From Methanotorris igneus Kol 5 (GTDB lineage: Archaea > AGJL01 > Methanococci > Methanococcales > Methanococcaceae), in assembly GCF_000214415.1 (NCBI RefSeq), contig NC_015562.1, positions 1,527,130-1,591,129 on the forward strand: a stretch of 64,000 nucleotides of DNA, read 5' to 3'. Under the pieces are notes generated by a model. That model ran no database searches. It had not been told where the DNA came from and was given only the letters and a program-made list of their open reading frames with translations. Position 1 is the first letter of the stretch. Every line of letters begins with the position of its first letter. The position numbers were made by a program, and so were the translations under genes. Of this stretch, positions 1-64,000 are shown one piece after another.

Positions 1-345
1 AACCTCTGTAAATTTGGATATGAGAAAATAGAGGTTAGGGATTTTAGAGAAGGCATCTTAATAACTAAAAATACACCAACTGCTATGCTATTATCAAAAT
101 ATCTTAAAGTCCCAGTAATATTAGATGGGCACACAATTATATACTTGGAAGATGACCCTATCGAAAGCAGTATTGCAGTTGCAGTTGATATCCTTGTATT
201 AAAAAAGGCAAAAGAACTTTATGAAAATAGTGGAAATGCAAAACAGGCAATTGATGAAGCAAAAACACAACTTTGGGCTAAAAAATTACCAGTTGAGAAA
301 TATAACATTCCCTACGAATATGCTAGGAGGTATATTGAAAAATAA
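1..345 (+). CDS. Hypothetical protein, C-terminal part (5' end outside window)
   Basis: The reading frame is open from the first base, so this is the last 114 codons of a longer gene. The visible part has alternating beta strands and helices, then a Lys/Glu-rich helical C-terminus ending in ARRYIEK. I see no catalytic motif and do not recognise the family. It lies upstream of, and in the same direction as, the glycosyltransferase-cofD pair, separated by about 140 bp, so it is probably a separate transcription unit. The internal ATG at 85 is not a convincing start because it has no ribosome binding site and the frame continues upstream. Confidence 0.75.
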   Translation, partial: NLCKFGYEKIEVRDFREGILITKNTPTAMLLSKYLKVPVILDGHTIIYLEDDPIESSIAVAVDILVLKKAKELYENSGNAKQAIDEAKTQLWAKKLPVEKYNIPYEYARRYIEK

Positions 346-483
346 AATTGAGGAATAAATATTATTTATGGTATAAAAATATTCTATCTTGCGAATACAT
401 TGAGATATTTGTGATACCTTCATGTTATTATGTTCATGTTTAATAATGATATCTCTTATGGAAGCTGAACGATGGTGAAACTT

Positions 484-1656
484 ATGAAAATATTAATCTC
501 CGTTTGTGGGGAAGGGTTTGGACATACGACAAGATGCATTGCAGTAGCAGAAGAATTAAAAAATCACTACGATATAGCATTTATTGCCTATGGAAAAAGT
601 AAAAATTACATTGAATCTCTTGGGTATGAGGTTTTTGAAACATATCCGGAAATCAAATTAACGGGGTATGAGGGGAAATTTGATATTAAAAAGAGCATAT
701 TTAATAAGGAATACAACCCAACTAAGGCAATTAAAAGGGAAAGGGAAATAATAAAACACTACAACCCTGATTTAATAATCTCCGATTGCAAGTATAGCAC
801 TATTATAGCATCAAAGTTCTTAAAAAAACCCTACTACATTATAACAAACCAAAACTACACAAAAACTGATAAAAAAGAGAAGTTCATTGTTTATCCTGTT
901 ATGAGCATGTTGAATGTTATTAACAGGTCTGCTGAGGAGGTTTTAGTTCCAGATTTGCCTTTGCCTTACACTATATGTGAATACAACCTAAAAATTATTG
1001 ATAATTTAGAGTTTATTGGGCCTTTAATAAGATACAAACCAAAAAATATCAAAGATGGGGGCTACATATTGAGTGTCATTGGTGGATTTGAGTATAGGTA
1101 TAGAATTTTGAAGTATTTAGCAGAAATTGCAGTGAAAAATGATTTAAATGTTAAATTGGTTTGTGGAAGTTGGGGGGTAGGGAGAGAATTGGAAAGTTAT
1201 GTAAATAAATTAACGGATAATCCAAAAAATATTGAGATAATCCCATTTACGAATAATATGGAAAAGTTAATAAAAAACTGCTCCTTTATAGTGTGCCATG
1301 GTGGACATTCAACAATAATGGAGGGTATCTCATTCGGTAAGCCACTCATTGTTATACCTGACTTAAACCACCCAGAGCAGGAAAACAACGCCAAGAAAGT
1401 GCAAGATTTAGCATGTGGGATAACTATTTCTCACAACGAAATTGAAAAATTGGAAATGGCTATAAATGAAATTCAAAACAACAAAATCTACGCTGAAAAT
1501 GCTAAAAAACTTAAAAAACTCTGCAAACAATACAATGGAAGAGAAAATATAAGAAAGATAATATCTAAGAGGCTAAAACGCAAAAAAAGGAATCTAATGA
1601 CACGCATAAAGCAAGAGTATTTAAGAACAATACATAAAATCAGAACAAAAATATAA
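484..1656 (+). CDS. Glycosyltransferase family 28/MGT-like protein
   Basis: A 390-residue protein with the two-domain GT-B layout of the MurG/UDP-glucuronosyltransferase type. The N-terminus has a Rossmann-like strand and the motif [10 protein letters not shown]. Around residues 265-300 lies the family's donor-binding signature [20 protein letters not shown], followed by PEQ. The C-terminus is very basic ([15 protein letters not shown]), which could help membrane attachment. The ATG at 484 is chosen because GGTGA (474-478) lies 5 nt before it; the ATG at 472 overlaps that site. In my memory M. jannaschii also has such a gene directly before cofD (MJ1255-MJ1256). Substrate unknown. Confidence 0.85.
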
Positions 1657-1714
1657 TACATTTTTGGAAATCAAAGTTTTCAAAATACATGTGGATGCTT
1701 AGGGCGGTGAAATA

Positions 1715-2656
1715 ATGAAAATATCTGTTCTCTCAGGAGGAACTGGAACACCAAAACTCATTCAGGGGTTAAAAGAGGTTATTCCACAAAAAGATATTTC
1801 AGTTATCGTCAATACTGGGGAAGATACCTGGATAGGGGATTTATATTTGTCTCCTGATGTTGATACCGTTTTATATACTTTGACGGATTTGATAAATGAA
1901 GAAACATGGTATGGAATAAGGGGAGATACATTCTACTGCCATGAACAACTGAAAAAACTTGGATTTGATGAGGTTTTGAGGATTGGGGATAAAGATAGGG
2001 CATTAAAGATGCATAAAACACATTTCCTTAAAAAAGGCTTTAAGTTGTCAGAAGTTATTGATATGGAAAGGAAGGCGTTGGGTATTGAGGCAGAGGTATA
2101 TCCTATGACGGATGATAGAGTTGAGACAAAAATACTTGCAAAAGAAGGTAATGAGAAGGTACTTCTTAAATTTCATGACTTTTGGGTTAAAAGGAGAGGG
2201 AATGTTGATGTTGTTGATGTAATTTATGAGAATGCACAATATGCAAAAGGATGTGAAGGGGCATTAAAAGCAATAGAAAAGAGCGATTTTGTTTTAATTG
2301 GTCCCTCAAACCCCATAACATCAATAGGTCCAATATTGAGCATTAAAGATATAAAAGATGCTTTAAATGATAAGTTTGTTGTTGCAGTTTCCCCAATTGT
2401 TGGAGATAAAGCAGTCAGCGGTCCTGCTGGAACTTTAATGAAAGCTAAAGGGTTAAGTGTTGATGTTTTAGGGGTTTATGAGTTTTATAAGGATATTGTT
2501 GATGTCATGGTTATTGATGAGGTTGATGCAGATAAAGCAGATAAGATAAAATGCGAAACATTAGTAACAAACACTATTATGAAAACATTAAATGATAAAA
2601 TAAATCTTGCAAAGGCAATATTAGAGTTTATTAGAGGTTATGGTTGTTTGTGTTAG
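1715..2656 (+). CDS. cofD: 2-phospho-L-lactate transferase (F420 biosynthesis)
   Basis: CofD moves the phospholactyl (or enolpyruvyl-phosphate) group from the guanosine-activated donor to the deazaflavin Fo, making F420-0, the core of the main hydride carrier of methanogens. The 313-residue length fits the family. The N-terminus has the family start MKISVLSGGTGTPKLIQGL, then VNTGEDTWIGDLYLSPDVDT, and later VLIGPSNPITSIGPIL, which form the nucleotide and Fo pockets. A GGTGA site at 1706-1710 lies 4 nt before the ATG. It follows the glycosyltransferase gene by 58 bp and may be co-transcribed with it. Confidence 0.95.
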   Translation: MKISVLSGGTGTPKLIQGLKEVIPQKDISVIVNTGEDTWIGDLYLSPDVDTVLYTLTDLINEETWYGIRGDTFYCHEQLKKLGFDEVLRIGDKDRALKMHKTHFLKKGFKLSEVIDMERKALGIEAEVYPMTDDRVETKILAKEGNEKVLLKFHDFWVKRRGNVDVVDVIYENAQYAKGCEGALKAIEKSDFVLIGPSNPITSIGPILSIKDIKDALNDKFVVAVSPIVGDKAVSGPAGTLMKAKGLSVDVLGVYEFYKDIVDVMVIDEVDADKADKIKCETLVTNTIMKTLNDKINLAKAILEFIRGYGCLC

Positions 2657-2802
2657 ATATTGGACATTAACTTTTAAGAAATTCTACGAAGTCATTATGC
2701 ATTATTTCAAAATTTAAGGAAGAGTAAGAGTTATTTAAAATTTTTTATTATTTTATGTAAACAAATGTAAAAAAATTTCGCAAACAACTAAATTGTGAGA
2801 TT

Positions 2803-3837
2803 ATGAAACCTACGTTATTAGTTACAACACAGCCGGGGTTTGAAGGTTATTTAAAGGAAGAGTTAAAGACCCTAAGCATAAAGAAAATTATAAAATACAC
2901 TATGTTTAGAGGACTTTTAAAGGTTTTATCTGAAAGCCCATATGAAACTATTGAGGCAATAAAGAAGGAAAAGGATAAATTTAAATTTTTGATGCGCGCT
3001 GTTCCATTGGAGGTTGAGTGCCCATCAGATTTGGAGAGTATAAAAGAAAACACCATTTTTTTATTAAAAAGGAAATTATTAAAAAATAAACTAATTACTG
3101 GAAAATCTTTTGTCGTTAGATGCAATAGAAGAGGAAAGCATAAATACACAAGTGAAGAAGTTGAGAGATTTATTGGAAAAGAGGTCTTAAAAAGTTTTGA
3201 TTTAAAGGTTGACTTAAAAAACTACGATTTTAAGATAAATATTGAAATTCTTCAAGATACTGCATACATCTCAATTTTTGATGATAATTTTAATGAATTT
3301 AGGCATGAAGAGAACATAAAAAAATCAAAATACTTAAAAAGATACATAGAGAGACCATTAAACAGGTCAGAAAGAAAGATGAGGGAATTGGTGGAGAGAT
3401 ATCCTAATATATTTGATGTTGATGTGGTAATAGATATTGGCTCTGCTCCTGGTGGCTGGGCAAAGGTATTGGCAGAGAATGCAAAAGTTGTTTATGCAAT
3501 AGATACTGGGGAGTTAAAGATAAAAAAAGATAACATCATCCACATAAAAAAGAGAGCGGAGGACGTTGAGGATTTACCACAATGCCAACTACTAACCAAC
3601 GACACCAATCTATATCCAGAAGAATCTGCATTGTTAACGGTTAAATTGTCAAAATTTTTGGAGGAAAATGGCTATATAATCCACACAATAAAATCTGAAA
3701 ATAAATATAACGTAAAAGAAGATATCGATAAGGTTAAAAAAATCTTTGAAAATGCAAATATAAAGATATTGAAGATAATGAATTTAAGGGCAAATACCAA
3801 AAATGAAGTAACGTTAATGTGTCAGAAAAGAGCTTAA
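2803..3837 (+). CDS. THUMP-domain RNA methyltransferase, FtsJ/RlmM-like
   Basis: A 344-residue protein with an N-terminal THUMP RNA-binding region (about residues 1-160) and a C-terminal Rossmann methyltransferase. The SAM motif VVIDIGSAPGGWAKVLAE (about 209-226) has the APGGW form of FtsJ and RlmM 2'-O-methyltransferases. Basic THUMP residues (CNRRGKHKY) suit rRNA or tRNA binding. The usual FtsJ K-D-K-E set is only partly readable: Asp near LLTNDTN and Lys in LTVKLSKF. The target nucleotide cannot be told. The start is preceded by GTGAG. Just upstream, at 2779-2790, lies a short repeat motif seen elsewhere in the window. Confidence 0.8.
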   Translation: MKPTLLVTTQPGFEGYLKEELKTLSIKKIIKYTMFRGLLKVLSESPYETIEAIKKEKDKFKFLMRAVPLEVECPSDLESIKENTIFLLKRKLLKNKLITGKSFVVRCNRRGKHKYTSEEVERFIGKEVLKSFDLKVDLKNYDFKINIEILQDTAYISIFDDNFNEFRHEENIKKSKYLKRYIERPLNRSERKMRELVERYPNIFDVDVVIDIGSAPGGWAKVLAENAKVVYAIDTGELKIKKDNIIHIKKRAEDVEDLPQCQLLTNDTNLYPEESALLTVKLSKFLEENGYIIHTIKSENKYNVKEDIDKVKKIFENANIKILKIMNLRANTKNEVTLMCQKRA

Positions 3838-3865
3838 GATTTTACCTAATTTTATCTAAAATTTC

Positions 3866-3880
3866 CGAAAAATTTATATA
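3866..3880 (+). promoter_or_regulatory. Archaeal BRE/TATA promoter of the histone gene
   Basis: A purine-rich BRE-like stretch (cgaaaaa) runs into a TTTATATA box at 3873-3880. The box is about 45 bp before the histone ATG, placing transcription start near 3903 if the usual 23-25 bp spacing holds. The leader then carries GAGGTGA before the ATG. It is one of the clearest promoter matches in the window. Confidence 0.7.
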
Positions 3881-3924
3881 CCCTTTTATCCAATTTAAAA
3901 ATATAAAAATTTCGAGGTGATTCT

Positions 3925-4128
3925 ATGGCAGAGCTTCCAGTTGCACCAGTAGTAAGAATCTTGAAGAAGGCAGGTGCTGAGAGGGTAAGTGAAGAAGCAG
4001 GTAAATTCTTTGCTGAGGCTTTAGAAGAAATTGCAATGAACATTGCTCAAGAAGCTGCTGCATTAGCTAAGCACGCAGGTAGAAAGACAGTTAAAGTTGA
4101 AGATATTAAGATGGCTTTAAGAGGTTAA
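3925..4128 (+). CDS. Archaeal histone
   Basis: A 67-residue single histone fold of the HMfA/HMfB type. It dimerises and builds DNA-wrapping nucleosome-like particles. The sequence shows helix 1 ([16 protein letters not shown]), the long central helix ([30 protein letters not shown]) and the C-terminal [15 protein letters not shown], with the loop residues RKT/V that contact DNA. Length is canonical with no tail. A strong TATA box and GAGGTGA site fit high expression. It stands alone, with 220 bp of AT-rich DNA after it. Confidence 0.97.
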
Positions 4129-4352
4129 GTCACATTGCAGTATATGTATTATCCTTACTTATTTTTATGAGTTATGGATATTGATTATTTTCTATTTTTA
4201 AATGTTTCTATTTTCAAATTACTTAGGTAAAACCTTAAATATCTCTATGGATTATATTTTGTGCAACCATAACAAAATACATTCTAATTTTTTTAGTTTT
4301 AATTACTTAACTAATTAGGATTCTGTAAATTTAACTTAATGGAGGGCTTTTG

Positions 4353-5039
4353 ATGAGGGCTGTTTTTGCACTTGGTGGCTCGGTTATAATGCCAAAAGAT
4401 GGAGCCTCTGTAGAGAAAATTAAAGAATATGCGGAAACATTTAAGAAAATAAAGGATTTGGGTCATGATGTTTGTATTGTTGTTGGTGGTGGTTGGACAG
4501 CGAGGAACTACATATCTGTTGCAAGGGAACTTAAGGCAAACGAATCGTTCTGTGATGAGATTGGGATTATGGCAACAAGGATGAACTCTATGCTTTTAAT
4601 TGCAGCGTTGGGAGATTATGCAATGAAAAAAGTCCCTACAAGCTTCCAAGAGGCAGAAACTATTTTGAATATGGGTAAAATTGTGGTTATGGGTGGAACT
4701 CATCCAGCACACACAACTGATGCTGTTGCCGCTTCTTTGGCAGAATTTATTGATGCTGATTTGCTAATCATAGCGACAAATGTTGATGGTGTTTATGACA
4801 AAGATCCAAACAAATATGCAGATGCCAAAAAATTAACGAAAATAACAACAAAGGAACTCGTTGATTTAACCATATCAGCATCTATTAAAGCAGGTTCTTC
4901 TGGTGTTGTTGATCCATTGGCATCAAAAATCATAGATAGGGCAAAAATGAGGGCAGTTGTTGTTAAAGGGGTTCCAGAAGAGATTTTAAAGGCAGTTATT
5001 GGCGGACATAATGGGACGGTTATTGAGCCAGAAGAATAA
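4353..5039 (+). CDS. pyrH: Uridylate (UMP) kinase
   Basis: A 228-residue amino-acid-kinase-fold enzyme that phosphorylates UMP to UDP in pyrimidine nucleotide synthesis. Diagnostic stretches are the N-terminal FALGGSVIMPKDG, the glycine loop VVVGGGWTARNYI, GIMATRMNSMLL, and ATNVDGVYDKDPNKYADAKK, typical of archaeal PyrH. The ATG at 4353 is chosen over the TTG at 4350 because GGAGGGC (4341-4347) lies 5 nt before it. It is the first gene after the histone spacer. The zinc-ribbon protein follows by 92 bp. Confidence 0.93.
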   Translation: MRAVFALGGSVIMPKDGASVEKIKEYAETFKKIKDLGHDVCIVVGGGWTARNYISVARELKANESFCDEIGIMATRMNSMLLIAALGDYAMKKVPTSFQEAETILNMGKIVVMGGTHPAHTTDAVAASLAEFIDADLLIIATNVDGVYDKDPNKYADAKKLTKITTKELVDLTISASIKAGSSGVVDPLASKIIDRAKMRAVVVKGVPEEILKAVIGGHNGTVIEPEE

Positions 5040-5131
5040 ATTCCAAATTTATAAATATATGCATGGATAAAATTATAAATTGAAAAATAACCAAAAATAA
5101 AGATAGTAAAAATAAAATTGAGTGTGAAATT

Positions 5132-5320
5132 ATGATTCCTCCCCATAGGCATTGTTTAAACTGTGGAATATCTATTCCTCCAGAGGAAAGTTTTTGTTCT
5201 CAAAAATGTAAGGAAGAATTTATAGCAAAGAGAAAAAAGATGATGAGAAGTCAACAGATATTTTTTATTGCCATGTTGATTATTATCTTTGCATACATTG
5301 CTATGGTGCTTTTTAAATAA
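5132..5320 (+). CDS. Small zinc-ribbon membrane protein (DUF2116-like)
   Basis: A 62-residue protein. The N-terminus has a treble-clef/zinc-ribbon pattern, HRHCLNCGISIPPEESFCSQKC, with Cys pairs CLNC and CSQKC as likely metal ligands. A basic stretch (KRKKMMRSQ) and one C-terminal membrane helix (IFFIAMLIIIFAYIAMVLF) follow. The zinc module should face the cytoplasm by the positive-inside rule. This layout matches the archaeal DUF2116 family, which has no known function. A T-rich tract follows the stop codon. Confidence 0.75.
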   Translation: MIPPHRHCLNCGISIPPEESFCSQKCKEEFIAKRKKMMRSQQIFFIAMLIIIFAYIAMVLFK

Positions 5321-5362
5321 ACATTTCCGTTTTTATTTTTTGTTTTATTTTTTATTATTTTT
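5321..5362 (+). terminator. Poly-T termination tract
   Basis: Repeated runs of five to seven T directly after the zinc-ribbon gene, before the ribosome binding site of the next gene. Archaeal RNA polymerase terminates at such T-runs without a hairpin, so this probably limits read-through. The call rests on composition only. Confidence 0.45.
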
Positions 5363-5373
5363 TTGGTGATTTT

Positions 5374-6270
5374 ATGCTAAACAAGTTCAAAGGTTGTTTG
5401 GTTGGCGTGGCTATAGGGGATGCAATGGGAATGCCTTCTGAGGGATTAACAAAGGAGCAGATAAAGTCAATCTACGGAATAATAGATGACTACAAAAACC
5501 CAGAGAATCATTTTAAGCCCTATTTAAAGGCGGGACAATATACTGATGATACACAACAAACCATTGCACTTGCAGAGGCGATAACAAAAGAAGGTTTTAG
5601 TGATGAGTTATTCATAAAAAATCTCATAGAATGGTATAAAAATGAACCGAGGGGAATAGGTCCCACAAGTGAAAAGGCCATAAAAAACCTAATCAATGGA
5701 AAATTGGAGGGAATAAATTCAAAAACTTGTGGTGCAGCGATGAGAGTCGCTCCTTTAGCGTTGTATTGTAGAGATTTAGATGAGTTAAAGAGAAACATCA
5801 TTGAAGCATCAAAAATAACACACAACAATGATGAAGCAATTGCTGGGGCATTAGCAGTAGGTTTCTTTATTTTTAATGCTTTAAAGGATAGGAAAGACGA
5901 AGAATTAGTAAATGAATGCAGTGAATTTATAAATAACGTTTGTCCCAAATTTTCAGAGAGGATAGGATTAATAAAAGATATTAGAGATATTGAGAAGGGT
6001 TTTGAGATTTTTGGAACTGGAATAGATGCTATTGAATGTGTTCCTTCTGCAATACTGTGTTTTTTAAGGACAGATAATTTTAAGGATGCAATAATCAAGG
6101 CGGTAAATGCTGGAGGGGATACAGATAGCTTAGGAGCCATGGTTGGAGCAATGGCAGGGGCTTATTATGGCTATAACAATATACCAAAAAAATGGATTGA
6201 GGGCTTAGAAAATAGGGATTATATAATTAGTTTGGCGGAGAAGTTATATAAATTGAGGTTTGAGGGATAA
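5374..6270 (+). CDS. ADP-ribosylglycohydrolase family protein
   Basis: A 298-residue DraG/ARH-type hydrolase that removes ADP-ribose from proteins or other acceptors using a di-metal centre. Visible motifs are GVAIGDAMGMPSEG near the N-terminus, YTDDTQQT (first metal-binding acidic cluster, about residue 52) and the C-terminal NAGGDTDSLGAMVGAMAGA (second metal cluster). Length is typical. No dinitrogenase-reductase genes are nearby, so the target is unknown. GGTGA at 5365-5369 fixes the start. The stop at 6268-6270 lies one base before the next gene's ATG at 6272, so the two are co-transcribed. Confidence 0.9.
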   Translation: MLNKFKGCLVGVAIGDAMGMPSEGLTKEQIKSIYGIIDDYKNPENHFKPYLKAGQYTDDTQQTIALAEAITKEGFSDELFIKNLIEWYKNEPRGIGPTSEKAIKNLINGKLEGINSKTCGAAMRVAPLALYCRDLDELKRNIIEASKITHNNDEAIAGALAVGFFIFNALKDRKDEELVNECSEFINNVCPKFSERIGLIKDIRDIEKGFEIFGTGIDAIECVPSAILCFLRTDNFKDAIIKAVNAGGDTDSLGAMVGAMAGAYYGYNNIPKKWIEGLENRDYIISLAEKLYKLRFEG

Positions 6271-6271
6271 A

Positions 6272-6697
6272 ATGAATATATTGAAAATCCTTGAAAATTT
6301 TGGAATAACTTTGGAGGATTTAGTTGATTCTGGAATGGAACTTTGCATTTGTGAGGAGGAAGAGAAGGAAAAAATAAGGAAAAAACTAAAAGAAACAATA
6401 ATAAAAGAACTAAACAATCCAAATGTTTCCACTTTGCTAATAGCAGCAGTAAAGTTGGAGGAGGAGGGAAAAAAAGGTAATTTGCCTTTTAATTATGATG
6501 AAGATCCCAACTATATATATGTGGATGAGGTTATTGGGATGGCAATAGCAAATGAGATCGCAGGGACAAGAGCAATATTTAATTTCAGATGGTATGATGC
6601 AAAAAAACCTGGGATTATTAAGGAGTTGGGATTATTTTTAGATGATGCCATTGCTGGTTTAATTGCAGGATGCATGTCTAAGGTGTTTTCGGAATAG
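6272..6697 (+). CDS. CobZ/PgpA-family phosphatase
   Basis: A 141-residue protein resembling phosphatidylglycerophosphatase A and the archaeal alpha-ribazole-5'-phosphate phosphatase CobZ. The C-terminal half carries the family core: YVDEVIGMAIANEIAG, FNFRWYDAKKPGIIKELG and LDDAIAGLIAGCMSKV, with acidic metal-binding residues. PgpA proteins have membrane helices; this one looks soluble, which favours CobZ, a step in cobamide assembly. The ATG at 6272 is preferred over the TTG at 6260, which overlaps the preceding gene. Its site GAGGGA overlaps the end of that gene, so translation may be coupled. Confidence 0.75.
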   Translation: MNILKILENFGITLEDLVDSGMELCICEEEEKEKIRKKLKETIIKELNNPNVSTLLIAAVKLEEEGKKGNLPFNYDEDPNYIYVDEVIGMAIANEIAGTRAIFNFRWYDAKKPGIIKELGLFLDDAIAGLIAGCMSKVFSE

Positions 6698-6756
6698 CAA
6701 TCAATAAATAATATTAAATATATATCCCATTGAAAATTTAAGTTGGAGGTTTTATT

Positions 6757-7050
6757 TTGATACCAAAGGGAACCATTAAAAGGATTATGAAAAAACACAC
6801 AGATATGAACATCTCATCTGAGGCCGTAGAGGAGCTTTCAAATATATTAGAGGAGATCATTGTAATCACCACAAAAACCGCAGAGGAAAATGCAAGGGCA
6901 GATAATAGAAAAACCATAAAAGCAAGAGATATTAAAAAATGTGATAAAGAGAGAATTAGAGAAAAAATCATAGAACTTGCCAATAGAACAGAAAAGATGA
7001 ATATATTGACAAGAGAGTTTCTAAATGTAATTTCATCTGAATTAGAGTAA
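6757..7050 (+). CDS. Histone variant with C-terminal helical extension
   Basis: A 97-residue protein. Residues 1-65 form a histone fold (IKRIMKKHTDMNISSEAVEELS, long central helix, then DNRKTIKARDIKKC). Residues 66-97 are an extra Lys/Glu-rich helix (KERIREKIIELANRTEKMN). The length and tail match my memory of M. jannaschii MJ1647, whose tail makes a tetramer that bridges DNA rather than wrapping it; that function is known for the homologue and inferred here. The start is TTG, set by GGAGGT at 6745-6750, six bases upstream. It is not adjacent to the canonical histone gene. Confidence 0.85.
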   Translation: MIPKGTIKRIMKKHTDMNISSEAVEELSNILEEIIVITTKTAEENARADNRKTIKARDIKKCDKERIREKIIELANRTEKMNILTREFLNVISSELE

Positions 7051-7173
7051 AAAATCTAAATTATAGCCATATATTGAAGGCATAAACTTATTTGAAATTT
7101 TACAGTTAATTAAAAGATAACTTAAAGCCTTTTTAAAACACAAATAGCCCTTAAAATTTGAGGGGTTGGAAAA

Positions 7174-7869
7174 ATGAGGATAGCAATAACAAAGTTTTTG
7201 GGGACAAATTGTGATATGGACGTTTATCATGCTGTAAAATTGGCAGGAGGAGAGCCAGAGATTGTTTGGTTTACTGAGGAGAATTTAGATAGTTATGATG
7301 GTGCTGTTATACCAGGAGGATTTTCCTATGGGGATTATTTACGGGCTGGAGCGATTAGTGCAAGAACCCCAATAATAAACGCCTTAAGAAAAATGGTTGA
7401 AGAAGGAAAACCAGTTTTGGGTATTTGTAATGGAGCACAGATTGGTTTAGAGGCAGGATTTTCTTACGGAACATTAACAAACAACTTAAATGCAAAGTTT
7501 ATCTGCAAGTGGGTTTATATTAGAGTGGAAAATAATAAAACACCATTTACATCCCAATACAAAAAAGGAGAGGTTTTAAAAATTCCAATTGCTCACGCTG
7601 AGGGAAGATTCTACGTCGATGAGGACACTTTGCAGGAGATGTATAAGAAAAATATGATTGTATTCAAATACTGCAATGAATATGGAGAAGTTACTGAAAA
7701 TGCAAATCCAAATGGTTCAATAGATAATATAGCAGGAGTTTGTAATGAGAATGGGAACTGTGTATTGCTAATGCCACACCCAGAAAGGGCAAGTGAAAAG
7801 ATACTGGGTTCAGATGATGGTCTTAGGATGTTTAAAGGAATGCTCGAGTACATAAAGAGTAAAAAATAA
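7174..7869 (+). CDS. purQ: Phosphoribosylformylglycinamidine synthase, glutaminase subunit
   Basis: PurQ supplies ammonia from glutamine to PurL for the fourth step of purine synthesis. The 231-residue class I amidotransferase shows VIPGGFSYGDYLRAGA, the nucleophile elbow VLGICNGAQIG with catalytic Cys85, and the His-Glu pair in LMPHPERA near the C-terminus. Length is normal. The ATG follows AGGGGTTGG. It stands alone; the purL and purS partners are not in the window. Confidence 0.95.
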   Translation: MRIAITKFLGTNCDMDVYHAVKLAGGEPEIVWFTEENLDSYDGAVIPGGFSYGDYLRAGAISARTPIINALRKMVEEGKPVLGICNGAQIGLEAGFSYGTLTNNLNAKFICKWVYIRVENNKTPFTSQYKKGEVLKIPIAHAEGRFYVDEDTLQEMYKKNMIVFKYCNEYGEVTENANPNGSIDNIAGVCNENGNCVLLMPHPERASEKILGSDDGLRMFKGMLEYIKSKK

Positions 7870-8013
7870 AGGAGATGGATATTGAAATCTACCAATGAGG
7901 TTGTAAAAATCCAAAAATTAATTTTTTTCAATCTTAATTTGAGATAAGTTTAAATAGCCAATTTAGTTAAATTATATTATAATGAAAATAAATTTTAGTA
8001 AAAGGTGAGATAC

Positions 8014-9228
8014 ATGTTGAACGAACCAGTAATAGAAATAGCAACAAAGGAAGTAGTTACAGTAACACCAGACACGCCAATAACAAAAGCAGTAGGAATA
8101 ATGGAAGAGAACCACTTCCACAACTTAGTAGTTGTTGATGAGAGGGGGGAGTTATACTTAGTAACCATGCATGATTTGTTGTTGGCTTCATCAGTTTATG
8201 AGCATGTTGGGGAGTTAATGTTTAAACCACACTGCATACACAAAGACACTCCAGTGATGGATGCGGTTTGTGAATTAATCGACAGTGGGCAGAGAGCAGC
8301 ACCAATCGTAGATGATAAGGGTAAATTGGTGGGGATTGTAACTGACTACGACATAATGAAGAGGGCAGCAACCTCAAAAATCTTGAAAGATGTTGAAGTA
8401 TCAAAAATAATGACAAGAAACCCAATAACCATACATGAAAATGAAAGCATTGGTAAAGCAAGGTCATTAATGAGAAAACACAACATTGGAAGATTAATAG
8501 TTGTTGATGATGAGGAAAATCCAATAGGCATTGTTACAGAAGATGACATATTGAAGAAGGTCTTCAAACCAAAAAGAAGAATGACTGTTGGGGAATATTC
8601 AGGAGAAAAAACCCCAAGAATGGGACAACCGGTTAAGTCAATAATGAGTTCCCCATTAATAACAGCAGATGTAAACGCTACAGTTGCAGATGTTGCAAAA
8701 TTAATGCAAGAATATGACATTAGGGGAGTTCCAATTTTAAAGAATAAGATGTTGAGGGGGATTGTAACAAGATTGGACATAATGAAGTATATTGCTGACT
8801 TGAAGAAGGGGGCGATGATTGAAGTCGAACTTCATGGGGCGTTAGATGAGGAAATGAAGGACTTGGCAGAAAGAATTATTGCAACAGAAGTTAAGAAAAT
8901 GGTTAAACATGCAGGAAGAATACACTGGATAAAAATAAACATTAAGAAAGAACATGACAAAGGGGGAACACCATACTACCACATAACTGTATATGTTAAA
9001 ACACCAAACAAGTTGTATGTTGGAGATGCATCACCAAAATTATCAAAGACAAAGAGATTAGAGGCAGAAGGAGAGGACATTGGATACATATCAGAAAAAC
9101 AAAGATGGGACTTCATTGAGGTATTGAAACATGCTTTAATATCAGTTGAAAAACAAATAGATGCTGATAGGGAAAGATATCACCCAAAAACTGTTGGTAA
9201 GAAACTCAAAGAAGAAGAGGTAGAATAA
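8014..9228 (+). CDS. Four-CBS-domain protein with C-terminal HPF-like domain
   Basis: A 404-residue protein. Four CBS modules fill residues 1-265, each with the usual end motif (GKLVGIVTDYDIMK, NPIGIVTEDDILKK, LRGIVTRLDIMKYI); such pairs bind adenine nucleotides. Residues 268-395 read as strand (IEVELHGA), long helix (DEEMKDLAERIIATEVKKMV), three strands (IHWIKINIKKE, YYHITVYVKT, KLYVGDA) and a last basic helix (VLKHALISVEKQIDADRER). That is the order and spacing of bacterial HPF/RaiA ribosome hibernation proteins. The start is ATG 8014, after AGGTGAGA; the GTG at 8005 sits inside that site. A nucleotide-sensing ribosome-binding role is inferred. Confidence 0.8.
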   Translation: MLNEPVIEIATKEVVTVTPDTPITKAVGIMEENHFHNLVVVDERGELYLVTMHDLLLASSVYEHVGELMFKPHCIHKDTPVMDAVCELIDSGQRAAPIVDDKGKLVGIVTDYDIMKRAATSKILKDVEVSKIMTRNPITIHENESIGKARSLMRKHNIGRLIVVDDEENPIGIVTEDDILKKVFKPKRRMTVGEYSGEKTPRMGQPVKSIMSSPLITADVNATVADVAKLMQEYDIRGVPILKNKMLRGIVTRLDIMKYIADLKKGAMIEVELHGALDEEMKDLAERIIATEVKKMVKHAGRIHWIKINIKKEHDKGGTPYYHITVYVKTPNKLYVGDASPKLSKTKRLEAEGEDIGYISEKQRWDFIEVLKHALISVEKQIDADRERYHPKTVGKKLKEEEVE

Positions 9229-9310
9229 TTTTTCTCCTTTCTGCTTTTATTCACAAAATTTGCTTAAATTCTTCTTATTTTTATAATTTTATTTTTATTT
9301 ATTTAGGTAT
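9229..9310 (+). terminator. T-rich termination region after the CBS gene
   Basis: Several runs of four to six T within about 80 bp directly after the stop codon, with no coding signal. The region probably ends the transcript of the CBS-HPF gene. It leads into the hairpin cluster at 9360-9435. Confidence 0.45.
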
Positions 9311-9359
9311 TTATAATTCACCTTTTAGTAAAAGTTGATTTAGTAAAAGTTGATCAATC

Positions 9360-9435
9360 GATGAAATCCTTCGGATTTCATCACCTAAACCTTCGGTTTG
9401 GAACGGATAGGATGCCTTGCTTTGCTCGGCATCCT
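9360..9435. repeat. Cluster of three intergenic hairpins
   Basis: Three inverted repeats stand side by side. At 9360-9382 there is a perfect 10-bp stem with a TTC triloop. At 9385-9401 a stem with the same CC-TTC-GG apex. At 9409-9435 an 8-bp stem (aggatgcc/ggcatcct) with an 11-base loop. The block is richer in G+C than its surroundings. A leftward reading frame across it has no family resemblance and was not called. Confidence 0.7.
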
Positions 9436-9503
9436 TCCTTAGCCTAGCTCTATTGTAAGCACTTTCCTTATTGACTATTAAATTTTGTTTAATGGTGTGT
9501 GCC

Positions 9504-9962
9504 ATGAAAAATAGAGAACTAAAAGTAAAACCTATACAAAACGGCACTGTTATAGACCACATCAAAAGTGGAAAGGCACTTGACGTTTATAACATCTTAA
9601 AGATACCGGATGATTTACCTGTTATGTTGGCTATGAATGTTCCTTCAAAAAAGATGGGCAAAAAGGACATTCTAAAAATAGAGGGATTAGAACTTGGCTC
9701 AGATGATGTAAATAAAATAGCTCTAATTGCCCCAGATGCGACAATAAATATTATAAGGAATGGTGAGGTTGTAGAGAAATTTAAAGTAAACATCCCAGAT
9801 TATATTGAAGGACTTTTAAAATGCACAAATCCAAATTGTATAACAAATAGGGAGAATGTTGAAGGAAAATTTGTCATAGAAAGCAAAAATCCATTAAAAA
9901 TTAGATGCAAATATTGCGAAAAATTCTTAAGTGCCATCATATATGACGGCTCTCCGCCCTAA
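9504..9962 (+). CDS. pyrI: Aspartate carbamoyltransferase regulatory chain
   Basis: PyrI is the zinc-binding regulatory chain that joins PyrB trimers and mediates CTP/ATP control of pyrimidine synthesis. The protein (about 152 residues) begins [20 protein letters not shown] with the nucleotide-binding N-domain. The zinc ligands are CTNPNC and, about 30 residues later, CKYC. The ATG at 9504 follows GGTG; upstream TTG and ATG codons lack a fitting site. The last residues (DGSPP) and the stop codon are written by a GC-rich hairpin: TAA lies in the loop of the stem at 9952-9971. The catalytic pyrB is not in the window. Confidence 0.93.
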
Positions 9963-10131
9963 AGGGCGGAGTTTCGGGAGAGCAGAGGTTAAAAACCTCG
10001 CCCTCCCCGGCTCCGCCAAAGCCACTACCCCTATCTCCGTTTAGGAGATTCGGGGATACCTTCTCTCAACACAACGCCCCCAGCGGTGGGATTTTCGAAA
10101 ATCCCACCCATTAATAACGTGGACTGGGGGC
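9952..10131. other. GC-rich island with many hairpins (ncRNA or mobile-element remnant candidate)
   Basis: About 180 bp far richer in G+C than the surrounding AT-rich DNA. Stems: 9952-9971 (ctccgccc/gggcggag, loop TAAA), 9985-9999 (gaggtt/aacctc), 10033-10049 (atctcc/ggagat) extended by cccc/gggg, and a perfect 24-bp palindrome at 10085-10108 enclosed by gcccccag (10076-10083) and ctgggggc (10124-10131). In hyperthermophiles with AT-rich genomes such islands often mark structured RNAs. It does not match RNase P, SRP or tRNA signatures on either strand. An IS200/IS605-type end is an alternative, since the gccc-TAAA-gggc stem recurs at 10395-10414. Confidence 0.5.
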
Positions 10132-10215
10132 AATAAATGATATGCTAAATTCGATTATATATAACTTATGCTTGTCCCACCCGCCTCCCCAATCTCCGAG
10201 CGCAAGCGAGGAGAG

Positions 10216-10363
10216 TATAGTTGTTTGCCTTACAAATGAACAAAAACTTCATTAAATTGTATGAAGTAATTAACCTTTATTTGGGATTTTACAATTGATT
10301 TATCATCCTTTTAAAAATTTAGTTGCATCTAAATTCATGCAAGAAATTTGGCAAACAACTATA
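10216..10363. mobile_element. MITE-like element with 14-bp perfect terminal inverted repeats
   Basis: The 14 bases TATAGTTGTTTGCC at 10216-10229 return exactly as the reverse complement at 10350-10363, giving a 148-bp unit with an AT-rich interior that codes for nothing recognisable. It sits between the GC-rich island and the AcnX small-subunit gene. One-ended relatives of the terminal motif occur at 2779-2790 (cgcaaacaacta) and near 16873-16886. Target-site duplications are not clear. Confidence 0.55.
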
Positions 10364-10414
10364 ACAAAAACCGTAGGTTTTTGTCAGAATTCATCACTGC
10401 CCTAAAGGGCGGTG
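10364..10414. repeat. Two adjacent hairpins
   Basis: A 9-bp stem with loop GTA at 10364-10384 (acaaaaacc/ggtttttgt) is followed by an 8-bp stem with loop TAAA at 10395-10414 (cactgccc/gggcggtg, one G-T pair). The second has the same core as the hairpin that ends pyrI. They belong to the hairpin family scattered through the intergenic DNA of this window. A forward frame over this stretch (10348-10563) was not accepted as a gene. Confidence 0.6.
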
Positions 10415-10471
10415 CTTTCTTAGCGACAACTAATGGTAATAATTTCGTTTTTATGGTTTTGAGGGATAAAT

Positions 10472-10861
10472 ATGGAGTTGAGAGGAAGGAGCATATCAAA
10501 GGGCATTGCAGAGGGGATAGCAATTGTATCGAAAGAACCCTTCTCTTTTTTGGGAGGGGTTAATGAAAAAGGCATTATAATCGATAAAAATAGTGAACTC
10601 TATGGAGAGAGTTTAAAAGATAAAATATTTGTGTTTCCTTATGGGAAAGGAAGCACCGTTGGTTCTTATGTAATTTATGGTCTTGCAAAAAGAGGAATTT
10701 TGAAGGGCATTGTTAATAAAGAATGCGAGCCAATTGTATCCACTGGGGCAATTTTAGGAAAAATTCCACTTGTCGATAAAGTTGATATAGAAAAAATAAA
10801 GAATGGAGATAGGATTGTTGTTGATGGAAATAGAGGTATTGTTATTATAAAAGAAGAGTAA
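10472..10861 (+). CDS. AcnX small subunit (predicted phosphomevalonate dehydratase small subunit)
   Basis: A 129-residue DUF126/AcnX-type small subunit. Such proteins form a swivelling beta/alpha domain that pairs with a large iron-sulphur subunit. In archaea this pair dehydrates phosphomevalonate in the modified mevalonate route to isoprenoid lipids. Family features seen: the start MELRGRSISKGIAEGIAIVS, the serine-containing active loop VFPYGKGSTVGSYVIYGL, and the end GDRIVVDGNRGIVIIKE. GAGGGA at 10461-10466 sets the start. The large subunit gene is not in the window. Confidence 0.88.
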   Translation: MELRGRSISKGIAEGIAIVSKEPFSFLGGVNEKGIIIDKNSELYGESLKDKIFVFPYGKGSTVGSYVIYGLAKRGILKGIVNKECEPIVSTGAILGKIPLVDKVDIEKIKNGDRIVVDGNRGIVIIKEE

Positions 10862-10998
10862 AAATAATGGCAAACTAAATAACTAACGAAAACAAAATAG
10901 TGAAAAGTCTAAATTAATTCCTATTTTTGGGAATTAAAAATAATTTAACAGTTTTCTATTTTAACACAATTAAAATTAAAATTTATAAGGTGATTAAC

Positions 10999-12018
10999 AT
11001 GAGAAAAAAAGGAGATGCTAACCCATTTAAAAAGATGCCAACTATTTTAACCCCAGAAGAACTTATGGACAAAGCCTATAGAAGAGGTGAAAAGGTAGCA
11101 AGTGAATTAAGGACTACACTAATAGGTGTTCCAAAATTACTTAAATCAAGAACCGTTGAGGAACACAAAATTAGAACCATGGCATCTGTGGTTTCAGATA
11201 ACTTATTAAAAATCATATCAAAAACCCCATCAATAGACAGGTTGAAGCCATTCTATAAAGAACTTGTAGAAGTTATGGTTGGAATTGATGAATTTAAAAA
11301 ATCACTTGGTGCCGTGAAATGGGCGTCAGACCTTGTAAAGAAACTTGGTAATGAATATGCAAAAAAAGCAAGGAGGGCAAAAACTCCAAAAGAAGCATCA
11401 GGGTTTAGGAGAGAGTTTGTTGGAAGAACAGCATCTATATTAAAGCAAATTTATCCTAACTTGGCATTTCTTGCTGTTGCAAGGGAGAAATTAAAAGACC
11501 TCCCAACAGTGAAGGAGTTGCCAACATTAGTTATAGCAGGATATCCTAACGTTGGAAAATCAACACTTTTAAGAAAGTTAACCGGTGCGGAGCCAGAAAT
11601 TAATTCCTACCCTTTCACAACAAAGGGGTTAAACGTTGGTTATATTGGAGAAGATATTCAAGTTGTTGATACTCCAGGGGTGTTGGATAGGCCATTATAT
11701 GAGAGGAATGACATTGAATTGCAGGCAGTTCTTGCATTGAATTATTTGGCAAATATGATTTTGTTTGTGTTAGATCCAAGTGAATACTGTGGGTATAGCA
11801 TAGAGGAGCAACTAAATTTATTAAAAGAGGTTAGTGACTTGTTTAAGGTGCCGATAATTGTTGCAATAAACAAAATTGATTTAGTTGATGGGGAGAGGTT
11901 GAAGGAAATTGAAGAAAAACTTAAAGATTACAGAGTAATAAAAATATCAGCAGATAAGGATATAGGGCTTGATGAGTTGAAGAAAATCATTGTTGATGAA
12001 CTTTTGAGAACTGAATAA
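10999..12018 (+). CDS. NOG1-family GTPase
   Basis: A 339-residue Obg/NOG1-type GTPase; relatives act in assembly of the large ribosomal subunit. The N-terminal helical region (1-165) is basic. The G domain shows G1 AGYPNVGKST, G2 around SYPFTTKGLNVG, G3 VVDTPGVLDRP, G4 INKIDL and a G5-like KISADKD. The ATG at 10999 follows GGTGA (10989-10993) by 5 nt; an upstream in-frame codon at 10927 lacks a site. In my memory of M. jannaschii the homologue (MJ1408) lies close to pyrI (MJ1406), and the same closeness is seen here. Confidence 0.92.
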   Translation: MRKKGDANPFKKMPTILTPEELMDKAYRRGEKVASELRTTLIGVPKLLKSRTVEEHKIRTMASVVSDNLLKIISKTPSIDRLKPFYKELVEVMVGIDEFKKSLGAVKWASDLVKKLGNEYAKKARRAKTPKEASGFRREFVGRTASILKQIYPNLAFLAVAREKLKDLPTVKELPTLVIAGYPNVGKSTLLRKLTGAEPEINSYPFTTKGLNVGYIGEDIQVVDTPGVLDRPLYERNDIELQAVLALNYLANMILFVLDPSEYCGYSIEEQLNLLKEVSDLFKVPIIVAINKIDLVDGERLKEIEEKLKDYRVIKISADKDIGLDELKKIIVDELLRTE

Positions 12019-12122
12019 CTATTTTATTTTCTATTTTTTGATTTTTTATTTTTTGACTTTATGAAATGATTAGAAAGTGTAATGAAGAACTATAAAAAAT
12101 TTGGTCAAAAATAAAAATTGAG
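12019..12122. terminator. Convergent T-rich terminators
   Basis: Between the rightward GTPase gene and the leftward polymerase gene, the first half has T-runs on the plus strand (12019-12060) and the second half has A-runs, which are T-runs on the minus strand (12090-12118). This two-sided pattern suits termination of both transcripts. No stem is needed for archaeal termination. Confidence 0.45.
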
Positions 12123-13385
12123 TTAATGTAGAGTAGTTGTTATTTTATTTTTAAATGCTTCTTTTAAACACAATAAAAATCCAATTACATAAAACAAAAC
12201 GACCTCAAAATCTAAGATGCCTGTTTCTATTCCAACGAGTAAATATGCAACCATTATGGAATAAAACCCCAAACAGATACCTTTAACCTTTTTTGCCACT
12301 TTATAACAAAAGCCCATAATTATGCCAAGGATTCCAAAGTATGGGATAAGTCCTAAAATGCCATAATCCATTACAACAGCCCCAAAGATCGTTGGTGTTA
12401 TTGTAACCCCACCAACGCCAATGCTATTTGCTATTATTGTTCTTGGTCCACTTGAAGGTCCTGGAATTAGATTCCAAGATGAGAAGATTGATGCATGGAC
12501 AACCCCATTAAAATAGCCAGCGTAATTTTGGATTAGGATGTCTAAGATGCTCATAGTTAAGTTTATTCTTGATGTTATTGGATTCCCTTCAACACCAAGC
12601 ACATACAACCTAAAAACTGACAGACCAAACAAAACCAAAAATATAAGCAAAAATAGTAACAAAACATCTTTTGTTTTTATTTTGTTTGAGTAATACACAC
12701 TAAATGCAGTTGCCAATAGCAAAACCATAACTTGTGTTCTATAACCTAAAAGTCCTATGAACATTGAGAATATTAAAGAATAGACAATAATCCTTTTTAT
12801 ATTTATTGTGTTGTCAGAGAATAAGGACAATTCAAACTTACAGAAATCTTTAAGGAAATGTTTTATTTTTGATATTTCATTAAATTTGGGCAGTGTATTT
12901 TTAGAGATTTCATTTAATTTTGAAGAACTTACAACTATTGCCCATCCAAGGGGAAGAAGATGAGAAAGCATAGTAAATTGAACATTCAAAAACTTTCTTG
13001 ATGCAGGTTCAAACAGTGGAATTCCTCTAACCCAAATTAAATCAAGAATTGTAAAAATAATCCCAATTAATATGAGAAATACTCCGATTTTATACCAAAA
13101 AATATTATGTGGATTATAACTTTTTTTAATATTTAATTCTCCCCACTTTTCTCCAACTTCAAAAGAAACATAAAAAAACAACGACGACAACAATACCAAA
13201 ATTGATGTTGTTATTGAAACATTGGAAAACACCAAAAATAAACAAACCAAAAATAAAAAGAGATGATTGGGTTTTATTTCCAACTGATTTATGTTTATTT
13301 TCTCAAAGAGATTAAGTAAAATCTTTTGGATTTTGCAGCTCTTAGCTTCGCTTCGATTTTGAAAATCTTTGATTTTTAAGACCAT
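12123..13385 (-). CDS. Oligosaccharide repeat unit polymerase (Wzy-like) membrane protein
   Basis: A 420-residue protein with about ten to twelve membrane helices. A loop near residues 290-340 (NLIPGPSSGPRTIIANSI, then GGVTITPTIFGAVVMDYGILG) resembles the O-antigen/oligosaccharide polymerase family. Such proteins join lipid-linked glycan repeats on the outer membrane face. The ATG at 13385 overlaps the end of the upstream gene by 10 bp, indicating an operon. The first 25 codons (VLKIKDFQNRSEAKSCKIQK) are hydrophilic and are encoded by hairpin-forming repeat DNA, so the N-terminus may have been altered by a repeat. Confidence 0.75.
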   Translation of the reverse strand: MVLKIKDFQNRSEAKSCKIQKILLNLFEKININQLEIKPNHLFLFLVCLFLVFSNVSITTSILVLLSSLFFYVSFEVGEKWGELNIKKSYNPHNIFWYKIGVFLILIGIIFTILDLIWVRGIPLFEPASRKFLNVQFTMLSHLLPLGWAIVVSSSKLNEISKNTLPKFNEISKIKHFLKDFCKFELSLFSDNTINIKRIIVYSLIFSMFIGLLGYRTQVMVLLLATAFSVYYSNKIKTKDVLLLFLLIFLVLFGLSVFRLYVLGVEGNPITSRINLTMSILDILIQNYAGYFNGVVHASIFSSWNLIPGPSSGPRTIIANSIGVGGVTITPTIFGAVVMDYGILGLIPYFGILGIIMGFCYKVAKKVKGICLGFYSIMVAYLLVGIETGILDFEVVLFYVIGFLLCLKEAFKNKITTTLH

Positions 13386-14128
13386 GTTATCAGCCTTACG
13401 TCATTAAATTTTAATTTACTCATGTTTATTTGGCTTATTGTTTCATTAACTATAATATAAACGTCTAAATTTGAAGTTGTTATGTTCTCTGGTTTTAATA
13501 AGTTATCTAAATCATCCAAATAATCTAAATTTACCTTACCGTTGAAAATTACCCCGCCAAAAGTAAAATACAGGTTAGCATTTGGTATAGAATACTGAAT
13601 ATAGTTCTTTATCTTTTGTTGCTCAGATGGGGAATAGGTTTTTGAATCAATACCAAAAGTTCCATAGACATAAACATCTAAAACTGTTAAATGCTCTGGA
13701 ATGTCTATCTTGGTTTTTATATCTTTGAATGAATGTGCATTGATAGGGGCTAATTCATACTTTATTATGGTGTTTCCCAATGGCATTAATTTTATTTTAT
13801 TTGCCGCTATATCTTCTTTTGATGCTAATTTTCCTCCAATCGTTATTGTTTGGTTTTTGTATATAGCAAATAAGGTTCCCCCATTAGCTTTTGTGATTAA
13901 AACTTTATCTTTAAATTCTTCATTTGATGATGTCCATCTACCCTCTATCTCCGCATATAATGGAAAACCTTTTTTTATAATCTTATCTGCAATCCACGCA
14001 CATTTATACATCTCATCTCCACTAAACTCAGTGTTGTTATTACTTTTCAAAAACTTATATCCAACTGCAAAAGAGGTTGTAAGTATTGCCACTACGACCA
14101 AAATTTCTAAGAGCGTTATTTTCTTCAT
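13376..14128 (-). CDS. Membrane-anchored extracytoplasmic protein, unknown function
   Basis: A 250-residue protein with one N-terminal membrane helix (ITLLEILVVVAILTTSFAVGY) followed by a soluble, mostly beta-strand domain that should lie outside the cell. I do not recognise the family. The start is the ATG at 14128, 5 nt after GGAGGG; the TTG at 14131 is too close. It lies between sppA (12-bp gap) and the Wzy-like gene (10-bp overlap), all leftward, so it is expressed with an envelope peptidase and a glycan polymerase. A role in surface-layer handling is a guess from context only. Confidence 0.75.
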   Translation of the reverse strand: MKKITLLEILVVVAILTTSFAVGYKFLKSNNNTEFSGDEMYKCAWIADKIIKKGFPLYAEIEGRWTSSNEEFKDKVLITKANGGTLFAIYKNQTITIGGKLASKEDIAANKIKLMPLGNTIIKYELAPINAHSFKDIKTKIDIPEHLTVLDVYVYGTFGIDSKTYSPSEQQKIKNYIQYSIPNANLYFTFGGVIFNGKVNLDYLDDLDNLLKPENITTSNLDVYIIVNETISQINMSKLKFNDVRLITWS

Positions 14129-14140
14129 CAACTCCCTCCA

Positions 14141-15067
14141 TTAGTTCATAATGTATGTTTTGTATGGTTTATAGTCCATTTTTACCAAAACTTCACCTAG
14201 TCCTTCCCCAATCCCATAACCAAAACTATAAAGCAAACTATAAAGCACATTAAATAATCCGAAGTCCTCACCTTTGTATTCAACGACTTTTGGAGTTGTT
14301 ATATTTGCCAATTTTGCGGTTATGTTGATGGCATCTTCTTCTGTTCCAACTTCATCAACTAAGCCGACTTTTTTAGCATCACTTCCCATGTATATCTTTC
14401 CATTCGCAATTTTTAATGTTTCATTTATAGTTAAGTTCCTATTCTCCGCAACCCAAATTACAAAATCCATATATGTTTCGTTTATCATCTTTTCTAAATA
14501 TTCTCTCTCCTCCTCTGTCATTGGTCTATATGGTGAAGCAATGTCTTTGTATTTCCCAGCTTTTATAACTGTTACATTGATACCTAATTTCTTCATCAAG
14601 CCATAATAATGTAAAACATCCATTCTAACTCCAATACTTCCAACAATTGAGTGCTTTTCTGCAATAATGTAATCTGCTGGGCATGCAACCATATATGCCC
14701 CAGAAGCTCCAATGGTTTCTATGTAAGCTACGACTGGCTTTTTCTTTGCGACTTCTTTTACCTTTCTTGCGAGTTTCTCGCTTGCTATAACTTCTCCTCC
14801 AGGAGAGTTGATTTTTAAAAGAATGGCTTTTATGTTACTGTCTTTTTCAGCTCTGTCGAGTAAATCTATATAATCCAATGCACCCATTTTTCTATGCCCA
14901 AAAAGTCCAGAATCTTCTGATTTTAGAACTATGGGACCTTCTATATTTATTACAGCAATATTTCCTCTACCAAAATCAAAATCTGAAAAGAGGATCAAGG
15001 TTCCTCCGACCACTAATGCAAGTATTAAAATAAAAATAAAACCCATAGCAATATACAATTTTCTCAT
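14141..15067 (-). CDS. sppA: Signal peptide peptidase SppA-like serine protease (S49)
   Basis: A 308-residue membrane-bound protease that degrades cleaved signal peptides or other membrane fragments. One N-terminal helix (MGFIFILILALVVGGTLILF) anchors an S49 domain. The Ser-Lys pair appears as the serine in ETIGASGAYMVACPADY and the lysine in VIKAGKYKDIASPYRPM; ILLKINSPGGEV is the typical ClpP-fold strand. The length fits short archaeal SppA, which has a single domain instead of the double domain of E. coli. GGTGA lies 5 nt before the ATG. It is the first gene of a three-gene leftward unit. Confidence 0.93.
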   Translation of the reverse strand: MRKLYIAMGFIFILILALVVGGTLILFSDFDFGRGNIAVINIEGPIVLKSEDSGLFGHRKMGALDYIDLLDRAEKDSNIKAILLKINSPGGEVIASEKLARKVKEVAKKKPVVAYIETIGASGAYMVACPADYIIAEKHSIVGSIGVRMDVLHYYGLMKKLGINVTVIKAGKYKDIASPYRPMTEEEREYLEKMINETYMDFVIWVAENRNLTINETLKIANGKIYMGSDAKKVGLVDEVGTEEDAINITAKLANITTPKVVEYKGEDFGLFNVLYSLLYSFGYGIGEGLGEVLVKMDYKPYKTYIMN

Positions 15068-15124
15068 AATATCACCACAACCTCATTAAAAAAATAAAAC
15101 AAATAAATTTAGTATAGAATAAAT

Positions 15125-15886
15125 TTAGATTGTCAAATTGAACAATTTCTTTGCGTTTTCGTGTGAAACAAGGTTTATAATCTCTTTATCAACATCATTT
15201 AGCTTCATCTTTAATACTGTTTTTGGTACACTTAGTATATCAGATGGTGCTGATGATGAATCACTATCTAACAAGATCTTTTCCCCACCAAATTCTTTAA
15301 CAATTTCAACTGCTTCCATTGGGGTTAATTTACTTGGTTGGACGGTTAAGCCAGCATAGCATCCAATATCAAGAACGTCCTTCACTGTATTTTTGTTGCA
15401 GTGGTCAATAACAATCTTTTCATTCTTTAAGTCGAGTGAATTTATTTCCTCTATTATAATTTTTGTTATCTCTTCTTTATTTCTTCTTGGAGTGTGAACA
15501 ACTGCAGGCAAATCTAACTCCTTCGCCAACAACAACTGCTTTATAAATACATCTTTTTCTTCTTTTGTTGCCTTTTCTAATCCAATCTCCCCTATCCCAA
15601 CAACAACGTCATTTTTAACAAAATCTTTTATCTTTTCAATAGCATTTTCGTAATCTTTTGGTATTGCCCTTGGATGGATACCAACGCACACAAACAATTT
15701 TAGCCCATTTTCCTGTGCTCTTTTCACATCATTATTAATTAATCTCTCAACATGGGAAACCCAAGCATCAGAGGATTTCATTTCAAATGGGTCATGAGCT
15801 AATGTTATCGCTCCATCCATACATAATGCCATCATCTCAAAGTCCTCATAAGGTCTTGTATCTGCATGGATATGTGCATCAATCAT
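15125..15886 (-). CDS. TatD-related metal-dependent hydrolase
   Basis: A 253-residue amidohydrolase-fold protein. Metal ligands are visible: IDAHIHAD at the N-terminus, [40 protein letters not shown] and ILLDSDSSS near the C-terminus. TatD relatives are metal-dependent nucleases or phosphoesterases. The substrate of this archaeal branch is unknown. The start is the ATG at 15886, because the GTG at 15895 lies in the GGGGTGGGA site. It is 58 bp upstream of sppA in the same direction. Confidence 0.85.
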
Positions 15887-15898
15887 TATTCCCACCCC

Positions 15899-16320
15899 TT
15901 ATTGTATAATATTGTTGTATTTTTCCAAAATATTGCTAATTATATCTTCAAAATCATAATTATCCACAAATTTATCTAAGACATTTATCACATCTTCAGC
16001 ATACTTTTTTGATGGTGATAGTTGGTTCAATAACCTTAATATATACATTACAAAGTCATTTTCACATTTTTTTAGTGCGTCTATGCATTTGCATATTATA
16101 CTATCGATGTCTTCATCCTTAACAACCAATTTTGGTATTATTGATATTAATCTCCTTTTTCAGTCTATTTTTCATCGTCAATTAAACTTAACAGTTCTGG
16201 TAGTAATGTATTTGCTACACTTTCGTATCTCGAATTTAATAAATGTTCTACAACATTTAGCATTTCTATTCTAATTGTTGGATGTGTATCATTTAAAAAC
16301 TTTTTTATTTTTTTATTGTT
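15899..16320 (-). pseudogene. Decayed helical-repeat (HEAT-like) gene
   Basis: Two leftward segments read as one protein only if a frameshift is allowed. The first, from about 16310 down to a TAG at 16165-16167, gives HPTIRIEMLNVVEHLL and ANTLLPELLSLIDDE. The second, in another frame from about 16156 to 15899, gives RLISIIPKLVVKDEDIDSII and then more amphipathic helices. The pattern of paired helices is HEAT-like. There is no start with a ribosome binding site, and stops lie upstream, so the 5' end is also lost. The 76-codon open part could be annotated as a gene, but decay explains it better. Confidence 0.6.
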
Positions 16321-16527
16321 GGAATTCTAATTCTCATCACGTATTTAAATATTTATGAATGTTAATTAATTTCTTTCATCTTTTTAATGGTATTGCTTGT
16401 TAATAATAAAATTATAAAGAATTCCATAAAGTAATAATATCTAACTTTTATCTCACACTTAAATATTTATGAACATGAATTAACTTCATTTTGATTAGTA
16501 GCAATCTCATCAATCCCTTAGCCCTTT

Positions 16528-16677
16528 TTAATACTTGATTTTATTGTATCCAACTATTTCTTTTGCAATCTCATGCTTATTATATAATAACACCAATTCA
16601 TGGAGGACATAAGCCATTTCTTTGTAATATTTGCCATTGTGGTATCCCAAAATTATATTCGTATGCGTTAGAAAATT
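16528..16677 (-). pseudogene. C-terminal gene fragment, helical-repeat-like
   Basis: A leftward frame of about 49 codons ends at TAA 16528-16530 and reads NFLTHTNIILGYHNGKYYKE then MAYVLHELVLLYNKHEIAKE. It looks like real protein (TPR-like helices) but has no start codon with a ribosome binding site. The hairpin at 16679-16700 begins directly where homology would continue. It is probably the tail of a gene destroyed by, or joined to, a repeat element. Family not identified. Confidence 0.45.
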
Positions 16678-16678
16678 T

Positions 16679-16700
16679 GGCAAAACCTTTAGGTTTTGCC
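16679..16700. repeat. Perfect hairpin ggcaaaacc/ggttttgcc
   Basis: A 9-bp perfect stem with loop TTTA, directly next to the gene fragment at 16528-16677. It has the same design (stem of about nine, loop of three to four) as the hairpins at 9360, 10364 and 16844. Confidence 0.65.
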
Positions 16701-17087
16701 GTATAATTTGGAAATATGCTATTGGTAAATTTTTAATGATTATAGAGCTATTTCAAATTTTAATGAATGCATAACGATTATTTAAAAATTCATTAACGTA
16801 TAAATAAGTTTAAAAATCCACTGCAACATTCGGTTGCAGGGAAGTTGAATAATCGTAGATTATTCAACTATTTCGCACACGACTATATTTCGCATCAGTA
16901 AGTAATAAAAAGGTATTTGGTGTAAATAATATCGGTAATATGAAGGGACAAAACATGACGATAAAAGTTTGGTTAAAAATTATGCTTAAATATTAAATTA
17001 AATATTAATCTCTTTATGTGGAATTATCACTCTTTAAGTTTGAAAATATAAACTTTAAAAGAATAAAACAATACCAAGGTAGTAAGA
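16701..17087. other. Intergenic DNA with hairpins and a short repeat end
   Basis: No gene is seen in this stretch. It holds a 7-bp stem at 16821-16839 (ctgcaac/gttgcag, loop attcg), then an 11-bp perfect stem at 16844-16868 (gttgaataatc/gattattcaac, loop gta), and a motif near 16870-16886 (tttcgcacacgactata) similar to the terminal repeats of the element at 10216-10363. From about 16975 the DNA is AT-rich with TTAAATATT stretches that may hold the promoter of the next gene. Confidence 0.55.
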
Positions 17088-17600
17088 ATGAATATGAAAT
17101 TAGAGAAAATTTTAACATATTTTTTACTATTTCTTTTAATTTTATGCATTATAGGGACAATTTACTTAATATATGCCCCAAAAATAGGAGAGAGATTTAC
17201 TGAATTTTATATATTAAATAAAGATTTAAAAGCCTATGATTATCCTACAGATTTATTAATTAATGAATCAGCTATGGTATTTATTGGTGTTAGTAATCAT
17301 GAGTATAAAGATATGAACTATACGATCTTGGCTTTTCTTTCAGATAAAGTTTATGATTACAATTACACTGTAAATATTACAATCCTAAATAAGTGGAATG
17401 AGACTCTTTCCTACAAATATGCACTATCAAAAAAGGTATATTTAAGAAATAATGAAACTATACTAATCCCTTTAAACTTTTCTATTTCTATCCCTGGAAG
17501 ACATAAGATAGAGTTTATATTATTAAAAGATGATGAAAGAAAGGTTTATAGAGAACTACACTTATGGGTTAATGTAAAAGAAAAAGAAGAACTTATTTAA
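17088..17600 (+). CDS. DUF1616-like protein, C-terminal half only (membrane-anchored)
   Basis: A 170-residue protein: one N-terminal membrane helix (ILTYFLLFLLILCIIGTIYLIY) and an extracytoplasmic beta domain with APKIGERFTEFYILN, LLINESAMVFIGVSNHEYKD and PLNFSISIPGRHKIEFILL. This matches the C-terminal part of DUF1616 proteins, which usually begin with about four membrane helices that are missing here. A separate gene at 38246-38611 looks like the missing N-terminal half. The ATG follows AAGGT by 7 nt. A 9-bp gap to the next gene indicates an operon. Confidence 0.7.
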   Translation: MNMKLEKILTYFLLFLLILCIIGTIYLIYAPKIGERFTEFYILNKDLKAYDYPTDLLINESAMVFIGVSNHEYKDMNYTILAFLSDKVYDYNYTVNITILNKWNETLSYKYALSKKVYLRNNETILIPLNFSISIPGRHKIEFILLKDDERKVYRELHLWVNVKEKEELI

Positions 17601-17609
17601 GGGGATCGA

Positions 17610-18350
17610 ATGAATATCTTAAGGGTAATTGGTGGATTATGTGTTATATTTGGAATTTCATTGGGAATTTATGGATACTTAGAAGATATATTTTATTTTT
17701 TTAATATAGGTGTTGGATTAATATTAATAGGTTCAATTATGACAATATTCTCCTATGAAAAGTACGAGTATGATATAAACACTAAACTTTTCAACGATTA
17801 TATTGATTTAATTAAAAGATTGATAAGAAGTTTAGAGATTGAAAACAAAGGGATAGTTATTTCAAAAGGAGGTAATATAAGATCTGGAGTCATATTTCTT
17901 CCTATTGAGAAAGATTATAGAATAAATCTTTCCCTAATAGATGAGAACATATTACTTGTAAATTCGGATAATAAAAAAGAAATGGGATTGGTGTTTCCTC
18001 TTTTAGGTAAAAGTATGTTAAAAATTTTGGAGAGAGAAGAATTTTCTAATATAAATACTGAAAATTTGGAAGATTGTCTTTCTTATACTTTATCTCTTTT
18101 TAACTTTGGTGGAGATGTAGTTGTGGAATTTAAAGGTAGGGAAGTAATTATAAATTATAGGATAAAAAATGCTGAATTCTGTGAAAGAATGCAAAAAGAA
18201 AAATTATGTGAGAGATTTCCTTGCCATGTGTGTGGGTTTATAATTTTAGTTATTAGTAGGGTTTTAAATAGGATGTTAAAGATTGAAGAGATCAAAAAAG
18301 ATAAGGATAGAATAAGAATAAGATTAATGGTGTTAGAGAATGAAGTATAA
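17610..18350 (+). CDS. Membrane protein with cytoplasmic domain, unknown function
   Basis: A 246-residue protein with two N-terminal membrane helices (ILRVIGGLCVIFGISLGIYG and FFNIGVGLILIGSIMTIFSY), then a soluble domain of about 180 residues that should face the cytoplasm. The domain contains four cysteines (FCERMQKEKLCERFPCHVCG) that might bind metal. I do not recognise a named family with confidence. It is the middle gene of a three-gene rightward operon whose neighbours are both membrane proteins and which converges on the MoxR-DUF58 operon. Confidence 0.75.
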   Translation: MNILRVIGGLCVIFGISLGIYGYLEDIFYFFNIGVGLILIGSIMTIFSYEKYEYDINTKLFNDYIDLIKRLIRSLEIENKGIVISKGGNIRSGVIFLPIEKDYRINLSLIDENILLVNSDNKKEMGLVFPLLGKSMLKILEREEFSNINTENLEDCLSYTLSLFNFGGDVVVEFKGREVIINYRIKNAEFCERMQKEKLCERFPCHVCGFIILVISRVLNRMLKIEEIKKDKDRIRIRLMVLENEV

Positions 18351-18579
18351 AACAATATTTTTGATTATTTTGGTTGTATATATCACTATACTTTCCATTT
18401 TTGTAAGAACTCCAGATCTTTACCTAAATCTTATATTAATTGGATTTCTTATAGAGTATGAAATATTTAAACCATACTTCTCTAAAGAGACTCAGGAAAA
18501 ATTGAATATAATAGTCTATATATTGATTGGCATATTTATATTAATTGTCTTTAGGAAGATACATGAAATACTCAGTTAA
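18340..18579 (+). CDS. Small membrane protein
   Basis: A 79-residue protein that is almost entirely three hydrophobic helices (IFLIILVVYITILSIFV, LYLNLILIGFLIEYEIF, LNIIVYILIGIFILIVFR). Its ATG overlaps the end of the preceding gene by 11 bp, so translation is probably coupled. Its TAA (18577-18579) shares bases with the TAA of the convergent gene. No family recognised. Confidence 0.65.
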   Translation: MKYKTIFLIILVVYITILSIFVRTPDLYLNLILIGFLIEYEIFKPYFSKETQEKLNIIVYILIGIFILIVFRKIHEILS

Positions 18580-19139
18580 AATTTCTTTATTTTATAGATT
18601 ATTAATAAAATTCCAGAAATACTAATGAGAACTGAACATTGTGAGACCCCACTATTAAAAATATTTAGAAAAAGAAGGTAGAATATATAGAGAGCGATTA
18701 TTGGAGTTATAAACAGGAAAAAGATTTTAACTATTAAAACTTTATCTAAATATCTAAATCTTTCATATAATGTATAAAAGAGTAGGACAGTATATAGAAA
18801 AGTGGATATGTTATAAAAACCAAGTATGGCAGATATCAATGGGATTAAATAAATAGGGTATTTTTCATTAAATTGTATATTTCTTTGTATGAGAGTGTCT
18901 AAAAAAAGAAAGGAAGGAAGTATAAGGAAAATAATAGCATAAAATCCATTTACGGAAAATAAATTTTCTAAAACCAACTGATTTACAAGATAGATCAGTG
19001 TTATTGAATATAACAGTAGACCATAGAATCTTTTAAAATAACTTAATATCAAGGATAAGATTGTAAGGGCTAAAATGAAGATTACATTTTTTATATTGGT
19101 AAATAATAGACCTATAATAAATAACAAGACAGTTCTCAT
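18576..19139 (-). CDS. Polytopic membrane protein at the end of the MoxR-DUF58 operon
   Basis: A 187-residue protein with five to six membrane helices and little else. Its ATG overlaps the stop of the DUF58 gene by one base (TAATG), so it is the last gene of the leftward operon. Similar unnamed membrane proteins often accompany MoxR/DUF58 pairs. Function unknown. The stop codon overlaps that of the opposing gene, leaving no terminator space between the two transcripts. Confidence 0.7.
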   Translation of the reverse strand: MRTVLLFIIGLLFTNIKNVIFILALTILSLILSYFKRFYGLLLYSITLIYLVNQLVLENLFSVNGFYAIIFLILPSFLFLDTLIQRNIQFNEKYPIYLIPLISAILGFYNISTFLYTVLLFYTLYERFRYLDKVLIVKIFFLFITPIIALYIFYLLFLNIFNSGVSQCSVLISISGILLIIYKIKKF

Positions 19140-20428
19140 TATAATCTCCTTCTCATCCTTTTTATTATTTTGTTTATTTTATCACTATAAGAAATATCTA
19201 TTACTAAAGCTCCACATCTCCTAAGATTCTCTATAATTTTTTTCCTACTTATATAATGTTCATAGAGTTTTTTTAACAATTCTTCATCAATTTTATCGAT
19301 ATTAAAAGATGGAGAATATAGGGAGAATATTATTACTCTAAAACCTTTTCTATTCAGTAATCTTACTCCTTTTATTAATGGAGAGATGTTTGAATCTAAG
19401 TCAGTGATTATTATAACAACTCCAGGAATCATTTTTAATAAGTGCTGAACACAGTTTAGTATCCCAAATTTTTTTCCTTTTGATAGGTACTTATATATTA
19501 TTAAATCCCTACTACCTCCTTCTATAGTAATCTCAGAAGGAATGTATCTTTCTATTTTTATAGGCTCTATGATTAGACGATTTATAATATCCTCAACTTT
19601 AGTTTTTCTTACAAAAATAATATCTCTAACCTTAAACTCATCATAGATAAAAATATACTCATCATTTTCAATATTTTTACTCTTCAAAAAACTTATTAAT
19701 ATATCTAATGCATATCCTATTTTGCTTCTTTTTTTATTCACACATTTTCTCATACTGTATCCAGCATCTAATAAATAATAGATGGGGCTCTTTTCTTTAT
19801 ACAAAACTTTCCTAACAATCAATTCATTTGACATAAGAGATTTTTTCCAATCGATTCTTCTAATATCGTCTCCTATTTCATATCTTTTTAGTTCGTTAAT
19901 CTCAGGTTCTACATAAAATCTAAGAGTTGAACTTAAACTCTCTCCTTTCTCTAACTCTGATACTAAGCTTTTAACTGAAGGTAGTACTTTAAATTTAAAC
20001 GAATTTTTGTAAAAAACTTTATTCAATTCCACTCTATCAAATATTTCTCCACTGACTTTTAAAATGAAATCTCCCTTTTTCTGTGGAGTTATCTCCAAGA
20101 TGTATTCTTTATAATCTTTTTCCTCTCTTTCTTCTAAAATTTCCACTTTTCCTTCATTAGAAAAAAAGTTAAATTTTAGTATTAAACCTTTAGAATAAAA
20201 TTTTATAAATATTTTTGATGTTTCATGTTCTTTAAGTTCATTACTCTCTACTTTAACCTCCTTACTATAAAACTCTTCTATACGTTTTTTAAATATACTG
20301 TCTGATAAATATAAATATATTAAGATAATTCCCCCAATTAACACTGGTGTAATATTTCCAATAACATAACCACTTCCATAAAAATACAAACTCACTAATA
20401 TCAAAAGATCCCTATTTTTCACCTTCAT
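19139..20428 (-). CDS. DUF58-domain membrane protein (MoxR partner)
   Basis: A 429-residue protein. Two N-terminal membrane segments are followed by an immunoglobulin-like stretch. Then comes the DUF58 signature RRYEIGDDIRRIDWKKSLMS, preceded by Lys-Arg and followed by YYLLDAGYSMR, a vWA-like strand in which the metal-site DxSxS is altered to DAGYS. DUF58 proteins partner with MoxR ATPases in folding or maturing envelope and metal-enzyme complexes. The gene starts 9 bp after the MoxR gene and has its own GAGGGA site. Confidence 0.88.
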   Translation of the reverse strand: MKVKNRDLLILVSLYFYGSGYVIGNITPVLIGGIILIYLYLSDSIFKKRIEEFYSKEVKVESNELKEHETSKIFIKFYSKGLILKFNFFSNEGKVEILEEREEKDYKEYILEITPQKKGDFILKVSGEIFDRVELNKVFYKNSFKFKVLPSVKSLVSELEKGESLSSTLRFYVEPEINELKRYEIGDDIRRIDWKKSLMSNELIVRKVLYKEKSPIYYLLDAGYSMRKCVNKKRSKIGYALDILISFLKSKNIENDEYIFIYDEFKVRDIIFVRKTKVEDIINRLIIEPIKIERYIPSEITIEGGSRDLIIYKYLSKGKKFGILNCVQHLLKMIPGVVIIITDLDSNISPLIKGVRLLNRKGFRVIIFSLYSPSFNIDKIDEELLKKLYEHYISRKKIIENLRRCGALVIDISYSDKINKIIKRMRRRL

Positions 20429-20437
20429 TTTTGTCCC

Positions 20438-21367
20438 TCAATGAAATCTAAAATCTCCCTTTGGAACTTCTACATCTTTCAGTATGTCTTTTAAGATTTC
20501 TTCTGCAGAGCTCTCTTCTTCATAATCTACAATCAACCTATGGGATAAAACCTTAACAACATTATTTTTTACATCATCTGGAATTACGTAAGTTCTATTA
20601 TCCAAATAAGCATAAACCTTAGCAACTTTCAGCAAATGTATTCCTGCCCTTGTACTTGCTCCCAATATTAGTCTTTCATCTTTTCTCGTTTTCACTATTA
20701 TGTCTTTTATATACTTTAGAATAGGCAATGAAACATGAATATTAGTTATTTCCTTAATTATGTTGTTTAACATTTCTTTATCCACAACTGGTTTTATTTC
20801 ATCTCCTCCATTATGGAGTTTCATCTTCAAAACTTCAAACTCTTCTTCTTCACTCAAATAATTCATATTTATTTTCATCATAAATCTATCAATCTGTGCT
20901 GTAGAAAGAGGATAAGTACCTTCAAACTCTACGGGGTTTTGTGTGGCTATAACAATGAAAGGTCTTGGAAGGCTGTAGGTTTTCCTACCAATAGTTACGG
21001 TTCTTTCTTCCATAGCTTCTAATAAACCAGATTGAGTTTTTGGAGACATTCTATTTATTTCATCAACCAAAACAATGTTTGCAAATATGGGCCCTTCTAT
21101 AAATTCAAAAGTTCCAGATTGTAGTCTGTAAATTTCTCCTCCAGTTAAATCTGAAGGTAAAAGATCTGGACATCCTTGGATTCTTGAAAATTTTAGATTT
21201 AGGGATTCTGCAAAACTTTTAGCTAAAGTAGTTTTAGCCAGTCCAGGGGCCCCCTCTAACAATATATGGCCCTCAGAAACTAAGCAAACAAATAAATCTC
21301 TAATTATATCGTCTAACCCAATTATATTTTTTTTTATTTCTTTTTTTATCATCTCAAAGGCATTCAT
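20438..21367 (-). CDS. MoxR-family AAA+ ATPase
   Basis: A 309-residue AAA+ protein of the MoxR type, which acts as a chaperone with vWA/DUF58 partners. Walker A is LLEGAPGLAKTTLAKS (about residues 36-51), Walker B is IVLVDEINRMSPK, sensor 1 is VIATQNPVEFEGTYPL, and the C-terminal lid has GASTRAGIHLLKVAKV. Length and motifs are complete. Its ATG overlaps the end of the DUF4350 gene by 4 bp (ATGA), and the DUF58 gene follows by 9 bp, so the three are tightly co-translated. Confidence 0.95.
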   Translation of the reverse strand: MNAFEMIKKEIKKNIIGLDDIIRDLFVCLVSEGHILLEGAPGLAKTTLAKSFAESLNLKFSRIQGCPDLLPSDLTGGEIYRLQSGTFEFIEGPIFANIVLVDEINRMSPKTQSGLLEAMEERTVTIGRKTYSLPRPFIVIATQNPVEFEGTYPLSTAQIDRFMMKINMNYLSEEEEFEVLKMKLHNGGDEIKPVVDKEMLNNIIKEITNIHVSLPILKYIKDIIVKTRKDERLILGASTRAGIHLLKVAKVYAYLDNRTYVIPDDVKNNVVKVLSHRLIVDYEEESSAEEILKDILKDVEVPKGDFRFH

Positions 21368-22338
21368 TCTTCCACCTTAATTTTATTTATTATCTCTTTA
21401 ACAATTCTTTCATTTACATTATATTTTTTAATAAAATAAGATATAGAATATTCTTCTTTTTTTCCTACACTGTGTGATATTTTTTTAATAATTGGATTAG
21501 AAAGAACTTTTTTAATTATGAATTCTAAGTTTTCAACTATTATAAATATTAATAAAAAAACAAATCCTAAAAATATCAAACTATTTGGACTTATATTTCT
21601 ACTTATGGTTATTGTCATTAGGTTCTGAGGATTTACGTCTGAATGATGTATTTCATCAACATAAATAATTTTATTTGAATAGTTAAAGTAAGATAAAAGA
21701 AATCCTTTATTATGCTTAAACAGGGAATTTTTAAATATATCAGGATCAGAAATTAATACAATTTTCCCGTTTCCATAATTTTTCTCTAATATTAAGGGAT
21801 ACTTTCCCTCATCTCCCGGTTTTGGGTAATCTCCAACTTTACTAGCTAAACTTGAGTATAAAATTACTGTTCCACTACCACTGATAGATGTAGGATTTTC
21901 TATTAAAATGTACCCCTTATAATAGGAGGTGTTAATAACGACATATGGACTTACAATATCATAAAGAGGTTTATTTGAAAATCTATTCGATAAATTTAAA
22001 TATTGTAAAAGTGAATTTCCTTTATTAAAATTATCAACTAAAACCAAAATATTCCCCCTTCTTATATAATTCTTTATTACTTCTCCTTCTTCTTTAGTAA
22101 AATCAACATCGGGGGAAATTATAAATAATATGGAATTATCCTTTAAATTTTTATATGGAAATAAAATAGGTTTTACTTTATTGTTTTTATATAACTCTTT
22201 AAAGAATTTTGAGCATCCATTATTTTCTGTATTAAATACACTAAAAGGTTGTTTAGTTTTAATTAATGGAATTGATAAAGGGAGTGTTAAAAATCCTATT
22301 AGGATGATTAGGAGTAGAATATAATGTTCAATCTTCAT
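21364..22338 (-). CDS. DUF4350-like membrane protein
   Basis: A 324-residue protein with an N-terminal anchor helix (YILLLIILIGFLTLPLSIPL), an extracytoplasmic domain with a flavodoxin-like pattern (ILFIISPDVDFTKEEGEVIK, NILVLVDNF, GKIVLISDPDIFKN, IIYVDEIHH), a second membrane helix near residue 245, and a cytoplasmic helical tail. DUF4350 proteins commonly sit beside MoxR and DUF58. The start has GAGGTG before it and overlaps the upstream gene by 11 bp. Confidence 0.8.
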   Translation of the reverse strand: MKIEHYILLLIILIGFLTLPLSIPLIKTKQPFSVFNTENNGCSKFFKELYKNNKVKPILFPYKNLKDNSILFIISPDVDFTKEEGEVIKNYIRRGNILVLVDNFNKGNSLLQYLNLSNRFSNKPLYDIVSPYVVINTSYYKGYILIENPTSISGSGTVILYSSLASKVGDYPKPGDEGKYPLILEKNYGNGKIVLISDPDIFKNSLFKHNKGFLLSYFNYSNKIIYVDEIHHSDVNPQNLMTITISRNISPNSLIFLGFVFLLIFIIVENLEFIIKKVLSNPIIKKISHSVGKKEEYSISYFIKKYNVNERIVKEIINKIKVEE

Positions 22339-24055
22339 TAGTTACACCTCTAAGGGATTTGAAGTATCTCCTATATTCATTAATATCTTTTCTTTTAGGT
22401 TTTTTATTTCCATAATAAACTTTTTCAAATATTTTTGTTATTTTCTCTAAACCTACTATCTTATAAGTTTTACATATCTCTCTTGGAGTGAGATACTTTG
22501 GAGCTCCGAGGATTTTGATAAATATATTGTAAGTTTTTACAATTCCTTCAAAATATTTTTTATTTTCTATAAGTTTAATAAAAATATCGTAAATATCTTC
22601 CTTTTCCGTTTTTCTTTTTTCTTTACTTTTTTTATCTTGTAGGTCATTATTTTTAGACTTTATTTTTATTGTGATTGCTATTGATATAATAATAGATATT
22701 ATAAAAATAAATATTGCCATATTGTAATTCTCATGAGCAATAAGTCCAAAAAGAAGATTTCTTCTTACGATTTTTTCTGAAGGTTTATATATTGAATCTC
22801 CTTTAAATACTACCTTACATTCCTTAGGAATATCTTTAGTAAATAAAAATTCAAATGATCCATTATAAGTTTTTGTTATAGAGTAGGTTTTATTATTAAC
22901 AATTAAGTAAATACTTTTATTATTTAATTTGTTCCCATTAAAATCTGTAAGGGTTCCTACAATTTTATTATGTTCATATCTTGCGTTAATGTAGGTGGGA
23001 ATCTTTGTAAAATTTATATAAATTACCTTTTTTGTAGAAGAATATAGGCTATTTCCAAGAAAGGTAAATTCAATGGGCAATATTCTTTCAGAAGTTCCTT
23101 TTATATATAATGTACAAGGAGCTTTTAGTTCTAAAGTTTTATTTTGATAATTTACATAAATAGAAGCGTTTATTTCATTTTTATAATAATCGTATAAATG
23201 GACTTCAACCTTTGCTGGAGATAGTATGTACTCTTCCTTATTGTATTTTATATCGAAATACGTTGGAATTTTGATACACTTTATTTTTATAATGTTTGAT
23301 GTTCTACTGTCATATTTTGCATAAAATGTATGATTACCAGTTCTATTTATTGTAAAATTTTTTGAAAACATACCGTTTATACTTTCTATTGTATACGGAG
23401 TATTGTCATAAAAAATTGTAATGTTTATTGGTTTTTTAGTGTCTATATAGCCATAAATAGTTATATTTGAGTTTAAAAATGCAGTTTCTTTATTGGAATA
23501 GATAAAAAATCCTCTTGGGTTAATATAGTCTAATTTTTTAACATATATGTTTAATTCACTATTTAATTCATTTATTGTTTTTTTAATATTTTCTGTATTA
23601 AATTTTAATGATTTATTTTCATATTTTAACGTAATATTATCTATCTTTTGTATGGAGTGATTCAAAAGTTCTAAATTGTTTTTTGCATTTTTTAGTGATA
23701 TTTTGAATATTACATAATCATTAAGATTTGATACATTTCTATATTTAATCATTTTATTATAATTTATAATTATATTATTGGTTGCTATGTAAAATTCTTT
23801 AAAAGTAGGGGATATGTTGAGTAAGGTAACATTTATCTCATATTCTTTTAAATCTTCCGATACATTGAAAATATTCGCTTGTATAGGGGTGGTATTTTCA
23901 CCGTTTAGTAGAGCCTCTAACTTATCATTACTCTCATCAATCATCCCTTGAAAATAGTGATAGGCCGTTAAATTATTACAATAACTTTTTGGCATCATAA
24001 ATAATATAAAAATAAAGAGTATTGCAATGTTGTAGTTTTTGTTCATTAAAGTCAT
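22328..24055 (-). CDS. Secreted/membrane protein with Ig-like region and DUF4129-like tail
   Basis: A 575-residue protein: signal peptide (ILFIFILFMMPKSYC), a helical extracytoplasmic region (about 30-185), several Ig-like units of which two contain the strand KIPTYF or KIPTYI, a membrane helix near 450 (MAIFIFIISIIISIAITIKI) and a cytoplasmic tail. The tail (KYLTPREICKTYKIV, then IFEKVYYGNKKPKRKDI) fits the DUF4129 pattern often linked to transglutaminases; no transglutaminase is present. GGTGA lies 6 nt before the ATG. It is the first gene of the MoxR operon. Confidence 0.78.
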   Translation of the reverse strand: MTLMNKNYNIAILFIFILFMMPKSYCNNLTAYHYFQGMIDESNDKLEALLNGENTTPIQANIFNVSEDLKEYEINVTLLNISPTFKEFYIATNNIIINYNKMIKYRNVSNLNDYVIFKISLKNAKNNLELLNHSIQKIDNITLKYENKSLKFNTENIKKTINELNSELNIYVKKLDYINPRGFFIYSNKETAFLNSNITIYGYIDTKKPINITIFYDNTPYTIESINGMFSKNFTINRTGNHTFYAKYDSRTSNIIKIKCIKIPTYFDIKYNKEEYILSPAKVEVHLYDYYKNEINASIYVNYQNKTLELKAPCTLYIKGTSERILPIEFTFLGNSLYSSTKKVIYINFTKIPTYINARYEHNKIVGTLTDFNGNKLNNKSIYLIVNNKTYSITKTYNGSFEFLFTKDIPKECKVVFKGDSIYKPSEKIVRRNLLFGLIAHENYNMAIFIFIISIIISIAITIKIKSKNNDLQDKKSKEKRKTEKEDIYDIFIKLIENKKYFEGIVKTYNIFIKILGAPKYLTPREICKTYKIVGLEKITKIFEKVYYGNKKPKRKDINEYRRYFKSLRGVTNED

Positions 24056-24340
24056 AACTCTTCACCGTTTTTTTATTTTAGTAATATTTAAATATGGATT
24101 ATATCTATGTTGAATATGAAAGTTCATAACCTAATAAACTACCTAACTAAAGCATACACCTTTAAATTTAGATAATTATTTTTATATTTGCTCTTAGCAT
24201 TGTTTTAATTAAGATTTTAATTAATAGAAGTATTCATGTAGAAATTACTTAGAATTTGTATTCAACACCCAAAAAATATATAAATATTTGGATTACATTA
24301 ATATACTATAATGTAACTAATTTATATTTGGTGATTGTAT
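24056..24340. promoter_or_regulatory. Divergent promoter region
   Basis: About 285 bp between the leftward MoxR operon and the rightward surface-protein gene. On the plus strand a BRE/TATA match lies at 24268-24284 (cccaaaaaa then atatataaa), 57 bp before the ATG. On the minus strand a TTAAATATT stretch near 24080-24095 could serve the MoxR operon. No coding signal is visible. Confidence 0.6.
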
Positions 24341-27300
24341 ATGAGGCTGTATGCTATATTAGTTTCAATATTTATAATACTTGGAGCAGTTCCGATAGGT
24401 TTTGCTGAAGAGAATGAAGTAGTGGCTGTAATAGTTTCCACTCCAGCAGATGCCATTGTAGCAGCTCCTTACGCTAAAGCTCTTGGTTATAAGATATTTT
24501 ACACACAAAAAGATTCACTATCAGATACAGTTAAAATGGATCTTGAAAGATATCAAGTGGATAAAGTTATAATTGTTGGGGGTCCTGTGGCTGTAAGTAA
24601 TGAAGTAGAAAGTCAATTAAAGAAAATGGGGGTAAAAACTAAAAGAATTTATGGGGATACAAGAATAGAAACGTCTATTGCTGTCTTTAATGATTTAATT
24701 AAAAAAAGGCCAGAACTTACTAAGAATATTATTATTGCTGAAGGATTCAATGAGAAAATAACTCCAGTGGCTGTTTCATTTGATTCCCCTGTTCTTTACT
24801 ATGGATTAAATAGGGATGATAAAGTAATAGAAGCTTTAAAAGAAGTTAAAGTAAGTCCTGAAAATGTTATAATTCTTGGTAAAAAAGTTCCTAATAAAGT
24901 TGTTAGAGATATTAAAGCCAAGAATATCCTTATTGCTGCAGGTAAAGATGATGAGATAATAAAAACTGCCTTAGCTTATGCTCCAAAGATAAATCCAGAC
25001 ATTGAAAATAAGAAAGTTGCAGTTACTTATGCTGAAAAATCAAATAATCCAATTTTAGATGCAATAGTAAGTTTTGTTAAAGGAGATGTATCTGGAGTAG
25101 TTCCAATTCCTGAAAAGAAAGAAGATGTTTTGAAGTCATTAATTTCTAAAATATCTACATTTGCGTCAGGTATTGTAATATCCAGCGACACTTCTGACGT
25201 ATCTGAGATTATATCAGACATTGCCTATAAATTAGGTATAACTTCAACGACCGTTGCAGAGCCCACCAGAAGAGGTGGAAGAGGCATTACACCAGCTCCA
25301 AAAATAAATGAAAAACCAGAAATAAAAGAGTTCAAAATTGTTACTGACGGATTAAAGGTAACATTTAACATAAAAGTTACAGATAAAGAAGGACTAAAAA
25401 AGATTGTATTGAAGTACGGTGATGGAACAACACTAACCAAAAATATATCAGGAACTGAAGTTGTTGAAAATTTATCAAAAACATATATCTTACAAGGAAA
25501 ATATATTGTAACATTGGAAGTTTATGATGATGCAGATCAGAAAGTCAGTAAATCAGAAGATGTAAATCTAATGTACTTTAATGTAAATCCTGAATATATA
25601 TCAAAAATCGTCAGTGGTGGCGTAAATGAAGTTATTCCTATAACTATAACAAACTATCAAAACACCAGTATATCACTGATTAATATCACAACAGGTAACC
25701 TTACAGTTTCAGCAAGTGGGGATTTAACAATTCCTGGACATCAAGATAAAATTATAAACTACACCATAACCAATAGTTCAGCATTAATACCCGGAAGAAC
25801 CTACGATGCAAAAATTACATTTGCATTAAGTGGTCACAGCGAAATAAATAAAACAGTTGTATGTGAAATTTCAATTCCAAAGGTAGAAACAAAAGCTACC
25901 ACATCAGGTAAAAATGTCTCATTACAAGTTGTAAACACAACTACTGTAACCAATACAAGTATTGAGATAAACGATTCAAAATCCAATGAATTTGAAATAA
26001 AAACAGTAGTTGGAAACAAATCAATAACCTTTGCAATTCCAACAACAAATACTTCAGACACATCAGTAGTGGAAAATATAACAATTAATTTAGAAAATAT
26101 AAATGATGTACTTACCAGAGCTGATAAAATTAAAAATACATCAATAATAACAGAAGACCTTATAAAACCTATCCTCGTTGCAAGTAAGGATGTAAAAGAT
26201 GTTTCAGTTGATATTAAAAATATATCAATAAATGAAGATGCCAATAAATTAACATTGCATACGGATATCAGCTTTAACGACACTATCAACAACTCATACG
26301 TTGTAATAGCAATACCGGTAGGTAATAACTCAGTTGATAAAATTGTCAAAAATGGAAGTGCAATTCCAGAGTATGATGGAAGCGGAGCTCAGCGTAACTA
26401 TTATATCTATGATGCAAACAATGGATTGGTAATCTTATTCATGAAGGATGACCCATTATTAGAGATTACATTAAATATGGGAGAAGTAAATCAACCTCCA
26501 GTAATAGTCTATACAGAACTTATAAATGGATTGAATGTCTTAATAAATGCATCAGAATCATACGATCCAGAAGGTAAAAATTTAACATTCAAATGGGAAA
26601 TACCAGGAAATGAAACTGTAACATATATTGACAATGGAAAAGTAGTAAATATAACTTACCCAGTAGATGGAACATACGATATCACATTAACTGTATCAGA
26701 TGGAGTTTATGAAGTTTCATCTGTAATCTCAGTTTCAGTTGCTCAACCAGTAGTAGAAAAACCTGCAATAACAATAATAGCAAATGGAAAAACTGTTAAA
26801 TTTATGGGACAAGATGCTAACACACTAACCATTGCAGGAGCAAAAACCATTAATTTGCCTACAATAACTGCAAGTGTAAATGTTGTAGATAAAAAAGATA
26901 TAAGTAAAGGTATAGAAATATACTTTAAAGACAATGCAAGTGTAAAATCAATAATTGAAGCTATGAATAATTTCAATGTCATAGCATACAGTGGAGATAC
27001 TATTACAATAACCTACAACAATCCAGAAATGAATGGTAAAAATGTAACAATGTCCATAATAAACGATAGAAATGGACTAAGAAATGCTCTAAGGGCCTTA
27101 CTAAATAATGGAGATGCCACGGATTTAATTGGAATAATAGAAAAGAACCAATACTCCACATACAATTGTACTCAAACAGTATCCAATGACAAAGCAACCT
27201 GGACAGTACCTGCAAGTGATTTCACAGGATATACAACAGTAATAATTACAGAAGGAAATGGAGTTGCAAGTGACGCAGATAATGTGAAAATCCTTGCAGT

Positions 27301-27739
27301 AGGTGGATTTATAGCGTGTAAGTATAATATGACATTAACAAATACAACCAGTGGAATAAACCAAACCAACTATACAATATCACTAAGCGGTAACCCAAAT
27401 AACAAGATAAGATATGGAATAATGTCCATAGACCGCAATGTTGGAATAGAGTTAAAAATAGAGGGAACTAATCCAAACGATGTATTATTCAATGTATCAG
27501 TAGTTGGAAGTAGTGGTTCTGAAACAGTAATAGAAAACAGTGACTTTATAACATTAAACGCTTCTAAAATACTTGATATAATTGAAAAAATATTCAATGG
27601 AACAGCATCTGCACTATATAGTGCTCCTACAACATCCAATACAACTTCATTGGAAATAAGAGATATTCCAAATTCATACACCATAGGAATAGCCTACGAT
27701 ACAGTAGATAAAAAGATTGTTGCAATTGAACAGCAATAA
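24341..27739 (+). CDS. Large surface protein with CWB2-like and PKD domains (possible S-layer component)
   Basis: A 1132-residue secreted protein. A signal peptide ends near GFAEE. Residues about 28-300 resemble cell-wall-binding repeat 2 modules: strands AVIVSTPADAIVAAPYAKAL, VDKVIIVGGPVAVSNEVES and RIYGDTRIETSIAVFNDLI are the family hallmarks. A Gly/Arg/Pro linker follows, then a PKD domain (about 323-408, KYGDGTTL), Thr/Asn-rich beta segments, a second PKD (about 716-800, ASESYDPEGKNLTFKWEIPG) and a C-terminal beta region. Many N-x-S/T sequons would suit N-glycosylation by the adjacent glycan cluster. GGTGA at 24330-24334 sets the ATG. No C-terminal anchor is visible. Confidence 0.85.
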   Translation: MRLYAILVSIFIILGAVPIGFAEENEVVAVIVSTPADAIVAAPYAKALGYKIFYTQKDSLSDTVKMDLERYQVDKVIIVGGPVAVSNEVESQLKKMGVKTKRIYGDTRIETSIAVFNDLIKKRPELTKNIIIAEGFNEKITPVAVSFDSPVLYYGLNRDDKVIEALKEVKVSPENVIILGKKVPNKVVRDIKAKNILIAAGKDDEIIKTALAYAPKINPDIENKKVAVTYAEKSNNPILDAIVSFVKGDVSGVVPIPEKKEDVLKSLISKISTFASGIVISSDTSDVSEIISDIAYKLGITSTTVAEPTRRGGRGITPAPKINEKPEIKEFKIVTDGLKVTFNIKVTDKEGLKKIVLKYGDGTTLTKNISGTEVVENLSKTYILQGKYIVTLEVYDDADQKVSKSEDVNLMYFNVNPEYISKIVSGGVNEVIPITITNYQNTSISLINITTGNLTVSASGDLTIPGHQDKIINYTITNSSALIPGRTYDAKITFALSGHSEINKTVVCEISIPKVETKATTSGKNVSLQVVNTTTVTNTSIEINDSKSNEFEIKTVVGNKSITFAIPTTNTSDTSVVENITINLENINDVLTRADKIKNTSIITEDLIKPILVASKDVKDVSVDIKNISINEDANKLTLHTDISFNDTINNSYVVIAIPVGNNSVDKIVKNGSAIPEYDGSGAQRNYYIYDANNGLVILFMKDDPLLEITLNMGEVNQPPVIVYTELINGLNVLINASESYDPEGKNLTFKWEIPGNETVTYIDNGKVVNITYPVDGTYDITLTVSDGVYEVSSVISVSVAQPVVEKPAITIIANGKTVKFMGQDANTLTIAGAKTINLPTITASVNVVDKKDISKGIEIYFKDNASVKSIIEAMNNFNVIAYSGDTITITYNNPEMNGKNVTMSIINDRNGLRNALRALLNNGDATDLIGIIEKNQYSTYNCTQTVSNDKATWTVPASDFTGYTTVIITEGNGVASDADNVKILAVGGFIACKYNMTLTNTTSGINQTNYTISLSGNPNNKIRYGIMSIDRNVGIELKIEGTNPNDVLFNVSVVGSSGSETVIENSDFITLNASKILDIIEKIFNGTASALYSAPTTSNTTSLEIRDIPNSYTIGIAYDTVDKKIVAIEQQ

Positions 27740-27946
27740 ATTCTTTTAATTTTTTAATATTTAATTGAAGAAAATATAATTCTTGAAATTATTTGTTTCA
27801 TTTAATTTTTTTATTTTTAACATCATTTTTTATTTAATTCCAATATTGGTATGATCCATACATTCCAATTTTTAAAATATCTGAAAGTATATAAAAAATA
27901 AAAATTAATAAATTCATAAGGTTAACTATGTAATATAAAACAAGGG

Positions 27947-29380
27947 GTGGTTTCTATTAAGAAAATTTTAATGTCGTGCCTAATACTTTTATTAATCTCA
28001 TCGGTTTATGCAGTCTCAGATGTTAAAATAACCCCATCAAATCCAAAAGTAGGAGATATTATAACAATAACTGGAAAGGCAAATCCTAATGAGGACATAA
28101 ACTGTCAGGCATGGTTTGAAATTAGTCCTTCAATAGTAATCCAACCATACTTCTTACATAAAATGTATAATGTTGAAATTCCATCAACCCCTAATGCATT
28201 TAAAGTTATTGGGGAAAACGTAGATAGATTATATATAAATATAAAAATGGGTATATGGGTTACAAAGAGTGCAACTGCAAATAGCGATGGAATAGCAGTA
28301 ATTTCCAAATCAAATGTGCCTGCTGGGACTTATGACATGGAAATTGGAGGAACAATTAAGGATCCATCAAAACCTGTAAAATTAAAAATCATAGCCTCTA
28401 CAACCATAAAGGCTGATGAGAATGGGAATTTTAAATATTCCTATAAGGCAAACAACATTCCAGAAGGAACTGTTGTTCATTTGAATATTGGGGGGGTTAG
28501 TAGGGATGTTTTAATTGGGGGAGATACTCCAACCCCGCCTACAACAGTAACTGATAACACCACTACTACAGATAAAGTTCTGGATAAAGAGCCTCCAAAA
28601 ATTATTGTTCTTTCTCCAAGTAAAAGGGAATTTAATACCGATAAAGTAGATTTTGATATTATTGTAGAGGATAAATCATCTTATTCTGTAAAAATCTATT
28701 TAAATGGAAAAGAAATTAAATACAAAAAAGAAGATAATCACTTATTTGGGACGTTATATTTAAATCCCGGTGAAAATGAATTAAAAATAGAAGCTGAGGA
28801 TAAATTTAATAATAAAAATGAAGTTATATTAAAATTGATTTATACTTATAATAAAATTAGTGAAAATAAAGAAGAACAATCTAATAAAAATACTAATGAA
28901 ATTAAAGAGATTATAAGTGAGAAAAAAACAGAAAAAAATAATAATCAAGAAAACATTGTTTATGGAACAGTTATAAAAAAAGTAGGAAATGCTACTTTAA
29001 TAATAGAAGATGGAACAAAAATAAGTAAAGAGGGAGAGATAAATATAGAAGAAGTGCCTATCCCAAATACTACAATTTCTTACTTAATAACACCAGAAGA
29101 TGCTGAATTTTCAAAACCTTTAGAATTAAGAATCAAAATAAAAAATAAAAATATTAGTGTTTTATACTATGATAAGTCTTTAAATTCTTGGATTAATGTT
29201 CCATATACAATTGATGAAGGGGAAGTTATAATAAAGATAAATAAAGGGGGGTATTATGCTATAAAAGAGTTAAATTTAAATGATGATAAATCTTCAATAT
29301 TTGATAATATAAGAAACACTTTTGTTGTATTTTTCAATATAATTCTATTGATAATAAAAATGATATTTGGATTCATCTAA
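27947..29380 (+). CDS. Secreted, C-terminally anchored surface protein
   Basis: A protein of up to 477 residues: signal peptide (ILMSCLILLLISSVYA), a beta-rich domain that opens like KVGDIITITGKANPNEDINC, a Thr-rich linker (TPTPPTTVTDNTTTTD), an Ig-like domain (PPKIIVLSPSKREFNTDKVD), a Lys/Asn-rich spacer, a further beta domain and a C-terminal membrane helix (FVVFFNIILLIIKMIFGFI). The start is uncertain. The GTG at 27947 overlaps the GGGGTGG site, while an ATT at 27956 lies 5 nt after it, the usual spacing here. It follows the large surface protein and precedes the glycan genes. Confidence 0.78.
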   Translation: MVSIKKILMSCLILLLISSVYAVSDVKITPSNPKVGDIITITGKANPNEDINCQAWFEISPSIVIQPYFLHKMYNVEIPSTPNAFKVIGENVDRLYINIKMGIWVTKSATANSDGIAVISKSNVPAGTYDMEIGGTIKDPSKPVKLKIIASTTIKADENGNFKYSYKANNIPEGTVVHLNIGGVSRDVLIGGDTPTPPTTVTDNTTTTDKVLDKEPPKIIVLSPSKREFNTDKVDFDIIVEDKSSYSVKIYLNGKEIKYKKEDNHLFGTLYLNPGENELKIEAEDKFNNKNEVILKLIYTYNKISENKEEQSNKNTNEIKEIISEKKTEKNNNQENIVYGTVIKKVGNATLIIEDGTKISKEGEINIEEVPIPNTTISYLITPEDAEFSKPLELRIKIKNKNISVLYYDKSLNSWINVPYTIDEGEVIIKINKGGYYAIKELNLNDDKSSIFDNIRNTFVVFFNIILLIIKMIFGFI

Positions 29381-29400
29381 GAACTTCTTTGAGGGATAAA

Positions 29401-30315
29401 ATGAAAGTTTTAATAACTGGAGGGGCTGGTTTTATAGGTTCTAATCTTGCTCTAACATTGCAAAAAAATTATGAGGTGGTAGTTTTAGATGATTTTTTTT
29501 CTGGGCATTTTAAGAATCTTATAGGTTTTGAAGGGGATATAATTTCTGAAAGTATTTTAGATGTAGATTTAAATCAATTTAAGGATGTGGATGTAATATT
29601 CCATCAAGCTGCGATAACCGATACAACTGTATCTGATCAAAGACTTATGATGAAAATAAATACAGAAGGGTTTAAAAGATTCTTAAATTTTGCTATTGAA
29701 AACAATACAACATTTATCTACGCTTCTTCAGCTGCTACTTATGGAAATGCTCCAGCACCTCAAAAAGAGGAAGATGCTGGAAAGCCAAATAATATTTATG
29801 GTTTTTCAAAGTGGATATGTGATTGTATAGCAAAGAGGTGCATGGAAAAATATCCTGATGCTCATATAGTAGGTTTAAGGTATTTTAACGTATTTGGACC
29901 AAGAGAGCAATTTAAAGGTAAAATGGCTTCTATGGTTTGGCAATTGATGAAACAGATGTTAGAAGGAAAAAGACCAAGAATTTTTAAGTGGGGGGAACAA
30001 AAAAGAGATCAAGTTTACGTAAAGGATATTGTAAATATAAACTTACTTGCTATGAAAGCTAAAGAAAGTTGCATAGTAAATGCTGGCACTGGAAGAGCTG
30101 TAAGTTTTAACCATATTATTGAAGTTTTAAATAGTATTTTAGGATTTGAATATGAACCTGAATATATTGATAATCCATATGAAGAATTTTACCAAAACCA
30201 TACAGAAGCTGATCTAACGAAGGCTAAAAAGTATCTTGGATACAAACCAAAATGGACTTTTGAAGACGCTGTTAAAGATTATGTCGAATGGCTAAAGAAA
30301 AATAATTACATATAA
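29401..30315 (+). CDS. NAD(P)-dependent sugar epimerase, ADP-heptose 6-epimerase (HldD)-like
   Basis: A 304-residue extended short-chain dehydrogenase. The nucleotide motif [14 protein letters not shown], catalytic [12 protein letters not shown] with YGFSKW (Tyr-x-x-x-Lys), and the stretches [40 protein letters not shown] and YQNHTEADL are very close to bacterial ADP-L-glycero-D-manno-heptose epimerases. The substrate could be another nucleotide heptose. The ATG at 29401 follows GAGGGA. It is the first gene of the glycan cluster; a GT9 (heptosyltransferase-type) gene lies 5 kb downstream. Confidence 0.85.
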
Positions 30316-30332
30316 AATATCTAGGTGAAAAT

Positions 30333-31367
30333 ATGAAAGTAGCATTAATTACTGGAATTACTGGACAGGATGGATATTATTTAACAAAACTGTTATTAGA
30401 AAAAGGTTATGAAGTACATGGTATTGTAAGGAGAAATAGTAAAAAGTCCTTAGGTAATTTAGAACATCTCTCTAAAGAGGAAAAAGAACAAATAAACATA
30501 CACTGGGGGGATGTTACTGATAGTACATTTATCGATAGAACAATAAAAGAACTTAAACCAGATGAAGTTTATCATTTAGCGGCACAAAGTTTTGTTGGTT
30601 TCTCTTTTGAGAATCCTAAATACACTTATGATGTAAATATTGGAGGAACATTAAACGTTGTTAATGCTATAAAGGAATATTCTCCAGAGTCAAAATTATA
30701 TTTTGCAGCGACTTCTGAACTATATGGAAAAGTTCAAGAAATTCCTCAAAAAGAAACTACACCATTTTACCCAAGAAGTCCATATGCAGTTTCTAAATTA
30801 GCCGGATTTTGGACCGTTAAAAATTATAGGGAAAGTTATGGTTTGTTTATGTGTAATGGAATTTTGTTTAATCATGAAAGTCCTATGAGAGGTCCTGAAT
30901 TTGTAACAAGAAAAATCTCATTAGGTGTTGCGAAGATATATTATGGATTACAAAAGTACATTGAATTAGGTAATCTAAATGCAAAAAGAGACTGGGGGTT
31001 TGCTGGAGATTATGTTTATGGAATGTGGTTAATATTACAACATCATAAGCCGGATGATTTTGTTTTAGCTACTGGAGAAACACATTCTGTTAGAGAGTTT
31101 GTAGAAAAGGCATTTAAAGTTGTAGATATCGAAATAGAGTGGGAAGGGAAAGGGGTTAAAGAAGTAGGAAAAAATGCTGATACTGGAGAAGTTTTAGTCA
31201 AGGTCAATCCAAAATACTTCAGACCTGCAGAAGTTGATATATTGGTTGGAGATTATTCAAAGGCTAAGAAAGAACTTGGATGGGAACCTAAGGTTAAATT
31301 TGATGAACTGGTTGAGATGATGGTAAAAGCAGACTTAAAAAGAATTGAAAATAAGGAAATTATTTAA
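30333..31367 (+). CDS. gmd: GDP-mannose 4,6-dehydratase
   Basis: A 344-residue short-chain dehydrogenase that turns GDP-mannose (or a related GDP-sugar) into the 4-keto-6-deoxy form, the entry to deoxy sugars of surface glycans. Family marks are [56 protein letters not shown] and [18 protein letters not shown]. Relatives act on GDP-heptose, which fits the neighbouring heptose-type epimerase. GGTGA lies 4 nt before the ATG and 17 bp separate it from the preceding gene. Confidence 0.88.
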
Positions 31368-31389
31368 ATAAACAAAATTTGGGATAAAT

Positions 31390-32088
31390 ATGGATAAAAA
31401 AGGAAAAAAACTCTTAGCATTAATTCCAGCATACAATGAAGAAAAATCCATTAAGACTGTAATTGAGAATATTAAAGACATTGCAGATGGAATTTTAGTT
31501 GTAGATGATGGTTCAACAGATAATACTTCAAAATATGCTAAGGAATGTGGTGCAGAAGTTATAAGATTTGAAAAAAATAGGGGAAAAGGTGCAGCTATTA
31601 GGGAGGGGTTTAGATATTTTATAAATTCACCTTATGATATTTGCTTTATATTTGATGCTGATGGACAGTATAGAAAAGAAGACATTCTCCCAGTATGTAA
31701 ACCAATAATAAATGATGAAGCTGACATAGTTGTAGGTTCAAGATTTTTGGGGGAGTATAAAGAAGGAGCAAATATTAACTATAGAATTAGGATACTATGT
31801 AATCAAATTTCTACCTATGTAACAAGACTCATGTCTGGATTACCAACTACTGATGCTCAAAGTGGTTTAGTGGCTGTCAGCAAATATTCTGCTAAACAAT
31901 TAGATTTAAAGGCAGATAGGTGGGGCATTCATCAGGAAATAATAATAAGGGCAGGTAAAAAAGGTTTGAGATATAAAGAAGTTCCAATAGTGTTTGAAAA
32001 AAGAATGCATGGAGTTTCTCGTTTAAAGGTTTTGAAGTATCCATTTACAGCATTTCCTGTGATGTTGAGGGCGTGGATTAGAAGGTGA
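31390..32088 (+). CDS. Family 2 glycosyltransferase (dolichyl-phosphate mannose synthase-like)
   Basis: A 232-residue GT-A enzyme without membrane helices. It opens with LALIPAYNEEKSIKTVIENI and ILVVDDGSTDNT, has the metal-binding FDADGQYRKEDI and the acceptor-loop RFLGE, as in DPM1-type enzymes that load a sugar onto polyprenyl phosphate. The ribosome binding site is weak. It sits between gmd and a GT4 gene that begins 4 bp after its stop, so it belongs to the same transcript. Confidence 0.88.
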   Translation: MDKKGKKLLALIPAYNEEKSIKTVIENIKDIADGILVVDDGSTDNTSKYAKECGAEVIRFEKNRGKGAAIREGFRYFINSPYDICFIFDADGQYRKEDILPVCKPIINDEADIVVGSRFLGEYKEGANINYRIRILCNQISTYVTRLMSGLPTTDAQSGLVAVSKYSAKQLDLKADRWGIHQEIIIRAGKKGLRYKEVPIVFEKRMHGVSRLKVLKYPFTAFPVMLRAWIRR

Positions 32089-32092
32089 AATT

Positions 32093-33166
32093 ATGAATAT
32101 ATTATTTATTGCAAGAAATTATCCTCCACAGGTCGGTGGTGCAGAACGGCTTAATTATGAACTAATTCAGAATTTAAAAAATTTGATGGATATTGAAGTT
32201 ATTCCAAATAAGTTTGGAAAGTACTCTCCATTATTTCATATTTATGCCGTATTTAAAGCAGTTTTGAATAGAAAGAATATAGAAGTTGTATTTTTAAGCG
32301 ATGCTTATCTTTCTCCAATAATCCCGATTATTAAATTGATATTAAAAAAACCTGTTGTTATTAAAGTTCATGGTCTTGATATAACCTTTTCAAATAAAAT
32401 ATACCAATTAATTATTCCAAGATTTGTAAATATGGCTGATAAAGTGATCTGCATAAGCAATGCAACAAAAAAAGAATGTATAAGAAGAGGCGTTTCACCA
32501 GATAAGTGTAAAGTTATTCTTATAGGAATAAATGGAAAAGACCCTAATGATCATATGGACGAAAAAGCATACTCCAAATTTAATATTGATGAACATAAGT
32601 ATATATTATTATCAGTTGGTCGTTTAGTAGAGCGAAAAGGAATTCATTGGTTTGTTGAAAATGTAATTCCTAAACTTATTAAAAAAGAAAAGAACATCAC
32701 ATATGTTATTGCAGGGGATGGACCCTATAGAGAAACTATTGAGAATATCATACTTTCTAAAGGATTAGAAGACTATGTTAAGTTACTTGGAAAAGTAAGT
32801 GATGATGATTTAGAGCTACTTTATAATATTGCGGATATCTTTATAATGCCGAATATTCCAGTTGATGGAGATATGGAAGGTTTTGGAATTGTAGTATTGG
32901 AGGCATCCTCACATGGAGTTCCTGTTATAGCTTCGGATTTAGAAGGAATACGAGATGCCGTAATAAATGGAAAAACGGGATTTTTGGTAGAACCATTAAA
33001 TGAAGATGCATATGTGGAGAAAATATTAGAGATGTTAGATAAAGTTAAAAAAGATAGAAAAATGAAAGAAAATATCAAAAAATTAACATTACAAAATTAC
33101 AACTGGGACAAAATTTCTCAGGAATATTATGATGTTTTTTGTTCAGTAATTAAAAATAAAAATTAA
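32093..33166 (+). CDS. Family 4 glycosyltransferase
   Basis: A 357-residue GT-B retaining glycosyltransferase. The N-terminus has the PPQVGGAERLNYELIQ acceptor loop. The donor site shows LLSVGRLVERKGIHW and the E-x7-E signature in MEGFGIVVLEASSHGVPVIA. Between them VIAGDGPY is conserved. It transfers a nucleotide-activated sugar to the lipid-linked glycan on the cytoplasmic face; the sugar is unknown. AGGTGA precedes the ATG by 4 nt. Confidence 0.9.
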   Translation: MNILFIARNYPPQVGGAERLNYELIQNLKNLMDIEVIPNKFGKYSPLFHIYAVFKAVLNRKNIEVVFLSDAYLSPIIPIIKLILKKPVVIKVHGLDITFSNKIYQLIIPRFVNMADKVICISNATKKECIRRGVSPDKCKVILIGINGKDPNDHMDEKAYSKFNIDEHKYILLSVGRLVERKGIHWFVENVIPKLIKKEKNITYVIAGDGPYRETIENIILSKGLEDYVKLLGKVSDDDLELLYNIADIFIMPNIPVDGDMEGFGIVVLEASSHGVPVIASDLEGIRDAVINGKTGFLVEPLNEDAYVEKILEMLDKVKKDRKMKENIKKLTLQNYNWDKISQEYYDVFCSVIKNKN

Positions 33167-33184
33167 TTTAAAGGTAGGTGCATA

Positions 33185-34309
33185 ATGAAAATAGGAATTA
33201 TTTCGGATAGATTAAATAGGCCATTAACTGGGATAGGAAATTATGTTTATAACTTAATAAATGAACTTTCAAAAATTGATAAAGGAAGAATTTATTTAAT
33301 AAATTATAAAGAAAATAATTTGTTTCCAGAACTAAATAAAATTATCATAAAAAATCCATTTGAAAAATTTCCAAAAAAACCTTTCTATTTCTGGCATCTA
33401 TATTTAAACTATTATTTAAACAGAAAAAAGTTGGATTTAGATATAATACATAGTCCAGAGAATATTCCAATATTTGTTAAATTGAAATATCAAAAAAAGA
33501 TAATTACTGTTCATGATATTATCCCATATATATTTCCTAAAACATCTATTAAACTAAATTACTATAGATATAAATATATATTTCCTTTAATTTTAAAAAC
33601 TACTGATAAAATAATAACAGATTCATACCACACAAAAAAAGATCTAATAAAACATTTTAAAATTCCAGAAGATAAGATAAAAGTTATTCACTTAGCAGCA
33701 AATGAAAACTACAAACCACTAAAAGAAGAGGAAATAAATAAAATAAAAAGAAAATATAATTTAAATTATCCAGTTATTTTATATGTGGGTGCATTATCTG
33801 CAAATAAAAACATTCCAACACTATTAAAAGCGTTCTATAAACTTAAAAAACAAGGAATAAAACATAAATTAGTTATAACTGGAGAAAAAAGATGGAAATA
33901 CAAATCTATCTTCGAAACCATAGAAAAACTAAATTTACAAAAGGATGTGATATTCACTGGCTACGTTCCAGATGAAGATTTACCTGCATTGTATAATGCA
34001 GCGGATTTATTCGTCTATCCTTCTCTTTATGAAGGTTTTGGGCTTCCACCATTAGAGGCTATGGCATGTGGAACACCAGTTATAACCTCTAACACCTCCT
34101 CATTACCAGAGGTTGTTGGAGATGCTGGAATAATGGTTAATCCGTATGATGTTGATGAGCTCGCAAATAAAATGTATAATGTTTTGACTAATGATGGGTT
34201 AAGAGAAGAATTATCTAAGAAAGGTTTAGAGCGAGCTAAATTATTCTCTTGGAAAAAATGTGCAGAAGAGCATTTGAAGGTATATGAGGAAGTTTATAAT
34301 ATGAAATGA
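33185..34309 (+). CDS. Family 4 glycosyltransferase
   Basis: A 374-residue GT-B enzyme, likely mannosyl- or similar transferase. It shows [40 protein letters not shown] and the E-x7-E signature [20 protein letters not shown] followed by [10 protein letters not shown]. Its last 38 codons ([20 protein letters not shown] onward) recur almost identically at 36343-36459 beyond the IS remnants, evidence that a second copy of this gene once existed there. The gene is intact and precedes the GT9 gene by 9 bp. Confidence 0.9.
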
Positions 34310-34318
34310 GGGGAAAGA

Positions 34319-35476
34319 ATGAAAAGAATTTACAAAAATCCTAAAGATTTAGGAAGATACATGAAATATATAAAAATAGTAGATTTTATTGGAGATTGTA
34401 TATTTTTTTATAAAAAAAGAAAAAAATTTAAAAAAGAAAATATAAAAAAAATATTGGTTATCAGATTAGACCATATTGGTGACATGATTTTATTATCTTC
34501 GTTCCTTAGAAATCTAAAAAACAACTTTCCAAACTCTGAGATAACAGTCTTATGCAGGGAGATGACAAAAGATGTTGCAGAGTGCATCCCATATATAGAT
34601 GCTATCCAAATTTTAAATACTCCATGGCTATCTCGAAATGATAGAGATAGCTGGAAGAAAATATTGAAATATATAATAAAATATTACAAAAAATACGATT
34701 TAGTATTCGATTTAAGAGGAAATCCACTTCATAATATTATAGTATCATTAATTGGAAAATATTCTGTTGGTTATGGGTGTAAAGGACTGGGTTTTTTATT
34801 GAATAAAGAAATTATCTGGGAAAATAAACCAAAACATACGGTGGATAGAACCTTGGACGCCATAAGGGCGTTGAATTTACCCGTTGATAGTGGGAAATTA
34901 GAACTAAAAATAGATGAAAAATATTATAAAAATTTAAAAAATAAACTAAATTCCATAGATTTTGATAAAGATTTTATTATATTATGTCATCCCATAAGTG
35001 GGAATAAATGTAAAAATTGGTTATTTAATTATTGGAATGAATTAAACAACTTAATTCTTAAAGAAAATGAAAATATAATAATCTTATATGGTGGTTCAAA
35101 AAATGATTATTATATAATAAATAAAAATATAAATATAGATAATAAAAGAATTTTTAATATTGCAGGAGAATTATCCTTAAAAGAATATTTTGCATTAATT
35201 GACTTATGTAATTTATTAATAAGTGTTGATACTTTTGCAGTTCATGCAAGAGCAGCATTCAATAAACCATTAATTGGAATATATTCTGGAACAAATTATC
35301 TTCATGAATGGGAACCATATACATCAAAAAAAATTGTTTTTCAAGATAAAAGTTGTCCTTATTATCCATGTGAAAGCATTAAATGCTTATTAAAAGAACA
35401 TGTTTGCATGAAAAATATAAGGCCTGAAATAGTATTTGAAGCATATAAAAAATTAAGAGAAAATTATGAAATTTGA
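34319..35476 (+). CDS. Family 9 glycosyltransferase (heptosyltransferase-like)
   Basis: A 385-residue protein with the ADP-heptose:LPS heptosyltransferase fold: ILVIRLDHIGDMILLSSFLR, VFDLRGNPLHNIIVSLIGK, the donor-side IILCHPISGNKCKNW and the C-terminal LISVDTFAVHARAAFNKPLI with GIYSGT. A Lys/Phe-rich N-terminus (YKKRKKFKKENIKK) may touch the membrane. Together with the HldD-like epimerase it points to a heptose in the surface glycan. AGGGGAAAGA precedes the ATG. It is the last intact gene before the IS debris. Confidence 0.87.
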   Translation: MKRIYKNPKDLGRYMKYIKIVDFIGDCIFFYKKRKKFKKENIKKILVIRLDHIGDMILLSSFLRNLKNNFPNSEITVLCREMTKDVAECIPYIDAIQILNTPWLSRNDRDSWKKILKYIIKYYKKYDLVFDLRGNPLHNIIVSLIGKYSVGYGCKGLGFLLNKEIIWENKPKHTVDRTLDAIRALNLPVDSGKLELKIDEKYYKNLKNKLNSIDFDKDFIILCHPISGNKCKNWLFNYWNELNNLILKENENIIILYGGSKNDYYIINKNINIDNKRIFNIAGELSLKEYFALIDLCNLLISVDTFAVHARAAFNKPLIGIYSGTNYLHEWEPYTSKKIVFQDKSCPYYPCESIKCLLKEHVCMKNIRPEIVFEAYKKLRENYEI

Positions 35477-35528
35477 AAATCCATTTAAATTACAGAATTG
35501 GAAATTTAAAAAATTTTTAATTGTAATT

Positions 35529-35618
35529 TTATTCGCTCATGTTCATCCATGATTGCCCAATAAATAGTATTTTGGCAAAACTGTTGTATCCTGAAATCAT
35601 TTCGTTGTTCATGTTCAT
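35529..35618 (-). CDS. Possible 29-codon small ORF in IS debris
   Basis: A leftward ORF reading MNMNNEMISGYNSFAKILFI then GQSWMNMSE, with a perfect GGTGATAAC-ATG start. Its ATG overlaps the TGA of the transposase fragment upstream. The good ribosome binding site argues for translation, but the site is also part of the transposase coding end, and the peptide has no recognisable family. It may be part of the former IS. Confidence 0.3.
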   Translation of the reverse strand: MNMNNEMISGYNSFAKILFIGQSWMNMSE

Positions 35619-35706
35619 GTTATCACCTCTTTATTACATTTGGTATTTTCGAAGTATACTTCGTATGGGGTTTTAAAACTTAATGAGCGGTGTGGTTTTA
35701 TTTGTA
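35615..35706 (-). pseudogene. C-terminal fragment of an integrase-type transposase
   Basis: A leftward frame ending at the TGA that overlaps the small ORF reads IKPHRSLSFKTPYEVYFENT and then KCNKEVIT. The P-H-x-S-L...T-P-x-E-V-Y pattern is the typical end of the rve-type catalytic region of IS3/IS481 transposases. The rest of the gene is missing: the neighbouring IS begins at 35707, so insertion of that element probably cut it. The sequence contains the 14-bp palindrome cgaagtatacttcg at 35650-35663. Confidence 0.6.
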
Positions 35707-36304
35707 GGACTTTCGCAAATACATTTAAATACTTAGATTAACAATAAACCAGCTTCTTTACATAAAGAGATTATAGCATTCCCAACGGCTATTCGGTTTA
35801 GTTCTCTTCTAAACTCATACCAAGTAATCTTTTTATCAATTCTAACCCTCTCTAAAATAAAAAAAGCTCTCATGGCTAACGAGATATGCCCCAATATTGG
35901 AAGTCTCTTTCTAACGAAGAAATTTCCGATATTGCAGCACTGTTTAACACCTCTGTGGAATTCTTCGATTCTCCAAGAGGCGTTTCTGACCTCTTGGAAT
36001 TCTTCGAAATCCATAAATAGGTTATTCGTTATATAATATACTGCCTTTCCGTTTTTGGAAAGGCAGACGAGTGGAGCATATCTATTCCAAAAATATATTC
36101 CGAAAATACACAACGTTTTTGATAGCTCTACACACGAATTAACCTCTGAAAGTAATATAAAAAGCATGTAAACGATAGACCCCATCTTTTTTAGCATATT
36201 ATCCCAAAACAATTTTTGTTATTCAAAATAATAGTATAGGATTGCAATAGATATATTTAATTTAGTGATTATAATTAAATATTTGAATATACTTGCGAAA
36301 GTTC
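35707..36304 (-). mobile_element. Internally deleted insertion sequence with terminal inverted repeats
   Basis: The right end (from 35707, actttcgcaaatacatttaa after a G) and the reverse complement of the left end (ending 36304, actttcgcaagtatattcaa) agree at about 22 of 27 positions, giving a roughly 600-bp element bounded by inverted repeats. Inside lies a leftward transposase remnant. Full elements of DDE type are usually twice this length or more, so the middle has been lost. It splits the glycan cluster after the GT9 gene. Target duplications are not evident. Confidence 0.65.
35733..36212 (-). pseudogene. DDE transposase remnant
   Basis: The 159-codon frame is a composite. From about residue 50 it reads FWNRYAPLVCLSKNGKAVYY, then SWRIEEFHRGVKQCCNIGNF and LPILGHISLAMRAFFILERV. 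W-x-I-E-E-x-H-R-x-x-K is the third acidic residue region of IS4-superfamily (IS701-like) transposases. The first 45 residues (MFWDNMLKKMGSIVYMLFIL) look like another part of the enzyme joined by deletion or frameshift, and both catalytic aspartates seem absent. It is therefore unlikely to be active. Confidence 0.65.
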
Positions 36305-36342
36305 TATTAAGATTTTACTTTTTTAATAATGGATTCTGATAG

Positions 36343-36459
36343 GATGGACTAAGAGAAGAACTCTCTAAAAAAGGATTAGAAAGGGCTAAATTATTCAGTT
36401 GGAAAAAATGTGCAGAAGAACATTTAAAAGTTTATGAAGAAGTTTATAATATGAAGTAA
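36343..36459 (+). pseudogene. Duplicated 3' end of the GT4 gene
   Basis: This stretch encodes [20 protein letters not shown] then [18 protein letters not shown] and a stop, the same 38 residues as the end of the glycosyltransferase at 33185-34309, with several synonymous base differences. There is no start codon. It is the tail of a former paralogue or duplicated segment that lost its front when the IS elements arrived. The third-position divergence suggests the duplication is not recent. Confidence 0.85.
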
Positions 36460-36461
36460 TT

Positions 36462-38219
36462 TCAATCAACATAGTTAAAATCATAAACTCTTGCCATTTT
36501 AGAATCATATACTACATTTTCATTTAATTCTAATAAATTTTTTAATTCTTTAGTTTCGTTTGGGGTTAAAGGAGCAACTGTTAATCCACCAAAAAAACCA
36601 CTGTTAATTTCATAATCCGTCAATATAAACTTGGAAACATGATCTTTTTTCATGGATTTATATATATCACTAACACTTTTATGATATTTTACACCGGGTA
36701 TTAAGAAGTATGAGAAAGCTGGTTTTGGAAAAATATGCTCTAATGATTTTAAATCACTTGACATAAATCCATACAATGCTGAACTTGATTCTAAAGATCC
36801 AACTACAATTTCTTGATTATCTATATTATGTATTAAAAAGTTAGAACATGTTTTAGTATCTTCTCTAACCTGATAAGGAAATGGGGAATGCCCACTAACT
36901 ACATAATGTAATTCAAATGAAGAATCCAATACTAATAATAATGTAAGTAATATATTTGTTAACAACAGTAATTTACCAATATTCTTCCAAAGTTTTTCCT
37001 TAGAATTATGCAAATAAAATATTGGTATTAAAATTAATGAATTCAAAATCCATCCATTTGGCAAATAAAATGATAAATTACCTCCGTAGTTTATAAAGTA
37101 AGTAAACATCCAAGTTGCATCTATACCAATTATTAAAATATATATATATAATATATGATTAATATTTAGTTTTTTATCTTTATTATTTAAGCATTTTATT
37201 GTAGTAGATAAGAATAAAATCACTGATACAATTACAAACAATATATGCCACCATTTTTTAACAAACATCCACTGTTGACTAAAGATATATCCGCTTTGTT
37301 TAGTTATTATTCCCGAATCTGAACTATTAGTTATTATTCCCGAATCTGAACTTATACCTACAACTCTATCTATTAATGTATTTATTAAAATCCCTAAGGT
37401 CTCTAACATATTCCCTCCTGATTTGCCCAAATTTATAAAGTAGAAATTTTGAAGTGTTAATACTATTATAAAAATTAGGGCGATAATTTTTAATTTTGAT
37501 TGCAATTTTATATCAAATTTGATCCCCAAATATTTTAATAATTCAAGAGATATGATGAATATAATTAATCCACCCGTAAATGTCATTGTAAAATTATAAT
37601 GCGTAAATAAATTAGCTATAAATATAATAACCATCAATAAAAGTATTTTTTTATTTTCTACATAATTTGTTTCAAAATATTTTAGAAGTAAATAAAACAT
37701 AGTAAGTACATAAATCAAAAAAATACCATGATATTCCATGACATAAAATTTTCCAATTACATACTTACATATAAACGCATAAATTGTAGTCATCAGTACA
37801 AAAAATACAATTATAGAGTATATTTTACTGTTTATTTCACAATATTTGCTAAATATATTATATAATTTATTAAATATTAGGTATAGCAAGATACAATATG
37901 TAAAATACGGTATTATAAGATAACTTACAGAATAAGTATTCAATCCTGTTACTTTAGAAATAACACAATTAATAATTCCAGATAACGGCTCATATATAAT
38001 AAAATCTTTTGTATGTCCTTGCCATGCTGAGTACTTTGCATTATTGGATATAAAGTCAACTGAGTCATAATAGTTATTAAATTCACTAAATGTTTCTGCC
38101 ATGATTATAGTAGATGGAATAAATGGATCACACTGAAAATCTAATGTCATAATATTAATATATAATCCACATGTAAATAGTACGATCAATATAATTTTAT
38201 AATATATATTTATTTTCAT
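36462..38219 (-). CDS. Large polytopic membrane protein, possible GT-C glycosyltransferase
   Basis: A 585-residue protein with about a dozen membrane helices and a C-terminal extracytoplasmic domain of about 130 residues. The first outer loop carries acidic residues (LDFQCDPFIPSTI), as in many GT-C enzymes that use lipid-linked sugars, but I see no decisive motif. Residues encoded at 37301-37354 form a duplicated nine-residue unit (SSDSGIIT twice). The gene is transcribed opposite to the upstream glycan genes. GGGGAT precedes the ATG. Confidence 0.65.
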   Translation of the reverse strand: MKINIYYKIILIVLFTCGLYINIMTLDFQCDPFIPSTIIMAETFSEFNNYYDSVDFISNNAKYSAWQGHTKDFIIYEPLSGIINCVISKVTGLNTYSVSYLIIPYFTYCILLYLIFNKLYNIFSKYCEINSKIYSIIVFFVLMTTIYAFICKYVIGKFYVMEYHGIFLIYVLTMFYLLLKYFETNYVENKKILLLMVIIFIANLFTHYNFTMTFTGGLIIFIISLELLKYLGIKFDIKLQSKLKIIALIFIIVLTLQNFYFINLGKSGGNMLETLGILINTLIDRVVGISSDSGIITNSSDSGIITKQSGYIFSQQWMFVKKWWHILFVIVSVILFLSTTIKCLNNKDKKLNINHILYIYILIIGIDATWMFTYFINYGGNLSFYLPNGWILNSLILIPIFYLHNSKEKLWKNIGKLLLLTNILLTLLLVLDSSFELHYVVSGHSPFPYQVREDTKTCSNFLIHNIDNQEIVVGSLESSSALYGFMSSDLKSLEHIFPKPAFSYFLIPGVKYHKSVSDIYKSMKKDHVSKFILTDYEINSGFFGGLTVAPLTPNETKELKNLLELNENVVYDSKMARVYDFNYVD

Positions 38220-38245
38220 AAAATCCCCATGATTTTGGTGATATA

Positions 38246-38611
38246 ATGGATAAACGCTTATTAATACAAAATATTGACATAATATTTATACTTTTATGTC
38301 TGATTATTGTAAGTTATTATATGGTCTTTGAAAAATATAATATACTTAGAGTTATTTTTGGAAGTTTAATGGTTTTGTTTTTTCCAGGTTATTTATTAAT
38401 AAACACATTATTTTTTAATAACAAAATATTTAATAATTTAGAAAAATTTGGATTATCATTAGGGTTGAGTATTTGCATAACTGGATTGTTGGGATTTGTT
38501 TTATCATTAATTTATATTATTTCAGAATATACTATATTACTAACTATATCGTTATGGAATATATTTTTTTCAATGCTATTATTTATTATGCGAGCATATA
38601 ACTACAAATAA
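38246..38611 (+). CDS. DUF1616-like protein, N-terminal membrane half only
   Basis: A 121-residue protein with four membrane helices. The stretch LRVIFGSLMVLFFPGYLLIN, followed by EKFGLSLGLSICITGLLGF, is the conserved start of DUF1616 membrane proteins. The usual extracytoplasmic C-terminal domain is absent; a separate gene at 17088-17600 looks like that domain with its own anchor. The ATG follows GGTGA by 4 nt and the frame ends cleanly, so it may be a natural short protein. The IS6-like remnant starts about 60 bp downstream, so truncation by an element is also possible. Confidence 0.68.
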   Translation: MDKRLLIQNIDIIFILLCLIIVSYYMVFEKYNILRVIFGSLMVLFFPGYLLINTLFFNNKIFNNLEKFGLSLGLSICITGLLGFVLSLIYIISEYTILLTISLWNIFFSMLLFIMRAYNYK

Positions 38612-38671
38612 CCATAAACACTTAAAATCTAACTTTAATAAAATCAATCCCGTCCTATTTTCAAAAATTTG

Positions 38672-39031
38672 GGAGTGTCAACTTAACGACTTCTACCAAA
38701 ATTGTAAAACATTATAAAGCTTTTAACCCAAATAAAACCGTTTTAAAACTACTATTCGTAAGAAATCTATTAAAGAACCTTTTAGTTCTTCTTCTAAGCA
38801 CTGAAAAGAAGCTTTTTACACAGTTTCTCAGTCTAAATCAAATTCTTCTGAATTATAAGCCTAACTTCTGTAATGCCTAAGGATACCACGTCCATCATCT
38901 GGGCTTAGTATCTTATTTCGCTTAAAGAGCTTTTTCTCTTTAATTCGTTCCTTTATTGCTTCTATCGTGAGCTCCATATTTACTATTTTTGTGGATTAAA
39001 TATTAAAACGTATCTTGACACTGTCTATTAT
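38672..39031 (-). mobile_element. IS6-like element remnant
   Basis: Ends: gagtgtcaacttaacg near 38673 and the reverse complement gacagtgtcaagatacg near 39025 form imperfect inverted repeats. Inside, leftward from an ATG at 38975-38977, is the start of a transposase-like protein (MELTIEAIKERIKEKKLFKR), which stops after 38 codons. A further fragment near the other end reads [18 protein letters not shown]. About 360 bp remain, so most of the gene is deleted. The IS6 assignment is from memory of archaeal relatives and is tentative. Confidence 0.5.
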
Positions 39032-39075
39032 GATATTAAAATAAAACCTACAATACTGGAGAAAGTTAGATGTTA

Positions 39076-40146
39076 TTATCTTAAATCTCTTTTTCCATAC
39101 TTCCCTATAATTCCATCTAAAATTCCTTTATAATAATACTTTAACAAATAAGGCTTTCTTTTCAAAAAAACAAAGTTAATAAATCTTCGAGCATGTTTAT
39201 AAGTTAAAAACCAAATTAAAAATAATAAATAATTAAAAAAATTATTATGCTTTTTTGCAAATATTACTGAGTTCCTGGTTGTATAATATACAACAGTAGG
39301 TGAAAACTCACCACCTGAACTCGCAGAATATTTATGCCAAATTTTAGAAAGTGGGGTACAATACATTAGATATTTTTTTGATATTCTAAACAACCAGTCA
39401 CTTTCTTCATGATATAAAAAAAACTTTTCATCTAACAGTCCAAATTCATTAATTGCTTTTGTTTTTACCAATATACAACATCCCACTAAAGAATCAATTT
39501 GTTTTATTACATCGTATTGTCCATTATCTATCTCACCATAACCTATCATATTATAATTCCATATATTCACTATATTAAATGGGTTCTTTTTTACAGATAC
39601 TCCAACAGTTTGAATTTTATTTGGTTCTGAGTAAAAATATACTTTTGGTCCTACTACTCCAATCCTCTCATCACTTTCAGCCACTTTAACCATTTCAATT
39701 AAAAAATCCTTATCTACAACTGTATCATTGTTTAAAAGTAAAACATATTTAGGATTTAAAACATTCAGAGCAAATTTAATGCCTACATTATTTCCACCTG
39801 CAAATCCATAATTATCTTTATTTTTAATTAATATTAGCCTTCTATTTGGATTTAATTGTTCATATTTTTCTTTATCTAAAAATTTACCATTTCTTGCTTT
39901 ATCCTCTGTAAGTTCAAAGACTTTTATGGGTTTATTTTCTTTAGAGTATTTAAAGAATTTTGAATTAACCTCTATCTCTCCATTGCAGTATTGTTTAATT
40001 TTTTCTATGGATTCATCTTCTGAGTTATTATCTATTACAATAACATTATAATTATCATAATTTATCCTGTATAAAGATTCTAAGCATTCTATTGTATCTC
40101 TCCAGCCATTCCAGTTTAAGATTATTATGGATACTTTTGGGTCCAT
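39076..40146 (-). CDS. Family 2 glycosyltransferase (rhamnosyltransferase-like)
   Basis: A 356-residue GT-A enzyme. It starts KVSIIILNWNGWRDTIECLE, has VIVIDNNSEDESIEKIKQYC and the metal-binding VLLLNNDTVVDKDF, and later EESDWLFRISK, the ED-x-D type site of inverting GT2 enzymes. The C-terminal 90 residues are basic and hydrophobic (FFNYLLFLIWFLTYKHARRF), suggesting a membrane surface. GGTGA precedes the ATG by 5 nt. It is the last gene of a leftward trio with a methyltransferase and a flippase. Confidence 0.88.
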   Translation of the reverse strand: MDPKVSIIILNWNGWRDTIECLESLYRINYDNYNVIVIDNNSEDESIEKIKQYCNGEIEVNSKFFKYSKENKPIKVFELTEDKARNGKFLDKEKYEQLNPNRRLILIKNKDNYGFAGGNNVGIKFALNVLNPKYVLLLNNDTVVDKDFLIEMVKVAESDERIGVVGPKVYFYSEPNKIQTVGVSVKKNPFNIVNIWNYNMIGYGEIDNGQYDVIKQIDSLVGCCILVKTKAINEFGLLDEKFFLYHEESDWLFRISKKYLMYCTPLSKIWHKYSASSGGEFSPTVVYYTTRNSVIFAKKHNNFFNYLLFLIWFLTYKHARRFINFVFLKRKPYLLKYYYKGILDGIIGKYGKRDLR

Positions 40147-40158
40147 AATTTTTCACCT

Positions 40159-40815
40159 TCAAATCTTCCTTGCTTTAATAACAAACTGAAGTGCAAATAA
40201 TGTAGGAAGCATTTTAGTTATAGTATATTCTATTTTTAAAAAAATTGGATGTAATTTTCTCAATCTAAAAAATGGAATCCATGGGGTTGGATAAACTTCC
40301 TCTATTTTAAATCCTGCATTTTCAGCTAACTTTATTGCAGTTTTTTTAGTAAAAAATCTTAAATGTGTTCTATCTAAAAGTCCCACATCTTCGTATTCCC
40401 ATTTTCCCATAAGTAGCATTAAACGGACAGTTATATGGGCAATATTAGGTATAGAACACACAATATATCCATCTTTTTTAAGGTATCTTCTAAGTTTAAT
40501 TAAAACAGTTTGTGGGTTTTTTAAATGTTCTAATATGTCTCCAAAAACAATAACATCAAAATATTCATCAGGGTAATTTAAATTTATAGTTTCAACGTCC
40601 CCTTTTATTACATCTATACAATAGTTTCTTGCTATTTTTGCTGATTCGTCATCTAACTCTATACCTACAACTTCACATCCATTTTCTTTAAAAACTTTTG
40701 AAAGATGTCCTGCAGAACATCCAACATCTAACACTTTTTTATTATTTCCAACTAATTGAACAATCCTCATATGAGAACTATATGGATTAGTGCTTAATGT
40801 AGCATATTTTAACAT
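40159..40815 (-). CDS. Class I SAM-dependent methyltransferase
   Basis: A 218-residue methyltransferase of the Methyltransf_11/UbiG type. Motif I is KVLDVGCSAGHLSKVF, motif II VVGIELDDESAK, and motif post-I/IV DVIVFGDILEHLKNP. Within a glycan cluster it probably methylates a sugar. The start is the ATG at 40815, after AAGGTGGAT; the in-frame GTG at 40824 lies in that site. The flippase gene ends at 40809, inside the first codons of this gene, so the two are coupled. Confidence 0.85.
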   Translation of the reverse strand: MLKYATLSTNPYSSHMRIVQLVGNNKKVLDVGCSAGHLSKVFKENGCEVVGIELDDESAKIARNYCIDVIKGDVETINLNYPDEYFDVIVFGDILEHLKNPQTVLIKLRRYLKKDGYIVCSIPNIAHITVRLMLLMGKWEYEDVGLLDRTHLRFFTKKTAIKLAENAGFKIEEVYPTPWIPFFRLRKLHPIFLKIEYTITKMLPTLFALQFVIKARKI

Positions 40816-42260
40816 AATATCCACCTTTTTTTCTTATTAAATAAATTTTTTAATATTTTTTTATCGTCTTTGTCTAATACCATTATATACAAAAGTAATG
40901 AATACACAATCAACGAAGAAATGGCTGAAATGATGGTTCCTAAAAATAATACACTTATTTTTAAATATACAAACATGAATATTCCACAAACAGTTAATCT
41001 AATTAGAATATTTAATATATTGGCAAATTCCACATACTTCAACTTAATTCCAAGAATAATAACAAAAACTGCAATTGTAAATTCAGTTACTAACGTCGTT
41101 ATACTGGCCCCAATATAGCTAAATTTTGGTATCAATAATATATTTAATATAATATTCATTACCATCGCAAAACCAGTTACTTTTGTTACAAGTGATTGCC
41201 TATTTATTGACTCAAATAATTTTACAAATGGAGCATTTGCGAAAATACTAACTAAACCCCATATTAATATTTTTAATGCAATAATTGTTCCATGATAATC
41301 TTGCCCAAATATTGATAATACTACTTCCTCAGCAAAAACAGTTATTAAAATCCCAAGGGGTAATCCAATTGTAAGCATTATTTTAAAATATTTTTCACAT
41401 ATGATTTTTAATGATTTATTTGATGTAATATAATATCTAGACATTATTGGGTATATGGCCGCATTTACAATAATGGGGATAAATAAAAATACTAAGATAA
41501 TCCTATACGCTGCATTATACCACCCTACCACCAAATTCCCAACCATATATGATAGCATTACAGAATCTATCCAGTAATAAACAGTAATGAAAAAACCACT
41601 CAATGCAAACGGCCAAGCCTCTTTTAATAATTCCTTCCAAAACTTTAAGTCAATTTCAATTTTTGGCTTAACAAACTTCCATAATGTAACACATATATTG
41701 TATAATAAAACCCCAATTCCCGAAATTAAATAAATATACGCAAATCCTTCAACATTAAACCCTAAATACATGGCAGTAAAAACACCCAACAACATCAAAG
41801 AACTATTTAATATATTTCCAATACCAACATATTCCATTTTTTCATGGGCTTGATAAATAGAATAAAACATATTGTTAAAGGAACCAATTAAAACATAAAA
41901 TGCTACTAAATAAACAACATAAACAGTTTCTGCTGGATAATTCATTAAATTTATAGTTAAAACAATTAATATAAATGTAATTATCCCCAAAATAGATTTT
42001 ATAACTGCAATATTCCCCAAATATTTTCCAGTTAACTCTGGATTTCTCGCAACCTCCCTAACAGTTAGAGGTTGTAATCCAAAATCAGCAATAATGCCAA
42101 ACATTCCTGTAAATGCAAGAGCAAAAGACAAAATACCAAACCCTTCTGCCCCTAAATACCTCGCCATATAAACTGTATAAACAAAACCAAAAAATTTGGA
42201 TATAATGTTAGATACAAATAAAATCCCTGTGTTTTTAGCAATCCTTTTTGCTACACCCAT
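40809..42260 (-). CDS. Lipid-linked oligosaccharide flippase (Wzx/MOP family)
   Basis: A 483-residue protein with about fourteen membrane helices. The N-terminus AKNTGILFVSNIISKFFGFV and YMARYLGAEGFGILSFALAF are the signature of the polysaccharide transporter family. It would carry finished lipid-linked oligosaccharides across the membrane for attachment to surface proteins. The ATG at 42260 is chosen because the in-frame GTG at 42269 falls in the TGTGAG site. It is the first gene of the leftward glycan group and diverges from dcd. Confidence 0.9.
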   Translation of the reverse strand: MGVAKRIAKNTGILFVSNIISKFFGFVYTVYMARYLGAEGFGILSFALAFTGMFGIIADFGLQPLTVREVARNPELTGKYLGNIAVIKSILGIITFILIVLTINLMNYPAETVYVVYLVAFYVLIGSFNNMFYSIYQAHEKMEYVGIGNILNSSLMLLGVFTAMYLGFNVEGFAYIYLISGIGVLLYNICVTLWKFVKPKIEIDLKFWKELLKEAWPFALSGFFITVYYWIDSVMLSYMVGNLVVGWYNAAYRIILVFLFIPIIVNAAIYPIMSRYYITSNKSLKIICEKYFKIMLTIGLPLGILITVFAEEVVLSIFGQDYHGTIIALKILIWGLVSIFANAPFVKLFESINRQSLVTKVTGFAMVMNIILNILLIPKFSYIGASITTLVTEFTIAVFVIILGIKLKYVEFANILNILIRLTVCGIFMFVYLKISVLFLGTIISAISSLIVYSLLLYIMVLDKDDKKILKNLFNKKKRWILC

Positions 42261-42407
42261 ACTACTCACATTTAACCTGTGGTATTCTAAAAATTATTTC
42301 GCACCAAAACTAAACGTATAGCCAAAAATTAAAAATGCCCCAATATAAAGATACTGGAAAGATCCCATTTTGGAGAAGTTTATAATACAATATACACATA
42401 CCTCATA

Positions 42408-42420
42408 ATTATATATATAC
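42408..42420 (+). promoter_or_regulatory. Probable TATA box of the dCTP deaminase gene
   Basis: An AATTATATATATA stretch about 85 bp before the ATG at 42503, in the 240-bp divergent spacer between the flippase and dCTP deaminase genes. No clear BRE precedes it, so the call is moderate. Confidence 0.4.
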
Positions 42421-42502
42421 TATACTGTAAGGAACTTAACATCATCCAATCGGGAAAAGGAAAACTGTATTGGTAATTAGAATTTTGATTTTGGTGAAAA
42501 CC

Positions 42503-43114
42503 ATGATATTAAGCGACAAGGACATTTTTGATTATGTCAAATCAAAAAGGATTATTATAGAGCCGTTTAATCCAGATAACGTTGGGCCGTGTAGTTATGA
42601 CGTAACTTTGGGTGATGAATTTATTGTTTATAATGATGAGGTTTATGATTTGGAGAAAGAATTAGGATATAAGAGGATAAAGATAAAAAACTCAATATTG
42701 GTTTGTCCACTCAATTATAACCTAACAGAAGAAAAAGAGGAATATTTTAAAGAAAAATATAATGTTGATTATGTTTTTGAAGGAGGAGTTTTAGGGACGA
42801 CGAATGAATATATTGAATTGCCAAATGATATCTGTGCCCAATATCAGGGAAGGAGTAGTTTGGGAAGAGTTTTTTTAACTTCCCATCAAACCGCTGGCTG
42901 GATTGATGCAGGATTTAAGGGAAAGATAACGTTGGAGATTGTTGCATTTGATAGGCCCGTTATTTTATATGTAAATCAGAGGATAGGACAGTTGATATTT
43001 AGCAAACTTTTATCTCCTGCTGATATTGGTTACTCGGAGAGAAAAAGTTCAAAATACGCTTATCAAAAAACAGTCATGCCATCCTTAATATACAAAGATA
43101 AGCAGAGGGATTAA
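42503..43114 (+). CDS. dcd: dCTP deaminase, probably bifunctional dCTP deaminase/dUTPase
   Basis: A 203-residue enzyme of dUMP supply and dUTP control. It begins MILSDKDIFDYVKSKRIIIE, has CSYDVTLGDEF, the phosphate-binding QGRSSLGRVFLTSHQTAGWI with the catalytic region, and DAGFKGKITLEI. Length matches M. jannaschii MJ0430, which carries out both deamination and pyrophosphate release; bifunctionality here is inferred. GGTGA (42493-42497) is 5 nt before the ATG, so the in-frame codon at 42470 is rejected. Confidence 0.93.
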   Translation: MILSDKDIFDYVKSKRIIIEPFNPDNVGPCSYDVTLGDEFIVYNDEVYDLEKELGYKRIKIKNSILVCPLNYNLTEEKEEYFKEKYNVDYVFEGGVLGTTNEYIELPNDICAQYQGRSSLGRVFLTSHQTAGWIDAGFKGKITLEIVAFDRPVILYVNQRIGQLIFSKLLSPADIGYSERKSSKYAYQKTVMPSLIYKDKQRD

Positions 43115-43209
43115 ATAAATAGATTAAATAAATAATGTATTAAAAAATTAAAAAGATTAAAGATTAAAATTTAAAAATAAAAATAATAAAAATCATTAGC
43201 GGTGGTCTT

Positions 43210-44586
43210 ATGTTTCTTCCTGAAGAAATCATAGAGACAATAAGGATGATTGAATATGAAAATTTAGACGTTAGGACAACAACATTAGGGATAAATTTGA
43301 AAGATTGTATAAGTGAGGATTTAGACACATTGAAAGAGAACATCTACAACAAAATAACAACCATTGCAGAGAACCTTGTTGAAGTTGCCAATAGAGTTTC
43401 TGAAAAATATGGAATTCCAATAGTAAACAAAAGGATAGCAGTAACTCCAATAAGCCTTATAATAGGTAGTGCGATAAGGGACTTAAGCAGAGAGGAAAAA
43501 ATAAACGCATGTGTTGAAATTGGAAAAACACTCGATAAAGCAGCAAAGAAAGTCAGAGTTGATTTTATTGGTGGATATTCCGCATTAGTTCATAAAGGTG
43601 CAACTAAAGAGGATAAAGCATTAATTGATTCGATCCCATATATGATGGAAAAAACTGAAAAGGTTTGCTCATCTGTCAATGTTGCAACTACAAAATCAGG
43701 TATAAATATGAATGCTGTAAAAAGGATGGGTGAAATAATTAAAGAAACATCTCTAAGAACTGAAAATGCCATTGGTTGTGCAAAACTTGTAGTATTTGCA
43801 AACGCTCCAGAGGATAACCCATTCATGGCTGGGGCATTTCATGGTGTTGGGGAAGGAGATGCAGTTTTGAATGTTGGTGTTTCAGGGCCAGGGGTTGTGA
43901 GGGCAGTTGTTGAGAAGATGCCAGATGCTGATTTGGGAACTTTGAGCAATGAAATTAAAAAGACGGCCTTTAAAATTACAAGAGTTGGGGAGTTAGTTGG
44001 GAGAGAGGTAGCAAAGGAACTTGGTGTTGAGTTTGGTATTGTTGATTTGTCCTTAGCCCCAACTCCAGCAAGAGGGGATAGTATTGCAAATATTTTAGAG
44101 GCAATGGGATTGGAAAAATGTGGAGCCCATGGAACAACTGCTGCTCTTGCACTGCTAAATGATGCCGTTAAAAAAGGAGGAGCCATGGCGACAAGTTATG
44201 TTGGTGGTTTGAGCGGGGCATTTATTCCAGTAAGTGAAGATGCAGGGATGGTTGAAGCTGTTGAGGCGGGAGCATTAAGAATAGAGAAATTAGAGGCAAT
44301 GACGTGTGTTTGTTCTGTTGGTTTGGATATGATAGCAATCCCTGGAAAAACTCCTGCATCAACAATCGCTGCAATTATTGCAGATGAGATGGCAATTGGG
44401 GTTATAAACAAAAAAACCACCGCAGTTAGAATAATTCCAGTTCCTGGAAAAGACGTTGGAGATTACGTTGATTTTGGTGGATTGCTTGGAAAAGCTCCAA
44501 TAATGCCTGTTAATGAGTTTTCCTCAGAAAAATTCATAAATAGAGGAGGAAGAATACCTGCCCCAATTCAATCATTGACGAACTAA
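43210..44586 (+). CDS. UPF0210 (PFL/DUF711) family protein
   Basis: A 458-residue protein of the widespread UPF0210 family, structurally related to pyruvate formate-lyase but of unknown function. Recognised stretches: [74 protein letters not shown] and the end [17 protein letters not shown]. Length is full. GGTGGTCTT precedes the ATG. In bacteria it is usually paired with an ACT-domain regulator (UPF0237), which is not adjacent here. Confidence 0.92.
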
Positions 44587-44798
44587 AAAATTATCTTTGG
44601 ATTGTGTGGTTTTCTTACTGTTTTTATTGCAATTAACACCCTCCTGTTTCACAATTACTAATTCTAAATATCCTTAATACCTTTGTTAAAATAGTAAATT
44701 ATTTATATGCCATGTTTTATATCCAGTGTAATAACCATTTAGAGTATTTTATTATTTACTAATATTTTATTTTTTAATATATGTAATGGAGGGATAAA

Positions 44799-45947
44799 AT
44801 GCTGAAAAAAATAATTATAATTTCATTAATAGTTGCTGTTGCATCCATTGGACTTTGTGGATGTATGGATAAAACCGGCATTAACTCAAATATAACAACA
44901 CAAGCATCGACAGGAAAAACAAGTTTAAGTGAAAATACAGAAAAGATAAAAATAACAGATATGCTTGGAAGAGAAGTTGAAGTTCCAAAGGAAGTAAATA
45001 GAATAGTGGCAATTGGTCCAGGGTGTTTGAGATTGATTACCTACTTAAATGCAACAGACAAGGTTGTTGGAGTAGAGGATAGTGAAAAAAAGTGGAGCAT
45101 ATATGGGAGACCATATAGAATAGCCCATCCAGAGTTTGCAAACCTTCCAACTATTGGAAAAGCAGGACCCAACCCAAAACCATACCCTGAAGAAATTATT
45201 AAAGTTAATCCTGATGTTATATTTGCATGCTACATAACAAAGGAGCAGGCAGATGATTTACAGCAAAAGACAGGAATACCTGTTGTTGTTTTAAGTTATG
45301 GTAGATTGGCAACATTCAATAATAAAGATTTATTTAAATCAATAGAGCTCGCAGGAAAAATATTGGGTAAAGAAGAGAGGGCAGAAGAAGTTATTAAATT
45401 TATAAAAGATTGCCTAACTGATTTAAACAATAGAACTTCTGATATTCCAGATAGTAAAAAACCAAAGGTTTATGTTGGAGGAATAGGATTTAAAGGAATG
45501 CATGGAATTGAGAGTACGTCTTGTAATTATCCTCCATTTATGGCAGTTAATGCTAAAAATGTGGTTGATGAATTGAATCAATCTTCCCATGTATTCATAA
45601 ATAAAGAACAACTCTTAAAATGGGATCCAGATATAATATTTATTGATGAAGGTGGACTAAAACTTGTTATAGAAGATTATAAGAAAAATCCAGACTATTA
45701 TAATTCATTAAAGGCATTTAAAAATGGAAATGTTTATGGATTATTGCCCTACAACTTCTATACAACAAATGTAGGCACAGCACTAGCAGATGCATACTTC
45801 ATAGGAAAAGTAATCTACCCAGACAGATTTGAAGATATAGACCCTGAGAAAAAAGCAGATGAGATATATACTTTCCTTGTAGGGAAGCCAGTTTATAGTG
45901 TAATGAAAGAGAAACTTGGAGGGTTCAAAAAGTTGGAGTTTAAATAA
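44799..45947 (+). CDS. ABC transporter substrate-binding lipoprotein (iron/corrinoid type)
   Basis: A 382-residue periplasmic-binding-type protein. The N-terminus [22 protein letters not shown] has a lipobox-like LCGC with Cys22, fitting a lipid-anchored protein. A Thr/Ser-rich linker follows, then the cluster A-2 fold: [36 protein letters not shown] and [13 protein letters not shown]. Such proteins deliver ferric complexes, haem or corrinoids to FecCD/BtuCD permeases. GGAGGGATAAA sets the ATG. It opens a four-gene importer locus. Confidence 0.9.
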
Positions 45948-45974
45948 ATATACTTCTTTTTTTGGTGATGATTG

Positions 45975-47018
45975 ATGCTAAAATTTCCTGAAGAAAATCC
46001 AAAAGAGTTGTTAAAACTTTTTGAAGAAGTTTATTCAAATGCGAGAATATTTTATCTATTGAAAACTGCATTGGATTTAAATATATTTGATTATTTGGAT
46101 GAATTTAAATCTGCTGAAGAGTTAGCAAGAGGATTAAAAACTGATCCTTTCCTAACAGAGTACATTTTAAAAATCTTACATAAACTTGGTATTCTTGAGT
46201 TTAAAGATAATAAGTATAGGAATAGGGGTTTAGCAAATATATATCTAAGAAGAGATTCAGAATTTAATATAATAACTCCACTTAATTATTATTTTGAAAA
46301 TATCAAAAACTGGGAAAATTTGAAGTTAATCTTAGAAAATAAACTAAAAAATAAAAATGAAAGTTTAGGAAAAATGTTTTCAAAAGTTATTAAGAGAATG
46401 GCTGATGAATGCAAATGTTGGGAGTTGAAAAAAGTTTTGGACTATGTGTCAAAGTATGATGAATTTAAAAATGCCAAAAAACTCTTAGATTTAGCAGGTG
46501 GGCATGGGTTGTATGCAATTGGATTTAGCATGCTGAATGAAAATTTAAAATGTTATGTATTTGATTTACCTGAGGTTATTGAAGAAACAAAAAAATTCAT
46601 TGAAAAGTATAATGCAAAAAACGTCTTTACAATTGCAGGAGATTTTTATGGGGATGATATTGGAAGTGGTTATGATATAATCTTCACCTCCTACAATCCT
46701 GGAGGAAAAAACCCTAAAATTGCCAAAAAAGTGTATGATTCATTAAATAAAGGTGGGTTATTTATAAATAAACAATTTTTTTTAGAAGTAGAAGAAAATA
46801 TTATGGATTATCTAAATAATATGGAGTGGAACTTTTTCAGACCAAAAGGTCTTAAAAAGAATAAATTAAGATATACTTTTGAAGGAGATTTAAAATTTAG
46901 TGAGTATATAAGTTACTTAAAAAGTATTGGATTTGAAATATTGGATATTGTGGATATGTCTAAGCTCTTAGATAATGAATACTATTCAAGCACAAAAATG
47001 ATTGTTGCTAAGAAAATC
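45975..47018 (+). CDS. O-methyltransferase-like protein inside the ABC importer locus
   Basis: A 347-residue protein with an N-terminal winged-helix dimerisation domain (residues 1-90, LLKTALDLNIFDYLDEFKSA) and a Rossmann SAM domain (LLDLAGGHGLYAIGFSML, CYVFDLPEVIEETKKFI), as in plant and bacterial small-molecule O-methyltransferases. The usual catalytic His motif after motif IV is not seen: the position reads FTSYNPGGKNPKIAKK. The TTG at 45972 is rejected because GGTGA (45964-45968) fits the ATG. The coding frame ends with the TGA at 47019-47021. Its place between binding protein and permease suggests it acts on the imported ligand or a metallophore. Confidence 0.78.
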
Positions 47019-47157
47019 TGAAATTTTTATTAAGAATAAAATTTTTTGGTATTCTATTATCAACATTTGGTTATTAAATATCTAATTTTTAATAATATTC
47101 TCATAATATCTTTTAATGTAAACTAATCCAAATAATAATAAAATTTATGTGATAATT

Positions 47158-48204
47158 ATGGATGTTGTAAAAAAATATAGCAAATACACTAAAAAAAGAA
47201 TAATGTTTGGAATTGCCCTTCTAATAATTTTATTTTTAAGCTCTATATGTTCCCTAATTGTTGGAAATTATGAACTAACAGTTAGCCAAGTTATCAGTGC
47301 ATTTTTTGGCAAAGGAAGCCAGAGTGTAAACCTAATTATATGGAATATAAGGTTACCAAGAATTTTTGCAGCAATAGTTGCAGGAATGTCTTTGGCTGTT
47401 GCAGGGGCAGTTATGCAGTGCATATTGAGGAATCCTTTAGCCAGCCCTTTCACTATAGGAATATCGCATGGAGCAATGTTTGGAGCATGTCTTGCAATAA
47501 TAATTTTTGGTGTAGGTGGTGCAGAGAGTACAGGACATATATTCATAAATAATCCATATATTATTACAATATTTGCATTTATTGGGGCATTAATAGGGGT
47601 TTTTGTAGTGCTACTTCTTGCGAAATTAAGAAACTTAACTCCTGAGGCAATGGTTTTAGCAGGAGTTGCTATGAGCTCTTTATTCACTGCAGGCACTACA
47701 CTTATACAATATTTTGCTGATGATTTACAACTTGCTGCAATGGTTTATTGGACATTTGGGGATTTAAGTAGGCCTTTATGGACTGAAATATATATTATGG
47801 TTGCAGTTATGATTTCTGCGTTAATTTACTTCATCTATAAGCGTTGGGATTACAATGCATTAGAGGCTGGGGAGGAGACTGCAAAATCTTTAGGAGTTAA
47901 TACAGAGAGAACAAGATTGATTGGGATGCTTATTGCCTCACTATTAACATCTGTAAATGTAGCATTTTTAGGAATTATTGGATTTATTGGTTTGATTTGC
48001 CCACACATAGTTAGAATATTTATTGGTGGGGATTATAGATTTTTAATCCCAATATCAGCTCTATTTGGTGCAGTTTTATTGCTAATAAGTGACACTCTTG
48101 CAAGAACAGTGATGTCTCCAATAGAGTTACCTGTTGGAATACTAACTTCATTTATGGGAGCCCCTATGTTTTTATACCTGCTTATTAAAATGTATAGGAA
48201 ATAA
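47158..48204 (+). CDS. FecCD/BtuC-type ABC transporter permease
   Basis: A 348-residue permease with about ten membrane helices. Family marks are [20 protein letters not shown] with [20 protein letters not shown] near the N-terminus, the coupling-helix region [19 protein letters not shown], and [20 protein letters not shown]. It forms the channel for iron chelates, haem or corrinoids. The ATG at 47158 is chosen over the GTG at 47149 because of the TGTGATAATT leader. The ATPase gene follows in the same direction. Confidence 0.93.
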
Positions 48205-48215
48205 AAGTGATAATT

Positions 48216-48971
48216 ATGATTCTTTCAGTGGATGGGGTTGAATTCTCGTATAAGAGTAGAAAAATACTGGAAAATGTAAAATTTAAAGTTAATAGAGGAG
48301 AGGTTGTTTCTATTTTAGGCCCCAACGGCTGTGGAAAATCAACATTATTAAAGTGTATAAATAAGATTCTAAAACCTAAAAGAGGGGTTATATTAATTGA
48401 TAATTATAACTTAAATGAGTTAAGCAACTTGGAGATTGCAAAGAAAATAGGATATGTGCCACAAAAATCAGATGGAAGTTATATGACAGTATTTGATACC
48501 ATACTTTTAGGAAGAAAACCTCATATAAAATGGGAAGTGTCTAAACAAGATATCAACTTAGTGAATGAAATTTTGGAAATTATGGATTTAAAAGATTATG
48601 CTTTAAGATATACAAATGAATTAAGTGGTGGAGAACTACAGAAGGTTATAATTGCAAGGGCTATAGTTCAAGAGCCAGAAGTTCTTTTATTGGATGAACC
48701 GACAAACAACTTAGATTTAAAGAATCAACTGGAAATATTGAGGGTAATAAGAAATATATCTAAATCTAAAAATATTGCCTCAATTATTGTAATACATGAT
48801 TTGAACCTTGCTTTAAGATATTCCGATAAATTTATAATGTTAAAAGATGGGAAAATATTTGCTGAAGGAGGAAAAGAGGTAATAAACCCTAAGAATATTG
48901 AAGCTGTTTATGGGGTCAGTGTTGATGTGAAGTACTATAATGGGATTCCTGTTGTTATTCCACTCTATTAA
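48216..48971 (+). CDS. ABC transporter ATP-binding protein (FecE/BtuD type)
   Basis: A 251-residue ATPase. Walker A is [16 protein letters not shown], the Q-loop is GYVPQKSDG, the signature is [16 protein letters not shown], Walker B is [14 protein letters not shown], and the H-loop is [14 protein letters not shown]. The start is the ATG at 48216 after GTGATAATT, the same leader arrangement as the permease gene. It completes the importer begun by the lipoprotein at 44799. Confidence 0.94.
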
Positions 48972-49389
48972 TGAATATTTTATAAACACAACTTGGAAAA
49001 TTATAGTCGTTCTACAAATTACGGCACTGACCATAATATCAAATTTTAAATTTTAGGTAATTTAACAAAATTTTAATTTAGACTATAGTTAGATTAACTG
49101 CCATCTAATTGTAGAACGACTATATCAAACCTCTTAACTCGAAACTGTCAAAATAGCAATATAGGAATTTATAAAATACAATCTTTATTTGATTTGAATA
49201 CTAAAAAATCCTATCAAAACCCAACTATTAAAAAAGCAAAAATCTTAAATACACGATAAAACCATGGCATTTTTAACGGCAAACCTAAAAAGATTTTGCC
49301 AAAAATTATACAGATGAGCATTGCCTAAATTTTTGTTCAGTCGATATGTATATATGAGCCATTAAAATTATGAAATAAGAGGTGTTATT
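48972..49389. other. Intergenic region before the trp genes, contains a MITE-like element
   Basis: No gene is seen. The 15 bases atagtcgttctacaa at 49003-49017 recur as their exact reverse complement at 49109-49123, with one further matching base on each side, giving a 123-bp unit with AT-rich interior. Further right, an AT-rich leader near 49230-49250 (cttaaata) or 49350-49360 (gtatatat) could hold the trpB promoter. No trp operator or leader peptide is evident. Confidence 0.5.
49002..49124. mobile_element. MITE-like inverted-repeat element (16-bp ends)
   Basis: Terminal inverted repeats tatagtcgttctacaa (49002-49017) and its exact reverse complement (49109-49124) enclose 91 bp of non-coding AT-rich DNA. 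The outer bases TATAGTCGTT resemble the TATAGTTGTT start of the element at 10216-10363. No transposase is encoded, so it would depend on one supplied elsewhere. Confidence 0.55.
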
Positions 49390-50595
49390 TTGAAGAAGTA
49401 TAAGGATAAATATCCGGATAAAAATGGAAAATATGGTATTTATGGGGGTAAATTTGTCCCTGAAACCTTAATGCCAGCAATTGAGGAATTAGAAGAGGCA
49501 TTTACAAGATTTTGGATAAACAATGAGGGTAATTTTAGGGAAGAATTTGAGTATTATTTGAGAGAATATGTTGGAAGACCTACCCCTCTTTATTATGCGA
49601 AGAGATTAAGTGAGTTATTGGGATGTAAAGTTTATCTCAAAAGGGAAGATTTAGCTCACTTAGGAGCACATAAAATAAACAATGCTATTGGTCAGGCATT
49701 ATTGGCTAAGAGAATGGGGAAAACAAGAATTATTGCCGAAACTGGTGCGGGACAGCATGGAATAGCAACTGCAGCAGCGGCGACAAATTTAGGCCTGGAA
49801 TGTGTAATTTATATGGGGAAAAAGGACATGGAAAGGCAGAAGTTGAATGTTTTTAGGATGGAATTAATGGGAGCGAAGGTTGTTCCTGTTGTCAGCGGTT
49901 CCCAAACATTAAAAGATGCGGTAAATGAGGCTTTGAGAGATTGGGTTACAAATGTTAGGAATACTCATTATTTAATTGGTTCTACACTCGGCCCTCACCC
50001 ATATCCAATGATGGTTAGGGAATTCCAAAGAGTCATAGGAAAAGAGATTAAACAGCAAATCCTTGAAAAAGAAGGTAGATTACCAACCTGCATTTTAGCA
50101 TGTGTTGGAGGAGGAAGTAACTCTATTGGGGCATTTTATGAGTTTTTAGATGATGACGTTGAGTTATATGCAGTTGAGGCCGGAGGAAAAGGAATAGAAA
50201 CTGGAAAACATGGGGCATCTCTATGTGCTGGAAGAGTGGGAGTTTTGCATGGAACAAAGATGTATGTTAAGGAGGATGAGTTTGGACAAATTGAGGAAAG
50301 TTACAGTATTTCTGCTGGTTTAGATTACCCAGGAGTTAGCCCAGAACTTTCATTCTTAAAGGATGAGGAGAGAATAAAGGCAGTATATGTTACCGATGAT
50401 GAGGCGTTGGAGGCATTTCAGTTGTTGTGCAAGTTAGAGGGTATTTTGCCTGCATTGGAAAGTTCCCATGCTGTTGCTTATGCATTTAAATTAGCAGAAG
50501 AGTTGGATAAAGACGATATAATGGTTATAAACCTATCTGGAAGAGGAGATAAGGACGTGCAGACGGTTGCTAAGGCGTTAGGAAAAATATTATAA
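49390..50595 (+). CDS. trpB: Tryptophan synthase beta chain
   Basis: TrpB joins indole and serine to make tryptophan with pyridoxal phosphate. The 401-residue protein starts [20 protein letters not shown] and has the PLP lysine (Lys95) in [19 protein letters not shown], the phosphate loop [15 protein letters not shown], and [20 protein letters not shown] near the end. Initiation is at TTG 49390: GGTG at 49381-49384 lies 5 nt upstream and there is no nearer ATG. This is the classical TrpB1 type, paired with trpA 47 bp downstream. Confidence 0.96.
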
Positions 50596-50642
50596 ACTAA
50601 ATTAAATTTTGACTAAATTAAATTTATAATTTTGGTGAAAAG

Positions 50643-51497
50643 ATGAGTAGATTAGCAGAGAAATTTGAGGAGTTAAAAAATAAAAATGAAAAGGCATTAG
50701 TCGCATTTTACGTTGGAGGAGATCCAAATTTGGAGATTTCAAAAGAAGCACTTGAAGTTATTGCAAATATAGCGGATATTGTTGAAATTGGTATTCCATT
50801 TTCAGATCCAGTTGCTGATGGTCCAACAATTCAAAAGGCAGATGTAAGGGCGTTAAATAAAGGAATGAATCCATTAAAGGCATTTGAACTTGTTAAAGAG
50901 TTGGATGAGAAAGCTCCAAACACTCCAAAGGTGTTCTTAACCTATTATAATATAATATTTAACATGGGAGAAGAGGAGTTTGTGAAAAGATGTAAGGAAT
51001 GTGGGATTGATGGGTTAGTTGTTCCTGATTTGCCAATTGAGGAGGCAGAAAGTTTATACAACATCTGCAAAAAATATGGTGTTGATTTGATATTTTTGGT
51101 TGCTCCAACAACTCCAGACGAGAGGCTAAAGAGAATCTTGGAAAAATGTAGTGGGTTTGTTTATGTTGTTTCAGTAACTGGAATTACTGGAGTTAGGGAG
51201 AAAGTCCAAGAAGAGACAAAGGAACTCGTCAAAAGAGTGGCAAGATACTCAAATGTTCCAATATGCGTTGGATTTGGGATTTCAAAGAGGGAACACGTTG
51301 AGGAGATAACACAATATGCGGATGGAGCAATTGTTGGTAGTGCAATAGTAAGGATTGTTGAGAAGTATTTGGATGAAAATGGAGAAATTAAAGATAAAGA
51401 GGCATTTTTGAGGGAGTTAGAGGAATTTGTTAAAGAATTAAAAGAGGGGACAAAACAAAAAATTTTGGTGAAGAACAAAGTAAAAACAAAAAAATGA
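50643..51497 (+). CDS. trpA: Tryptophan synthase alpha chain
   Basis: TrpA cleaves indole-3-glycerol phosphate and passes indole to TrpB. The 284-residue TIM-barrel protein has the catalytic Glu48 and Asp59 in DIVEIGIPFSDPVADGPTIQ, PDLPIEEAES, FVYVVSVTGITGVRE and the phosphate-binding CVGFGISKREHV with GAIVGSAIVRI. The C-terminus carries an extra basic tail (KQKILVKNKVKTKK) beyond the usual end. GGTGA precedes the ATG. RNA polymerase genes follow, as I remember for M. jannaschii. Confidence 0.96.
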   Translation: MSRLAEKFEELKNKNEKALVAFYVGGDPNLEISKEALEVIANIADIVEIGIPFSDPVADGPTIQKADVRALNKGMNPLKAFELVKELDEKAPNTPKVFLTYYNIIFNMGEEEFVKRCKECGIDGLVVPDLPIEEAESLYNICKKYGVDLIFLVAPTTPDERLKRILEKCSGFVYVVSVTGITGVREKVQEETKELVKRVARYSNVPICVGFGISKREHVEEITQYADGAIVGSAIVRIVEKYLDENGEIKDKEAFLRELEEFVKELKEGTKQKILVKNKVKTKK

Positions 51498-51689
51498 TAA
51501 AATTGCATATAGAAATATATGGATAATGGAAAACAATAAATATAAGAATTAATTATCTTAATTGATGCGTTTGAGTGTGGTTTTTGGGAATATTATTTAT
51601 AAATTTATAAATTTTTATAAATTTTATGTTTGTTATTAAAATTATGGCAAATCATTAAGATTATTTTCAAGTTTTAAGGAGGCCTAACC

Positions 51690-51923
51690 GTGAAAGTGTC
51701 ATCCCACATATTGGTTCCAAAACATGAGATAGTCCCAAAAGAAGAAGTACCAAAGTTGTTGCAGAAGTATGGGATAAAAATACAGCAATTGCCTAAAATT
51801 TTTGATACCGATCCTGTTGTAAAGGAAATTGGGGCTAAAGAAGGTGACGTCATCAAAATTACAAGAAAAAGTCCAACAGCAGGGGAGACCGTTGCTTATA
51901 GGTTGGTCATTAGGAAACCTTAA
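51690..51923 (+). CDS. rpoH: DNA-directed RNA polymerase subunit H (Rpo5)
   Basis: A 77-residue subunit matching the C-terminal domain of eukaryotic RPB5. It sits at the downstream jaw of RNA polymerase. Sequence marks are [20 protein letters not shown] and the end [17 protein letters not shown]. Initiation is at GTG, with AAGGAGGCC upstream. It is the first gene of the polymerase operon, preceded by 190 bp with TTTATAAA-rich promoter-like DNA around 51593-51625. Confidence 0.95.
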
Positions 51924-52019
51924 ATATACTGAATTTTATTTTAGTTTATTTAATTTGTTAGTTTTGGGATTAATTTATTTGGTTTTAAATAAACTCTAAA
52001 AAATATAAGGTGGCTGATT

Positions 52020-53531
52020 ATGGAATCCCGTGTCCTTGTTGATGCATTTTTTAAAGAGCATAGTTTAGTTAAGCACCATATCGACTCTTATAACGATTTT
52101 ATAGAGAACAAACTTCAAAAAATTGTTGACGAAGTTGGTATATTAGAGACAGAAATTAAAGGTGGATATAAAATAAAATTTGGGAAAATAAGAGTCGGGA
52201 AGCCAATAACAAAAGAGGCTGATGGTTCTGTTAGGAAAATAACCCCTATGGAAGCGAGAATTAGGGATTTATCATACTCAGCTCCTCTCTATCTTGAAAT
52301 GACTCCGATAATTGGAGAAGGTGAAGACGAGAGAGAAGGGGAAACTGTAGAGGTTTATATTGGTGAACTTCCAGTAATGCTCGGTTCAAAGATTTGCCAC
52401 CTATATGGAAAATCAAGAGAAGAGTTAATCGAACTTGGAGAAGATCCAGAAGACCCATTTGGATACTTTATCATTAACGGTTCAGAGAAGGTATTGGTTA
52501 CTCAAGAAGATTTAATTCCAAACAGGATTTTATGTGAGAAAGTTGAGAGAAACAACAAAATAATTGATGTTGCAAAAGTATTCTCCACAAGGCACGGTTT
52601 TAGGGCATTATGTACAGTTGAGAGACATCCAGATGGGCTTTTATATGCAACCTTCCCAGGAATGCCCGGAAATGTTCCACTCATGATATTAATGAAGGCT
52701 CTTGGGGCAGAGAGCGATAGAGACATCATTGAAATGATTTCAGATGATCCAGATATTGTTATGCAGTTAGTTGCAAACTTGCAAGATATGAGGGAAGAGC
52801 ATAACGTTTACACGAGAGAAGATGCATTAGAATACATTGGTAAAAGGGTAGCTCCAGGACAACCAAAAGATTATAGACTAAAAAGGGCAGAAACTGTTTT
52901 GTGCAACTATCTCCTCCCACACGTAGGGGTTGAGAAAGAGGATTTAATAAAGAAATGCTGGTATTTAGGGAAGATGGCTAAAACTGCCATTGAACTTTAC
53001 TTAGGTTTAAGGGTTGAGGATGACAAGGACCACTATGCAAATAAGAGGTTAAAGTTAGCTGGGGAATTAATGGAGGACTTGTTTAGGTATGCATTTTCCC
53101 AACTTGTAAAAGACATAAAATACCAATTAGAAAGACAGACTTTAAGAAACAAAGAACCATCAATTCAAGCAGCTGTTAGAAGTGATGTCTTGACAGAGAG
53201 AATTAGGCATGCGATGGCTACTGGTAATTGGGTTGGTGGAAGAACAGGGGTTAGCCAATTATTGGACAGAACAAGTTACTTAGCAACAATATCTCAATTG
53301 AGAAGAGTAGTTTCACCATTATCAAGATCCCAACCTCACTTCGAGGCAAGGGACTTGCACGCTACACAGTGGGGTAAAATCTGTCCATCAGAGACACCAG
53401 AGGGTCCAAACTGTGGTCTCGTTAAGAACTTCGCATTGATGTGTAAGGTTACAACAGATGAAGATGATAGTAAAGTTATAGAGCTACTTAAGGAATTTGG
53501 ATTAAACCAAAATGAGACATTTGATAATTAA
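52020..53531 (+). CDS. rpoB2: DNA-directed RNA polymerase subunit B'' (N-terminal half of B)
   Basis: A 503-residue protein equal to the N-terminal half of the second largest polymerase subunit, which is split into B'' and B' in methanogens. It holds the protrusion, lobe and fork parts. Conserved pieces are PMEARIRDLSYSAPLYLEMT, ELPVMLGSKICHLYGKSREE, GYFIINGSEKVLVTQED and SQPHFEARDLHATQWGKICP followed by SETPEGPNCGLVKN. The split lies just after that region. AAGGTGG precedes the ATG. The B' gene follows by 94 bp. Confidence 0.95.
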   Translation: MESRVLVDAFFKEHSLVKHHIDSYNDFIENKLQKIVDEVGILETEIKGGYKIKFGKIRVGKPITKEADGSVRKITPMEARIRDLSYSAPLYLEMTPIIGEGEDEREGETVEVYIGELPVMLGSKICHLYGKSREELIELGEDPEDPFGYFIINGSEKVLVTQEDLIPNRILCEKVERNNKIIDVAKVFSTRHGFRALCTVERHPDGLLYATFPGMPGNVPLMILMKALGAESDRDIIEMISDDPDIVMQLVANLQDMREEHNVYTREDALEYIGKRVAPGQPKDYRLKRAETVLCNYLLPHVGVEKEDLIKKCWYLGKMAKTAIELYLGLRVEDDKDHYANKRLKLAGELMEDLFRYAFSQLVKDIKYQLERQTLRNKEPSIQAAVRSDVLTERIRHAMATGNWVGGRTGVSQLLDRTSYLATISQLRRVVSPLSRSQPHFEARDLHATQWGKICPSETPEGPNCGLVKNFALMCKVTTDEDDSKVIELLKEFGLNQNETFDN

Positions 53532-53625
53532 TTTACACAATATTCCAAATTTTACAAATCAATTTACTTCTTTAACTTCTTTACAGTTCCTAAAAATAAA
53601 AACCTCAATTTGAAAGGTGAAAACC

Positions 53626-55467
53626 TTGGTTCAAAAACAAGTAAACGTATACGTTAATGGAAAATTAATGGGAACAACAGATAAACCAGAAGAATTAGTT
53701 AAATTTTTGAGAGAAAAGAGAAGAAATGGGGAGCTCTCCCCATTTACTTCAATAGCATATAACGAAGAAAGCGGAGACATTCACATATCTACAGATGGTG
53801 GTAGGGCTGTTAGGCCATTGATTGTTGTAGAAAATGGAAAACCAAAGTTAACACAAGAGCATATTGAAAAATTAAAGAAAGGGGAAATAACCTTCTCTGA
53901 TTTGGTTAAAGAAGGGGTTATTGAATATTTGGATGCTGAAGAGGAAGAAAACGCATACATTGCTGTCTATGAAGATGAATTAACAGAGGAACATACACAC
54001 CTTGAAATTGACCCATTATCAATACTTGGAGTTGGGGCAGGGGTTGCACCATATCCAGAACACAACTCCGCTCCAAGGATTACAATGGCAGCAGCAATGG
54101 GTAAGCAGTCTCTTGGAATCCCAATGAGCAATTTTAGATGGAGATTGGATACAAGAGGGCACATCCTTCACTATCCACAAATTCCAATTGTAAGGACGAA
54201 ACACCAAGAGATTTTAGGCTTCGATAAGAGGCCAGCAGGGCAGAACTTCGTTGTAGCGATAATGAGTTATGAAGGATACAACATGGAGGATGCTTTTATC
54301 ATTAGTAAAGCAGCAATTGATAGAGGATTGGGAAGAAGTACCTTCTTCAGAACTTATGACAGCTATGAGAAGAGATACCCAGGAGGACAAGTTGATAGGT
54401 TTGAAATTCCAGAAAAAGGTGTTAGGGGTTATAGGGCAGAGGAAGCTTACAGAAACCTTGGAGAGGATGGTTTAGTTGAGCCAGAATGTGAAGTTAAAAG
54501 CGGAGATGTCATTATAGGTAAAACATCCCCACCAAGGTTCTTAGAGGAGCATGAGATATCTCTTCAAACAAAATCTCAAAGAAGAGATACTTCTGTAACA
54601 GTAAGACATGGAGAAGAAGGTATTGTTGACTGTGTTATCCTAACTGAAACAAAAGAAGGAAACAGATTGGTGAAGGTTAGAGTTAGGGATTTAAGAATTC
54701 CAGAACTTGGAGATAAATTTGCATCAAGACACGGGCAGAAAGGGGTTATTGGTCTTATTGTTCCACAAGAAGACATGCCATTTACCGAAAGTGGAATAGT
54801 TCCAGACTTGATAATTAACCCACATGCAATTCCATCAAGGATGACCGTTGGGCAAGTTTTAGAGATGATTGGGGGTAAAGTTGGAGCATTGGAATGTAGA
54901 AGAGTTGACGGAACAATATTCAGTGGAGAGAAGGAATGGGATTTAAGAAAAACTCTTGAAAAGTATGGATTCAAGCATCATGGTAAAGAAGTTATGTATG
55001 ATGGAAAAACTGGGAAGAAATTTGAAGTTGAGATATTCATTGGAGTTGTATACTACCAGAAATTGCACCACCTCGTTGCAGGAAAAATCCACGCAAGAAG
55101 TAGAGGTCCTGTCCAAGTTCTTACAAGACAGCCAACTGAAGGTAGAGCAAGGGAAGGTGGTTTAAGGTTTGGGGAAATGGAGAGGGATGTTCTCGTTGGT
55201 CATGGAGCCGCTATGTTGTTGAAGGAGAGGTTACTTGATGAATCCGACCCAGATGACGAATACATCTGTGTAAACTGTGGTGAAATAGCAATCTTTGACC
55301 ACAGAAGAGGAATTAAATACTGTCCAATTTGTGGAGAAACAGAGGAGTTGCATGACAACAGAAAGATACCATCTGTCAGAATACCTTATGCATTCAAGTT
55401 GTTGCTGGATGAGTTAAAGAGTATGTGTATATATCCAAAATTGAAAATAAAGGACAAAGTTGACTAA
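53626..55467 (+). CDS. rpoB1: DNA-directed RNA polymerase subunit B' (C-terminal half of B)
   Basis: A 613-residue protein with the hybrid-binding and wall domains of the second largest subunit. Conserved stretches are [80 protein letters not shown] and the zinc ribbon [20 protein letters not shown] with CG. The start is taken as TTG 53626, because GGTGA (53616-53620) lies exactly 5 nt before it; the GTG at 53617 lies inside the site. Confidence 0.94.
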
Positions 55468-55567
55468 TTTCCTTTAAATTTCTGATCATTTTCTGTTTTT
55501 GTTAATTACAAAGAAAATTTAAATTGTATTTAATTTGGATTATAAAACTTAGGATAACGGTGAAATG

Positions 55568-58237
55568 ATGGACAGATATGAAATCCCAAAGGAAATTGGG
55601 GAAATTATATTTGGTTTGTTGTCCCCAGAACACATTAGAAAGATGTCTGTTGCTAAGATTGTAACTGCAGACACTTACGATGATGATGGTTATCCTATTG
55701 ATGGAGGTTTAATGGATACAAGATTGGGTGTTATTGACCCTGGTTTAGTTTGTAAGACATGTGGTGGTAGGGTAGGAACTTGTCCAGGACACTTTGGACA
55801 CATAGAATTGGCTAAGCCAGTAATCCATATAGGATTTGCAAAGGATATTTACAAGATTTTAAAGGCAGTTTGTCCACACTGTGGAAGGATAGCGATAAAT
55901 GAAGTCAAGATAAAAGAATATCTCGAAAAAATGAAAAAATTAGAGGAAGATGGTGGAGACAAGTGGGAAGTTTGTGAGGAGGTATTAAAAGAGGCAGCAA
56001 AAGCTAATGTCTGTCCACACTGTGGAGAAATAAAGTATGACATCAAATATGAAAAGCCAACAACCTACTACCAAATAGACGGAAAAACTGAAAAGTTATT
56101 AACGCCTTCAGACGTTAGAGAAATTCTTGAGAAGATTCCAGATGAAGATTGTATATTACTTGGATTGAACCCAGAGGTTATGAGACCAGAGTGGATGGTT
56201 TTAACAGTTCTCCCAGTTCCACCAGTTACAGTAAGGCCTTCTATCACATTGGAGAGTGGAGAGAGAAGTGAGGATGATTTAACACACAAATTAGTTGATA
56301 TTATAAGAATTAACCAAAGATTAGAAGAGAATATTGAGGGAGGAGCTCCAAACTTAATTATTGAGGACTTGTGGGACTTATTGCAGTATCACGTCAACAC
56401 TTACTTTGACAACGAAGCTCCAGGTATCCCTCCAGCAAGGCACAGAAGTGGAAGGCCTTTAAGAACATTGGCTCAAAGGTTAAAAGGTAAAGAAGGTAGG
56501 TTTAGGCATAACCTTGCTGGTAAGAGGGTTAACTTCTCAGCAAGGACTGTCATTTCCCCTGACCCATGTTTGAGTATTAACGAAGTTGGGGTTCCAGAGG
56601 TCGTTGCAAAGGAATTGACTGTCCCAGAAAAGGTTACAAAATACAACATTGACAAAATCAGAGAACTCCTTAAAAACGGTTCTGAAAAACACCCAGGGGT
56701 AAATTACGTCATTAAAAAAGTAAAGTTGAGAGATGGAAGGGAAGAAGAGGTAAAAATAAAAATAACTGAGAAAAACAAAGATTTCTGGGTAGAAAATATT
56801 GAAGAGGGAATGATTGTTGAGAGGCATTTAATGGATGGGGATATTGTTTTATACAACAGGCAGCCATCATTGCACAGAATGTCTATTATGGCACACAGAG
56901 TTAAAGTCCTTCCATATAGAACATTTAGGCACAACCTCTGTGTCTGTCCACCATATAACGCTGACTTTGATGGAGATGAGATGAACCTTCACGTTCCACA
57001 ATCAGAAGAGGCAAGAGCAGAGGCAGAGGCATTGATGTTAGTTGAGAAACACATCCTTTCCCCAAGGTTTGGAGGGCCAATTATCGGGGCAATTCACGAC
57101 TACATTACTGGAGCTTACCTTTTAACGTCATCATACTTCACAAAGGATGAAGCTTCAATCATCTTGAGAAGTGGAGGAATTAAGGACGAGTTGTGGGAAC
57201 CAGATAAGATTGAAAACGGAATTCCTTTATACAGTGGAAAGAAAATATTCAGCAAAGCATTACCAAAAGGATTGAACTTAAAGTATAGGGCAAAGATTTG
57301 TAAGAAGTGTGATGAATGTAAAAAAGAGGACTGTCCACACGATGCTTATGTTGTAATTAAGAATGGAGAGTTAATAAAAGGAGTTGTTGATAAAAACGGA
57401 TTTGGGGCAGAGGCAGGTATTATATTAGATACAATAGTTAAGGAATTTGGTTCAGAAGAAGCAAGAAAATTCCTTGACAGCTCAACAAAAATGGCAATAA
57501 GAGCAATAATGATAAAAGGATTCACAACAGGTATTGATGATGAGGATATTCCAGAAGAGGCAGAAAAAGAAATCCAAAAAATCCTTGATAAGGCAGAGGA
57601 AGAAGTTAACGAAATTATTAGAAAATATGAAAATGGAGAACTTGAACCATTGCCAGGAAGAAGCTTAGAGGAGAGTAGGGAAGCATACATTATGAAAATC
57701 TTAGGTAAGGCAAGGGACGAAGCAGGGGCTGTTGCAGAGAGATACCTCAGTAAAGATAACCATGCAGCACTGATGGCAAGGACTGGGGCAAGAGGTTCTC
57801 TCTTGAACATCACAATGATGTCCGCATGTGTTGGGCAGCAATCTGTTAGGGGTCAGAGGATCTTCAGAGGTTATAGAAACAGAGTCCTTCCTCACTTCAA
57901 AAAAGGTAGCTTAGATGCAAAATCCCACGGGTTTGTTAGAAGCAGTTATAAGAAAGGACTTTCTCCAATTGAATACTTCTTCCACGCAATGGGAGGTAGG
58001 GAAGGTCTTGTTGACCAGGCTGTTAGAACTGCACAATCTGGTTACATGCAGAGAAGATTAATTAACGCTCTCCAAGATTTAAGGGCAGAGTATGATGGAA
58101 CTGTAAGAGACTCAAGAGGAACAATAATTCAATTTGTCTATGGAGAAGATGGAGTAGATCCATCAAAAGCAGACCATGGTAAGGCAGTTGATATTGACAA
58201 AATAATAACCAAAGTTAAGGCAAAATATGAAGAATAA
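55568..58237 (+). CDS. rpoA1: DNA-directed RNA polymerase subunit A' (no intein)
   Basis: An 889-residue protein with the clamp, catalytic and funnel parts of the largest subunit. The N-terminal zinc sites read CKTCGGRVGTCPGHFGHIEL and CPHCGRI. The magnesium-binding loop NADFDGDEM lies at residues 464-472. RHRSGRPLRTLAQRLKGKEG and GKRVNFSARTVISPDP are intact. M. jannaschii has an intein in this subunit in my memory; this sequence runs through without one. ATG 55568 fits the GGTGA spacing better than 55565. Confidence 0.95.
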   Translation: MDRYEIPKEIGEIIFGLLSPEHIRKMSVAKIVTADTYDDDGYPIDGGLMDTRLGVIDPGLVCKTCGGRVGTCPGHFGHIELAKPVIHIGFAKDIYKILKAVCPHCGRIAINEVKIKEYLEKMKKLEEDGGDKWEVCEEVLKEAAKANVCPHCGEIKYDIKYEKPTTYYQIDGKTEKLLTPSDVREILEKIPDEDCILLGLNPEVMRPEWMVLTVLPVPPVTVRPSITLESGERSEDDLTHKLVDIIRINQRLEENIEGGAPNLIIEDLWDLLQYHVNTYFDNEAPGIPPARHRSGRPLRTLAQRLKGKEGRFRHNLAGKRVNFSARTVISPDPCLSINEVGVPEVVAKELTVPEKVTKYNIDKIRELLKNGSEKHPGVNYVIKKVKLRDGREEEVKIKITEKNKDFWVENIEEGMIVERHLMDGDIVLYNRQPSLHRMSIMAHRVKVLPYRTFRHNLCVCPPYNADFDGDEMNLHVPQSEEARAEAEALMLVEKHILSPRFGGPIIGAIHDYITGAYLLTSSYFTKDEASIILRSGGIKDELWEPDKIENGIPLYSGKKIFSKALPKGLNLKYRAKICKKCDECKKEDCPHDAYVVIKNGELIKGVVDKNGFGAEAGIILDTIVKEFGSEEARKFLDSSTKMAIRAIMIKGFTTGIDDEDIPEEAEKEIQKILDKAEEEVNEIIRKYENGELEPLPGRSLEESREAYIMKILGKARDEAGAVAERYLSKDNHAALMARTGARGSLLNITMMSACVGQQSVRGQRIFRGYRNRVLPHFKKGSLDAKSHGFVRSSYKKGLSPIEYFFHAMGGREGLVDQAVRTAQSGYMQRRLINALQDLRAEYDGTVRDSRGTIIQFVYGEDGVDPSKADHGKAVDIDKIITKVKAKYEE

Positions 58238-58277
58238 TTGGGGCAATTTTGTCAAATAATTTTCATCGGTGGGTAAC

Positions 58278-60872
58278 ATGGAGTTAGCGGAAATGATTAA
58301 GAAAAAAGTTGAAAATACGGAGTTGCCACTTTCATTAAAAGAGGAATTGGTAAGCAAACTTGTAAAAGAGAACATAACGGATGAAAAAATTATTGATGAA
58401 ATTATTGAAGAGACAGTTAAAGCTTATAAGAGGACACTTGTTGAACCAGGGGAAGCTGTTGGGGTTGTTGCAGCACAGTCCATTGGTGAGCCAGGTACTC
58501 AGATGTCCTTGCCCTATGATGAGAAGATCGTAATTAAGGAAGGAGAGAACGTCAGATTAGTTGAGATCGGCAGATTTGTTGATGAATGCATAGAGAAATT
58601 TGGATTCGTTAAGCAGGGAGTTCATGAAATCTGCGATTTGCCAGTAGATGTCTACGCACTGAGCCTGGATCAGGACGAAAAAGTCCACTGGAAGAGAATT
58701 ACAAGCGTTATAAGGCACAGATTCAGCGGGAAACTCATAAGGATTAAGACGAGGTCTGGAAGAGTAATCACCGCAACTCCTTATCACTCGTTCGTCGTCA
58801 GGCAGAACAATAAAGTAGTGCCCATAGAGGGTAGAAAGCTCAAGGTTAGAGATAGGATTCCGGCGATAAGGTACATGCCATTGAACTGCATATCCGCAAT
58901 CGACCTAGCTGAGTTCGTCAGCTATCCAGTTTCTGGTGATTCAATAAAGCCGATCAACGGTAAGGTTATTGATAGAAAGCTCGAATTGGACTTCGACCTC
59001 GGATACTTCTTGGGTATATACCTAGCAGACGGCTATTCAACGAAATACTTCGTGTCGATCTCGAATACAAACAAGGAGGTCATCGAAATAGTCAGAAAGT
59101 TGGCGGAGAGACTTGGTATTAAGACGGCTGAATACGATAACCACAGCGGATTTTCAAAGAGTCATGACATAAGGTTGTACTCTTCAGTTCTAAGTGAGTT
59201 CGTCCAGAACTTTGGTAGTAATGCAGAGGAGAAGAAGATTCCAGACTTCGTGTTTAGCGCTGAGAAGGAGTTCGTCAGAGGTATATTGCAGGGTTATTTC
59301 GACGGAGACGGAAGTGTAAGCGTTGAAAGAAAGACGATTAGAGCGTTCTCATCATCCAAAGATCTGATAGACGAAATAGCCCTGTTACTAACAAGGTTCG
59401 GAATATTCTGCGTTAAGAGAAGGGTAAAGGGACAGTACGGAATCGAGATATCCTACAGGTACGCTAAGAGGTTTGCAGAGGAGATAGGTTCCTCCATTCC
59501 AGAAAAGGCTAGGAAGCTTGAGAAACTTGTTGAATCGCTGAAATCTAAAACCACGTACGATCTAATAGACGTGATCCCATCGATAGGTTCGGCACTTTTA
59601 GATGCCTCTAAAAAGCTCGGATATCCGTTGCACTACGCGAGGAAGTTTGTCAGAAAGCAGAAGATAGGAAGAACTACCTTGCAAAGGCATCTTACAAAAC
59701 TTGAAGAGCTCGCTAGAGCGAAAAACGTTGAATTGGAAGAGTTGAAGGTTCTTAGAAAAGCCGTAGAGAGTGATGTCATCTGGGATGAAATAGTATCGAT
59801 AGAGGAAGTCAACTACGATGGCTATGTCTATGATTTAAGCGTTGAAGGTCTGGAAACTTTCACGACGGCCGAAGGTTTGATCACACACAACACGATGAGA
59901 ACCTTCCACTATGCGGGAGTCGCGGAACTTAACGTTACTCTTGGTTTGCCAAGGATGATTGAGATTGTTGATGCGAGAAAGGAACCATCAACACCAATGA
60001 TGACAATTTATTTGGAGGAGGACTATAGATACGATAGGGCAAAAGCAGAGAAAGTCGCAAAGGAAATTGAGAGTACTACCGTCGATACAGTTTCCAAAAG
60101 TGTCAGTATTGATTTAATAAGGGAGTGTATAACCATTGAGTTGGATGAAGATAGGTTAAGGAGTAGGGATTTAACCATAGATGATGTTGTTGACGCAATT
60201 AAGAAAAAGTTGAAATTAAAAATTGAGGTTGATGGAAATAAGTTATATTTAAAAATAAAGAACCCATCTCTCAAAACTTTAAGAAAGAGATTGCCAAAAG
60301 TTAGGTCTGTGCAGTTGAAAGGAGTGCCAAATATTGAAAGGGTTATAATTAAAAAAGAAGGGGATGAATACGTTCTCTACAGTGAAGGTTCTAACTTGAA
60401 AGAGGTCTTTAAAATTGAGGGTGTAGATAAAACAAGAACTATAACAAACAACATTATAGAGATTCAGGAAGTTCTTGGAATTGAGGCAGCAAGGAATGCA
60501 ATTATAAATGAGATGAAATCAACCTTGGAAGAGCAGGGTCTTGATGTTGATATAAGGCACTTGATGCTTGTGGCAGATATTATGACAGCAGATGGGGAAG
60601 TTAAGCCAATAGGTAGGCATGGGGTCGGTGGAGAAAAAGCATCTGTCTTGGCGAGGGCGGCATTCGAGGAGACAGTTAAACATTTATATACTGCGGCGAT
60701 TAGGGGTTATAAAGATGAGTTGAAGGGAGTTATTGAAAACGTTATTGTAGGTAAGCCAATCTACTTAGGAACTGGGTGTGTTAAGTTGTATATTGATAGG
60801 GACTATGAAGAGGGTAAAAGTATAAATACTACTAACTTAAATAATAAGGTTGCCGAAGATAGAGATAATTAA
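58278..60872 (+). CDS. rpoA2: DNA-directed RNA polymerase subunit A'' precursor with intein
   Basis: An 864-residue precursor. Residues 1-76 and 539-864 are the C-terminal part of the largest subunit (jaw, trigger-loop and bridge regions): GEAVGVVAAQSIGEPGTQM, then TMRTFHYAGVAELNVTLGLP after the intein, and GGEKASVLARAAFEETVKHL near the end. The mature subunit would have 402 residues. The intein breaks the highly conserved GTQM-TMRTFH element, so splicing is needed for an active polymerase. ATG 58278 is chosen because GTG 58269 lies in the GGTGGG site. Confidence 0.95.
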   Translation: MELAEMIKKKVENTELPLSLKEELVSKLVKENITDEKIIDEIIEETVKAYKRTLVEPGEAVGVVAAQSIGEPGTQMSLPYDEKIVIKEGENVRLVEIGRFVDECIEKFGFVKQGVHEICDLPVDVYALSLDQDEKVHWKRITSVIRHRFSGKLIRIKTRSGRVITATPYHSFVVRQNNKVVPIEGRKLKVRDRIPAIRYMPLNCISAIDLAEFVSYPVSGDSIKPINGKVIDRKLELDFDLGYFLGIYLADGYSTKYFVSISNTNKEVIEIVRKLAERLGIKTAEYDNHSGFSKSHDIRLYSSVLSEFVQNFGSNAEEKKIPDFVFSAEKEFVRGILQGYFDGDGSVSVERKTIRAFSSSKDLIDEIALLLTRFGIFCVKRRVKGQYGIEISYRYAKRFAEEIGSSIPEKARKLEKLVESLKSKTTYDLIDVIPSIGSALLDASKKLGYPLHYARKFVRKQKIGRTTLQRHLTKLEELARAKNVELEELKVLRKAVESDVIWDEIVSIEEVNYDGYVYDLSVEGLETFTTAEGLITHNTMRTFHYAGVAELNVTLGLPRMIEIVDARKEPSTPMMTIYLEEDYRYDRAKAEKVAKEIESTTVDTVSKSVSIDLIRECITIELDEDRLRSRDLTIDDVVDAIKKKLKLKIEVDGNKLYLKIKNPSLKTLRKRLPKVRSVQLKGVPNIERVIIKKEGDEYVLYSEGSNLKEVFKIEGVDKTRTITNNIIEIQEVLGIEAARNAIINEMKSTLEEQGLDVDIRHLMLVADIMTADGEVKPIGRHGVGGEKASVLARAAFEETVKHLYTAAIRGYKDELKGVIENVIVGKPIYLGTGCVKLYIDRDYEEGKSINTTNLNNKVAEDRDN
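58506..59891 (+). mobile_element. Intein with LAGLIDADG homing endonuclease in RpoA''
   Basis: A 462-residue intein. It starts with Ser (SLPYDEKIVIKEGENVRLVE), has the block B motif VITATPYHSFVV with T-x-x-H, two LAGLIDADG motifs (LGYFLGIYLADG and GILQGYFDGDG) and ends with ETFTTAEGLITHN followed by Thr as the +1 residue. All expected splicing residues are present (Ser1, penultimate His, terminal Asn, Thr+1). Its codons (gac, gag, ctc, tcg, acg) are richer in G+C than the AT-rich host gene, a sign of arrival from another lineage. Confidence 0.93.
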
Positions 60873-61091
60873 TATATTTAAACTCTTTTATTTTTTGATA
60901 TATTCTAACTGTTGTTTAAACCATTTTTGTTGTTTTAAAATGACATTTCAAAATCATGTCCGTATACAAAAAGTATAAAAATAACTTTGAACTATTATAA
61001 CCAACACATTCAAAACCTTTACGCTTAAAATCAAACAAAATATTTTGGAGGAAAAATCCTCCGGAGTAAAAAATGAGAAGGAGGAGTGAAA

Positions 61092-61409
61092 ATGGATATA
61101 AATAAGGCAATTAGAACTGCGGTTGATACTGGAAAAGTTATATTAGGTTCAAAAAGAACAATAAAATTCATAAAACACGGAGAAGGTAAATTGGTTATTA
61201 TTGCTGGTAACTGTCCAAAAGAACTTGAAGAGGATGTAAAATACTATGCAAAACTCTCAGATATTCCAGTTTATACCCACAATGTAACATCATTAGAATT
61301 AGGGGCTATCTGTGGGAAACCTTTCCCAGTTGCTGCACTTCTTGTCCTCGAAGAAGGGAACTCAAATATTTTGAGTTTAATAAAAGAAGGAAATTCAGGT
61401 GATATTTAA
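61092..61409 (+). CDS. rpl30e: Ribosomal protein L30e
   Basis: A 105-residue protein of the L7Ae/L30e fold on the large ribosomal subunit. It has [40 protein letters not shown] and [17 protein letters not shown]-type ends, as in archaeal L30e. The ATG at 61092 follows GGAGGAGTGA. A 219-bp spacer with possible promoter DNA (agtataaaaa near 60970) separates it from rpoA2. Its stop shares a base with the nusA start. Confidence 0.93.
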
Positions 61410-61999
61410 TGAAAGTTAGGTTAACAACAGAAGAAATTATGAAAATTGGTTATTTTGAAAAATTAAGCGGTGCAACTGTCATCGATTGTATTTGTGATGA
61501 TGATAGGATTGTATTTGTTGTTAAAGAGGGAGATATAGGTGCAGCAATTGGGAAAGGTGGAGAAAACGTAAAAACCGCCATGGAGAAATTTGGTAAAAAG
61601 ATTGACATCATAGAATATTCATCAGACCTTAAAAAATTCATCAAAAATATATTTGCTCCAATAGAATTGGAAGACGTTTGGTTCAAAAAAATTAATGGGG
61701 AATTAATAGCATATGTAAGAATAAATCCTAAATTTAGAAGAGCAGTTATTGGAAACAGAGGAAGAAACATTGAAAGAGCTGTGCAAATTGCAAGAAGACA
61801 CACCGACGTAAAGAATATAAGGGTCATTGTAGGAAATAGAAGGAGGCCATTCAGAAAAAGATTTGGGGGTAAAAAAGTACTTAGAGATACAAGCAAAGAA
61901 TCAGTAGAAATGCAAGCTCAAGCAACTAAAACTGAAGAAACCAATACTGAACAACAACAAACTGAAACAACAAACACAACAACAGAAGAAAACCAATAG
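61409..61999 (+). CDS. nusA: NusA-like transcription factor, two KH domains with Gln/Thr-rich tail
   Basis: A 196-residue protein with two KH domains, the core of archaeal NusA: KEGDIGAAIGKGGENVKTAM (KH1) and INPKFRRAVIGNRGRNIERA (KH2). Archaeal forms lack the bacterial N-terminal and S1 domains. After a basic stretch (GNRRRPFRKRFGGKK) comes a tail of about 40 residues rich in Thr, Glu and Gln (TEETNTEQQQTETTNTTTEE), unlike the compact end expected. The ATG overlaps the L30e stop by one base (TAATG). Confidence 0.92.
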   Translation: MKVRLTTEEIMKIGYFEKLSGATVIDCICDDDRIVFVVKEGDIGAAIGKGGENVKTAMEKFGKKIDIIEYSSDLKKFIKNIFAPIELEDVWFKKINGELIAYVRINPKFRRAVIGNRGRNIERAVQIARRHTDVKNIRVIVGNRRRPFRKRFGGKKVLRDTSKESVEMQAQATKTEETNTEQQQTETTNTTTEENQ

Positions 62000-62147
62000 A
62001 TATTAAACCAAATCTTATTCAATAAATAAATATATAAATGAAACTAAATGATGAACATGAATATAAGTTATAATTGGAACTACTAAAAATAAAAATAAGA
62101 AATTAAAAAACATTAAAATTAAAAAACAATCGTAAAATGGTGAGAAG

Positions 62148-62594
62148 ATGTCAGGAAGTAAATCACCAAGAGGGGAATTTGCTGGAAGAAAGTTAAGATT
62201 GAAAAGAAAGAAATGTAGATGGCATGACTACAACTATGTCAGAAGAGTATTGAGATTAAAAGAAAAATATGACCCATTAGAAGGAGCTCCAATGGCAAGA
62301 GGAATTGTTATTGAAAAAGTTGGTTTAGAGGCAAAGCAGCCAAACTCTGCTATTAGGAAGTGTGTTAGAGTTCAGTTAATCAAAAACGGTAGAGTTGTTA
62401 CAGCATTCTGTCCAGGAAACCACGCTATAAACTTCATTGATGAACACGATGAAGTTATTATTGAAGGTATTGGGGGACCAAAAGGGCCAAGAGCAAAAGG
62501 GGACATTCCAGGAGTTAAATATAAGGTCATTATGGTCGGTAAGAACTCATTAAGAGAGCTCGTTAGAGGAAGACAAGAAAAAGTTAAAAGATAA
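62148..62594 (+). CDS. rps12: Ribosomal protein S12
   Basis: A 148-residue uS12 of the archaeal/eukaryotic type (S23e). It lies at the decoding centre. Key stretches are [40 protein letters not shown], which holds the invariant PNSA loop, and [29 protein letters not shown] precedes the ATG. It heads the S12-S7-EF2 string known from all archaea. Confidence 0.97.
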
Positions 62595-62606
62595 ATTTGG
62601 GGTGAG

Positions 62607-63179
62607 ATGTTGGAAGAAATTAAAATATTTGGTAAGTGGGATCCTACAGAGGTTGTTGTTAGAGATCCAAGTTTAAGAAGATACATAAACTTAACACCAA
62701 TTTATGTTCCACACACAGCAGGTAGATTTACAAAGAAACAATTTGATAAAGCTAAAATGAGCATTGTTGAGAGATTAGCAAACAAAATAATGAGAAAGGA
62801 ACACAACACTGGAAAAAAACTCAAAGCATTAAAAATTGTTGAAGAAGCATTTGAAATTATTGAAAAAAGAACAAAACAAAACCCAATCCAAGTTTTAGTT
62901 GATGCCTTAGAAAACGCTGGTCCAAGAGAAGAAACAACAAGAATCTCCTATGGTGGAATTACTTACTTACAATCTGTTGACTCATCACCATCAAGAAGAT
63001 TAGATATTGCTTTAAGAAACATCGCATTAGGTGCATGGCAGGCATCACACAAAAACAAAAAGAGCATTGCTGAATGCTTAGCAGAAGAAATAATTGCTGC
63101 TGCAAAAGGAGACATTCAAAGAAGCTTCGCTGTCAGGAAAAAAGAAGAAACAGAAAGAGTTGCTCAATCAGCAAGATAA
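62607..63179 (+). CDS. rps7: Ribosomal protein S7
   Basis: A 190-residue uS7, a primary binder of the 16S rRNA 3' major domain. Marks are [60 protein letters not shown] and [20 protein letters not shown]. The ATG at 62607 lies only one base after GGTGA. TTG 62610 gives the usual spacing and could be used instead, so the first residue is uncertain. It is 12 bp after S12. Confidence 0.96.
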
Positions 63180-63338
63180 TCAATATGTTTTATATTTTTC
63201 CAATTTAGCTTTTTCAATTAACTCTTTTATCTCAAAAATAAAAAATAAAAATTTAAAACTATGTCTATAATCCAAATAAAATACTAAATAAAAAACAACA
63301 AAACAAAAAGTAAAAATAATTAGGTGAGGGATGAGATT

Positions 63339-64000
63339 ATGGGTAGAAGAGCAAAGATGATTGAAAAAATTAAAACCTTAATGGAGCAACACGACAGAAT
63401 TAGAAACATTGGGATTTGTGCTCACATTGACCACGGTAAAACAACATTATCCGATAACTTATTGGCTGGAGCAGGAATGATTTCAAAAGATTTAGCAGGA
63501 GAGCAGTTAGCATTGGACTTTGATGAGGAAGAGGCACAAAGAGGTATTACAATTTACGCTGCAAACGTTTCAATGGTTCACACCTACGAAGGTAAAGATT
63601 ACTTAATTAACTTAATCGACACCCCAGGGCACGTTGACTTCGGTGGGGACGTTACAAGAGCAATGAGAGCAATTGATGGAACAATTGTCGTCGTTTGTGC
63701 AGTAGAAGGTGTAATGCCACAGACAGAAACTGTTTTAAGACAAGCATTGAGAGAAAAAGTAAAACCTGTCTTATTCATCAACAAAGTTGACAGATTAATC
63801 AACGAGTTAAAATTAACACCAGAAGAATTACAAAACAGATTCATGAAAATCATTACCGATGTAAACAACTTAATTAAGAAAATGGCTCCAGAAGAATTCA
63901 AAGACAAATGGCTTGTTAACGTCATGGATGGAAGTGTTGCATTTGGTTCAGCATACAACAACTGGGCAATTTCAGTTCCATTCATGCAAAAGAGTGGAAT
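63339..64000 (+). CDS. fusA: Elongation factor 2, N-terminal part (runs off the window)
   Basis: The first 220 codons of aEF-2, the translocation GTPase. The G domain shows G1 [15 protein letters not shown], the effector region [20 protein letters not shown]3 [13 protein letters not shown] and G4 FINKVDRLI. The start [20 protein letters not shown] follows AGGTGAGGGATGAGATT. The frame is open at the last base. The diphthamide region lies outside the window. It is the last gene seen of the S12-S7-EF2 operon. Confidence 0.97.

Follow-up and report, generated by a model that had tools for sequence, protein, structure and literature searches.

The window analyzed here is a 64,000-nucleotide stretch of the Methanotorris igneus Kol 5 genome, which consists of a single contig of 1,854,197 bases. 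A gene on the forward strand of this window (8014..9228, stop codon included) begins with ATG and encodes a HibA-type protein of 404 amino acids. The list of open reading frames places the start at GTG 8005. However, this codon falls within a Shine-Dalgarno-like AGGTGA (8003..8008, forward strand) located 5 nt before ATG 8014, and orthologues align from M-L-N-E-P. Thus, ATG 8014 is taken as the start, and residue 268 therefore corresponds to base 8815, the coordinate given in the initial annotation. Farther upstream on the same strand, a TATA-like TTTAAATA (7949..7956) might serve as an archaeal promoter; like the AGGTGA element, it was read from the sequence.

Four CBS domains are recognized by Pfam (PF00571 x4, E 1.6e-57), all encoded on the forward strand. 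The T-x-x-D motif is typical of nucleotide-binding CBS domains, and it is found in all four of these copies. CBS1 and CBS2 (residues about 6-120; 8029..8373) carry the motif at T51/D54 and T110/D113, CBS3 (residues about 128-183; 8395..8562) at T175/D178, and CBS4 (residues about 207-264; 8632..8805) at T252/D255. Between CBS3 and CBS4 lies a segment termed the PTC loop, KPKRRMTVGEYSGEKTPRMGQP (residues 185-206; 8566..8631, forward strand). The remainder of the protein is a C-terminal HPF/RaiA-like domain (8815..9225, forward strand), assigned by structure prediction, Foldseek searching and profile comparison, within which residues 341-364 (9034..9105, forward strand) form an insertion, placed after strand 4 and before the last helix, that is specific to a subfamily of these proteins. 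Pfam finds no domain behind CBS4, and neither Pfam nor NCBIfam names anything beyond CBS for this protein. NCBIfam matches to IMP dehydrogenase, HhpR and PrdR involve CBS sequences only, fall far under their cut-offs, and were rejected.

Fold and homology of the C-terminal domain

The initial annotation proposed that the C-terminus has the beta-alpha-beta-beta-beta-alpha order of bacterial HPF/RaiA, and this order is seen in both AlphaFold2 models that were built. A model of the C-terminus predicted with 16 relatives (pLDDT 75.9, pTM 0.70) has elements E9-13, H18-39, E44-53, E59-68, E73-78 and H95-127. The same order appears in the model of the whole protein, at residues 270-275, 279-300, 305-314, 320-329, 334-339 and 367-388. 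Confidence in both models is moderate, with mean pLDDT values of 76 for the C-terminus and 78 for the whole protein. The HPF-like succession of elements is not continuous, however, because a long segment of low confidence (about residues 341-364; 344-364 in the whole-protein model) parts the last strand from the last helix.

When the C-terminal model was searched with Foldseek against 350,542 PDB chains, ranks 1-22 were all occupied by HPF, RaiA, pY, RafH or chloroplast pY chains, which are hibernation factors on bacterial or chloroplast ribosomes. These matches have E values from 1.2e-3 to 4.5e-2 and probabilities of 0.94-1.00 at only about 10% sequence identity, with TM-scores to the target mostly between 0.44 and 0.76. 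Matches to folds other than HPF reach probabilities of at most 0.41. The fold library used ends at 2026-04-08, and the published HibA chain was matched by sequence without a fold match. The whole-protein model also matches archaeal four-CBS proteins, including SriA from Methanosarcina and Dri from Pyrobaculum.

Profile comparisons provide a second route to the same family. Canonical archaeal HibAs were gathered by a PF02482 search of Halobacteriota genomes. The matches fall in the C-termini of CBS proteins about 390-470 amino acids long, and six canonical archaeal proteins, with lengths of about 390-440 amino acids, score over the Pfam cut-off. The subfamily to which the window protein belongs aligns with the canonical HibA C-terminus over 107 columns (P 1.4e-5), and none of 200 column shuffles gave an equally good result. 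Canonical HibA in turn matches ten bacterial HPF/RaiA sequences (P 1.3e-8). This chain, which is in register over the whole domain, supports homology of the C-terminal domain to bacterial HPF. The direct comparison of the subfamily with bacterial HPF is weak (P 0.003-0.007, with 2 of 200 shuffles equally good), and Pfam reports no PF02482 match in the window protein or elsewhere in the M. igneus genome, whereas relatives of the window protein give weak sub-threshold matches. Therefore, the relationship to PF02482 that had been suggested is found by way of canonical HibA, but the direct link is marginal. The fusion of a CBS array to an HPF domain is nonetheless borne out by structure prediction, fold search and the profile chain together. 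Bacterial HPF/RaiA/pY proteins share the fold, but they lack a CBS module and the insertion of residues 341-364.

Searches of the PDB with other queries were less informative. The C-terminus alone gave no phmmer match. A narrow Methanococci profile retrieved RecA fusion chains only through a summing artefact (i-Evalues of several hundred), and its IFRD2 match (E 1.7) is attributable to chance.

HibA and a divergent subfamily

The initial annotation mentioned possible reports of archaeal hibernation factors with CBS domains and therefore called its novelty uncertain. Such factors do exist, and the doubt was justified, as the CBS-HPF fusion was published as HibA in Nat Commun in April 2026 (PMC13324472). 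That study combined cryo-EM, translation inhibition and gene knockout in Thermococcales, with Pyrococcus abyssi Pab0961, Thermococcus kodakarensis TK1186 and T. barophilus TERMP_00697 as members and PDB entries 9SR9-9SRF and 9T7H (PMC13324472). In P. abyssi, the C-terminal HPF domain occupies the mRNA/tRNA channel of the 30S subunit, and the CBS module adopts three positions on the 50S subunit, one of which places loop 190-207 in the peptidyl-transferase centre. HibA inhibits translation in vitro, and deletion of hibA in T. barophilus lowers stationary 70S ribosomes by about 60% and doubles the lag (PMC13324472). The family is present in 47% of archaeal genomes and its CBS clade is monophyletic; Methanococci and ANME are unnamed in the main text of the paper (PMC13324472).

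The best PDB sequence match of the window protein is P. abyssi HibA chain 9sr9_H (phmmer E 3.5e-26), and the family profile matches this chain from CBS1 through the PTC loop into HPF strand 4 (E 1.3e-39). The 9SR9 entries are confirmed as HibA complexes by the data statement of the paper (PMC13324472). The molecule name under which chain 9sr9_H was deposited, 'Dehydrogenase', would lead annotation transfer astray. The two proteins share four CBS domains and a C-terminal HPF/RaiA domain in matching order and are similar in length (404 versus 392 amino acids), but only about 25% of residues are identical across the CBS module and 22% across the C-terminus. Both also carry the PTC loop between CBS3 and CBS4, where conservation is strong (KPKRRMTVGEYSGEKTPRM in the window protein versus KPRFKAQYGELAGEKIPPF in P. 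abyssi). The loop pattern is KPxxRMTxGExxGEKxPRM, and the GExxGEK loop of the window protein aligns with P. abyssi residues 190-207. GExxGEK is absent from the loops of SriA, SriB and SriC where alignments print them. These proteins are among SriA-D of Methanosarcina acetivorans (9ZNF, 9ZNG, 9ZNI), which, like Dri of Pyrobaculum calidifontis (9E6Q, 9E7F), are ribosome-bound archaeal CBS-module proteins. Unlike HibA, the matched Dri and Sri chains align to the window model over its CBS part only, and Dri has two CBS modules and no HPF domain (PMC13324472), whereas the window protein has one module.

Other features separate the window protein from its Pyrococcus counterpart. Between columns S340 and W365, all 15 subfamily representatives have 22-25 residues, whereas all 23 canonical HibAs have one; residues 341-364 are a real lineage-specific insertion. 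This conserved insertion on the ribosome-binding domain is newly identified and uncharacterised. The SAL insertion of three residues between strand 1 and helix 1 in P. abyssi is a gap in the window subfamily. It is also missing from two canonical HibAs (L137 and L144) and thus is no defining feature of all HibA. Between strands 2 and 3, where P. abyssi has the insertion KFRGVHL, the window protein has an aligned K-GGTPY that is one residue shorter.

In trees of both the CBS module and the C-terminal domain, the 15 subfamily representatives form one group, fully apart from the 23 canonical HibAs. On these sequence grounds, the window protein is a member of a divergent HibA subfamily of Methanococci, Methanophagales and Methanoliparum that is added here to the published family. 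The C-terminal domain is present in 34 of 36 Methanococci genomes and in Methanophagales and Methanoliparum MAGs. Among 247 sampled genomes of Halobacteriota, 31 have it with a match of 1e-35 or better. A search across the phylum of M. igneus yielded nothing further, as the phylum in the set searched comprises the same 36 genomes. The presence of a HibA-type factor in the hydrogenotrophic methanogens of the Methanococci is confirmed, and the lineages of the subfamily include the genetically tractable Methanococcus maripaludis. A transposon insertion near a CBS protein in the latter species (PMC10133366) was considered and set aside, since no tie to the orthologue of the window gene was established. 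In the Halobacteriota sample, no genome carries both the inserted subfamily and a confidently recognised canonical HibA, a pattern whose weight is limited by modest numbers of genomes and by their shared ancestry. Also, a contig filed under a Candidatus Nitrosotalea MAG (DYFG01000011.1; L059) encodes a HibA almost identical to that of a Methanophagales genome (L058), and this contig is probably mis-binned or transferred.

Proposed function and competing explanations

The gene very likely encodes a ribosome hibernation factor of the HibA family in this Methanococcales archaeon. Once growth ceases, the HPF/RaiA-like domain at the C-terminus would occupy the 30S mRNA/tRNA channel. The four-CBS module would extend to the 50S side, and its PTC loop could enter the peptidyl-transferase centre. 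Idle 70S ribosomes would thereby be blocked and protected. By analogy with P. abyssi HibA, we infer an equivalent mode of binding to the methanogen ribosome for the subfamily. The M. igneus genome encodes one other long stand-alone CBS protein, of 287 amino acids, in which no HPF domain is found. Given this absence and the lack of a PF02482 match, the window protein is the only evident HPF-type factor in the genome.

Three other explanations were weighed. One is an independent fusion, in which a different four-CBS module was joined to an HPF-like domain in an event distinct from the one behind the HibA of Thermococci, Archaeoglobi and halophiles; the product would still act on the ribosome. 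The CBS-module tree leans in this direction, as the subfamily groups (92/82) with stand-alone SriB and the 287-amino-acid CBS protein rather than with canonical HibA, and the branch leading to the subfamily in the C-terminal tree is long (3.02). Imposing a single HibA clade on the CBS-module tree costs 3.7 log units, but such a clade is not rejected (p-AU 0.09). Furthermore, this tree joins long branches and contains only four outgroup rows, three of which were assembled from alignments in print, and the monophyletic CBS clade in the published analysis opposes an independent fusion (PMC13324472). The shared PTC loop, which the printed Sri alignments lack, and the common domain order and junction favour one origin for the subfamily and canonical HibA, and a separate fusion is considered unlikely.

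Less probable still is an HPF-fold protein that acts off the ribosome and regulates another process, for example DNA replication or recombination, using the CBS module to sense adenylates. P. abyssi and T. kodakarensis HibA appeared in pull-downs with proteins of replication and recombination (PMC13324472), and divergence of the subfamily shows in its new loop and in the almost neutral charge of its C-terminal domain (27 K+R, 26 D+E). Against such a role, the window protein keeps the PTC loop that contacts the ribosome in P. abyssi, and the genome has no other evident factor of the HPF type. The last alternative, a chance likeness of an unrelated alpha/beta domain to HPF, could draw on the silence of Pfam and the marginal direct similarity noted above, but it is largely refuted by the uniformly HPF-type top 22 chains and by the significant profile link to canonical HibA, which is in register through the whole domain.

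Within the preferred reading of the gene as a HibA-family hibernation factor, the role of nucleotides deserves separate consideration. The initial annotation suggested that adenylate energy charge could be coupled to ribosome inactivation. P. abyssi HibA binds one AMP per module at CBS3/4, with a Kd of 12 uM, yet AMP and ATP caused no clear change in its ribosome binding (PMC13324472). Energy-charge coupling is one of the weaker parts of the initial interpretation. The single nucleotide at CBS3/4 matches the occurrence of T-x-x-D in CBS3 and CBS4 only of the P. abyssi protein. The window protein has the motif in these same two domains, which form the ATP/AMP site of P. abyssi HibA, but carries it also in CBS1 and CBS2. 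Across the subfamily, the motif is always present in CBS2 and CBS3 and is present in CBS4 of all members but one (L122), and that of CBS1 varies, its first residue being N, Y or S. Adenylate binding by the CBS module of the window protein is probable, and the motifs suggest that there may be more sites than in Pyrococcus HibA. A bolder and rather doubtful proposal is that the extra loop gives the HPF domain a new contact and that adenylates in both CBS halves gate ribosome binding, unlike in P. abyssi. With apparently intact nucleotide sites throughout, the subfamily is where energy-sensing ribosome hibernation could best be tested.

Genomic surroundings

Methanocaldococcus and the sister species both keep the gene order hibA-pyrI-AcnX swivel gene-NOG1. 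In the latter and in two other Methanococci, purQ lies ahead of hibA. NOG1 is a ribosome-assembly GTPase family. Because the rest of the neighbourhood consists of nucleotide or lipid genes, gene context adds little to the assignment. The M. igneus genome also encodes SBDS, which sits on idle ribosomes beside HibA in P. abyssi.

Additional features were observed near the gene and elsewhere in the genome. The intergenic region between hibA and pyrI contains an element (9320-9460) with three strong hairpins and an RNA fold z-score of -4.6, for which no Rfam match was found. Partial copies occur at four other places in the genome with 73-86% identity, and the element is thus a dispersed structured repeat. 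Between pyrI and the AcnX swivel gene, positions 9951-10061 on the reverse strand give a sub-threshold match to Rfam sot0042 (34.9 bits against a cut-off of 88, E 1.2e-6). Finally, two near-identical copies of a gene encoding roughly 515 amino acids and ending in two CBS domains (L003 and L004) lie far apart in the genome, at about 1834812 and 757980 of its contig.

Follow-up and report, generated by a model that had tools for sequence, protein, structure and literature searches.

Horizontal acquisition of an Archaeoglobaceae-type RpoA'' intein by Methanotorris igneus and the mostly native composition of its flank

Introduction

The rpoA2 gene of Methanotorris igneus Kol 5 (genome of 1,854,197 bp) is interrupted by an intein with GC-rich codons, and the shift in codon usage continues beyond the downstream splice junction. 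This raises the question of whether the flank preserves DNA that was copied from a donor together with the intein, or is a native part of the gene. Insertion of inteins at highly conserved sites is known, and two RNA polymerase A'' inteins, Mja rPol A'' and Nph rPol A'', have been published (both according to the accessible part of PMC1635734). Co-conversion of flanking sequence in intein homing is described for the mcm gene of Haloarchaea in the accessible part of PMC10643990. In this study, the M. igneus intein and both of its flanks were compared with those of Methanococcales and Archaeoglobi.

Results

Structure of the rpoA2 gene and its intein

Within the window (the whole stretch of DNA that was analysed, 64,000 nucleotides), rpoA2 with its in-frame intein was found on the forward strand at positions 58278-60872 by ORF translation and Pfam searches (Intein_splicing, 1e-24; LAGLIDADG_3, 8e-26; Hom_end, 1e-4; RNA_pol_Rpb1_5, 2e-50). 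The N-extein, delimited by sequence comparison and ending in SIGEPGTQM, spans positions 58278-58505, the intein 58506-59891, and the C-extein, including the stop codon, 59892-60872. The insertion point, between GEPGTQM and TMRTFHYAG, is presumably located in the trigger-loop codons of rpoA2. Class 1 inteins are defined by a nucleophile at position 1, TxxH in block B and a C-terminal His-Asn followed by Cys, Ser or Thr. All of these motifs are present in the 462-residue M. igneus intein (Ser1, TPYH in block B, and a C-terminal His-Asn before Thr+1; sequence SLPYDEKI...LITHN).

LAGLIDADG motifs and their acidic residues have well-known roles in endonuclease activity. Both motif regions of the M. 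igneus intein (positions 58983-59051, DLGYFLGIYLADGYS, and 59277-59345, GILQGYFDGDGSV; Pfam and alignment) contain the catalytic-type Asp, and these, with the LAGLIDADG_3 match, are the sequence features of a LAGLIDADG homing endonuclease. The second motif reads DGDG, where the inteins of AG036 (locus L009), AG056 and G003 have DGNG. The M. igneus intein also matches PI-PkoII (chain 2cw7) by sequence (E-value of 2e-32). Comparison with the AG036 intein gave a dN (0.089) far below dS (1.6), which indicates that both the splicing and the endonuclease parts are under constraint. Protein splicing would be expected from this ratio together with the essential nature of the host gene, and the motifs and the constraint suggest that the endonuclease may cleave DNA at the empty site.

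Relatives and origin of the intein

A scan of GTDB contigs with the intein revealed nine loci. The top three are in Archaeoglobaceae MAGs (79–84% amino acid identity), a further locus from this family is incomplete (71%), and the Methanocaldococcaceae/Methanococci loci show 46–49% identity. The RpoA'' inteins of the Archaeoglobaceae MAGs L009, L010, L011 and L015 occupy the same site and are similar to that of M. igneus in composition; those of L009-L011 are 79–84% identical to it over the full length, with exteins only 56–58% identical. Close relatives of the intein were found in 6 of the 59 Archaeoglobi genomes, and in four of the class (G036, G037, G038 and G056) the intein lies at the same site, between GEPxTQM and TMRTF. 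Among Methanococcales, 36 genomes were searched and 33 contain the C-extein; 12 of these have an RpoA'' intein at this same position. A phylum-wide search from the M. igneus genome returned the same 36 genomes and nothing further. No relative was detected in IMG/VR with the intein as the query, and a viral carrier is thus unsupported.

In the identity matrix, the inteins occupying this site in Methanococcales and Archaeoglobi are homologous to that of M. igneus along their full length, with 50–84% amino acid identity; this matrix and the intein tree were built without the frameshifted intein of G024 and the MAG loci JAADDS and JAJRSC. The AG036 intein is 84.4% identical to the M. igneus intein at the amino acid level and 79.0% at the nucleotide level, whereas the C-exteins share only 56.5% amino acid identity. 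For the sister species (G035, which we take to be M. formicicus) the values are 56.9% for the intein and 95.6% (89.7% at the nucleotide level) for the C-extein. In the intein tree, M. igneus, G003, AG036, AG037, AG038 and AG056 form one clade (support 100/100), and the AU test rejected both the grouping of the M. igneus and G035 inteins (p = 3e-40) and a single Methanococcales intein clade (p = 0.002). In the extein tree, in which 22 of the 27 intein-free Archaeoglobi are omitted, M. igneus and G035 are placed together (100/98).

Composition agrees with the intein tree. The first-pass annotation had described the intein as GC-rich in codon usage and unlike its host, and this proved correct: its GC3 is 0.51 (0.54 in the AG036 intein), whereas host ORFs average 0.25 and none of the 1,548 host windows of equal length (462 codons) exceeds 0.37. 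A foreign origin of the M. igneus intein, by horizontal acquisition from an Archaeoglobaceae-type lineage, is thus strongly supported, and a transfer between Archaeoglobaceae and Methanococcales lineages is clear. Its direction is read from the composition; the tree does not resolve the branching inside the Archaeoglobaceae-type clade. The intein adds a new member to the known rPol A'' allele, within this divergent clade. The published Mja rPol A'' intein (probably that of G004, which we take to be Methanocaldococcus jannaschii) shares with it the gene and the site (GEPGTQM/TMRTFHYAG), the splice-junction residues and a LAGLIDADG endonuclease, but is only 59% identical in amino acids and falls, together with the intein of the sister species, in the other clade.

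Several other inteins deserve comment. In G024 (L072, reverse strand, about position 2735), the methanococcal-type RpoA'' intein has 1418 nt between the splice sites and loses its reading frame at an A-run that separates the endonuclease from the C-terminal splicing block. For an essential gene, such a break may reflect slippage or an error in sequencing, or may be a real lesion. Acidic LAGLIDADG residues or a part of the endonuclease have been lost in L081 and L078 (G014 and G008) and in L073-L076, which shows decay in the methanococcal clade; the copies of M. igneus and its sister look intact. Another intein-like segment of the M. igneus genome (L006; G000:C1:1248018-1248917) has a GC3 of 0.43, compared with 0.18–0.28 in the remaining six, and may likewise have arrived recently.

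Codon usage and codon conservation beside the insertion site

The composition change extends past the splice site, as had been noted from the sequence, for about 17 codons. GC3 of these codons is 0.53, a value reached by 2.0% of 16,999 host windows of 17 codons. Their host-versus-Archaeoglobaceae codon log-ratio is 7.15–7.19, and at most one of 16,540 host windows reaches it (maximum 7.16). Codons 18-37 return to −6.6, confirming that host-like usage resumes near position 59945, and the 17 codons to the left are host-like (−3.8).

A rise at this place is found in many relatives. Relative to the remainder of the C-extein, GC3 of the right 17 codons is higher in 17 of the 19 intein-free Methanococcales and in all 13 other intein-bearing Methanococcales loci (among them JAADDS and JAJRSC, which appear to duplicate G008 and G009 exactly or almost so). 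The codon log-ratio of the right flank lies above its own background in 14 of 21 empty Methanococcales alleles and in 11/11 intein-bearing ones; for the empty alleles, this result is weaker than that obtained with GC3. When the background of each gene is subtracted, the M. igneus flank still scores highest among the 33 Methanococcales (11.3; the next scores 8.3), which counts against a native flank. Since GC3 is raised in intein-free genomes as well, most of the flank signal belongs to a segment of rpoA2 with conserved codons.

Codon choice at invariant residues supports this view. Its conservation peaks just to the right of the site in Methanococcales, intein-free ones included, and likewise in Archaeoglobi (31 genomes, 4 with the intein). 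The left 17 codons are ordinary in this respect (ranks 152/186, 154/183 and 107/186 in the three genome sets); in the order of G103 the test comprised two genomes only. With the right codons conserved and the left ones ordinary, the one-sided composition shift is largely a property of rpoA2.

At positions 59886-59950 and in the homologous Methanococcales codons, CAC is used in 31/31 genomes, GTT at V15 in 30/31 and GGG at G9 in 28/31. In Archaeoglobi, the codons to the right of the site are also conserved synonymously, in part as codons different from those of Methanococcales. Translation accuracy or a nucleotide-level element are candidate causes of this synonymous conservation.

Comparison of the flanks with the sister species and putative donors

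The sister species has a different intein at the same site, and yet its rpoA2 is identical to that of M. igneus over the 48 bp left of the site (58458-58505) and at bases 28-75 to the right, gtcgcggaacttaac included. The first-pass annotation had read the right flank as a one-sided co-conversion tract of about 50 bp that might point to the donor, and had stated in advance that a flank matching rpoA2 of Methanococcales better than that of intein donors would speak to the contrary. This is what was observed. The right 51 bp of M. igneus differ from those of the sister at 4 positions and from those of four intein-bearing Archaeoglobaceae at 10–12 (three intein-free Archaeoglobi differ at 6, and the best Methanococcales genome besides the sister at 7). 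Across the 33 sites of bases 28-60, there are no differences from the sister and 7–11 from the intein-bearing Archaeoglobaceae, and no bases shared with the donors and absent from the relative, as co-conversion would leave, were found there.

The same picture emerged from diagnostic sites, at which three donors agree against the Methanococcales majority. Of 18 such sites in the right 120 bp, 13 are host-like, 4 donor-like and 1 neither; on the left side, the counts are 17, 4 and 2. Codons 10-17 (59919-59942, beginning with gtcgcggaacttaac) encode the host residues ELN, where the nearest donors encode EID, and they are native. The transfer reading therefore held for the intein itself (84% amino acid identity to Archaeoglobaceae and the AU test) and failed for the 50-bp footprint, given the identity with the sister. 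Nor does the flank point to a donor: its first 42 bases have no match within 3 mismatches in 392 Halobacteriota genomes.

The only stretch left for a conversion tract is codons 1-9 (59892-59918), where all four differences from the sister lie (positions 3, 12, 24 and 27), with none in the next 48 bp. A tract of at most 29 bp would bring in some of these bases if repair ended in the first stretch over which donor and host are nearly identical; this is possible because, with exteins only 56–58% identical, a short stretch of this kind is the only place where exchange would be expected to end. The Archaeoglobaceae donors do share G at position 3 and A at position 27, and the GGA codon occurs in 30/54 Archaeoglobi against 2/31 other Methanococcales. 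The profile log-ratio of codons 1-9 (2.62) leans towards Archaeoglobi and is matched in 2 of the 31 other Methanococcales, the sister scoring −5.13; this comparison covered 54 of 56 Archaeoglobi (G079, at a contig edge, and G039, split over contigs, were left out), and G019 and G023 were included only from this point on. However, positions 12 and 24 match neither the donors nor the sister, position 21 is host-like, and bases 1-23 are identical to the empty Methanococcales alleles of G034 and G007. The pair GCG GGA is found in no other of the 33 Methanococcales and in just one of 54 Archaeoglobi, which is intein-free. Moreover, four differences within 27 bp are ordinary for this species pair, as at least four occur in 106 of 318 such windows of the C-extein. 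On the sampled genomes, a short tract is regarded as rather unlikely, although it is the most probable of the alternatives.

Co-conversion in the sister species from a G004-like donor, with which it has 28 bp in common, was considered separately and dropped, since the intein-free G017 has the same 28 bp.

Discussion

The reading that best accounts for these observations, with a probability of about 0.85, is that an intein of the Archaeoglobaceae lineage entered Methanotorris horizontally, that the raised GC3 of the flank is mostly native, and that the copied DNA amounts to at most 27–29 bp. The RpoA'' intein, full-length and equipped with a LAGLIDADG homing endonuclease, would have reached the Methanotorris lineage recently enough, judging from phylogeny and composition, for donor-like codon usage to persist, presumably by endonuclease-driven homing into conserved rpoA2 codons, while the sister species has the other, methanococcal, intein lineage at this site. 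The GC3 rise over about 50 bp would then mostly reflect a codon-conserved stretch of rpoA2 that is also seen in intein-free relatives; codons 10-17 probably predate the divergence from the sister species, and no more than the first 27–29 bp may have been copied along with the intein.

A more elaborate scenario, which we put forward as speculation and consider rather improbable, is that competing homing endonucleases swap two intein lineages at the Methanotorris rpoA2 site, the latest arrival, derived from Archaeoglobaceae, having left a tract of up to 29 bp limited by short homology, at a nucleotide-conserved target. If true, such a target (codons −2 to about +20), kept without the intein, would explain cross-order homing by one endonuclease.

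That Methanococcales inherited two ancient intein lineages vertically, with later loss and no recent transfer, is very improbable. A second Methanococcales genome (G003, which we take to be M. infernus) does contain an Archaeoglobaceae-type intein with a host-like GC3 of 0.22, which suggests an older arrival there, but the M. igneus intein is closer to those of Archaeoglobaceae (84%) than to that of G003 (74%), with exteins only 56% identical to the former, and its GC3 is still donor-like. Least credible is a full tract of about 50 bp from an unsampled donor, since the 17-codon score, although at the donor median (48% of donor windows score no higher), includes codons 10-17 that are identical in a sister with another intein and encode ELN, and the first 42 bp have no counterpart within 3 mismatches in the 392 genomes searched, so that the idea is contradicted unless the same event converted the sister flank before the sister intein was replaced.

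Returning to the horizontal acquisition of the intein with a mostly native flank, the same copying of extein DNA beside a homing intein has been proposed for mcm of Haloarchaea; in the accessible part of PMC10643990, however, co-conversion is inferred from an amino acid change needed for splicing, whereas the M. igneus flank encodes host residues and lacks a donor flank match. In the open-licence literature searched, no description of an Archaeoglobaceae-Methanotorris RpoA'' intein transfer was found. The locus thus provides a well-supported case of RNA polymerase intein transfer between Archaeoglobaceae and Methanococcales, in which the sister species serves as a natural control. A further lesson is that GC3 can rise locally next to an intein because the gene segment is codon-conserved, and homing footprints should therefore be called only by comparison with relatives that have other alleles.
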